From assembly GCA_013178155.1 (NCBI GenBank), contig JABLXH010000049.1:1-34906 (forward strand): DNA of 34,906 bases, written 5' to 3'. The stretch comes from Armatimonadota bacterium. Its GTDB lineage: Bacteria; Armatimonadota; Zipacnadia; Zipacnadales; UBA11051. The notes under the pieces are model-generated. The model did not search any database. It was not told where the DNA came from and saw nothing but the letters and a program-made list of their open reading frames with translations. The position numbers and the translations under genes were made by a program. Position 1 is the first letter of the stretch. Each line of letters opens with the position of its first letter. Shown in pieces: positions 1-34,906 of this stretch.

Positions 1-592
1 TACCCTCCAGATCCAAAGGGCAGGCGGTGGGATAGTCCGCTCTGCCGGAGTGTCGGGTGGCGGGGCGGCCGTGTAGCGTCAAGGCGGCCACACCGACGTC
101 CTGGAGCCGGCGGCCCAGCTCGAGGTATCCGTCGTCTCCCGGCACCAGCCCGGCGCGGTACTTCACGGTCACCGGCACCGTCGCTACCCGACAGCACGCC
201 GCCGCCACGGCCACCGCGCGTTCCGGATCGGCCATGAGCTCGACGCCCGCACCCGCCCGGCGCACCTTTGGCACCGCGCAGCCCATATTGATGTCCACCA
301 CATCGGCGCCAGCTGCTTCCGCGGCCCGGGTGGCCTCAGCCATGGCGCCCGGCTCTCCGCCGAAGAGCTGCAGGGCCACGGGACGCTCCCCGAGGCAGAC
401 CACCATCATCGCCGCGGTCTTGCGTGACCCGTATTGCAGACCGCGGGCCGAGATCATCTCGGATACGACCAGGCCGGCACCAGCTCGGCGGCACAGCAGT
501 CGGAAGGGCAGGCTGGTGTACCCGGCCATCGGCCCCAGAACGAAGGGGGGGGCGACGACCACGCTCCCCAGGCGAAGCACCGGATCACTCAT
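1..592 (-). CDS. dus: tRNA-dihydrouridine synthase, N-terminal part (runs off the window)
   Basis: About 197 residues are present from ATG at 592; the 3' end lies outside the window. The family reduces uridines in tRNA to dihydrouridine using FMN and NADPH. Visible hallmarks are GPMAGYTSLPFR near residue 20, SEMISARGL, VALQLFGGEPG, the active-site segment DINMGCAVPKV and ALTLHGRPATRHSG at the FMN/tRNA-binding side. The usual motif is NxGCP, but here Pro after the catalytic Cys is Ala. The start overlaps the coaX stop by 8 bases (ATGAGTGA), so the gene is probably translationally coupled to coaX as the last visible member of the long minus-strand operon. Assignment to DusA, B or C is not possible from this fragment; DusB-like is most likely for a bacterium of this type. 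Confidence 0.9.
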   Translation of the reverse strand, partial: MSDPVLRLGSVVVAPPFVLGPMAGYTSLPFRLLCRRAGAGLVVSEMISARGLQYGSRKTAAMMVVCLGERPVALQLFGGEPGAMAEATRAAEAAGADVVDINMGCAVPKVRRAGAGVELMADPERAVAVAAACCRVATVPVTVKYRAGLVPGDDGYLELGRRLQDVGVAALTLHGRPATRHSGRADYPTACPLDLEG

Positions 593-1385
593 AGCCGTCG
601 CTAAGCCGCAGTCCCTCCAGCGTGAGCTTGTCGTCCAGGATCGTCGGTGCCTCCATCAAGGGCTCCACCAGCGCGGCATCGCCGCCCGTGACCACAATGG
701 CGGCGTCCTCGGCCCCCAGGATCTCCAGCGCCTCCCATACCATGCGGTCGGCAGTGCCAGCCAGTTGCATGGCGATACCGACGGCTAGGCACTCGGCAGT
801 GGAACGACCAAGCATCTCCTCCAGGATGGGAACATCGGTCTGGAGTAAAGCGGTCTCCAGATGAGGCACGCTGATGATCAGTCCCGCCAGGAGGGCCGCC
901 CGTCCAGCCGCGATGGCTCCGCCCAGCATTACACCCTCAGCCGACACGACCTCGCTGGTGATGCAGGTGCCCAGATCAACCACCACACAGGGCCGGCCAT
1001 AGAGCAGAGCCCCTCCCGTTGCGTTGGCGAGACGATCAGTGCCCAGCTCTTCCGGCCGGTGATACCCGATCTGAAGGACCGGAGCGATGTCTTTGCCGAG
1101 TGCCTGCAGTCCGCAGGGGAAAGCGGCCGTCAGCGCCGTCAACAGCCGGTCCACATGCGGGTTACAGCAGCAATAGACCAGGCGCTCGCAGTCGGCTACC
1201 ACAAAGCCGCCATCATCCAGCATGTCGCCCAGTTGCGCAGCGACACTGGCCCCATCCTGGATCATGTCCTCCTGCTCAGGGTCGGGCAGGTACGAAAGCG
1301 AACCGTGCAACTTCCACTCCCCGTCCTGCCGCAACCCGTACTTCAGGGCGGAGTTCCCAATGTCCAGGTAGAGCCGATAGCTCAC
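585..1385 (-). CDS. coaX: Type III pantothenate kinase CoaX
   Basis: This 266-aa protein phosphorylates pantothenate, the first step of coenzyme A synthesis. Type III enzymes are in the ASKHA fold and are typically about 255 aa. Visible motifs are the N-terminal phosphate loop DIGNSALKYG, GTDRLANATGG, the second phosphate motif DLGTCITSEVV, LGGAIAAGRAAL and the adenosine motif VTGGDA near the C-terminus. I chose the GTG start at 1385 because the motif begins only a few residues later, GGAGG lies 10 bases upstream, and the GTGA overlaps the stop of the preceding gene by 4 bases. A longer in-frame reading to 1547 would overlap that gene widely and adds low-complexity sequence. Coenzyme A supply has no obvious functional link to the Mre/KDO neighbours. 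Confidence 0.93.
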   Translation of the reverse strand: MSYRLYLDIGNSALKYGLRQDGEWKLHGSLSYLPDPEQEDMIQDGASVAAQLGDMLDDGGFVVADCERLVYCCCNPHVDRLLTALTAAFPCGLQALGKDIAPVLQIGYHRPEELGTDRLANATGGALLYGRPCVVVDLGTCITSEVVSAEGVMLGGAIAAGRAALLAGLIISVPHLETALLQTDVPILEEMLGRSTAECLAVGIAMQLAGTADRMVWEALEILGAEDAAIVVTGGDAALVEPLMEAPTILDDKLTLEGLRLSDGYE

Positions 1386-2098
1386 AATCTGAAGGCCTCC
1401 TGTCGCCACTTTCCGTCGGCTAACGTCATTATACTTGCTCCGCGCCCGTGGTGGAAGGTGCGCGCTACCGCCGTCCGCCCCACCACCTCCAGGGAGGGCT
1501 GACTGACGTGCCAGTGTCCGCAGAGGATGGCGTCCAGTTCCGGGCACGTCCCGGCCAGGGCCGCCTCCTCCGCACGCCCGTAGTGGGTGAGCGCGATGAG
1601 CACATCTACCTGTGGCCGCAACGCCGTTACGGCTTCGCGCGCCGCCACCAGCGGGTCCAGAAATCGGCCGATGGCCAGGCGCGAGACCATGGTGCCCTCT
1701 TGCACCATCACCTCCGTCAGCCCCAGCACCCCCAGCCGGACCCCATCGGGAGAGGTCAGCACGGTCCAGCGCCGCAGATGGCCCGGGTCCTGACCCGGTC
1801 GCGGCACCAGATTCGTGGCCAGCACCGGGAACCGCGCCTCACCGGTCTTTCTGAGGAGCCCGCTCCGGTACCAGGCGTACTCGCGGTTCCCCAGACACAT
1901 GGCGTCACACCCTGCTTCGTTGAGCCAGCGAATGGCAGGCTCCGACCACGGAAAGGCGAGGATGTTTGGGGCGGCCAGGGCATCGCCGCAGTCCAACAGC
2001 ACCGCCCGTCGCTCTTGTTTCAGTTCCCGCAGGCGCTGGGCGCGGCGCCGGTCCAGGCGGTTGTGCAGGTCAGCGGTGTGCACGAGGCACAGTTCCAT
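1382..2098 (-). CDS. Calcineurin-like metallophosphatase (5'-nucleotidase type), altered catalytic motif
   Basis: This is a 238-aa single-domain metallophosphoesterase. Motifs in order are HTADLHNR (metal ligands Asp10 and His12), DCGD (Asp36, Asp39), LGNREYAW (Asn71), LTHYG and the terminal CGHWH. They match the UshA/YfkN branch, but there is no C-terminal 5'-nucleotidase domain and no signal peptide, so it is probably cytoplasmic. The canonical GNHE motif reads GNRE, replacing with Arg72 the histidine that normally assists leaving-group protonation. It starts 4 bases after kdsD, and its stop overlaps coaX in GTGA. The substrate is unknown; a nucleotide, sugar phosphate or phosphodiester are all possible. 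Confidence 0.82.
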   Translation of the reverse strand: MELCLVHTADLHNRLDRRRAQRLRELKQERRAVLLDCGDALAAPNILAFPWSEPAIRWLNEAGCDAMCLGNREYAWYRSGLLRKTGEARFPVLATNLVPRPGQDPGHLRRWTVLTSPDGVRLGVLGLTEVMVQEGTMVSRLAIGRFLDPLVAAREAVTALRPQVDVLIALTHYGRAEEAALAGTCPELDAILCGHWHVSQPSLEVVGRTAVARTFHHGRGASIMTLADGKWRQEAFRL

Positions 2099-2102
2099 GG
2101 GC

Positions 2103-3095
2103 CTAAATGACCCTCAGTTTCATGAGGTCCTGAATGTCCACCATCCCGATGGCCCGCCCCTCTTCGTCCACCACTGGCAGGTTGTCAAACTCCCGCCGCT
2201 CCATGATGCTGAGCGCTTCGGCCGCCAGGATGTCCGGGCCTACCGTCGTCGGTGTGCGTGTCATCACCTCCGCAATGGGGCCCTTCAATACCGCCTCGTG
2301 GTTCACCTCCCGTTGCATCAGGACGCGAAAGTCTCCGTCGGTGAAGAGCCCCACCAGCCGACCGGCGCGGTCCACGACCGTGACCACTCCCCGCACCGGT
2401 GCGGTGCTCATGGTCAGCAGGGCGTCAAGCACCGTCGCGTCAGGAGTGATGGTGGGGTTGTCGGCTCCGGTATGCATCACATCGCCGACGCGGAGTAGCA
2501 GGCGACGCCCCAGCGCACCACCCGGATGCGTCGCCGCATAGTCGTCGGTGGAAAAGCCCCGGGCGGCCATGACCGCCATCGCCAGGGCATCACCCAGCGC
2601 CAGAGCCACCAGCGCCGAGGCCGTCGGCGCCAGGCCCAGTGGGCAGGCCTCGCGTTCGCAGGCGGCGTCCAGTGTGACATCGGCGGCCTGCGACAGGGTC
2701 GAATCACGCACGCCACAGATGGCGATGACCTTGACCTGTCGGCGCTTGACCGCCGGCAGAATGTCCAGGATCTCACGGGTCTCACCACTGTTGCTGAGCA
2801 TGATGACCACGTCACCGTCGGCGATCATGCCCAGGTCACCGTGCAGGGCCTCGGCGGGGTGCATGAAGTGAGCGGGCGTGCCAGTGCTGGCCAGCGTACT
2901 GGCGATCTTGCGGCCGACGGCGCCGGACTTACCGATGCCGCTGACAATGACCCGGCCGCTGGTGTGCAACACCAGCTCCGCCGCTCGAACGAAGTCATCG
3001 CCCAGGCGGGCGGCAGCGGCGCGGATGGCCTCCACCTCAATGTCCAGCGTCTGACGCGCCTGGTTCAGTATCGCCTCGGGAGAAGCGTCTCTCAT
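2103..3095 (-). CDS. kdsD: Arabinose-5-phosphate isomerase KdsD (KpsF/GutQ family)
   Basis: At 330 aa this is the usual length for the family. It converts ribulose 5-phosphate to arabinose 5-phosphate, the first dedicated step toward KDO. An N-terminal SIS sugar-isomerase domain (roughly residues 35-185) shows SGIGKSGAVGRKIA, HPAEALHGDLG, LSNSGET and THPGGALGRRL. Two CBS domains follow (about 205-262 and 270-330), with VMHTGADNPTI and EFDNLPVVDEEG. The ATG at 3095 overlaps the kdsA stop in ATGA. It sits directly with kdsA and kdsB, making three consecutive steps of one pathway, which makes the KDO role much more likely than glucitol-associated GutQ. Confidence 0.95.
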   Translation of the reverse strand: MRDASPEAILNQARQTLDIEVEAIRAAAARLGDDFVRAAELVLHTSGRVIVSGIGKSGAVGRKIASTLASTGTPAHFMHPAEALHGDLGMIADGDVVIMLSNSGETREILDILPAVKRRQVKVIAICGVRDSTLSQAADVTLDAACEREACPLGLAPTASALVALALGDALAMAVMAARGFSTDDYAATHPGGALGRRLLLRVGDVMHTGADNPTITPDATVLDALLTMSTAPVRGVVTVVDRAGRLVGLFTDGDFRVLMQREVNHEAVLKGPIAEVMTRTPTTVGPDILAAEALSIMERREFDNLPVVDEEGRAIGMVDIQDLMKLRVI

Positions 3096-3922
3096 AGCGC
3101 CCTGACCACCTCGTGCACGGCCTGAACGCTCCGCAACAAGGCCCTCAGGTCACCGAAGGGGATCATGTTCGGACCGTCGCAAGGGGCGTGATCGGGGTCC
3201 GGATGGACCTCCAGGAACAGGCTGTCTATGCCCATCGCCACCGCACTCCGGGCCAGTCCGGCGGCGTACTCTCGCTGCCCGCCAGAGGCCCCACCGGCCC
3301 CGCCCGGGAGCTGTACGCTGTGGGTGGCATCAAAGATCACGGGGACTCCCAGCCCGCGCATGATGGCCAGGCTGCGCATGTCCACCACCAGGTTATGGTA
3401 GCCGAACGTCGTGCCCCGCTCCGTGAGCAGCACCCGGTCATTGCCCGTGGAGCGCACCTTCTCCACCGAATAGGCCATGTCGGCCGGGGCCATGAACTGA
3501 CCCTTCTTGATGTTGACGGGCAGCTGCGTCTCGCCGCAGGCCACCAGCAGATCGGTCTGGCGGCACAGGAAGGCCGGGACCTGCAGGACGTCCAGCACGG
3601 CCGCCGCCGGACCCACCTGCCCCGTCTCATGGACATCCGACAGTACCGGTACACCGGCCCGTTCCTTCACCCGGGCGAGCAACTCCAACCCGATCTGCCA
3701 ACCCGGTCCACGAACAGCGGTGACGGCCGTCCGATTGGCCTTGTCATAAGAGGCCTTAAAGACATAGGGCATCCCCAGCTCCGCTGTCAGGTCACGCAGG
3801 TAGCAGGCCATATCGTAGGTGGCAGCCTCGTCCTCGATGAGACACGGCCCGGCGATCAGCACGAGGTCACCGCCGCCAAAAGCCACTTTGCCAACCATCA
3901 CGGGCTGAGATAGGGCGTGCAT
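3092..3922 (-). CDS. kdsA: 3-deoxy-8-phosphooctulonate synthase (KDO-8-phosphate synthase)
   Basis: This 276-aa cytoplasmic enzyme condenses arabinose 5-phosphate with phosphoenolpyruvate to give KDO-8-phosphate. Conserved blocks are LIAGPCLIEDE, FKASYDKANRT, RGPGWQIGLELL, SDVHETGQ, PAFLCRQTDLL, KKGQFMAP, TERGTTFGYHNLVVDMR, FDATHSVQLPGG and EVHPDPDHAPCDGPN. Cys27 in AGPC, the His in THSVQ, the Glu in EVHP and the Asp in DGPN are the metal ligands of the metal-dependent class, typified by the Aquifex enzyme. The E. coli type has Asn in place of this Cys. I chose ATG 3922 because it abuts the kdsB stop (TGATG) and gives the normal length; the in-frame extension to 4021 only shadows kdsB. Confidence 0.96.
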   Translation of the reverse strand: MHALSQPVMVGKVAFGGGDLVLIAGPCLIEDEAATYDMACYLRDLTAELGMPYVFKASYDKANRTAVTAVRGPGWQIGLELLARVKERAGVPVLSDVHETGQVGPAAAVLDVLQVPAFLCRQTDLLVACGETQLPVNIKKGQFMAPADMAYSVEKVRSTGNDRVLLTERGTTFGYHNLVVDMRSLAIMRGLGVPVIFDATHSVQLPGGAGGASGGQREYAAGLARSAVAMGIDSLFLEVHPDPDHAPCDGPNMIPFGDLRALLRSVQAVHEVVRAL

Positions 3923-4710
3923 CAGACTTCCTTCTCCATGATCTGTCGCACCCGCGCCAGGTCCTCCGGAGTGTCTACACCGATCGGCGAGTAGTCCACC
4001 TGCACCACGCGTATCGAGCATCCGTTCTCGACCGCCCGCAGTTGTTCCAGGCCCTCGGTGATCTCAAGCGGGGTTCGCTCGAGGCCCGCCATCCAAAGCA
4101 GAGTGTCGCGGGTGTAGACATACATCCCAATGTGCTTCAGCGGGGTCAGGCCGGACTTCGGGTGCACTCGCGGCTTGTCCGCAGGCCATGTGGCCCCCGG
4201 GTCCAGACGAAAGAACGGTATGGGGCACCGCGAGAAGTACAAAGCAAAGCCACGGCGGTCCACCACGACCTTCACCGCCGAGTCCTCCAGGTGTTCCTCC
4301 AGCGTCAGGATGGGGGTAGCAATGGTCCCGAGCCGCAGCCCCTCCTCCGCGAGGAAGGGCGCCACGGCCGCGTCTATGATCTCGGGCCGGATCAGTGGCT
4401 CATCGCCCTGGATGTTGACGACCAGGTCACAGTCTGTGCCGCGCGCCACCTCGGCCAGACGGTCGGTGCCAGAGGCGTGTTCTGGCGAGGTCATCACGGC
4501 CTTGCCGCCAAAGCCTTCGACCGCCCGCAGCACCTCGTCGCTGTCTGTGGCCACGAGCACCTCGCTAAGATGACGTGACTGCTGCGCGCGTTCATAGACG
4601 TGCTGCACCATCGGCTTGCCGGCGATGTCCAGCAGTACCTTGCCCGGCAGGCGAGTGGCCGCCAGGCGGGCCGGTATCATCCCCACAATGCGTGGTGAGA
4701 GGTTTGCCAT
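3922..4710 (-). CDS. kdsB: 3-deoxy-manno-octulosonate cytidylyltransferase (CMP-KDO synthetase)
   Basis: This 262-aa protein activates KDO with CTP to CMP-KDO, the donor for KDO transfer to lipid A in LPS assembly. Motifs are the nucleotide-binding IPARLAATRLPGK, EVLVATDSDEV, SPEHASGTDRLAEV, VVNIQGDEPLI with the metal-binding Asp, FSRCPIPF, KHIGMYVYTRDTL, EGLEQLRAVENG and GVDTPEDLARV. AAGG lies about 9 bases before ATG 4710, and the mreD stop is 13 bases upstream. Its last base is shared with the kdsA start. There is no sign of truncation. With kdsD and kdsA it forms a complete KDO cassette apart from the KdsC phosphatase, which is not visible here. Confidence 0.96.
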   Translation of the reverse strand: MANLSPRIVGMIPARLAATRLPGKVLLDIAGKPMVQHVYERAQQSRHLSEVLVATDSDEVLRAVEGFGGKAVMTSPEHASGTDRLAEVARGTDCDLVVNIQGDEPLIRPEIIDAAVAPFLAEEGLRLGTIATPILTLEEHLEDSAVKVVVDRRGFALYFSRCPIPFFRLDPGATWPADKPRVHPKSGLTPLKHIGMYVYTRDTLLWMAGLERTPLEITEGLEQLRAVENGCSIRVVQVDYSPIGVDTPEDLARVRQIMEKEV

Positions 4711-4723
4711 CGGATGCTACCTT

Positions 4724-5206
4724 CTACAAGGTCTCTGGCTCGGGGTAGAAGCGCCGCAGGCTGCGCACCAGCAGATAGATCGGGGCCGCCACGGCGGCGC
4801 TGTACAAGGCCCTCACAAGGGCCTGCCACATCCACGGTTGCGGACTGGGCGGGGGCGCCAGCAGCAGCTCGACAAGGGAGGCCACAAGCACCCCGATGCC
4901 TACCAGCAGCATGGCTACCAGCACCCGGTCGGCAAAGACCCGCCCCCGCAGTGAGCCGGCAAAGAAACCCAGACCCATATGGCTCACGAACAACTGTCCG
5001 AGGGTGGCGGATGAGATCGAACCCCAGAGCAGCGCACCCAGGAAGCCTGCGGTCAGGCCGCTGGCTCCGCCGGTTCCCAGGCCGAGACAGATCACCGCTG
5101 CCAGGGTCAGGTGAGGGGTCTGAGAGTGCACGCGCAGCCAGGCCGGCCAGGTGGACTGGACCGCCGCGCAGACGATCATCAGCAGGAGTGTGACCACAAA
5201 GCCCAA
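4724..5206 (-). CDS. mreD: Rod shape-determining membrane protein MreD
   Basis: This 160-aa, strongly hydrophobic protein has about five membrane segments: residues 3-20, 30-50 and 55-75, a pair around 95-115, and a last one near 130-148. It ends in a short basic tail, LLVRSLRRFY. MreD proteins are short, poorly conserved membrane partners of MreC in the elongasome, so identity rests on topology, length and position just after mreC and mreB. The start appears to be TTG at 5206, with GGGAGG at 5221..5216 about 9 bases upstream; an in-frame GTG at 5197 lies too far from that site. It lies 24 bases after mreC and 13 before kdsB. Confidence 0.85.
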   Translation of the reverse strand: MGFVVTLLLMIVCAAVQSTWPAWLRVHSQTPHLTLAAVICLGLGTGGASGLTAGFLGALLWGSISSATLGQLFVSHMGLGFFAGSLRGRVFADRVLVAMLLVGIGVLVASLVELLLAPPPSPQPWMWQALVRALYSAAVAAPIYLLVRSLRRFYPEPETL

Positions 5207-5230
5207 CGGCCTGTGCCTCCCGGACGGACC

Positions 5231-6097
5231 TCACCGCCCATGTCGCTCGACCAGCACCCATTCCAGGTGCTCGAAGTCCACCGCCGGTCGAATGTAGGCG
5301 CGCAAGTCTACTGTACCAGCGGCTGACCGCTCCACGCGTGTCACCACGCCGATAGGGATCCCGGCGGGGTAGACCTCACCCAGACCGGAGGTCAGAATCA
5401 TATCGCCCTCCCTGACGTCCGACCGACCGATGATCTTGGTCATAACCAGGAGGTCGGGCCTGTTGACCGGCTGCGGCGCCACGTTGACCATGCCCTGGTC
5501 ACGGGAGCGGAGGGCCACTCTGCCGGCCACCGCGTGCTCGGCGTCAATCAGCAGGAAGACCTCGCCGCGCTGGCCGGAGCCCGTCACCGCGGCCACGCGT
5601 CCCACCAGGCCCGCGGCCGTGCGGACGATGTTGCCCACCTCGAGCTTCCGCCCCGGTGGCGCGGCAATGGTCAGGCGCTTGCGCCCCAGACTGAAATTGA
5701 TGGAGACCACGCGCGCCGCCATCGCCGGCGGTGGCTGCTCGACGCTGAACCCCAGGGTCTTCTTGAGCCGCTGGTTCTCCACCAGAGCATCAATGAGCCG
5801 CAACTGCTGCGCGCGCAGCTCCTCGTTCTCCTTCTCCAGGCGCGCACAGCGCGCAGCCAGGTCATGCGCCCGCGCCAGCGACGAGGCAGTCTGCCGTGCC
5901 GCCGACCCGGCCACGGCCAAGCCCCTTTCCAGGGGCCATACCAGCCCCACCGCCACTCGCTCGGGGAAGCTGCGCCTTGACTCCCCGCTGCCCTGGCCGG
6001 AGCGGGCCCGGTGCTGCCAGACCGTCAGCACGATGGCCAGGACGATCAGGATGACCAGCGAGCGAGCGTTGGATTGGCCGCGTGTGGGCCTGAGCAT
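5231..6097 (-). CDS. mreC: Rod shape-determining protein MreC
   Basis: This 288-aa inner-membrane protein has one N-terminal transmembrane segment (about residues 12-30, LVILIVLAIVLTV), a periplasmic coiled coil (about 70-110, LEKENEELRAQQLRLIDALV) and then the MreC beta domains. Typical signatures are RVVSINFSLGRKRLTI, VRTAAGLVGRV, LLIDAEHAVAGRV, EGDMILTSGLGEVYPAGIPIGVV and the closing DFEHLEWVLV. It couples cytoplasmic MreB filaments to the peptidoglycan elongation machinery. ATG 6097 is preferred over an upstream in-frame start at 6148, which would run into mreB; the chosen start lies 2 bases after the mreB stop. The order mreB-mreC-mreD is the classic one. Confidence 0.95.
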   Translation of the reverse strand: MLRPTRGQSNARSLVILIVLAIVLTVWQHRARSGQGSGESRRSFPERVAVGLVWPLERGLAVAGSAARQTASSLARAHDLAARCARLEKENEELRAQQLRLIDALVENQRLKKTLGFSVEQPPPAMAARVVSINFSLGRKRLTIAAPPGRKLEVGNIVRTAAGLVGRVAAVTGSGQRGEVFLLIDAEHAVAGRVALRSRDQGMVNVAPQPVNRPDLLVMTKIIGRSDVREGDMILTSGLGEVYPAGIPIGVVTRVERSAAGTVDLRAYIRPAVDFEHLEWVLVERHGR

Positions 6098-6099
6098 GT

Positions 6100-7122
6100 C
6101 TACTTCCGGGAGTGGAGGCCGTGGAGCTCTTCCAGATACTTGGCGCAACCCAGGGCCACGCAGGTCAGCGGGTCCTCGGCGACGTACACCGGGATGTCGG
6201 TTTCGGCGCTCACCAACTGATCGAGGCCCTGCAGCAGCGCTCCGCCGCCCGCCAGCACGATGCCTCGGTTCATGACATCGGCCGCCAGCTCCGGCGCCGT
6301 GGCATCAAGGGTCTCCTTGACCATTTCCACGATAGCGTTGACGGTCCCCTGAATGGCCTCACGGATCTCGCCCGAGGTGATGACGATGCTGCGCGGCAGT
6401 CCCGACAGCAGGTCCTTTCCGCGGACCTCCATCTCTTCCTCCTCCTGGCGCGGGAAGGCGGACCCCAGGCGGATCTTGATGTGTTCAGCAGTGCTCTCTC
6501 CGATGTAGAGGTTGAACTCGCGGCGGATGTACCCGCTGATCGCCTCGTCAATCTCCTCCCCGGCGATCCGCATGGAACGCTGGGTGCAGATGCCGCCCAG
6601 CGAGATGACGGCGATCTCGGTGGTGCCGCCCCCGATGTCCAGGATCATGTTCCCCACCGGCTCCGCCACGGGCAGACCGGCCCCAATGGCCGCCGCCATC
6701 GGCTCGTCAATGAGTTCGCACTCGTATGCCCCAGCCTCGCGTGCCGCATCCTCAACCGCTCGCCGTTCCACCTCCGTGATACCCGACGGAACCCCGACCA
6801 CCATGCGGGGATGGGAGAGCCAGCGTTGAGGCTGCACCTTGCGGATGAAGTGCCGCAGCATGGCCTCAGTGATGTCGAAGTCGGCGATGACTCCGTCCCG
6901 CAGGGGCCGCACCGCCGCAATCCGTGCCGGCGTACGACCGACCATGCGCTTGGCGTCCTCGCCCACGGCCAGAACCCGGTTGTCGGCCATGTCCACCGCG
7001 ACCACCGAAGGCTCACGGAGCAGGATACCGCGTCCGGCGACGTGCACGAGCGTGTTGGCCGTCCCCAGGTCTATGCCCAGGTCGGGCGAGAAGCGCGACG
7101 TCCAGGACAGGGCGGCACGCAT
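6100..7122 (-). CDS. mreB: Rod shape-determining protein MreB (bacterial actin)
   Basis: This 340-aa actin homologue assembles into membrane-associated filaments that steer lateral wall growth. ATPase motifs are phosphate 1 (LGIDLGTANTLVHV), the connect region ELIDEPMAAAIGAG, phosphate 2 (LDIGGGTTEIAVISLGG), RSMRIAGEEIDEAI, YIGESTAEHIKI and the adenosine motif IVLAGGGALLQGLDQLV. The ATG at 7122 gives the usual length. A second in-frame ATG at 7191 has a better Shine-Dalgarno (GGGAG 4 bases upstream) but overlaps maf by 35 bases and adds 23 residues absent from typical MreB. Which start is used cannot be settled here. mreC follows after 2 bases. Confidence 0.96.
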   Translation of the reverse strand: MRAALSWTSRFSPDLGIDLGTANTLVHVAGRGILLREPSVVAVDMADNRVLAVGEDAKRMVGRTPARIAAVRPLRDGVIADFDITEAMLRHFIRKVQPQRWLSHPRMVVGVPSGITEVERRAVEDAAREAGAYECELIDEPMAAAIGAGLPVAEPVGNMILDIGGGTTEIAVISLGGICTQRSMRIAGEEIDEAISGYIRREFNLYIGESTAEHIKIRLGSAFPRQEEEEMEVRGKDLLSGLPRSIVITSGEIREAIQGTVNAIVEMVKETLDATAPELAADVMNRGIVLAGGGALLQGLDQLVSAETDIPVYVAEDPLTCVALGCAKYLEELHGLHSRK

Positions 7123-7156
7123 CGTCCGCTCGAACCACGACCGCCGCAGGTCGAAA

Positions 7157-7855
7157 CTACCACCTACGCCAACCAGTTGCCTCGTTCTCATTGTTCTCCC
7201 ACATCGTCCACCCCAGCCGCGCCAACATGGCCTGCAGGCGCGCCAGGGGCAGTCCCACGACATTCAGATAGGACCCCAGAACCTCCACCACCAGCTCGCC
7301 CCCCTGCGACTGTATCCCGTATGCCCCGGCCTTGTCCAGAGGGTCGCCGGTGGCGACATAGCGCTCGATCTCCGTCGCGCTGAGGGGGGCGAAAGTCACC
7401 CGTGTCTCCTCGTGTTCCAGCGCCAGGCACTCCGTCCCGGGTCCGGCCACGATGGCCAGGCCCGTATATACCACGTGTTGGCGTCCGCTGAGGGCCCGCA
7501 GCATGGCCTGCGCCTGTCTGGGGTCCGCGGGCTTACCCAGGATGGTGTTCCCCAGCGCGACGACGGTGTCCGCTCCCACTACCAGGCGTTCCGGAAAGCG
7601 CCGCGCCACGATGACCGCCTTCCTTCGGGCTGTCTCTCGGCAGTAGCGGACCGGGTCCTGGCCCGGCGGGGCGTCAGGTTCATCCCTGCTGGGCCAGACC
7701 TCAAAGGGCAACCCGGCCCAACGCAGGATCTCCTGACGGCGGGGCGACGCGGATGCCAGAACCAGCGGCGAGCGCAGGGCTTTCTCCGGCGCCCTGCGCC
7801 TCGCCAGGCCATCGTGAGAATCGTGACCGCTGTGAGCCGTCAGCGCCCGCCTCAC
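7157..7855 (-). CDS. maf: Maf-family nucleoside triphosphate pyrophosphatase
   Basis: This 232-aa cytoplasmic house-cleaning enzyme hydrolyses non-canonical or excess NTPs (dTTP/UTP in the YhdE branch) to NMP and pyrophosphate. Signatures are LVLASASPRRQEIL, VVGADTVVALG, ILGKPAD, HVVYTGLAIV, YVATGDPLDKAGAYGIQ and GSYLNVVGLPL. The first 27 residues precede the conserved start and are not typical. They may be real because ATG 7855 overlaps the stop of the kinase gene in ATGA. Maf next to mreB is a widespread arrangement and has been linked to septum/shape control, although the biochemical role is nucleotide hydrolysis. Confidence 0.94.
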   Translation of the reverse strand: MRRALTAHSGHDSHDGLARRRAPEKALRSPLVLASASPRRQEILRWAGLPFEVWPSRDEPDAPPGQDPVRYCRETARRKAVIVARRFPERLVVGADTVVALGNTILGKPADPRQAQAMLRALSGRQHVVYTGLAIVAGPGTECLALEHEETRVTFAPLSATEIERYVATGDPLDKAGAYGIQSQGGELVVEVLGSYLNVVGLPLARLQAMLARLGWTMWENNENEATGWRRW

Positions 7856-9555
7856 AGTCGCCCCGACCTCAAGATCGAGAACAGCAGCCAGCCACCGAGC
7901 ACGACACCGACGATCAGGTAGCCGTAGGTCAGGTACTCCCCGAGGCTGCCGCTGACGGTGCGTCCCAACAAGAGGTTCGTGGACGAGCCGATGATCGCCG
8001 ATACCACTATGGCAAAGACGATGCGGTTGACCATCAGGTCCAGCCGGTGGAGGGGTCGCTCCAGATTCTCATGGCTGACCCTCAGCTTCAGACCGCCAGT
8101 CTGTGTGCGCGCCAGAACGTGGCTGACCTGCCGGGGCAGCAGCAGCGCGTACCGCTGCAGCGTGCGGCCAAACCGCCAGACTTCCTCGCCGACCCGCGCG
8201 GGTTTCAGCCGGTCGCGCAGTACCGCGCGGCCCTCAGCGCGAACCACGCCCTGTGCATCGAACTCCGGGTCCAGTTGCAGGCAGAGGCCCTCGGTGACCA
8301 GCATGGACTTGCCAATGGCCGCAAACGCCGGCTGCATGCGCACGCCGTGCCTTAGCACCACACCGAGCAGATCGTCGAGAGCCCGGGCAATGCTGATCTG
8401 CGACGTGTTGCGGAAGCCCTTGTAGTGGGCCATCATGCGGCCGATGTCGCTGGTAAGACGCTGGGGGTCGGTCCTGTCGCCCGCCACTCCGAGCATCAGC
8501 ACGAAATCACACACTTCCTGAGGGTCGTCGTTAAGCACCGCCATCAGGATGGAGACCAGACCGTCGCGGGTGTGCCGGTCAATCGCGACGGCATTCCCGC
8601 AGTCCAGGAAGGCCAGACGGTCTCCGCCCAGAAACAGCACATTGCCGGCATGGGGGTCACCATGGAAGTAGCCGTCGCGCAGGATCTGGCGGATCATCTG
8701 GCGGAAGAGGTTCTGGGCCGCAGCCTTCGCATCAACCTGAAACCGGGCCATCGCCTCCTCGTCACCCGGTTTGGCGCCCTCTATCCACTCTTGCACCAGG
8801 ACCCGCTGCGTGGTCAACGGCCAGACGATGGACGGCACCACCACGGTCGGCTCCGCCTTCAGATTGGCCTGAAGCCGCGTCGTGTTGTGCGCCTCGTTCA
8901 GGAAATCCAGCTCCTCGCGCAGCGTCCGCACAAACTCCTGCATCAGGTCCCGCACGCGGTTCTCCGCGGCCCACGGGAAAACCCGTTCCGCCTGCGCGGC
9001 GTGAAGCATCAGGATGTGCAGATCGGTCTCGATGGCCTCGGCGACACCCGGCCGCTGCACCTTGACCGCTACCGGTTGCCCACCCTTGAGGCGCGCGAAG
9101 TGCACCTGCCCAATGGAGGCCGTGGCCCGTGGCTCAGGGTCGAAGTACTCAAAGATCTCCCCTATCTCTGCGCCCAGCTCCTGCCGGATGACCTCCTCGA
9201 TCGCTTCCACCGGGACCGGTGACACGTGGTCCTGGAGCTTGCGCAGCTCCATGACGTAGGAAGCCGGGATCAGGTCGCCGCGACTGGCCAGCGACTGTCC
9301 CAGCTTCACAAATGCCGAACCCAGCTCCTCCAGCGCCAGACGCAAGCGTTCCGGCAACTCCAGAGCCGTCAGCGCAACATCGGTCTTCCTCCGCATCCGG
9401 CGCGGAAGGATGTCCAGCTCGTAGGCGAACGCCTCCAGCCCAAAGCGGATGATGACCCGCAGCACCTGGGCGTAACGCCGGGCATAGGCCCGCACCCGAC
9501 CACGGAAGCTGCGCAGATGGGCGTTGCTACGTTCGGATGCCGAGGCGGGCTCCAC
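7852..9555 (-). CDS. ABC1/UbiB/ADCK-family kinase-like protein
   Basis: This 567-aa protein belongs to the atypical protein-kinase-like family that includes UbiB and AarF. Motifs in order are the family-defining KxGQ (FVKLGQSLASR, about residues 85-95), the Ala-rich loop (TASIGQVH), VAVKVQRPGV with the ATP-site Lys, ELDFLNEAHN, GDPHAGN (residues 299-305) and DCGN at 318. The last motif replaces the usual DFG Phe with Cys. Two hydrophobic segments close the protein (about 510-530 and 540-560), suggesting membrane anchoring. It supports quinone or lipid metabolism in characterised relatives, but the exact role here is unknown. The start is GTG 9555, overlapping amrS by 29 bases with no clear ribosome-binding site, so a later start is possible. 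Confidence 0.88.
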   Translation of the reverse strand: MEPASASERSNAHLRSFRGRVRAYARRYAQVLRVIIRFGLEAFAYELDILPRRMRRKTDVALTALELPERLRLALEELGSAFVKLGQSLASRGDLIPASYVMELRKLQDHVSPVPVEAIEEVIRQELGAEIGEIFEYFDPEPRATASIGQVHFARLKGGQPVAVKVQRPGVAEAIETDLHILMLHAAQAERVFPWAAENRVRDLMQEFVRTLREELDFLNEAHNTTRLQANLKAEPTVVVPSIVWPLTTQRVLVQEWIEGAKPGDEEAMARFQVDAKAAAQNLFRQMIRQILRDGYFHGDPHAGNVLFLGGDRLAFLDCGNAVAIDRHTRDGLVSILMAVLNDDPQEVCDFVLMLGVAGDRTDPQRLTSDIGRMMAHYKGFRNTSQISIARALDDLLGVVLRHGVRMQPAFAAIGKSMLVTEGLCLQLDPEFDAQGVVRAEGRAVLRDRLKPARVGEEVWRFGRTLQRYALLLPRQVSHVLARTQTGGLKLRVSHENLERPLHRLDLMVNRIVFAIVVSAIIGSSTNLLLGRTVSGSLGEYLTYGYLIVGVVLGGWLLFSILRSGRL

Positions 9556-10528
9556 AGCCAGCGCACCTGCCTTCCGCGTCCAGTCCTGTAACCCAACCGG
9601 TCATGCCACGGCGCCTCACCGCCACCATCCCGCAATCCGGACAGCGCGTGTCCGTGGTCCCAGGTACGTCCGCGTTGCCGATGTACACGTACCTGAGTTT
9701 GGCCTTCGCCAACTCATAGGCTCTCTGTAGCGTCGCCACCGGGGTGCGCGGGGCGGTGAACTGGTAATCAGGGTGGTACGCGGAGAAATGCAGAGGAATC
9801 TCCGGTGAGATGCCAGCCAGCCAGTCTACCAGGGCGCCGATGTCCTCGTCACTGTCGTTGTGCCCGGGAATCAGCAGGTTGGTTACCTCAACGACGCACT
9901 GCCCATAGGCCCGCTCGACGGTGTTTCGAGCCGGCATGCCCTGCCCGGCGCAGTGCTCCAGATAGAAGCGCTCACTCATGGACTTCACGTCCACGTTCAT
10001 TGCATCAATGTAAGGCAGCAGCTCCGCCAGCGGCTTTGCCTCCACGATACCATTGGTCACCAGGACGTTGTGCAGTCCAGCCGCCTTGACCAGGGGCGCC
10101 GTCTCTCGAACGTATTCATACCAGATGAACGGCTCATTGTACGTGTAGGCAACTCCAATGTTGCCCTGCGCAACATAGTCCTTCGCGAGGCGCGCCAGTT
10201 CCTCGGGCAACACGACCCGCGTCGGCGGACGCTGCTGGGAGATCTGCCAGTTCTGACAGAATGCACACTTCAGGTTGCAGCCGAAGGTCCCCACAGAGAC
10301 GATGGTGGAACCGGGATAGAAGTGATACAGCGGCTTCTTCTCAATGGGGTCCAGGGCGAGGGACGTGATCTCGGCGTAGTTGCTGGTGAACAGCTTGCCC
10401 TCTCGGTTGGTGCGGACCCCGCAGCGTCCGGTGCGGCCGGGGACCAGCGAGCAATGCCAGGGGCAAAGCTGGCAGGTGACCCGCTGGTCACCTGCCGTCT
10501 CGTAGAACAGTGCTTCGCGCTCAGGCAT
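9527..10528 (-). CDS. amrS: AmmeMemoRadiSam system radical SAM enzyme
   Basis: This 333-aa protein has the radical SAM cluster motif CNLKCAFCQNWQIS and the family's N-terminal Cys-rich segment, CQLCPWHC with GRTGRCGVR. Other hallmarks are GVAYTYNEPFIWYEY, NVLVTNGIV, MNVDVKSMSERFY, LIPGHND, and a C-terminal zinc-ribbon-like part with TRCPDCGM and GRCAGCGARLG. It is related to pyruvate formate-lyase activases. Most genomes with it also carry Memo- and AMMECR1-like genes, but neither is in this window. Its substrate is not known with certainty. ATG 10528 fits the conserved N-terminus; the in-frame extension upstream to 10825 is shadow sequence. A perfect 11-base inverted repeat lies near its 5' end. 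Confidence 0.93.
   Translation of the reverse strand: MPEREALFYETAGDQRVTCQLCPWHCSLVPGRTGRCGVRTNREGKLFTSNYAEITSLALDPIEKKPLYHFYPGSTIVSVGTFGCNLKCAFCQNWQISQQRPPTRVVLPEELARLAKDYVAQGNIGVAYTYNEPFIWYEYVRETAPLVKAAGLHNVLVTNGIVEAKPLAELLPYIDAMNVDVKSMSERFYLEHCAGQGMPARNTVERAYGQCVVEVTNLLIPGHNDSDEDIGALVDWLAGISPEIPLHFSAYHPDYQFTAPRTPVATLQRAYELAKAKLRYVYIGNADVPGTTDTRCPDCGMVAVRRRGMTGWVTGLDAEGRCAGCGARLGIRT
10471..10496. repeat. Perfect 11-base inverted repeat inside the 5' end of amrS
   Basis: GGCAGGTGACC (10471..10481) and GGTCACCTGCC (10486..10496) are exact reverse complements separated by CGCT. In the amrS message this hairpin would lie about 30-58 bases after the start codon and encode part of the AGDQRVTCQL segment. 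It is longer than expected by chance for a coding segment, but its role is unknown. Confidence 0.6.
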
Positions 10529-10568
10529 GGTTGACCTGCACCCCACTCTCCATGCGACAGCGGTCACC

Positions 10569-10594
10569 GGCGCAGGCCCCGGGAGGCCTACGCC
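10569..10594 (-). other. GC-rich hairpin spanning the stop codon of the 253-aa gene
   Basis: GGCGCAGGCC at 10569..10578 pairs with GGCCTACGCC at 10585..10594, giving ten pairs with one G-U wobble and a 6-base loop. It covers the stop codon of the unknown gene and precedes amrS. There is no T tract after it, so it may be an mRNA-processing or stability element, or chance in GC-rich DNA, more likely than a full terminator. Confidence 0.35.
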
Positions 10595-11349
10595 CCAAAC
10601 GGTGGCTCGCCGAGAATGCTTTCGATCAGCGCTCTGCAGGCGGCGAGTTGCGTCTGGGTACCCCAGACGGCGAACCAACTGGCGCCCTCCGCTCCGCACA
10701 GGCCACCGGCGCCGATCTGCTGGGCCTCGCAGCCGGTAAGCAGCTTCAGGGCCTCCAGTTCGGTGATGATCTCGCCCTCGATGGGCCACAGGGCGGGCAT
10801 GGCTGCGCGGCTGACCTCCGGGCACAGATTGACGCGCGTCGCCAGCTCCCGGATGTCGCCGGCCACCTCCTTCTCCAGTCCGACCGGGATGATCATGTGC
10901 AGCCCAGTGCCATAAACGGTGCCGATGATGGTGGCGATGGTACCGCCCTGCGGGTGGCCCACCAGCACCCCCGCGACCCCGGCACGGTAGTTGAGGGCAT
11001 TGGCGCCCTTGATAACCACATCACCCCGCTGGCTGTGCGCGATGGCTTCGTCCAGGGACATCTCCACACGCTGGCCCCGGTTGAGCACGAGGATCGGAAG
11101 ACTGCCATCGAACACCACGGCCGTATCCGCCTTGGCGGGCACAGTGCGCCCCAGCACATAGGCTCCCTTCTGCAAGGGCTGGCCGGTTATCTCCTCGACA
11201 ATGTAGGCGTTGGTGCTGCCCTTGGTCACGATCACCATGCCGTCCCGCAGGGCCTTCTGCACCGCAGGCAACGCGACAACGCCTTTGGCGATCAGGCGCT
11301 TGCTCTCGGACACAGTGAGGGCGAAGCTGTAAGCCACGAGCTCATCCAC
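10588..11349 (-). CDS. Conserved-looking protein of unknown function, first gene of the long minus-strand operon
   Basis: I do not recognise this 253-aa protein. It is soluble-looking, alpha/beta in character, with Gly-rich turns: DGMVIVTKGSTNAYIVEEI (about 37-55), DVVIKGANALNYRAGVAGVLVGHPQGG (about 110-136, split here only for description) and TVYGTGLHMIIPVGLEKEV. The repeated pattern of short beta strands ending in DG or GD followed by KG could suggest a CoA-transferase/NagB-like fold, but that is a guess. Cys residues at NLCPEVSR, LTGCEAQ and GGLCGAEG are not in an obvious cluster motif. The start is GTG 11349 with GGGTGAG about 6 bases upstream. It sits 117 bases downstream of a strong promoter and precedes amrS by 59 bases. 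Confidence 0.8.
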   Translation of the reverse strand: MDELVAYSFALTVSESKRLIAKGVVALPAVQKALRDGMVIVTKGSTNAYIVEEITGQPLQKGAYVLGRTVPAKADTAVVFDGSLPILVLNRGQRVEMSLDEAIAHSQRGDVVIKGANALNYRAGVAGVLVGHPQGGTIATIIGTVYGTGLHMIIPVGLEKEVAGDIRELATRVNLCPEVSRAAMPALWPIEGEIITELEALKLLTGCEAQQIGAGGLCGAEGASWFAVWGTQTQLAACRALIESILGEPPFGA

Positions 11350-11472
11350 GGTGTCTCACCCGCCCGGGGGATAGGGCCGGCCTCACGGCCCGCGCGAGGC
11401 TGTTGTGGCGGGGCCGCCAGCCGAGAAATGCAGGGCTGTAGGGTCATTCCCCGGCCCTTCTGAGGCCCGTGC

Positions 11473-11501
11473 AGTATACCATCCGGCCATACCTTTGGCA
11501 A
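11473..11501 (-). promoter_or_regulatory. Sigma-70-like promoter of the long minus-strand operon
   Basis: On the minus strand TTGCCA (11501..11496) is followed after 17 bases by TATACT (11478..11473), which is preceded by TGG, an extended -10. Transcription would start near 11466 and read into the GTG start at 11349. This is close to consensus in a GC-rich genome, so it stands out. No other comparable promoter is evident between the genes downstream. Confidence 0.75.
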
Positions 11502-11548
11502 GGAAACCAGGCAACCTGGCGTGCTCCCTGTGCCGGTCTGCGGCCGAA

Positions 11549-11578
11549 TTGACAGTGCGTTGCGGTTGCTGGTACAAT
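11549..11578 (+). promoter_or_regulatory. Sigma-70-like promoter of the hisS/aspS unit
   Basis: A perfect -35 TTGACA (11549..11554) and TACAAT (11573..11578) are separated by 18 bases. The predicted transcription start is near 11585, about 47 bases before the GTG start at 11632. It faces away from the minus-strand promoter at 11501..11473. Confidence 0.8.
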
Positions 11579-11631
11579 CACATAAGCCGCCTCCGGGCGG
11601 TCTTCTCTGTGACGGCGGGCAGGTACTCGGT

Positions 11632-12252
11632 GTGGCTACGAAAACCGGCGACGACCATCTGGATCAGTTTGCAGCCAGCCTGCGGAACACGTGGCTGAAG
11701 TGGGGCGTCGGTCCGCTGGCGGTGGGGGCGGTGTTGTTGCTTGTGGCGACCGCAGCAGCCGCCTCACCGGACCGCATGTCCGAGCGAGCCCTGGAGATTC
11801 GCTTCCAGGTGGTGCTGGCCATCGGCGCCGGGCTCTTCCTCATCGGCTTCAGTCTGGATAGCCACTGGACCAACGCCCAGAAGCTGGCGCGACGCATCGC
11901 CCGGGCGGCTGGCTTGCCCGACCTGAAGGCCGTCGAAGAGCTCAAGAAGCGCAGTACCCGCAAGCTCAACGAAAGCCTGGCGGCCCAGTCGCAGGTGGCG
12001 GCTGATAGTATCCTCGCCTCAACGTTAGCCCTCACGATCATCGGCGGAGCCATCGTGGCGACCGCGGTGCTGGCGGCCGCCGCTGGCCTGGGCTTTGCCT
12101 ACTCCGCCATGCTATGGCTGCTGGCTGCCGAGTACCAACTCTTTGTGCTCTCACGGCACCCGTACTATAAGGAGCTACTCCAGGCAGCCGAGGCCGGGGA
12201 TCTGGTCGCCACAGACACGAAGGCTGAGAGCGCGCGCAAGCGGTGGCTGTAA
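11632..12252 (+). CDS. Small multi-pass membrane protein of unknown function
   Basis: This 206-aa protein has about four hydrophobic segments: roughly residues 24-45 (VGPLAVGAVLLLVATAAAA), 56-75 (VVLAIGAGLFLIGF), 125-150 (ALTIIGGAIVATAVLAAAAG) and 150-168. A basic cytoplasmic-looking loop lies between the second and third (LARRIARAAG, ELKKRSTRKLNE) and the tail is charged. I recognise no family. GTG 11632 is chosen because it lies just after a strong promoter and before the first plausible charged N-terminus; a longer reading from 11521 would begin upstream of that promoter. The stop is followed by a hairpin at 12304..12327, after which hisS begins. Confidence 0.75.
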   Translation: MATKTGDDHLDQFAASLRNTWLKWGVGPLAVGAVLLLVATAAAASPDRMSERALEIRFQVVLAIGAGLFLIGFSLDSHWTNAQKLARRIARAAGLPDLKAVEELKKRSTRKLNESLAAQSQVAADSILASTLALTIIGGAIVATAVLAAAAGLGFAYSAMLWLLAAEYQLFVLSRHPYYKELLQAAEAGDLVATDTKAESARKRWL

Positions 12253-12303
12253 TCTCTGGCTGACTGCGCCAGGCCGGGCACACCCGGCGACGCGACCCCT
12301 TGA

Positions 12304-12327
12304 GGCCCTCGCCGTCCGGCGAGGGCC
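12304..12327 (+). terminator. Perfect hairpin between the membrane gene and hisS (possible weak terminator or attenuator)
   Basis: GGCCCTCGCC (12304..12313) pairs exactly with GGCGAGGGCC (12318..12327) around a GTCC loop. It is preceded by CCCCTTGA but not followed by a T run, so termination would be partial. It may set the level of hisS relative to the upstream gene, or protect the processed hisS mRNA 5' end. Confidence 0.5.
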
Positions 12328-12389
12328 GTCGCTGTAACCGCGGCCCGACGCCTGTCGCGTGCGGCATCAGTGAGGAGAGACGTTACGCG

Positions 12390-13640
12390 ATGACATACAA
12401 GCGACCGGTAGGGACCCAGGACATCGTCCCCGGTGTCGTCGAGGAATGGCAGTACGTTGAGAGCATTTTCCGCGCCATGGCCGACGACTATGGCTATGGT
12501 GAGATCCGCACCCCGATCTTCGAGGATACCGATCTGTTCCTGCGCTCTGTGGGCCAGGAAACCGACATCGTCCGCAAGGAGATGTACACCTTCGAGGACC
12601 GGGGTGGCCGCAGCCTGACCCTGCGGGCCGAGGGCACGGCGCCAGCGGTCCGGGCCTACCTGGAGAACAACCTTTGGAACCAGGACCGGGAGCGGGTGGT
12701 GAAGCTCTACTATGTGGCGCCCATCTTCCGCTACGACCGCCCGCAGGCGGGCCGTTACCGTCAGCACCACCAGCTCGGCCTGGAGGTCCTCGGATCGCCC
12801 CGCCCCGAGGTTGACGCCGAGATCATCACTTTCGCCTGGAACTTCTTTCAGCGACTTGGCCTTCAGGGCGTGCAGGTCCTGCTGAACTCGGTTGGCTGCC
12901 CCCTTTGCACGCCGGCCTATGTGCAGAAGCTCACGGCCGTCATGCAGGAAAGCCTCGGCGACCTTTGTGCCGACTGCCAGACCCGGATCCAGACTAACCC
13001 GTTGCGCGTCCTTGACTGCAAGCTCTGCCAGGACTACGTGGCCCGGGCTCCCAGGCTCGCTGATGAGCTCTGCGGCGAGTGCGATGATCACCTCGTGGCC
13101 GTGCAGGCCACTCTCAACCTGCTTGCGGTGCCCTGCACCCTTGACCACACTATTGTGCGCGGACTGGACTACTACACCAAGACGGCCTTCGAGTTCCGGG
13201 TCGAGGGGATTGGCGCCCAGGCCAGTATCGGCGGCGGCGGTCGCTACGACGGCCTGGTCGAGCAATGTGGCGGCAAGCCGACGCCGGGTGTGGGTATCGG
13301 CATCGGTCTGGAGCGGGTGCTCCTCGCCCGCCGACACGCCGGTATTGAGTTTGGAGCCGACCAGCGCGACGGCACCTTCGTCGTCGCCCTGGGCGATGGC
13401 GCCTGGAACGAGGCCCTTAAGCTTTGCTACGAGCTGCGGGCCGCCGGCATCCGCTCGGACGTGGATTACCGCCGTCGTTCGCTCAAGGCCCAGCTCCGCC
13501 TGGCCGACAGCGAGCGCTACGTTTCTGCCGCGATCCTGGGTGACGACGAGATCGCCCGCGGTGTGGTCAGCCTCAAGAACATGGTAGATGGCGAGCAGAC
13601 CGAGGTCAGCCGTAGCGAACTGATAGTGAGACTGAGCTAG
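12390..13640 (+). CDS. hisS: Histidyl-tRNA synthetase
   Basis: This 416-aa class II synthetase charges tRNA-His with histidine. Motifs are GTQDIVPG at the N-terminus, FEDTDLFLRSVG, motif 2 region APIFRYDRPQAGRYRQHHQ, LNSVGC, the histidine-binding TIVRGLDYYTKTAFEF, GGGGRYDGLVEQCGG and motif 3 GIGIGLERVLLA. An anticodon-binding domain follows (about residues 325-416). ATG 12390 has GAGGAGAG about 10 bases upstream and starts right before the conserved N-terminus; the in-frame extension to 12300 crosses the hairpin and is not real. The Cys-rich insert (CPLCTP, LCADCQ, CKLCQDY, LCGECDD) is the variable domain seen in many bacterial HisRS. A zinc-ribbon membrane gene follows after 3 bases. Confidence 0.97.
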   Translation: MTYKRPVGTQDIVPGVVEEWQYVESIFRAMADDYGYGEIRTPIFEDTDLFLRSVGQETDIVRKEMYTFEDRGGRSLTLRAEGTAPAVRAYLENNLWNQDRERVVKLYYVAPIFRYDRPQAGRYRQHHQLGLEVLGSPRPEVDAEIITFAWNFFQRLGLQGVQVLLNSVGCPLCTPAYVQKLTAVMQESLGDLCADCQTRIQTNPLRVLDCKLCQDYVARAPRLADELCGECDDHLVAVQATLNLLAVPCTLDHTIVRGLDYYTKTAFEFRVEGIGAQASIGGGGRYDGLVEQCGGKPTPGVGIGIGLERVLLARRHAGIEFGADQRDGTFVVALGDGAWNEALKLCYELRAAGIRSDVDYRRRSLKAQLRLADSERYVSAAILGDDEIARGVVSLKNMVDGEQTEVSRSELIVRLS

Positions 13641-13643
13641 AGC

Positions 13644-14174
13644 ATGGACTGTCCGAAATGCCACCAGTCGGCAACGCCGGTCGCGGGTAGCACTCACTGC
13701 CCACTGTGCGGCTTTGATCTGGGACCTGTGCATCAGCGACTGCGCACCATCTATCTCGTGAGCTTCGGCTTCTTCATGTCCACAGTGGTCTACGGCGCCA
13801 CGGTGTGGCTGCTGGAGCATCTGAATGGCTTCCAGACCCCGGCGACAGCACCGCCGGCTGCACTGGCCTATGCTCTTCTGGCCATCGGGGTCATTGACTT
13901 CGGCCTCGCCACCCACATCCTGCGGCGGAGGGCGCTGCTGTGCCGCGACCCGGCCCAGTTGCAGACGCTCATGATCATCCGCCTGGCCCTGGCCGAGGCG
14001 ATTGTTATCCTCGGGTTGGTGCTGTACTTTGTGGGCCGCTCCGTGGAGTGGTTCGCGGTGTTTATGGCCCTGGGCTTTGTGGCCTTCTTGCTGATCGCGT
14101 TCTCTATGCCCCAGGTGGCCCGACGCATGGGCGAACTGGTGGTCGCGGAGACCGACAACGCCGCCCCCCGTTGA
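13644..14174 (+). CDS. Zinc-ribbon membrane protein of unknown function
   Basis: This 176-aa protein has an N-terminal zinc ribbon (Cys3, Cys6, Cys19, Cys22; CPKC and CPLCG) followed by about four transmembrane segments: roughly residues 35-55, 68-88, 107-128 and 135-155. This arrangement is common among poorly characterised bacterial membrane proteins; I cannot name a family. It begins 3 bases after the hisS stop and precedes aspS by 49 bases, so it is co-transcribed with two aminoacyl-tRNA synthetases. The context alone does not assign a function. Confidence 0.82.
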   Translation: MDCPKCHQSATPVAGSTHCPLCGFDLGPVHQRLRTIYLVSFGFFMSTVVYGATVWLLEHLNGFQTPATAPPAALAYALLAIGVIDFGLATHILRRRALLCRDPAQLQTLMIIRLALAEAIVILGLVLYFVGRSVEWFAVFMALGFVAFLLIAFSMPQVARRMGELVVAETDNAAPR

Positions 14175-14223
14175 GACGGCCCCAACGCGGGCGATCCACT
14201 GACCGAAGAGACAGGGGACTGAT

Positions 14224-16014
14224 ATGTCAGAACACGCCATGTTCATGAAGCGGACGATACGGTGCGGCGAGGTGCGCGAGGCGCATATCGGCCAGGAAGT
14301 CGTGCTGAACGGCTGGGTGCACCGACGGCGTGACCATGGCGGGCTGATCTTCATCGACCTGCGGGACCGCGCAGGCCTGGTCCAGGTGGTGTTCGGTCCG
14401 GAGGACTCCGTCACTGCCCTGGAGGCGGCCCATGACCTTCGCAGCGAGTACGTCATCGCCGTCCGGGGCACCGTGGTGCGGCGGCCAGAGGGTACGGAGA
14501 ACCCCGAGCTTCAGACCGGGACCGTGGAAGTGCGGGTGCGGGAGCTGGAGATTCTCAACCCGGCCAAGACGCCGCCCTTCTCCCTCACGGATCGCACCGA
14601 GACCGACGAGCTGGTGCGGATGAAGTATCGCTACATAGACCTGCGGTCCGAGCGCCTGCAACGCAACCTGCGGATACGGCACGAGGCTGCCCAGGCCGCC
14701 CGCGAGTTCCTGACTCGCGAAGGCTTCTGGGAGGTCGAAACGCCCCTGCTTTTCAAGCCCACTCCGGAGGGTGCCCGCGATTACCTGGTGCCCAGCCGCA
14801 TCTCTCCCGGCAACTTCTACTCCCTGCCACAGTCACCGCAGATACTCAAGCAGTTGCTGATGGTCGGCGGCATTGACCGTTACTTCCAGATCGCCAAGTG
14901 CCTGCGCGACGAGGACTTGCGTGCGGACCGGCAACCGGAGTTCACCCAGATCGACCTGGAGTTCGCCTTCGTGGACCGCGACGAAGTGTTCGATGTGACC
15001 GAACGCCTCTTTGCCCACATGTTCCGTCAGGTCATCGGCTATGAGTTGCCGGTGCCCTTCCCGCGCATGACCTATGCGGAAGCGATGCGCGACTACGGCA
15101 CGGACAAGCCCGACACGCGGTTTGACATGAAACTGGTGGACCTGACCGATCTGGCTCCGGAGGTTGAGTTCAAGGTCTTCCGCGACGTGGCTGCCCGCCA
15201 CGGGCAGGTCAAAGGTATCAAGGCCGAGGGCTGCGGCGACTACGCCCGGGCGCAACTCGACAAGCTGACGGAGTTCGCCAAGCAGCACAAGGCGCAGGGG
15301 CTCGTCTGGATGAGGGTGACGCCCGAAGGGCTGGACTCCCCGGTGGCCCGGTTCCTCACCGCCGAACAGCTAGACCAGATCCGGCAGCGGTTTTCCGCCC
15401 AGCCCGGCGACCTGCTCCTGATCGTCGCCGACCAGCCCGCCATCGTCGCTGAGAGCCTGGACTGGCTGCGCCGCGAGATGGCCCAGAGGATGGGCCTGAT
15501 CAGGCCCATGACCTTCTCTCCTCTGTGGGTAGTGGACTTCCCCCTGGTCTCCTGGAACGAGGAAGAGAAGCGCTGGGACGCCGAACACCACCCCTTCTGT
15601 ATGCCTCACCACGAGGACTGGGAACTGCTGGACACCGATCCCGGCAAGGTGCGGGCTCTCAGCTACGACGCGGTCATCAACGGCTCGGAGTGCGCCTCCG
15701 GCAGCATCAGGGTCCACCGGCGCGATATTCAACAGAAGGTCTTTGACATCATCGGCGTGACGCCCGAGGAGGCTGAGCGCAAGTTCGGGTTCCTGCTCAA
15801 CGCCTTCGAGTACGGCACCCCGCCCCATGGCGGCATCGCTCCGGGCTTTGATCGGATTGTGATGATGATGTGCGGTGAGGAGAACATCCGCGAGGTTATC
15901 GCCTTCCCGAAAACCCAGCGGGCCGTGGACCTGATGGCCGACGCTCCCGGTCCCGTGGATCCCAGACAGCTCAAGGAGCTGCACATCAAGCTGGACCTGC
16001 CAACACAGCCCTGA
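14224..16014 (+). CDS. aspS: Aspartyl-tRNA synthetase, bacterial type, predicted non-discriminating
   Basis: This 596-aa class IIb synthetase has an OB-fold anticodon domain (about residues 10-115, GWVHRRRDHGGLIFIDLRDR), a catalytic domain with YRYIDLRSERLQ, TPEGARDYLVPSR, LPQSPQILKQLLM and CLRDEDLRADRQPEFTQIDLE, an inserted GAD domain (about 300-420) and motif 3 GIAPGFDRIVMMM. His38 in RRRDH and Gly90 in RPEG match the His31/Gly81 pair of Pseudomonas AspRS that relaxes anticodon recognition. The enzyme would therefore charge both tRNA-Asp and tRNA-Asn, an inference needing GatCAB elsewhere. AGGGG lies about 8 bases before ATG 14224; Met6 or Met8 are alternative starts. Confidence 0.97.
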   Translation: MSEHAMFMKRTIRCGEVREAHIGQEVVLNGWVHRRRDHGGLIFIDLRDRAGLVQVVFGPEDSVTALEAAHDLRSEYVIAVRGTVVRRPEGTENPELQTGTVEVRVRELEILNPAKTPPFSLTDRTETDELVRMKYRYIDLRSERLQRNLRIRHEAAQAAREFLTREGFWEVETPLLFKPTPEGARDYLVPSRISPGNFYSLPQSPQILKQLLMVGGIDRYFQIAKCLRDEDLRADRQPEFTQIDLEFAFVDRDEVFDVTERLFAHMFRQVIGYELPVPFPRMTYAEAMRDYGTDKPDTRFDMKLVDLTDLAPEVEFKVFRDVAARHGQVKGIKAEGCGDYARAQLDKLTEFAKQHKAQGLVWMRVTPEGLDSPVARFLTAEQLDQIRQRFSAQPGDLLLIVADQPAIVAESLDWLRREMAQRMGLIRPMTFSPLWVVDFPLVSWNEEEKRWDAEHHPFCMPHHEDWELLDTDPGKVRALSYDAVINGSECASGSIRVHRRDIQQKVFDIIGVTPEEAERKFGFLLNAFEYGTPPHGGIAPGFDRIVMMMCGEENIREVIAFPKTQRAVDLMADAPGPVDPRQLKELHIKLDLPTQP

Positions 16015-16030
16015 TTGCCAGCGCATCCCG

Positions 16031-16063
16031 GCACCGCGCCATCCCTGCTCCCGCGCCCGGTGC
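16031..16063 (+). terminator. Possible weak terminator after aspS
   Basis: GCACCG (16031..16036) pairs with CGGTGC (16058..16063), with a further CGC/GCG pairing inside. A pyrimidine-rich stretch, TCTCGCTGTTCTCT, follows. The stem is short and the loop long, so this is tentative. The rest of the 188-base gap before the next gene holds a candidate promoter and nothing else that I can see. Confidence 0.3.
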
Positions 16064-16101
16064 TCTCGCTGTTCTCTGCCGGTCAACAACCGGTGTGCAC
16101 G

Positions 16102-16110
16102 TGGTATACT
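16102..16110 (+). promoter_or_regulatory. Candidate extended -10 promoter for the lipoprotein gene
   Basis: TGG followed by TATACT at 16105..16110 is an extended -10 element. No good -35 is found 17 bases upstream. A small CCGG/CCGG dyad (16079..16094) lies just before it. It would give a leader of about 85 bases before ATG 16203. Confidence 0.5.
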
Positions 16111-16202
16111 ACCAACTGCAACCAGAGGCGTCTGAGATTCGTCAAACGCACCAGAGCTTGCACCGAGAGCACGCCGTTGCTGACCTGGGAGCGTGAACCA
16201 TT

Positions 16203-17585
16203 ATGTCGCGCTTTACAGCCACGTTACTCCTGCTCATTGCACTGATTCTGCTGGCCGGCTGTGGGGGCGTCGAGCAAGCACGGGCGCGCCGGGAAGTGCC
16301 GGGCGTCTCGGGTGACGTCGGCTCGATAGACACCGCCGGCGAGCAGGCCACCGCCGAGGACTTCGACTATCACGGTTGGAAGGCATTCCGCCTCACCAAT
16401 GGCATGGTGACGCTGGTTGTCGTTCCCGACATGGGCGGTCGGATCATCGAGTACAAGCTCGGTGGACACCCCTTCCTGTGGGCAGAACCGGGCGAGCCGC
16501 CGGGGAAGGCCGCTCCGGGCGAAGCCAGCATCGAGTGGCGGGACTTCGGGGGCTATAGGGCGTGGCCGGCGCCGCAGGCAAAGTGGACACCGCCGCCGGA
16601 CTCGGCGGCAGCGGCCTTTGACGCCGGGCCCTGGACTGGCAAGATCACCGTGCCTCAGGGACGATCGGCTGAGGTCGAACTCACCAGCCCCAAGGACCAG
16701 ACCAGCGGACTGCAGGCCAAGCGAACGATCCAGCTCTTCGGCGGCTCCTCGCGCGTGCACATCACTGAGCAGTTCACCAACCAGACGAGCAAACCCACCG
16801 AGTGGGCCATCCGCCAGATCAGCCAGCTCGTGGGCGTCGTGGAGCCGGGCGCGGTGAGCGGTGGCAAGGCGCGGGTCTATCTCCCCCTCAACCCCGACAG
16901 CAAGCTGCCAGACGGTTACCGCCTCGAGGGCACCGGCGGGGCTGGCCAGTTCAAGGTCCTGAGCGATGGCATCCTGCAGATCGCCTATCAGGGCGAGGAA
17001 GCGGCCGGCTTCACTGACACGCAGGCGGGGTGGGTCGCCGCGGTTGATGAAGCGCACGGCTATGCCTTCGTCCAGCGCTTTGGAGTCAGTCCCCTCGGCA
17101 CGTACCCCGAGAACGGCGCTACCGTTGGCGTTCGGGTGACAGTGAAACCGGCATGCCTTGAGCTGTCACTCTTCAGCCCCCTGCGCACACTGCAGCCCGA
17201 GCAAAGCCTCGAAGTCAGCACTGACTGGTATGCGGCCCGGGTCGCGGGGCCCATCGTGAGCTGCTCCGATGTCGCCGCTGTTCGTGAGCCACTGAAGCTG
17301 ACCCGCAAGGACGGCAAACTGCGCCTCACGGGCGTTCTCGGGGTCTATGCGCCCGGCAGCCTGGCGCTGAACCTGCAAGACGGCTCGGGGACCACCATCG
17401 GTCAGCCGACGCTGGTCAAGGTCAGTCCGGCCGAGGAGGTGAAGCTTGACCAGGTCATCCCCGAGGAGCCGACAGCGAGGAAGCTGTTGGTTGAGCTGCA
17501 GAACAGTCGTGGCACGCCGCTGGGCGAGGTCGGCACGGTGGACATGGGAGTGACGGTGGCCAGAGCCGAAGCCAGCGGCGACTGA
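16203..17585 (+). CDS. Exported lipoprotein with DUF4380-like beta-sandwich
   Basis: This 460-aa protein starts with a lipoprotein signal, MSRFTATLLLLIALILLAGC, with lipobox LAGC and acylated Cys20. The mature part begins with a low-complexity linker, then a beta-rich domain (about residues 50-340) with FRLTNGMVTLVVVPDMGGRI, EYKLGGHPFLW and TEQFTNQTSKPTEWAIRQISQL. This pattern matches DUF4380 and related mutarotase-like folds that often accompany carbohydrate metabolism in Armatimonadota and Planctomycetes. The C-terminal 110 residues look like an extra Ig-like domain. It ends 26 bases before a clear terminator and is probably monocistronic. The catalytic or binding role is unknown. Confidence 0.78.
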   Translation: MSRFTATLLLLIALILLAGCGGVEQARARREVPGVSGDVGSIDTAGEQATAEDFDYHGWKAFRLTNGMVTLVVVPDMGGRIIEYKLGGHPFLWAEPGEPPGKAAPGEASIEWRDFGGYRAWPAPQAKWTPPPDSAAAAFDAGPWTGKITVPQGRSAEVELTSPKDQTSGLQAKRTIQLFGGSSRVHITEQFTNQTSKPTEWAIRQISQLVGVVEPGAVSGGKARVYLPLNPDSKLPDGYRLEGTGGAGQFKVLSDGILQIAYQGEEAAGFTDTQAGWVAAVDEAHGYAFVQRFGVSPLGTYPENGATVGVRVTVKPACLELSLFSPLRTLQPEQSLEVSTDWYAARVAGPIVSCSDVAAVREPLKLTRKDGKLRLTGVLGVYAPGSLALNLQDGSGTTIGQPTLVKVSPAEEVKLDQVIPEEPTARKLLVELQNSRGTPLGEVGTVDMGVTVARAEASGD

Positions 17586-17611
17586 GCTCAGTTACGTTCA
17601 GGCATTCCTGG

Positions 17612-17646
17612 GGCCGCCGGGACCACCGCTCCGGCGGCCTCTTTGT
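17612..17646 (+). terminator. Intrinsic terminator after the lipoprotein gene
   Basis: GGCCGCCGG (17612..17620) pairs exactly with CCGGCGGCC (17631..17639) around a 10-base loop and is followed by TCTTTGTG. It separates the lipoprotein gene from the prepilin/ECF unit. Confidence 0.8.
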
Positions 17647-17666
17647 GCGCTAGCCTTGGGCAAGCC

Positions 17667-17695
17667 TTGACGGCTCGGGCCCTCTGGTGTAGTAT
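17667..17695 (+). promoter_or_regulatory. Promoter of the prepilin/ECF transporter unit
   Basis: TTGACG (17667..17672) and TAGTAT (17690..17695) are spaced by 17 bases, giving a start near 17702. This places the transcription start at the left arm of the inverted repeat 17701..17727. Confidence 0.7.
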
Positions 17696-17700
17696 GCTCC

Positions 17701-17727
17701 GTGTTACGAAAATGGAATACGTAACAC
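17701..17727. promoter_or_regulatory. 8-base perfect inverted repeat at the transcription start / 5' leader
   Basis: GTGTTACG (17701..17708) and CGTAACAC (17720..17727) are exact reverse complements with an 11-base A-rich loop. The repeat begins at the predicted transcription start and ends one base before the GGAG ribosome-binding site (17729..17732). It could be a repressor operator or a 5' stem-loop that controls translation or mRNA life. The loop contains an in-frame ATG (17712) that could extend the prepilin by nine residues. Confidence 0.6.
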
Positions 17728-17738
17728 CGGAGATCCGG

Positions 17739-18401
17739 ATGCGAAAGCCCCAGCAAGGCTTCACCCTCATCGAGCTGCTGGTCGTCATCGCCATTATCGC
17801 GATTCTGGCGGCGATCCTCTTCCCCGTCTTCGCGAAGGCCCGTGAGAAGGCGCGCCAGGTCACCTGCCTCTCCAACCTTAAGCAGATCGGCTTGGCCTTC
17901 TTCATGTATACCTCGGACTACGACGAAACGTTCCCCATGGTGTACAACTGGAAGACCAACCTCCAGCCCTACGTCAGGAACACCCAGATCAACTTCTGCC
18001 CGAGCCGCAGGAGTCTCCCCTGGTACTACGGCCAGGGGTACAACATCGGCTGCGCCACACCATACGTCGCTGGTGTCCCGCTCAGCAGCGAGGGGGCCAT
18101 CGTGTCTCCCAGCTACAAGATACTGGTCGTGGAGTGGGACCGCTGCAACGCCGGTCCTCCCTGCGGTCCGCCCGGGTTCTTCTCCGGCGGCGCGACCTCC
18201 TACTGGGCCGTGACTCGCGTCCACAATGGCGGCTCGAATATGGTCTTCTGTGACGGCCATGCCAAGTGGCTGGTGCCTAACGACTACCACAGCAATGCCG
18301 AGGGCATTGACGCCGCCGGCAACCCCGTCCCCGCCGGCGCCACCGCCGTGCCAGAGGATGTGTGGCGCAGATACTGGGATGTGCGTTACGATGTCCACTG
18401 A
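17739..18401 (+). CDS. Type IV prepilin-like secreted protein with H-X9-DG domain (DUF1559 type)
   Basis: This 220-aa protein has the class III leader MRKPQQG cut before FTLIELL, with Glu at mature position 5 and a hydrophobic helix ([19 protein letters not shown]). The C-terminal H-X9-DG motif (His162, Asp172, Gly173 in [13 protein letters not shown]) marks the processing-associated family that is greatly expanded in Armatimonadota and Planctomycetes. Such proteins are pseudopilins moved by the type II/IV machinery; individual roles are unknown. ATG 17739 has GGAG at 17729..17732. It is the first gene behind its promoter, and its stop overlaps the start of the ECF S component by 11 bases, an unusual partner. 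Confidence 0.93.
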
Positions 18402-18999
18402 GCAGGACGGCGCTGTAGAGGGCCTGGACCTGGCGGCCGACCAGGCTGACCGTCGCCAGCTCTTCGAGGCGCGGGACCTGGCTCTGGGAGGACTGCTCGG
18501 GGCTCTGGCCATTACCTTGCCGCTAGCCTTCCATGCCATGGGACCTGGTGCGGGCCCGATCTTCCTGCCGATGTACCTGCCCATCCTGGCGCTGGGCTTG
18601 TTGGCCTCCTGGGAGGTCGCCCTGGCCGTCGGTCTGGCGGCGCCGCTGCTGTCCGCCGTGCTTACGGGCATGCCGCCCCTGGCTCCGCCGATCGCGCTGC
18701 TCATGGCCTTCGAGCTGGCCGTTCTCGCTACGGCTGCCAGTCTCGCTCGTTCCCGTGGCCTGCCGCTGATGGCCGCAGTGGTCTTCGGCCTGCTGGCCTC
18801 GCGGCTGGCGGGGATGCTTGCGCTGTTGACGGTAGGCCGGGCCCTTGGGTACGATAGGGGGCTACTCGAGTACGGGCTGCTCAGCCTGGCTGTGGCGTGG
18901 CCGGGCATGCTTTTGCAACTTACGGTCGTCCCGGGGGCCGTGGCCGCAATTGAGCGCGTAAGTCTCATTGGTTCACGCTGGAAGAAGGCAACTGCATGA
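18391..18999 (+). CDS. ECF transporter S component (substrate-binding membrane protein)
   Basis: This 202-aa membrane protein has about six hydrophobic segments starting near residue 29 ([17 protein letters not shown]). The motifs [34 protein letters not shown] and [10 protein letters not shown] are the pattern of S components that bind a micronutrient and dock onto EcfT. The specificity cannot be named from sequence. ATG 18391 lies inside the end of the prepilin gene, with a weak GGGA ribosome-binding site 12 bases upstream, suggesting coupling. The stop overlaps the FmdE gene in ATGA. It is the membrane receptor of the importer encoded here together with EcfT and EcfA. Confidence 0.86.
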
Positions 19000-19436
19000 T
19001 GGGCCGTGGACACCTGCCTGACGGCATTGATGACATGACGATTCTGCGGGCCTTCCACGGTCATCTCGGCCCGTACGTGGTGGCCGGTCTCCGACTGGGC
19101 CGCTATGCCATGGCCAGGCTGGCGGCCGACCCCCACTTCGGGATTGAGGCCGAGGTGCACTGCCCCGACCGACCTCCCCCCTCCTGCGCCATGGACGGCA
19201 TCCAGTTCGCTACCGGCTGCACCCTGGGCAAGCGCAACATCAGCCACCAGGTCGCCGAAGGCGTGCGCGCGCGGTTCCGTAACCGCGAGACCGGCGCCGA
19301 GCTGGTGGTGGGGCTCCGGCCGGAGGCGATGGCCCGCGCTGTGGCGGAACTGCAGGCTCATGGCGACGAGGCCGGAGCCCGCCTGGTCATGGCTCTCAGC
19401 GACGAGGAATTGCTCGAGGAGCTCCTAACGCGGTGA
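18996..19436 (+). CDS. Single-domain FmdE-family protein in the ECF operon
   Basis: This 146-aa protein is essentially one FmdE domain, named after the formylmethanofuran dehydrogenase operon. Hallmarks are FHGHLGPYVVAG (His21, His23), HCPDRPPPSC (Cys56, Cys64), DGIQFATGCTLGKRNI (Cys75), and GVRARFRNRETG. The His/Cys set is consistent with metal binding. It is not fused to a zinc finger and no other fmd gene is present, so a methanofuran role is unlikely. It sits between the S and T components with 4-base overlaps on both sides (ATGA, GTGA). Its probable role is to handle the imported substrate or a metal or cofactor. A start at the second Met, 18999, is equally possible. Confidence 0.87.
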   Translation: MMGRGHLPDGIDDMTILRAFHGHLGPYVVAGLRLGRYAMARLAADPHFGIEAEVHCPDRPPPSCAMDGIQFATGCTLGKRNISHQVAEGVRARFRNRETGAELVVGLRPEAMARAVAELQAHGDEAGARLVMALSDEELLEELLTR

Positions 19437-20167
19437 GACGTACCGGCGTGGCCGCTGCGCTTAGCCCGGGTTTCCAGGTCGGGCTGCTTGGTGTTGCCCT
19501 CCTGGCCAGCGTCGTGACCGAGCTGTCCCGGCCCCGGGGCCTGGCTCTTCTCGGCCTCCTGGCGTTGGCGGCGGTCCTGACCACCCCACTCGCCACCCGC
19601 GCGTTTCTGCGCCGTCTGGTTCCGCTCTTCTCCTTCGGGGTCGTAGCACTGGTCCTGTTGCTGCTGGCGCCGCGCAGTCCGGGAATGGAGACCGTCGTCC
19701 TGCCTCTGTGGCACCGACCCGTTCCCGCGTCCGGCCTGCATTTCGTGGTCTCACTATGGGTCAAATCTGTCTTGGTGCTGGCCTGGGTTACGGTGTTCGC
19801 CCAACGGCTCACCGAGCGGGACCTGCTGGAGGGGCTCACCAGCCTCCGCCTGCCCCCCCGTCTGGTGGCGCTGTGCTACCTGATGGTGCGCAATGTCCAG
19901 GGCGTCGGGGCCGAGGTGCGACGTCTGGTGCGGGCCTGTGAAGCTCGCGGCCGCCCGCGAGGTTGGCGAGCTCTCACGGTCGCTGTTTCCATGGCGGCCG
20001 TACTGCTGACCCGTCTCGGTCGCCGGGCCGACACCCAGGCCCTGGCTATGGTGGCCCGGGGGTTTGCGGGAGGACTGCCGCTACTCATCTGGCGGCCGGT
20101 CCGAGCGGGGCATCTGCTGGCGCTGGCGGGTGTGGGAGGGGTGCTCGTATGCCTGACACGCCTCTAG
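19433..20167 (+). CDS. ecfT: ECF transporter transmembrane component EcfT
   Basis: This 244-aa membrane protein transmits ATPase movement to the S component. It has hydrophobic segments near residues 14-32, 38-53, 62-80, 100-120 and 218-240. The coupling-helix signatures RACEARGRPRG and AMVARGF (the two Ala-Arg-Gly motifs contacting the ATPase) are both present. The start is GTG 19433, overlapping the fmdE stop as GTGA. It overlaps ecfA by 19 bases at its end. One T and one A gene are found here, so this looks like a dedicated (group I-like) rather than shared module, although the rest of the genome could hold others. Confidence 0.88.
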   Translation: MRRTGVAAALSPGFQVGLLGVALLASVVTELSRPRGLALLGLLALAAVLTTPLATRAFLRRLVPLFSFGVVALVLLLLAPRSPGMETVVLPLWHRPVPASGLHFVVSLWVKSVLVLAWVTVFAQRLTERDLLEGLTSLRLPPRLVALCYLMVRNVQGVGAEVRRLVRACEARGRPRGWRALTVAVSMAAVLLTRLGRRADTQALAMVARGFAGGLPLLIWRPVRAGHLLALAGVGGVLVCLTRL

Positions 20168-20865
20168 CCGTGAGGATCACGGGGCTCCGCTTCCGATACC
20201 CCGACGGCACGGTGGCTCTGGACGGAGTGGACCTGGAGGTGCAGGAAGGCGAACGGGTCGCCCTGCTGGGCCCCAATGGCGCCGGCAAGTCCACCCTGCT
20301 GCTGCATCTCAACGGTCTGCTGCGCGGCGAGGGCGAGGTGCGTGTCCTGGGGCTACCGGTGCGTGGACGAGCGCTTCGGCAGCTTCGCCAGCAAGTGGGG
20401 CTGGTCTTCCAGAGCCCTGATGACCAGCTCTTCATGCCCTCGGTCTTTGATGAGGTGGCTTTCGGAGCGCTCAACGCTGGCCTGGGTCGCGAGGAAGTAC
20501 AGCGGCGCGTGCACCAGGCCCTGGCCGTGACAGGCATTGCTCACCTGGCGGAAAAACACCCCGACCATCTCAGCCTGGGGCAACGGAAGCGCGTGGCAAT
20601 TGCTTCGGTGCTGGTGACTGACAATCGGCTGCTGGTGCTGGATGAGCCCTCCGCCGGGCTCGATCCCGCCGGCCGAGCGGCCCTGCTGGAGCTGCTGCAC
20701 GCGCTTGGCTCCACAATGGTCGTCGCTACCCACGACCTGGAGTTCGCCAGCTCGCTCTGCACCCGAGCTATCGCCATGCGCGACGGCCGCGTCTACAGCG
20801 CTGGGACGGTGGCAGAGCTGGCTGCTGATCCCTCGCTCTTCGCTGTCTCTGAGGCAGCCCTCTAG
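20149..20865 (+). CDS. ecfA: ECF transporter ATP-binding protein EcfA
   Basis: This 238-aa ABC ATPase has Walker A GPNGAGKST (residues 41-49), Q-loop VFQSPDDQLF, signature LSLGQRKRVAIASVL, Walker B LLVLDEPSAGLDP, and switch His in VATHDLE. It resembles CbiO/EcfA ATPases that energise vitamin or metal import. Its signature reads LSLGQ rather than the canonical LSGGQ, a mild deviation. With only one A gene it would form a homodimer. ATG 20149 has GGGAGGGG about 8 bases upstream. Its stop shares CTAG with the stop of the opposing amidohydrolase gene. Confidence 0.95.
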   Translation: MPDTPLAVRITGLRFRYPDGTVALDGVDLEVQEGERVALLGPNGAGKSTLLLHLNGLLRGEGEVRVLGLPVRGRALRQLRQQVGLVFQSPDDQLFMPSVFDEVAFGALNAGLGREEVQRRVHQALAVTGIAHLAEKHPDHLSLGQRKRVAIASVLVTDNRLLVLDEPSAGLDPAGRAALLELLHALGSTMVVATHDLEFASSLCTRAIAMRDGRVYSAGTVAELAADPSLFAVSEAAL

Positions 20866-21638
20866 ACCCCCAGCACCCGCGCCGCATTGCCGCTCAGGAT
20901 CGCCTGCACCGCTTCCTCGCCAATAGGCGCCTCCCGGACCTTCGCCAGCGCCGTCTGGGCATACGAGAACGGCAGGTGGCTGCCGAAAACCAATCGCTCA
21001 CTCCCCACCTTGCTTACGAGGTCCTCGATGGCGTTCAGTGGTCCCTTGACGTAAGAGATCTCTGCCAGCACGTTGTCTCGTTGTGCCCCGTGCAGGAACA
21101 TCGGGATCTCCGCCGCTGTGGCCGTGCACAGCACCACGGTGGCGGGAGCCACGTTGCGCGCGAAGGCGACGGCCTTGTCCATCGCCAGCGCCGGAACCTT
21201 CATCAGGGGATGATGGTGCCGCTCGTCCTCCACCCGCACGGCCAGTAGCATCGGCCAGCCCAGCGCCGCAGCCTCGTCCACGAGAGCCACTGCCTGGTGC
21301 CCAGCCAGGTCAAAGCCGTGGTACGTCGGGTAGAGTTTGAGCGCTCGAAATCCCATGGCCGCGCAGTCCCGCAGGTCGCGCATTGCCCCCGGGTACTCGG
21401 GGTTGAGCACTGCCGCCGGCCGCACCTGTACTCCGCTCACCCCCTGCAGGTCCGCAATAAGCCGCTCGTTGGCCGGCTGCGGGCTGACATAGGTGATGGC
21501 CGGCGCGCTCCCGACGTAGGCGGTGGTGATGCCAAACCGCTTGAGGTCGGCGACCACCTCTGCCGCCGTCGTGATCGGGTACTCGCGGAAGGCATATGCT
21601 CCGGCGTCGCAGTTCAGGTCAATGATAGTGTCTGCCAT
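20862..21638 (-). CDS. Amidohydrolase-superfamily protein lacking metal ligands
   Basis: This 258-aa TIM-barrel protein is a paralogue of its upstream neighbour (21647..22378), with matching C-terminal NAARVLGV and NAARLLGI. The metal-binding positions differ. The HxH place reads DLNCD (Asn9, Asp11), the active-site MAHFGG region is VVLCTATA, and the late GTDMP is GSHLPF. It also keeps the amidohydrolase-like fold features PNPEYPGAMRDLRDCAAMG and ALKLYPTYHGF. The metal-dependent chemistry is therefore probably lost; a regulatory or structural role in a complex with its paralogue, or a metal-free reaction, is possible. GAGG lies 6 bases before ATG 21638 and the gap from the paralogue is 8 bases. 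Confidence 0.78.
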   Translation of the reverse strand: MADTIIDLNCDAGAYAFREYPITTAAEVVADLKRFGITTAYVGSAPAITYVSPQPANERLIADLQGVSGVQVRPAAVLNPEYPGAMRDLRDCAAMGFRALKLYPTYHGFDLAGHQAVALVDEAAALGWPMLLAVRVEDERHHHPLMKVPALAMDKAVAFARNVAPATVVLCTATAAEIPMFLHGAQRDNVLAEISYVKGPLNAIEDLVSKVGSERLVFGSHLPFSYAQTALAKVREAPIGEEAVQAILSGNAARVLGV

Positions 21639-21646
21639 CAGGAGCC

Positions 21647-22378
21647 TCAGATTCCCAGGAGTCGGGCCGCATTGCCGCCCAGAATGAGTGCCTTGTCGGT
21701 CTCGGAGATGTCGGCGTCGCGCACCTTGGAGAGAGTCAGCAGCAGGTCCGCTCCCGGCATGTCCGTACCCCAGATGAGCCGTTCCGCTCCGCACTCACGT
21801 ACCCACCCCTCCACCAGCCCGTTGTCGGTCATGGAGCCACTGGTATCGCCGATGACACCCGGGCAGTCCCGCACGGCGCGTAAGCCGTAGCGCCAGTCGC
21901 CGCCGAAGTGCGCCATCACCAGCTTCATCTCCGGGTACCGGCGCGAGAGCTCGGCCACGTGCAGCGGGTCGCTCTCACCTTCATACTGGCCAATGACCTT
22001 GTGCCACGAGTGCTGCAGCACCGGCCAGTTCCACTCCATGGCCCGTTCCACGATGGGGAAGACGCTGGGGTGCGTGCAGTAGCAACTGATCCATAGCTTC
22101 AGGCCCACCGCGCCCTGGTCGCGCCCCCGTTGCAGCTCCGCCATCGCTGCCTTGCCGTGAAGCGGGTTCACATACACGAAGGGCAGGTACAAGCCCGGGT
22201 AGTCGCGCGCGGCCTTGTAGCAACGGTCATTGAGACGCTTGACCTCATCCAGGTCGGGCACCGGGCTCGCCAGGCCACTGATGCAGACCTTGTCCACACC
22301 GTGGCGCTCACACTCGCGCGCCATGGCCTCCTCAGCGTCATCGCGAGCCCAGACGTGGGCATGGAAGTCAATGATCAT
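21647..22378 (-). CDS. Amidohydrolase-2 family metal-dependent hydrolase
   Basis: This 243-aa protein carries the family metal ligands: HxH at residues 6 and 8 (IIDFHAHVW), LQHSWH, VMAHFGG and WGTDMPG with the catalytic Asp. The set fits PF04909, which includes decarboxylases and lactone hydrolases. GLKLWISCYC and NPLHGKAAMAELQRG fit the barrel. No signal peptide is seen, so it is cytoplasmic. The substrate is unknown, though the carbohydrate context suggests a sugar-acid or lactone. ATG 22378 has GGAG 8 bases upstream; it lies 48 bases after the LamG protein gene. The partner at 20862..21638 is its degenerate paralogue. Confidence 0.85.
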   Translation of the reverse strand: MIIDFHAHVWARDDAEEAMARECERHGVDKVCISGLASPVPDLDEVKRLNDRCYKAARDYPGLYLPFVYVNPLHGKAAMAELQRGRDQGAVGLKLWISCYCTHPSVFPIVERAMEWNWPVLQHSWHKVIGQYEGESDPLHVAELSRRYPEMKLVMAHFGGDWRYGLRAVRDCPGVIGDTSGSMTDNGLVEGWVRECGAERLIWGTDMPGADLLLTLSKVRDADISETDKALILGGNAARLLGI

Positions 22379-22426
22379 GGCAGACACTCCAAGGCAACGG
22401 CGAGAATGGCCCCCGGCAAGCGGCAA

Positions 22427-25400
22427 TCAGAGCGGGCGGACGGTGACAGTCTGCTGGCCGGTCAGGGTCAGCGGCACCCGCAGGACGGCGTCGGCTCCGG
22501 CAGTGACCGTGCGACCGTCACCCAGGGCATATGCTGCCGCGGACCGGATCGGGAAAGCCCCGTCACGCAGCAACAGTGTTGCCGCTCCGTTCCCGTTCAG
22601 CGTGAGACGAACCTCCCCGGCGTCATACCGGCTCAGGACCAGGTTCACGGAGGACGCCTGCTCCAACTGCACCGGCACCCGCACCACGACGGCGCTCTCT
22701 TTCTCCGCCAGTCGCACCCGCGTGCGGACACCGGCTCGGTCGCAGGTCGTCGTAAACTCGGCCGGTATGGGCACGCCGACGCAGTTGTAGCGATGCACCA
22801 GGTGCAGATCATGGTCACCCGGCCAGGCATAGTCGCCCGAGTTCATGGTGACGATGCGCTCGCGCCCGCGCACCGCCCCGGCACGAAGGGCCTCCACCGT
22901 GATCGGGTACTGCTGCTGCGGCAACGACGGGTAGGTGAGCTGTCCCTCGCCATAGTAAAAGTACAGATTGCCCCAACGCAGCTTCTCGAGCACGTCGTCA
23001 TACACGTCAGCCTCGCTGCGGATGTTCATCGGGTTGCCCAGGGAGCAGGGGGTCTGTGCCAGGTGCACATCTGGTCCGGCGCGGCACTCCTGGTCCACGA
23101 TGATCGGTAGGGAGCCGATGGTGCGGGTCATCATGGTGTTATTGGCGATAGCCACCGCCCCCCTGGCGGCCATCCGGCGCACGAACTCGACCATCGAGGG
23201 CTGTGAAAGCCAGAGCACCGAGGCGTACTTGCGCTTGATGGTATGAGTCTGCGGGTCCATCTCGACCGTGCGGCCATCCCAGCGGTCATAGGTCCACGGC
23301 GATACGTAACCACAGAAGAACCCGTCCATAAACGCCCCATTGCAGCCGATGTCATCCACCATGCTGTCCACACTGCGCAGGAGGGCATCATGGAAGGAGT
23401 TGCCGGGAGTCGGGTAGTAGGCATACCACTTCCAACCATCGGCGCCCCGCTGCTTGCTGAAATACCCCCCGCTCATGTAGTCATAGGGCCAGACGAGGTG
23501 TTCACCGTCGGGGCCGAGGACACGGGAGTCCGGGAACACCTCCGTCGGCTTGTTGGTGGAGATGAGTGTGTGTGCCACATGGAACATCAGCTTGAGGTGC
23601 GGGTTGATCTCGCGGATGGCTTCAAACTCCGCGCGGATGCGTGCTCGTTCCTTCGGCAGCCACAGGAAGTCAATGCCCTCGATCTCGATCTCCGGGTCGT
23701 CCGCGACATTGGTCAGACAGCCGAAGGAGGCATAGAGCAGATTCCGCATCTCCGCATACTCACGGGAGAACGGTTGCCGGGGCACGAAAGCAAAGCCGCC
23801 CTCGACCGTGATCCGGTTGCGGTTCTCGTCGCGGCGGACCCGGTTGATGAAATCGAAGTAGTCGGTCGAGGCGACCGGGTAGATGGCCCACTCAAAGGTG
23901 TGGCTCTCGCCCGGCGGCAGGCCCAGCCGGTCATTGCGGAAGCCCAGCCGGTCGTCCTGGGCATAGACAGTGCTCTGGATGATGGCCAGATCGTCCAGCG
24001 GCAGGATGCCGATGCCGGTCTGCGCCCATGCCGCAAAGACCGAGGCGTTGTAGTTCTCCCTGCGCTCCCCGGTGGAGGGGTACCCTGCCACCCAGGATCG
24101 GTCATACGGACGGGCCCCGGCATTGAGCGCATGGTCGTAAATGATGCCGACGTCCTCAGCACTCTCGTTGTGTAGCACATCGGTGACGTACACCCGCTGC
24201 GGGTCGAGGCGCACCGTGCGCTTGAGGCTGTAGAGCCGGCTGTGCCCGCTCACCTCCCAGGTCCGCTCGCCGGTGCGCCGCACTTCCACTCGCCAGCCAC
24301 CCCTGGGCGCGGCGCCGGCTGTGAGCCGGTTGTCAGCATCGTTCGGGTACGAAAAGGAAGACTCAATCGGCCAGCGCACGCCGCGCGTCGTCAGGGTCAT
24401 GCCGCCGCCCGGGTGTACCTCAAGCGTGTAGGGCAGGTCCACGGGCCGGGCAACCGGCATCGGGATGCCGTCCGTAGGTGGCGCGACCTGCAGTTCGGGC
24501 GGCGGCCAACGGAACGGCGCCGCGCCGGTGTAGGTCTTGCCGTCGGGGGTCCTGAGCGTTCCGGACACCTCATAATCCCCGGCGGGCAACCCGCCCAGGT
24601 CCAGCGTGAGAGCCCATTTGCCAGATGGCGCGAGTGGGCTGTTGGTCTGCTGCAGCACCGGCTCAGCGCCGCCCTGACGGGTGACCACCGCCTGCAGGCT
24701 GCAGCCATCGGGGCGCCCAAAGACCTTGCTGGCGTCCAGCACGGCGACCATCCTGGGCTCCGTGCGCGAGGGGTACAGGCTGACCTGTACGCGGTCGAAC
24801 CACGCCGTCTCCACGCCGAAGCCGCCGGCCTCGGCCTTGTAGTGGGCGATGACCTCCGCCTGGGTCAGGGCACGGTTGTACACCCGAACATTGTCGAGCA
24901 TCCCACGCCAGAAGGAGGTGGGACCGTACCCCGGGTCGGTGGCGCTGGGGTTGGCCCGGGTCAGACCCATGAGGAAACTGCCGCCGTGAGCGATCTCGCG
25001 GGACTTGCTGGCGTGGCGGTCAACCTGCTGGTGGTTGACGTACACCGCCATCTCGGTGCCGTCGAAGGTCGCCACCACATGGCTCCAGACACCCACCTCC
25101 GCCCTTCCCTTGGCGTTGTTGCCGCCGCCGGAGATGTAGAACCAGAAGTTGCCGTCGCGGTAGTGGGTCAGCCCGTAGCTGTCAAAGTACTTGCCCATCA
25201 CCAGTGGCTCCGCGCCGGGTAGGGCGTCTGGCTTGATCCAGGCCTCTAGCGTCACGGCTCCAGTCAGGTCCAGACTGGCTCCGTTCCCACAGTCCACGTA
25301 GTCGTCTTTGCCATCCAGGGCCAGAGCATAGCCACCGCCGCGCGGCACGAAACGGGCTCCACCGCGCACCGCGCCATGGTTGCCTTCCCCGCTCTGGTCA

Positions 25401-25519
25401 TGCACGGTGGTCCCGGCGCCCTCGTCGAAGGTCCAGTACCCTACCAGGCCCTCCTCGGCGGCCATCAGCCCTGTGGCCATGGTGGCTGCCAGGAAGATGC
25501 TCGCGGCAACCCTAAGCAT
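22427..25519 (-). CDS. Exported LamG-domain protein with candidate glycoside hydrolase domain
   Basis: This 1030-aa protein has a signal peptide (about residues 1-20, LRVAASIFLAATMATGLMAA). A LamG/concanavalin-like domain (about 24-215) shows GLVGYWTFDEG, YALALDGKDDYVDCG, VTLEAWIKP, WSHVVATFDG and MLDNVRVYNRALTQAEVIAHY. A beta-rich middle (about 225-560) follows. The third region (about 620-900) looks like a TIM barrel with LMFHVAHT, WKWYAYYPTPGNSFHD, GCNGAFMDGFF (Asp732 a candidate nucleophile or acid), IIVDQECRAGP and LRWGNLYFYYGEG. A C-terminal beta domain ends it. I cannot place the barrel in a named GH family. GGAGG is 7 bases before ATG 25519. The 2-base gap after mnmA suggests co-transcription. 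Confidence 0.82.
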   Translation of the reverse strand: MLRVAASIFLAATMATGLMAAEEGLVGYWTFDEGAGTTVHDQSGEGNHGAVRGGARFVPRGGGYALALDGKDDYVDCGNGASLDLTGAVTLEAWIKPDALPGAEPLVMGKYFDSYGLTHYRDGNFWFYISGGGNNAKGRAEVGVWSHVVATFDGTEMAVYVNHQQVDRHASKSREIAHGGSFLMGLTRANPSATDPGYGPTSFWRGMLDNVRVYNRALTQAEVIAHYKAEAGGFGVETAWFDRVQVSLYPSRTEPRMVAVLDASKVFGRPDGCSLQAVVTRQGGAEPVLQQTNSPLAPSGKWALTLDLGGLPAGDYEVSGTLRTPDGKTYTGAAPFRWPPPELQVAPPTDGIPMPVARPVDLPYTLEVHPGGGMTLTTRGVRWPIESSFSYPNDADNRLTAGAAPRGGWRVEVRRTGERTWEVSGHSRLYSLKRTVRLDPQRVYVTDVLHNESAEDVGIIYDHALNAGARPYDRSWVAGYPSTGERRENYNASVFAAWAQTGIGILPLDDLAIIQSTVYAQDDRLGFRNDRLGLPPGESHTFEWAIYPVASTDYFDFINRVRRDENRNRITVEGGFAFVPRQPFSREYAEMRNLLYASFGCLTNVADDPEIEIEGIDFLWLPKERARIRAEFEAIREINPHLKLMFHVAHTLISTNKPTEVFPDSRVLGPDGEHLVWPYDYMSGGYFSKQRGADGWKWYAYYPTPGNSFHDALLRSVDSMVDDIGCNGAFMDGFFCGYVSPWTYDRWDGRTVEMDPQTHTIKRKYASVLWLSQPSMVEFVRRMAARGAVAIANNTMMTRTIGSLPIIVDQECRAGPDVHLAQTPCSLGNPMNIRSEADVYDDVLEKLRWGNLYFYYGEGQLTYPSLPQQQYPITVEALRAGAVRGRERIVTMNSGDYAWPGDHDLHLVHRYNCVGVPIPAEFTTTCDRAGVRTRVRLAEKESAVVVRVPVQLEQASSVNLVLSRYDAGEVRLTLNGNGAATLLLRDGAFPIRSAAAYALGDGRTVTAGADAVLRVPLTLTGQQTVTVRPL

Positions 25520-25521
25520 AG

Positions 25522-26703
25522 TCAGACCTCCGTGACGTCTTCTCCGCGGATAGTGCCGCCCGCCACCACATGGCCGTCCCGGCCGTCGTAGATCACGCCA
25601 TACTGCCCCGGTGCGACTACCGCGGGCTCGGCCAGCCGCAACTCCAGGCTTCTTGCCGCCGCGTTCCCTCCGACCACCGCGCAGTCCACCCTCCGCGACC
25701 GATAGCGCAGCATCACCTGCAGGTCTGTCCCCCAGCTCTCCGGCCACGCACCCTCCGGCCCATCACACCAGTTGACGTCCTCCAGCACCACGTCTCGCTG
25801 TCGCAACTCCTCGGCACAGACCACCACCAGCGTGTTGTCCGCGATACGCTTCTCGGCCACAAACCACGGGCCATCGGGGCTCAGGTTGAGGCCACGCCGC
25901 TGACCCACCGTGTAAGCATGAAGACCGCGGTGTCTCCCCACCACCCGGCCTTCGCGGGTCACGATTGGCCCAGGCCGGGCACCAAGACCGTGCCGCGCCA
26001 GGAAGTCCGCATGGCTTTCCGCCTGCACGAAGCAGATGTCCTGGCTCTCTGGCGTCTCTGCGGTGGGAAGCTCTGCCTCCCGGGCGAGCTGCCGCACCTC
26101 GTCCTTCGCCAGCCCACCTACCGGCAGCAGAATGTGTGCCATCGTGGTCTGGTTCAGGTGGCACAGTGCGTAGGACTGGTCCTTGGCGGCATCGCGACCC
26201 GGCAGCAGCCGAAAGACCGGGCCCTCGCCCTGGCAACCCTGCCGTTGTGGGGCATGGTCCTGTACTCCGCCGGCCGTGGTGGACCGGCAGATTCGAGCGT
26301 GATGCCCCGTTGCTACATACTCCGCTCCCAGTGACAGCGCCTTCTTCAGGAAGACCCCGAACTTCACATGGCGGTTGCACAGCACGCATGGATTGGGCGT
26401 TCGTCCTGCCGCGTACTCGGCTACAAACCGGCCGATCACGTACTCCTCGAAGGCTGAACGCAGGTCGAGGATGTAATGGGGCAAGCCCAACCGGTCACAT
26501 ACCCGGCGGGCGCGATAGACGCTCTCCAGCGAGCAGCAGAGTCGCTCGGCGTCCCCCTCTTGCGGGCCGACGCGGTCAAACAGCTTGAAGGTTATGCCTG
26601 TCACGTCGTAGCCGTCGCGCCGTAGCAGCCAAGCCGCCACCGAACTGTCTACCCCGCCGCTCATGGCCACGAAAACGCGCGGCTTGCGACCTGGAGTTGG
26701 CAC
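25522..26703 (-). CDS. mnmA: tRNA-specific 2-thiouridylase MnmA
   Basis: This 393-aa enzyme uses ATP and a sulfur relay to thiolate U34 of tRNA-Lys, -Glu and -Gln. It has the PP-loop VAMSGGVDSSVAAWLL, the first catalytic Cys in NPCVLCNRHVKFG, ATGHHAR, KDQSYALCHLNQ, and the second catalytic Cys in ESQDICFV. The C-terminal beta-barrel domain shows GQRRGLNLSPDGPWFV and APGQYGVIYDG. GTG 26703 gives a length near the norm of about 360-390 and has GAAGG four bases upstream; longer readings to 26805 run into hbd. It is a housekeeping gene placed in a carbohydrate-rich block. Confidence 0.96.
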   Translation of the reverse strand: MPTPGRKPRVFVAMSGGVDSSVAAWLLRRDGYDVTGITFKLFDRVGPQEGDAERLCCSLESVYRARRVCDRLGLPHYILDLRSAFEEYVIGRFVAEYAAGRTPNPCVLCNRHVKFGVFLKKALSLGAEYVATGHHARICRSTTAGGVQDHAPQRQGCQGEGPVFRLLPGRDAAKDQSYALCHLNQTTMAHILLPVGGLAKDEVRQLAREAELPTAETPESQDICFVQAESHADFLARHGLGARPGPIVTREGRVVGRHRGLHAYTVGQRRGLNLSPDGPWFVAEKRIADNTLVVVCAEELRQRDVVLEDVNWCDGPEGAWPESWGTDLQVMLRYRSRRVDCAVVGGNAAARSLELRLAEPAVVAPGQYGVIYDGRDGHVVAGGTIRGEDVTEV

Positions 26704-26743
26704 GCGGCCTTCGCCTCTTGCCGACGATGCGAGACTCAGCGGG

Positions 26744-27595
26744 TCACTCCCCGTAGTGATAGATGCCCTCACCGGTCTTGACGCCCAGCTTGCCCTCCGC
26801 CACAAGCTGCCGGAGGCGCTCCGTGGCCCGGAATCGCGGGTCGCCGGTCTGCTCCACCAGTAGGTCCAACATGGTCAGGATGATGTCGAGGCCGACCAAG
26901 TCACACGTCCGCAGGGGGCCCATCTTGTGGCCCAGGCCCAGCTCCAGGGCCTCGTCAATGGCCTCAGGCTTCCCCCCTTGGTCCCACACCTCGAGCGCCG
27001 CTGCCACCAGCGCCCCCAGCGCCCGGTTCACGATGAAGCCGGGGATGTCCGGGGCCAGCAGGGGCGTCTTGCCCAGTCGTTGGCAGAACGCCACGGCCGC
27101 GTCCCGCACATCCGGTAGCGTGCCGGCGTGAGGGATGACCTCCACCAGCTTCATGGCCGGTGGCGGGTTGAAGAAGTGGAGACCCAGGAATCGCTCCGGT
27201 CGTCCCGAGTAGCCCGCCAGTTCGGCAATGGGCAGGGTCGAGGTGTTGCTGGCGAGGAGCGCTGCTTCCGGCGCTCGTCGGTCCACCCCGGCCCAGACCG
27301 CGCGCTTGACGTCTCGGTCCTCGAATACAGCCTCGATGACCAGGTCGCACTCGGCTACGGCGTCATAGGAGGTCTCCCAGGTGAGCCGTTCGCGAACGCG
27401 TTGCGCCTCCTGCGGCGAGAGCTTGCCGCGCTCGATGCCGCCCTGCAGTGACTTCTCCAGCCGTTGGCGGCTCCTGCCGATGGCCGCCTCGTCGGCCTCG
27501 ATCAGGTGCACCCGCGGCCCGGCCTGGGCCACCACCTGCCCGATGCCCGTGCCCATGGTCCCGGCCCCGATGATGGCAACAACATGGATGTCCAT
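26744..27595 (-). CDS. 3-hydroxyacyl-CoA (3-hydroxybutyryl-CoA) dehydrogenase
   Basis: This 283-aa NAD-dependent dehydrogenase oxidises 3-hydroxyacyl-CoA or reduces acetoacetyl-CoA. Motifs are the dinucleotide loop IIGAGTMGTGIGQVVAQAG, DLVIEAVFEDRDVK, NTSTLPIAELA, the catalytic His in GLHFFNPPPAMKLVEVI, PGFIVNRALG and MGPLRTCDLVGLDI. Length and lack of a fused hydratase domain match the stand-alone Hbd/PaaH type. GGAGG lies 6 bases before ATG 27595. It could serve butyrate, polyhydroxybutyrate or beta-oxidation routes; no thiolase or crotonase gene is nearby, so direction and pathway are open. Confidence 0.93.
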   Translation of the reverse strand: MDIHVVAIIGAGTMGTGIGQVVAQAGPRVHLIEADEAAIGRSRQRLEKSLQGGIERGKLSPQEAQRVRERLTWETSYDAVAECDLVIEAVFEDRDVKRAVWAGVDRRAPEAALLASNTSTLPIAELAGYSGRPERFLGLHFFNPPPAMKLVEVIPHAGTLPDVRDAAVAFCQRLGKTPLLAPDIPGFIVNRALGALVAAALEVWDQGGKPEAIDEALELGLGHKMGPLRTCDLVGLDIILTMLDLLVEQTGDPRFRATERLRQLVAEGKLGVKTGEGIYHYGE

Positions 27596-27613
27596 GCTCC
27601 ACCTCCGCCGCGC

Positions 27614-29053
27614 CTAACCGCCCGTCTCCCTGGTGGCCAGGTCACCGAACCGGTTGGCGATGGCCAGCGCCGGGTCCAGGGGCACCTCCACCCGTTGCAG
27701 GTCCGCCGGAATACTGATGATCGGGGTCGGCCGTACCGACTTGCCCGCAAACTGCGGCAACCATTCCCGCTGTGCCTCCAGCATCTCGCTGACCATCTCT
27801 CGCACTTCCCGGAGGGTACAGCGCGTGCTGGTCAGCGGGTCCATGGCGACCGCGTGCACGATGTGCTCGGGGTCAGCGGTCAGGCCCGCCTCGACAGCCA
27901 GTAGCTGCACAGTCACATTGCTTTGGTTCAGCGCCGCGCACTGCGGCGGCAGGCTCCCCACCCGTGCCGGATGCAGGCCCTGACGGTCCACGTACACCGG
28001 CACCTCCACGCAGCACCCTGCCGGCAGGTTGTCTATGTAGCCGTCATTGCGGACGTTGCCATTGAGCCGGAAGACCCTGTCGGTCTCGTGCGCCTCGAGG
28101 ATGTACGAGCAGTATTCCACCGACCGCTCCCCGAGTGCCGTGCTCTCGGTGTCCAGGTAGTTGACGTGGGCGTACTTCTGCTCCAGCATCCGCCCAAACT
28201 TGTAGTAGGCCCCACTCTCCCCCCCGAAAGCAGGTTCGTCGCAGTACAACTCCAGCGCTCGTTGCGATGACCGGAACCACGGCACATACTCCGAGAGGTG
28301 CCCCGTGGACTCGGTCATGAAGTAGCCAAAATGGCGCAGCACCTCCCCCCGCACCTTCTCGCTGGCGTAGTACTCAGGCTTCTCGAAGTTCGCCCGGAGC
28401 TTCGGGTACAGGTCCTCACCTGTCTCCCGGTCGGTCAGCTTCAGGAACCAGGCCATGTGGTTGATGCCCGCGCAGAGAAACTCCACCCGGTCCTTCGGCA
28501 GGTCCACATAGCGGCTGATGAGGTCCAGGGTCGTCTGCACGCCGTGGCAGAGGCCGATGAACTGGATACGGTCTGTCATGCGCCCCAGCGCCAGACAGCA
28601 GGCCGCCATGGGGTTGGTGTAGTTCAGCAGCAGCGCCTCGGGACACAGCTCCTCCATGTCCCGCACCAGCCCCTCCAGCACTGGCATCGAGCGCAAGCCC
28701 CGGAACACGCCGCCCGGTCCCAGTGAGTCGCCGATACACTGGTCCACCCCGTACTTCAGCGGGACCTCGTAATCAATCTGGTAGGCATCCAGCCCGCCGA
28801 CCTGCACCATACAGATAACATAGTCCGCCCCGTCCAGAGCCTCCCGTCGGTCGAGGGTGCTGGTGACCGTAGCCGGCAGGTCGTTCTCCGCCACCACACG
28901 CTTCAGGAAAGCCTCCATCTGGTCCAGCTTCGGTTTGGTGCGGCTCATCAGACGGAGTTCGCAGTCCCGCAGCTCCGGCGTAGCAAAGATGTCCATGGCC
29001 AATGTCTTGGCAAAGACCTGACTACCCGCGCCAATCATCGCAATCCTGGGCAT
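27614..29053 (-). CDS. GH4-family glycosidase (alpha-galactosidase/alpha-glucuronidase-like)
   Basis: This 479-aa NAD- and Mn-dependent glycosidase has the N-terminal Rossmann motif IAMIGAGSQVFAKTLAMDI, LLNYTNPMAACC with a metal-site Asn, GLCHGVQ with the metal-ligand Cys, and GINHMAWFLKL with the metal His. The family uses redox-assisted elimination rather than a classical nucleophile. The tetrapeptide after the Cys separates subgroups: CHSV marks alpha-galactosidases, CHG-type is associated with alpha-glucuronidases. Here it is CHGV, so an alpha-glucuronide or related substrate is a fair guess. No signal peptide, so substrates must be imported. GAGGAGG is about 7 bases before ATG 29053. Confidence 0.93.
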   Translation of the reverse strand: MPRIAMIGAGSQVFAKTLAMDIFATPELRDCELRLMSRTKPKLDQMEAFLKRVVAENDLPATVTSTLDRREALDGADYVICMVQVGGLDAYQIDYEVPLKYGVDQCIGDSLGPGGVFRGLRSMPVLEGLVRDMEELCPEALLLNYTNPMAACCLALGRMTDRIQFIGLCHGVQTTLDLISRYVDLPKDRVEFLCAGINHMAWFLKLTDRETGEDLYPKLRANFEKPEYYASEKVRGEVLRHFGYFMTESTGHLSEYVPWFRSSQRALELYCDEPAFGGESGAYYKFGRMLEQKYAHVNYLDTESTALGERSVEYCSYILEAHETDRVFRLNGNVRNDGYIDNLPAGCCVEVPVYVDRQGLHPARVGSLPPQCAALNQSNVTVQLLAVEAGLTADPEHIVHAVAMDPLTSTRCTLREVREMVSEMLEAQREWLPQFAGKSVRPTPIISIPADLQRVEVPLDPALAIANRFGDLATRETGG

Positions 29054-29133
29054 GGTGTACCTCCTCTGTCGCTCCCGTGGGTGCGTTGGGCCCCGGACAC
29101 AAGAACCTCTCGTGGACCCGCGGCCCGGCGAGC

Positions 29134-30213
29134 CTATCCCTCGTTGTAGAACACGTACAGCCCATCCTTGCCGGGGGCGATGACATCCAGCCGCCCGGTG
29201 CCGCGCAGGTCGGCCAGCGCGAAGTGGATGCCGCAGCCGGTGCCCACGCGCGTCGGCCCCCAGTCAATGATCTGCTTCACAAAGCTCTCGCCCGTCCACT
29301 TGAAGTAGTAGATGCCCACCGGATCGAAGTCGCCGGGGTCCGAACGCTGATGGGCGCGGTAGCGCTTGCCGGTGACCAGCTCGCATTCACCGTCACCATC
29401 AATGTCGGCCCACATCATGTCATGGTACTGCGAGTTCCACGGGTCAATGGGGTGCCGGGTCCACGTCCGGTTGCCATCCGCATCGCGCCCCTGCTCCCAC
29501 CAGTCCAGCCCGTAGCCATGTCCCTGGCCCACGATGAGGTCATTCATCCCATCGCCATTGACATCCACCACCAATATGGGCACGCTGGCGCCGCCGAGGC
29601 TGAACTCAGGATGGTACACCCACTCGCCGTCGTAGATGTCCTCCGGCGCTTCCAGCCAGCCGTGCGGCAGCACAAAGTCGCCGCGCCCGTCGCCGTTGAT
29701 GTCGCCCCAGCCCAGCCCGTGGCCCTGGGGGCTGGCGTAGACCGTGTGCGCCGCGAATTGCCCCGTCCCCTTGCCCGCGGCATCGGTCACCAGCTTGTAG
29801 ACCACCAGCGGACCGCCGGGCGTGTTGGGGACGATCTCCAGTTGCCCGTCCCCGTCCACATCCCACGCCCGCGTGCTCTCGATGTTGCCGGTCTGGGCGA
29901 TGATGTGCTCCGGCCACTCCTTGCCCGTCTCACCGGGATTCTCCCGCCAGCGCAACGTATCCCCCCACCATCCCCCCGTCACAAAGTCCATCCACCCATC
30001 CCCGTTCACATCCATCGCAATGGTTGAGAAGTCATCGAAATAGTCGCCCTGCGGCGCCAGGTCCCCCACCTTGTGCCAATTGGTGAAGTCCGGCCCCTCG
30101 TACCAGTATGCGCCGGACACGATGTCCAGAACACCGTCATTGTTGACGTCAAACACCCCGGCGGATTCGTACCGTTCGTCCGAGATCAGTACCTTGCGGA
30201 ACTTGACGGGCAT
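29134..30213 (-). CDS. FG-GAP/VCBS-repeat beta-propeller protein
   Basis: This 359-aa protein has repeated calcium-loop signatures of the DxNxDGxxD type: DVNNDGVLDIV, DVNGDGWMDFV, DVDGDGQLEIV, DINGDGRGDFV, DVNGDGMNDLIV, and DIDGDGECELV. About seven blades suggests a complete propeller, the fold of integrin alpha and many exported carbohydrate-associated proteins. No signal peptide is visible (MPVKFRKVLISDERY), which is unusual for this repeat class. AAGGAG lies 8 bases before ATG 30213, so a longer start is unlikely. It is flanked by the GH4 gene and the Gfo/Idh gene and is likely part of the same operon. Function is unknown. Confidence 0.87.
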   Translation of the reverse strand: MPVKFRKVLISDERYESAGVFDVNNDGVLDIVSGAYWYEGPDFTNWHKVGDLAPQGDYFDDFSTIAMDVNGDGWMDFVTGGWWGDTLRWRENPGETGKEWPEHIIAQTGNIESTRAWDVDGDGQLEIVPNTPGGPLVVYKLVTDAAGKGTGQFAAHTVYASPQGHGLGWGDINGDGRGDFVLPHGWLEAPEDIYDGEWVYHPEFSLGGASVPILVVDVNGDGMNDLIVGQGHGYGLDWWEQGRDADGNRTWTRHPIDPWNSQYHDMMWADIDGDGECELVTGKRYRAHQRSDPGDFDPVGIYYFKWTGESFVKQIIDWGPTRVGTGCGIHFALADLRGTGRLDVIAPGKDGLYVFYNEG

Positions 30214-30245
30214 GGCTCTGGCTCCTTGTTCTTGCCGACGGGTTT

Positions 30246-30348
30246 CTCACACCCGACCCCTCTGCACAAAGTGGAGAGAGGAGCACGACAGCAGCGCTTG
30301 CGGCTTTCCCCCCCTCTCCATTCCATGGCGAGGGAGTCGAGGGGTGAG
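30246..30348. repeat. Imperfect palindromic intergenic element (REP/MITE-like)
   Basis: Arms CTCACACCCGAC (30246..30257) and GTCGAGGGGTGAG (30336..30348) are near reverse complements with one indel. Inside, two hairpin-like units with CCCTCT/AGAGAGG and CCCTCTCC/GCGAGGGAG are seen. Purine/pyrimidine-rich elements of this style are interspersed between genes in several phyla. It lies between the Gfo/Idh stop and the start of the VCBS gene, and could act as an mRNA-stabilising or terminating structure. Whether it is repeated elsewhere in the genome cannot be seen here. Confidence 0.5.
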
Positions 30349-30354
30349 GCGCCG

Positions 30355-31416
30355 TCAGTTCCCCCTCGCCTGCTTCAGCAGCCCGATGTACTGCACCGCC
30401 ATGCGCAGGTCCTCCATGGCCTCGGCGGCCTCGCACATGGGCGGGCGCTCGCCCCTGATGGCGGCCACAAAGTTCATGGCCTGCTGGCGCATGGCATGCA
30501 CCCACGGCAGCGTCGGGCTGCAGGTCTGCGGCGTCACACCGTTGCCCGGGTCGCGCAGGATCTCTACCCGGCCGGGGCGGTTGCTGGCCAGCGGCGCGGG
30601 TAGCTCCAGTTTCACATAGCCCCGCTCAAAGGCCACCAGCGCGCTCTCCTGCCAGTCCACGGTGGTCTGGTACGGTGTCATCTCGATGGTCCCGGTGGCG
30701 CCGCTGTCGCTGACTGCCACCAGCAGCACTCCGCCGGGGTCGGCATATGTGACATTGTAGGGCTCCCCCAGCAGGTGCCGCAGCAGGTTCACCTGGTGAA
30801 TGTAGTAGTTCACGAAGGCGGTGTAGTCGGCGTAGGTCTGCTCGTCCATGTCCGAGGCAGGCGGGTCCCACTCGAGCGGCGGGAGCGGCTCATCGGTGCC
30901 AATGAGGTCCGTGAAGCCCGAGGCGACCCAGTCGCCGGCGGGCATCAGAATGCGCACATACTTCAGTTTCCCCAGTTCGCCCGTGGCCTTCAGCCGGTCA
31001 ATCTCCGCCTTGGCGTACATGGTCGCCGGGTCGCTGCGCTTGTGGTAGCCCACCATATGCCAGGTGCCACTGGCCTCCACGGCCCGCACGATCTTCTCGC
31101 CTTGCTCCGGGGCCCCGGCGAGCGGTTTCTCCGTAAAGACCGGCACACCGGCCTTCAGCAGCTCCGGCACCAGCGTTCCATGCCGCGTGAAAGGCTGCGA
31201 GGCGACGATGCCGTCCAGCTCCTCGTTGGCCAGCAGCGCCTCGTGGTCGCGGTACACCCTCGGCACGCCATACCGCGCCGCGACCCGCTGCCCCAGGCCT
31301 TCACGCACTTCGGCGATGGCCACGACCTCGCAGTCCGGCACCGTCACATAGTTGCGCAGATGGGCGCACTGCCCCATCCCACCCACACCGACAAACCCGA
31401 TCCGTACCTTCGGCAT
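30355..31416 (-). CDS. Gfo/Idh/MocA-family NAD(P)-dependent oxidoreductase
   Basis: This 353-aa protein has the N-terminal Rossmann motif IGFVGVGGMGQCAH, the family EKPLAG near residue 100, and the active-site segment YYIHQVNLLRHLLGEP with the likely catalytic His. These enzymes oxidise or reduce sugar, inositol or sugar-acid hydroxyls. No signal peptide is present, so it is cytoplasmic rather than one of the Tat-exported relatives. GGGAGGGG lies about 5 bases before ATG 31416; an upstream in-frame start at 31440 would overlap the previous gene. With the GH4 gene and a mutarotase-like gene it probably catabolises an unusual sugar. Confidence 0.92.
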   Translation of the reverse strand: MPKVRIGFVGVGGMGQCAHLRNYVTVPDCEVVAIAEVREGLGQRVAARYGVPRVYRDHEALLANEELDGIVASQPFTRHGTLVPELLKAGVPVFTEKPLAGAPEQGEKIVRAVEASGTWHMVGYHKRSDPATMYAKAEIDRLKATGELGKLKYVRILMPAGDWVASGFTDLIGTDEPLPPLEWDPPASDMDEQTYADYTAFVNYYIHQVNLLRHLLGEPYNVTYADPGGVLLVAVSDSGATGTIEMTPYQTTVDWQESALVAFERGYVKLELPAPLASNRPGRVEILRDPGNGVTPQTCSPTLPWVHAMRQQAMNFVAAIRGERPPMCEAAEAMEDLRMAVQYIGLLKQARGN

Positions 31417-31429
31417 TGGGCCCCTCCCG

Positions 31430-32500
31430 TTATTGGGCAACTGTGCCCTCGCGGTCTATCCCCGTCACCGCACCGCCTTCATAGGCAACAGCGTTCAGCC
31501 AGGTGCTGAGTTGCTCTCCCGGCTGCATGGTCAGGTGCTGGCCCTGTTTCATGACCTCGGTCAGCGAGCCGGGATAGCTGCTGAAGGGCTCAACAGCGCA
31601 GACGTAGTTGCGGCCCCAGCTTGGCGCGCCCATGGTCCCACTCAGTGACAACCAGTACCACAGATGCCGAAAGACCCTGGTGTCAAAGCTCATCCCAAAC
31701 CCCACACCGCGACGATGGTTGGTGAGGCCGTACCAGCCCTCGGTCAGGTTCGTCAGGAAGAGCATGTCCGAGACGCGGTCTTCGGGCGCGGTGATGCGGC
31801 TGACGTCTATGGGCTGACCGTTGAGGCCCTGGCCGACGGGCCACGGGAACCGCTGCCCCTGTGCGAAGCGGGCCTCGTCCTCGCCATTGGTGTCGCAGTA
31901 GACCTCATTGGCCGGGGCATACAGCACACAGCTTTCGTCCAGGAAGGGCGGCCCGAAGGCGGGGTGGTGGCCCCACATCAGGTCCATCGCCACGTGACCC
32001 TCGTTGGTGAGTGTCTCTTCGATCGCCAGCACCGGCTTGCCCGACCGCACGGTGAGTGTCTTCTCCAGCAGAAAGGGCGTGCGCCGGGTGCGCACCCAGG
32101 TCTTGACGCTGACGCACTCGGGCTCATCCACCAGCACCTGATGTCGCCAGGGCAGGCCGAAGACCTCGCCATGCTGGCCCAGCTCTGCCCCGCGGTAGTT
32201 GCACTTCCCCCCGCCCTGCGGCACCAGTTCCTGCCACCCGCCCTCGTAATACTCAAGAAAGCTCCCACCGGGTGGGTAGCTGCTGGGCAAGTGACTGCCG
32301 GCCGCGCGAACACCGTTGGGGCTGCGCCACATGAAATCGGTGTCGCTGGGCTTGTGGACGAACTCATAGATGTCGGTGCCCTGGTCCAGCAGGATGCTGA
32401 CCCGGATCAGCTCATTCTCAATGACCATCACGCGGACGCCGCGATAGACCAGCTCATCGTTGACGCGGCAGCCGTAGTTACGCTCGTGGGTGTAGTGCAT
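31430..32500 (-). CDS. Aldose-1-epimerase-like (DUF4432-type) protein
   Basis: This 356-aa protein has the beta-rich galactose-mutarotase-like architecture: MVIENELIRVSILLDQGTDIYEFVHKP at the N-terminus (split for description), then WQELVPQGGG, LPWRHQVLVDEP, ETLTNEGHVAMDLMWGHHPAFG with the paired His typical of the active-site region, and CAVEPFSSYPGSL. It matches DUF4432/aldose epimerase proteins that act on sugar anomers. No signal peptide. GGAG lies 8 bases before ATG 32500, and the Gfo/Idh gene starts 13 bases after its stop, so the two are probably one transcript. The substrate is unknown. Confidence 0.83.
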   Translation of the reverse strand: MHYTHERNYGCRVNDELVYRGVRVMVIENELIRVSILLDQGTDIYEFVHKPSDTDFMWRSPNGVRAAGSHLPSSYPPGGSFLEYYEGGWQELVPQGGGKCNYRGAELGQHGEVFGLPWRHQVLVDEPECVSVKTWVRTRRTPFLLEKTLTVRSGKPVLAIEETLTNEGHVAMDLMWGHHPAFGPPFLDESCVLYAPANEVYCDTNGEDEARFAQGQRFPWPVGQGLNGQPIDVSRITAPEDRVSDMLFLTNLTEGWYGLTNHRRGVGFGMSFDTRVFRHLWYWLSLSGTMGAPSWGRNYVCAVEPFSSYPGSLTEVMKQGQHLTMQPGEQLSTWLNAVAYEGGAVTGIDREGTVAQ

Positions 32501-32582
32501 GGCAGGATCTCCCCGGCTTGAACTCGTGCTAGCTTCCCGACTCCGCAGCTGATTCCCTTCTGCCCCAGTTCAGAACACGGAC

Positions 32583-32610
32583 GGGGCGCCCCGGTATCCC
32601 AGGACGCCCC
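32583..32610 (-). terminator. Hairpin after the NHL gene, near-copy of the one at 34654..34695
   Basis: GGGGCG (32583..32588) and CGCCCC (32605..32610) enclose an inner stem (CCTGG with CCGGG) around GATA on the minus strand. It lies 46 bases beyond the NHL stop. No T tract follows, so termination strength is uncertain. Nothing else is seen in the 156-base gap before the next gene. Confidence 0.5.
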
Positions 32611-32829
32611 TGCTGACTTGTCGTAAGGGGCCGAGCGCCTGCCCCGGTCATGGCGACTAGCGCCGCAGCGGCGCCAGCACACTGGTCTGACTGCCGTCAG
32701 CGGTCGCTGCGGTCACCCGCACCAGATACATGCCTCCGGGCACCTTGCTGTCCGTTCTGCTCACACCATTCCAGTGGAGCGTGTTGATCCCGGCTTCCAG
32801 GTCCCGCGCCGGCAGCTCGGCCACGACGA
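32583..32829. repeat. Direct repeat copy 1: C-terminal module plus 3' flank of the NHL gene
   Basis: This stretch aligns with 34661..34906, offset 2077-2078 bases with a one-base indel in the noncoding part. Bases 32664..32730 are identical to 34741..34807 (67 of 67). Identity falls off upstream in the coding region. It covers the last 57 codons of the gene and the terminator-like hairpin. Confidence 0.9.
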
Positions 32830-34462
32830 TACCCGCCATGTTGGTTACCGTCGCCCGGACATTGGCCGGCGCCGATAGCGACACCACGATGTGGCTGATC
32901 TCGCCGCCCTGTGCCGTCGCTGTCAGCGCCAGCGCCGCAGCGCTCCCGGCGCCAATCTGCACCGTCGCGCTCAGCCGCGCCGGTCCCGTCGTTACCCCAT
33001 CGAAGGCCCTCGCTCGACACCGCCAGTACTGGCCGACCTCGGTCAACGATGGGTCAACGAAACGCCCGGCGGGGCCTTGCACCCAGTTGACGCCATTGGT
33101 GCTCTTGTACCACTGGTAACGGTACGTGAGGGTGTCGCCATCGGGATCGGTGGCTCCCGAGGCGGTTGCTGTCAGCTTGTCGCCGTCCCGGGGACTCGTG
33201 GGCGTGACCTTCACCAGCGCAGGCGCTGTGGGCGGCTGGTTGTTGGCCAGGATAGTGACCACCGGACTGTAGACCTTGGCGCTCTTGGAGACGCCATCAT
33301 GGGCCCAGGCCTGAACCTTCCACTTCTGGCCCACGGTCGTGGACGAGGCAGGAAGGACCTTCCGCGCCAACCCGGCCGTCCAGGTCTGCCCCCCGTCAGT
33401 GCTCAGCCACCACTGATAGCGGTACGTGATGGTATCGCCGTCTGCATCCGTCGAACCACTGGCTCCGGCAATCAGATCCTCGTCGTCATAGGCTAGCGTT
33501 GGTTTGATGAGAACCTTGGTCGGAGCCGTCGGGGGCGTGTTCGGGCGGAAGCGCTGCACCCGGTCATTGCCCAGTTCAGTAACCCACACGCGGTTGGAGG
33601 AGTCCACCACAATGCCGAAGGGCTGATCTAGCTGACCGTCACCGGAGCCGTAGGCTCCCCACGTCTCCTTCCACACGCCCGTGGGGCTGAACCGCTGGAT
33701 GCGATGGTTGTTGCTGTCCGCAACGTAGACCATGTTGTCCGGACCACAGGCGATGCCGCAGGGCGAGCTGAACTGCCCGTTGGCTGATCCCGCCGCCCCC
33801 CATTTCGCCACGAACGTGCCCAGCCGGGTGTACTTGACAACGCGATGGTTGCTGGTGTCGGCCACGAAAAGGTAGCCCCCGGCGCCAAAGGCGATGCCCC
33901 GGGGACCGTAGAAGTTGGTGTTGCCGCTCCCCTGGCTCCCCCACGTTTTCAGGAACGACCCACTGGCCGAGAACTTCTGGACACGATGGTTGGCCGCGTC
34001 GGCGACATACAGGTTGTCGGCATCGTCCATCGCCAGGCCGCTGGGGACGTTGAACAGCCCGGGATCTGACCCGTAGCTGCCAAACTTCCCAAGGAAGCTC
34101 CCGTCCAGGGTGAAGAACTGGACCCGATGGTTCTCACAGCTCACATAGACCTTATCCTGGCTGGATACTGCGATGCCGACCGGCCAGGAGAACTGACCGT
34201 CGTCAGAGCCTTGCTCCCCCCATTGGGTCAGGAACGTCATGTCGGGCCCGAAACGTTGGACCCGGTGATTCGAGAAGTCCACCACATACACGCGGCCCAC
34301 CCCATCCAGGGTGAGGTGCACCGGGTTCCAGAACTGACCGGCGCCACTCCCCAGACTGCCCCACTTGCCGTCAAACCTGAAGTATCCTGCGGCCTCGACA
34401 GAAGAGAACTGCAGCGACAACAGCAGACCGACGTTCAGGAGAACCACGAGCTTGGGTCTCAT
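32657..34462 (-). CDS. Exported NHL-repeat protein with Ig-like repeats and FlgD-like C-terminal module
   Basis: This 601-aa protein starts with a signal peptide (PKLVVLLNVGLLLSLQFSSVEA). Six NHL blades follow (about 30-305), each with a G-QF--P-G-A--- DN-YVAD--NHR-Q-F pattern, for example GIAVSSQDKVYVSCENHRVQ. Two tandem Ig-like domains follow (about 310-405, 410-505), with repeated TDADGDTITYRYQWW and TDPDGDTLTYRYQWY. A FlgD/sorting-type module closes it (about 510-601) with LEAGINTLHWNG and VPGGMYLVRVTA. NHL propellers bind proteins or glycans. ATG 34462 has AGGTGG just upstream; a GTG at 34471 is an alternative. Confidence 0.88.
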   Translation of the reverse strand: MRPKLVVLLNVGLLLSLQFSSVEAAGYFRFDGKWGSLGSGAGQFWNPVHLTLDGVGRVYVVDFSNHRVQRFGPDMTFLTQWGEQGSDDGQFSWPVGIAVSSQDKVYVSCENHRVQFFTLDGSFLGKFGSYGSDPGLFNVPSGLAMDDADNLYVADAANHRVQKFSASGSFLKTWGSQGSGNTNFYGPRGIAFGAGGYLFVADTSNHRVVKYTRLGTFVAKWGAAGSANGQFSSPCGIACGPDNMVYVADSNNHRIQRFSPTGVWKETWGAYGSGDGQLDQPFGIVVDSSNRVWVTELGNDRVQRFRPNTPPTAPTKVLIKPTLAYDDEDLIAGASGSTDADGDTITYRYQWWLSTDGGQTWTAGLARKVLPASSTTVGQKWKVQAWAHDGVSKSAKVYSPVVTILANNQPPTAPALVKVTPTSPRDGDKLTATASGATDPDGDTLTYRYQWYKSTNGVNWVQGPAGRFVDPSLTEVGQYWRCRARAFDGVTTGPARLSATVQIGAGSAAALALTATAQGGEISHIVVSLSAPANVRATVTNMAGIVVAELPARDLEAGINTLHWNGVSRTDSKVPGGMYLVRVTAATADGSQTSVLAPLRR

Positions 34463-34733
34463 CAGCACCACCTGCCTTGCTCAGTCGTGAGGTGTCCGAA
34501 GCCCCTCCGACCTTGTCCCCCCCAAGTGCCACCGCCCGGACCAGGGTTCTGGCCCGTATCTGCGCGTGGTGGCAGGGGTCATCTAGTGCTATTATTACCC
34601 CTTTTCCAACCAGATTCCTTCCTTCACTCAAAGCTGGAGAGCCAAGGGCCAGAGTCAGCAGGGGCGCCCCGGTATCCCGGGACGCCCCTGCTGACTTGCC
34701 TTAAGGGGACGAAGCCTGCCCCCGTAATCGCGG
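34463..34733. other. 271-base intergenic gap upstream of the NHL gene
   Basis: It holds the hairpin 34654..34695 and an AT-rich patch near 34585..34615 (minus strand TTGGAAAAGGGG then TAATAATAG) that may contain the NHL promoter, but no clear -35/-10 pair is visible. No coding potential is evident. Confidence 0.5.
34654..34695 (-). terminator. Long perfect hairpin after the truncated C-terminal gene
   Basis: GTCAGCAGGGGCG (34654..34666) and CGCCCCTGCTGAC (34683..34695) are exact reverse complements; the inner bases add a G-U pair and five more pairs around GATA, about 19 pairs in all. It sits 38 bases past the stop of the gene at 34734. There is no T run after it, so it may end transcription by stem strength or protect the 3' end. 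A shorter relative is at 32583..32610. Confidence 0.65.
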
Positions 34734-34906
34734 CTAGCGTCGCAGCGGCGCCAGCACACTGGTCTGACTGCCGTCAGCGGTCGCTGCGGTCACCCGCACC
34801 AGATACACCCCGCCGGGAACCTTGCTCCCTGACGTGCCCACGCCGTTCCAGCTCAGCGTGCTGATGCCCGCCTCCAGGTCCCGCGCCGGCAACTCCGCCA
34901 CCACGA
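34661..34906. repeat. Direct repeat copy 2: C-terminal module plus 3' flank of the edge gene
   Basis: This is the counterpart of 32583..32829. The near-identity includes noncoding DNA and synonymous sites, which points to recent duplication or gene conversion rather than protein-level selection alone. It is cut by the window edge. Confidence 0.9.
34734..34906 (-). CDS. C-terminal fragment of a second exported protein with the FlgD-like module (5' part off the window)
   Basis: Only the last 56 codons are present. They read VVAELPARDLEAGISTLSWNG, then SKVPGGVYLVRVTA and QTSVLAPLRR before TAG at 34734. This matches the end of the NHL protein at 32657..34462 almost residue for residue. The upstream body is unknown but is likely a surface-protein paralogue. 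The segment resembles C-terminal sorting or FlgD-Ig modules that recur on exported proteins. Confidence 0.85.
   Translation of the reverse strand, partial: VVAELPARDLEAGISTLSWNGVGTSGSKVPGGVYLVRVTAATADGSQTSVLAPLRR

Follow-up and report, generated by a model that had tools for sequence, protein, structure and literature searches.

The gene at 22427..25519 on the minus strand of an Armatimonadota contig raises the question of what kind of protein is encoded behind the LamG domain at the start of its product. A preliminary description of the window (the whole stretch of DNA analysed, 34,906 nucleotides) had read the product as an exported LamG protein with a possible new glycosidase domain, lying in a sugar-catabolic block. 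The gene (1030 aa) runs from an ATG at 25519 to a stop at 22427; this start is supported by a Shine-Dalgarno GGAGGT read from the sequence at 25526..25531 on the same strand, 6 nt 5' of the ATG and overlapping the last codons at the 3' end of mnmA. The mnmA stop (TGA, 25524-25522) and the ATG are separated by 2 nt, and the LamG gene, which lies downstream of mnmA, is apparently co-transcribed with it. Directly downstream are two adjacent Amidohydro_2 genes (20862-21635 and 21647-22381, minus strand), both of which probably form one operon with the LamG gene. The sugar-catabolic setting held for the wider surroundings, where GH4, GFO/IDH/MocA and DUF4432 genes sit 2-7 kb upstream, but not for the immediate neighbours, which are mnmA and the two amidohydrolases. 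The GH4-family gene (Glyco_hydro_4 and 4C, 27614-29053, minus strand) belongs to the same strand block and adjoins a 3-hydroxyacyl-CoA dehydrogenase gene.

The N-terminus (MLRVAASIFLAATMATGLMA-AEEG) reads by eye as a Sec signal peptide (residues ~1-21, 25457..25519), in agreement with the export proposed earlier. It is followed by a LamG/ConA-like domain (residues ~25-225, 24845..25447), recognised by Pfam as PF13385 Laminin_G_3 over residues 69-223 (E 3.4e-29, 102.4 bits against a cut-off of 27.6) and by a sequence search of the PDB, in which chain 4qvs matched residues 28-223 (E 4.5e-13); the identification as a LamG protein was thus correct. Laminin_G_3 was the sole domain found when the whole protein was searched against Pfam, and the whole-protein NCBIfam search gave only a sub-threshold TafC match (42.9 bits, where the cut-off is 410) confined to the LamG part, over which the PDB search likewise found mainly ConA/LamG-type chains. 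The connecting stretch (residues ~240-350, 24470..24802), searched separately, had no convincing match of its own and, judging from its sequence, is probably an Ig-like beta domain. Residues 351-1030 matched no Pfam or NCBIfam model.

This last part of the protein is not an orphan, because 100 distinct sequences of this family were found, with a mean pairwise identity of 29% and a minimum of 17%. Several paralogues of residues ~340-1015 are encoded in the same genome, at least one family member is present in 34 of 151 genomes (that of the window and those of relatives), and 34 of 291 Armatimonadota genomes matched a barrel profile at E 1e-10 or better. Copy numbers reached at least seven per genome, a lower bound since seven was the number of candidates scored. 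The scan of public-genome contigs gave no matches with the single protein as query; seeded with an 11-sequence alignment, it added 64 loci from Armatimonadota (including Candidatus Zipacnadia), Planctomycetes, Hydrogenedentota, Lentisphaerae, Verrucomicrobia and WOR-3, as well as from one Polyangiaceae MAG and one MAG labelled Thermoplasmata, such labels being possibly wrong for single contigs. The homologues of highest identity (54-62%) came from MAGs of Armatimonadetes and of Zipacnadia, the class to which the closest named relatives belong, and this by itself makes an Armatimonadota origin of the window very likely. When 49 members were searched over residues 351-1030 against Pfam (2025) and NCBIfam (2026), no convincing model match was obtained and no GH family among them, as the preliminary description had anticipated. 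These proteins make up a large multi-copy family, new to the two libraries searched, and are a candidate new GH family.

Some members stand side by side in pairs in Planctomycete and Victivallales genomes (L066, L113 and L118), and contig CAIUPP010000075 carries several copies. A close Zipacnadia homologue (L085/L017, G031:C9:41092-43061) is broken into two overlapping frames, by either a frameshift or an assembly error, and L013 and L018 are likewise spread over more than one frame. A Pfam scan of 95 ORFs neighbouring the homologues detected no conserved partner and no recurrent pointer to a substrate; rhamnosidase, fucosidase, GH127, pectate lyase, RhaT and UxuA were each seen once or twice. 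Accessory domains in the relatives included LamG (14/46) and CBM9 (5/46), and one homologue in alignment A4 had an alpha/beta-hydrolase domain resembling an esterase or Peptidase_S9; its bearer is likely L078:4861-8877, which has ~380 extra C-terminal residues. The LamG, CBM9 and esterase/Peptidase_S9-type modules fit work on polysaccharides.

Structure prediction and comparison with GH barrels, which had been proposed as the way to check the possible glycosidase domain, gave a predicted GH-type fold. AlphaFold models of residues 351-1030 (49 sequences; pLDDT 95.4, pTM 0.93) and of the barrel alone (100 sequences; pLDDT 95.8, pTM 0.92) predicted with high confidence a beta-sandwich domain with the invariant Arg434 (residues ~364-549, 23873..24430), a (beta/alpha)8 barrel as putative catalytic domain (residues 572-908, 22796..23806) and a less conserved C-terminal beta-sandwich (residues ~909-1030, 22430..22795), all on the minus strand. 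The flanking parts were called beta-sandwiches because of their all-strand content and their match to FpGalNase, the Flavonifractor plautii galactosaminidase. According to DSSP on the model, a linker helix (554-564) carries Arg562, and the eight barrel strands lie at about 575-579, 594-599, 643-648, 728-731, 789-793, 806-810, 852-855 and 873-879. The barrel-like pattern noticed earlier at residues ~620-900 agrees with the model but was slightly short in extent, since the predicted barrel covers ~572-908 and the conserved unit spans ~364 to 945 or beyond, and on the model the putative catalytic unit would be a three-domain module rather than a lone barrel.

The GAFMDGFF motif highlighted earlier has its Asp at exactly residue 732 (23324..23326, minus strand), inside the predicted barrel and directly after strand 4. 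Arg434, Arg562, Asp732, Asp748 (23276..23278, in the YDRWDG loop after strand 4) and Pro872 were invariant in 100/100 sequences. Asn793, which ends strand 5, was conserved in 99/100, as was Glu811 (VDQE, 23087..23089), which lies directly after strand 6; the one exception to Glu811, L081 (FYLIESCQ), has a Glu one column off, which we read as an alignment slip that would make this residue effectively 100/100. Two invariant carboxylates, Asp732 and Glu811, thus stand at the C-terminal ends of predicted barrel strands. That Asp732, Asp748 and Glu811 stay unchanged down to 17% identity is hard to explain without catalysis.

Export, a GH-like module of three domains and the invariant acids of strands 4 and 6 are most simply explained by a retaining alpha-glycosidase, and we consider it likely that this protein is an exported carbohydrate-active enzyme from a family of such glycosidases that is unclassified in Pfam and NCBIfam, with LamG as an accessory domain. 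Residues ~364-1030, with the two sandwiches and the barrel, would form the catalytic module and would belong to a large superfamily of retaining enzymes acting on alpha-glycosides. The proposed hydrolysis is a double displacement with a net retaining outcome; Asp732, which closes strand 4, would be the nucleophile and Glu811, which closes strand 6, the acid/base, while Asp748, the proposed subsite residue, Asn793 and Arg562 would shape the pocket. The N-terminal LamG domain is probably a binding module for polysaccharide or surface material that keeps the enzyme near its substrate. The glycosidase proposal of the preliminary description is thereby strengthened by the model, the structural and profile comparisons and the conservation, catalysis itself being what we infer from them. 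D732, D748 and E811 define precise mutants, which makes the catalytic hypothesis directly testable.

When the whole module was compared with the PDB using foldseek, three FpGalNase entries came first (E 1.5e-18 to 2e-17, TM 0.52, 11% identity), the match covering all three domains; nearly all the later matches were GH31 or GH36 enzymes, with GH31 alone at ranks 4-24. With the barrel alone FpGalNase was again first (E 4.5e-8, TM 0.51), and next came GH66 dextranase, cycloisomaltooligosaccharide glucanotransferase, lacto-N-biosidase, GH13, GH36, GH168, GH31 and GH129. Most such barrel enzymes are retaining, act on alpha-linked substrates and have an Asp nucleophile on strand 4, lacto-N-biosidase being an exception. 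TM values of about 0.5 place the module in this superfamily and not beside any characterised enzyme.

Searching the PDB with family profiles (hmmsearch) gave weak matches over strands 3-4 to GH168 (9nhf, 8ya6) and to GH114-annotated barrels, with the Asp of DGVFMD in 9f9v and 8rg5 aligned on Asp732 (the best E was 2e-5, and most were no better than 0.002); the same search with alignment A2 gave only noise. Profile-profile comparisons were then made with hhalign between the family and comparison alignments built from the same phylum. DUF6259 (PF19773) gave 93-94.5% probability over strands 3-4 (E 8e-8 to 3e-7), its invariant Asp of G-[VI]-Y-[IM]-D aligning to Asp732 although only ~120 columns were confidently aligned, and GHL15 (PF14885) gave 92-94% over strands 3-5 (E 1e-7 to 6e-7). 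GH36 (30 proteins) gave 0.4-23%, GH31 2-4%, GH129 less than 3% and GH97 less than 1%; GH114 also stayed below 1%, with a weak profile of 7 loci only. Reversed-template controls reached at most 0.5%, and the all-against-all yardsticks at the same setting were 98% for GH36-GH31 (E 5e-14), 94% for GH36-GH97 and 95.5% for GH36-DUF6259. The distance to DUF6259 and GHL15 is thus similar to that between GH97 and GH36, indicating a relation at the superfamily level and not membership. The significant profile alignments anchor Asp732 on strands 3-4 and not Glu811, whose proposed role is based on its conservation and its strand position; an alignment of Glu811 on a conserved GHL15 Glu was dropped, as that column is not conserved in the GHL15 alignment.

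Scanned members had no match in Pfam to GH31, GH97, GH129, GH114 (PF03537), GHL15 or the DUF6259 HMM, the profile-profile relation to the last two notwithstanding. Neither of the outcomes that the preliminary description had set against its own proposal, a clear match to an established GH family or a non-catalytic fold, appeared. DUF6259 is strongly expanded in the phylum, with 18 matches in the window's genome and presence in 43/61 sampled genomes. In profile comparison it aligned with GH36 across 491 columns at 95.5% probability and with GH129 across 554 columns at 94.6%, and it has an invariant Asp482 and Glu530 (L193 numbering); its likeness to GH36 and GH129 makes it look, from its sequence, like an unclassified and so far uncharacterised GH family itself.

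Several other readings of these data were considered. The family could be a very divergent GH36 outlier, similar to FpGalNase, and would then fall into a clan GH-D family that already exists: FpGalNase was the top structural match twice, the order of beta-sandwich, barrel and C-terminal sandwich is the same, a weak profile trace was found (P 9e-4), and the first alignment placed Asp732 opposite the nucleophile of GH36. Against this, Melibiase (PF02065) matched 0/49 members even at E 1, and the profile probability was at most 23%, whereas GH36 and GH31, an accepted clan pair, reached 98% at the same setting. In clan GH-D the catalytic acid of strand 6 is Asp. The family has the strand-4 Asp but a Glu on strand 6, whereas FpGalNase needs its Asp532 (PMC11762096), and we regard the outlier reading as very unlikely. 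A recently numbered CAZy family that is still missing as a model from Pfam 2025 and NCBIfam 2026 is unlikely too, if less so. CAZy gains families regularly. GH191, for instance, was defined only in 2025 (PMC12054363), but for the present family there was neither a Pfam or NCBIfam model nor, among the structures solved by April 2026, a close one.

The remaining readings concern the activity. The GH31, GH66 and GH13 structural matches include transglycosidases, such as the cycloisomaltooligosaccharide glucanotransferase, so that the barrel, though glycosidase-like, might be that of a superfamily member with transglycosidase, lyase or isomerase activity and perform no hydrolysis; nothing specific speaks against this, but hydrolases dominate the structural matches, and we hold it to be quite unlikely. 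Multi-copy LamG proteins can be structural, which would suit a catalytically dead barrel serving in carbohydrate binding or as a structural element. Three acids unchanged across 100 sequences down to 17% identity argue against such a barrel, to which we give very little credence.

Returning to the retaining alpha-glycosidase reading, we see about an even chance that this protein is the first member of a new GH family in CAZy, one that is multi-copy in Armatimonadota genomes, occurs also in PVC-like bacteria, and combines the three domains typical of clan GH-D with an Asp/Glu pair of GH114/GH168 type on strands 4 and 6. If true, the family might form a clan of its own or link clan GH-D with the GH114/GH168-type barrels. 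At least 100 mostly large proteins decorated with LamG or CBM9 and missed by the domain libraries would leave a considerable gap in how the degradation of polysaccharides is annotated. A survey of Zipacnadia with dbCAN calls reported that extracellular hydrolysing CAZymes are uncommon (PMC10290634), and unrecognised families such as this one could partly explain that result.

Compared with known systems, the family shares features with several groups. GH97 and GH129 consist of a beta-sandwich plus a barrel with an Asp nucleophile and a Glu acid, and likewise have sandwich, barrel and Asp/Glu, although their profile probability was below 3%. The DUF6259 motifs YIDQA, HGHP and TTEcNAE are absent from the new family. 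FpGalNase (PDB 8x1b, 9awt), which is assigned to GH36, has the same order of three domains and is nearly inactive without Asp463 or Asp532 (PMC11762096). Asp463, the residue conserved with the GH36 alpha-galactosidase (PMC11762096), is taken as the counterpart of Asp732, while the second essential acid differs, Asp532 in FpGalNase versus Glu811 here, just as clan GH-D and GH31 use Asp as catalytic acid; in addition, profile similarity to GH36 is too weak for membership. The GHL15, GH168, GH114 and GH191 barrels, for which no N-terminal beta-sandwich has been described, unlike in the new family, have the D-G-V-F-x-D motif in common with it. In GH168 and GH191 the Asp is followed by a Glu about 70 residues on, with Asp167 as predicted nucleophile and Glu237 as acid/base in the GH168 structure 9nhf (70 apart; PMC12210190) and Asp156/Glu225 in TmGH191 (69 apart; PMC12054363); in the new family Asp732 and Glu811 are 79 residues apart.
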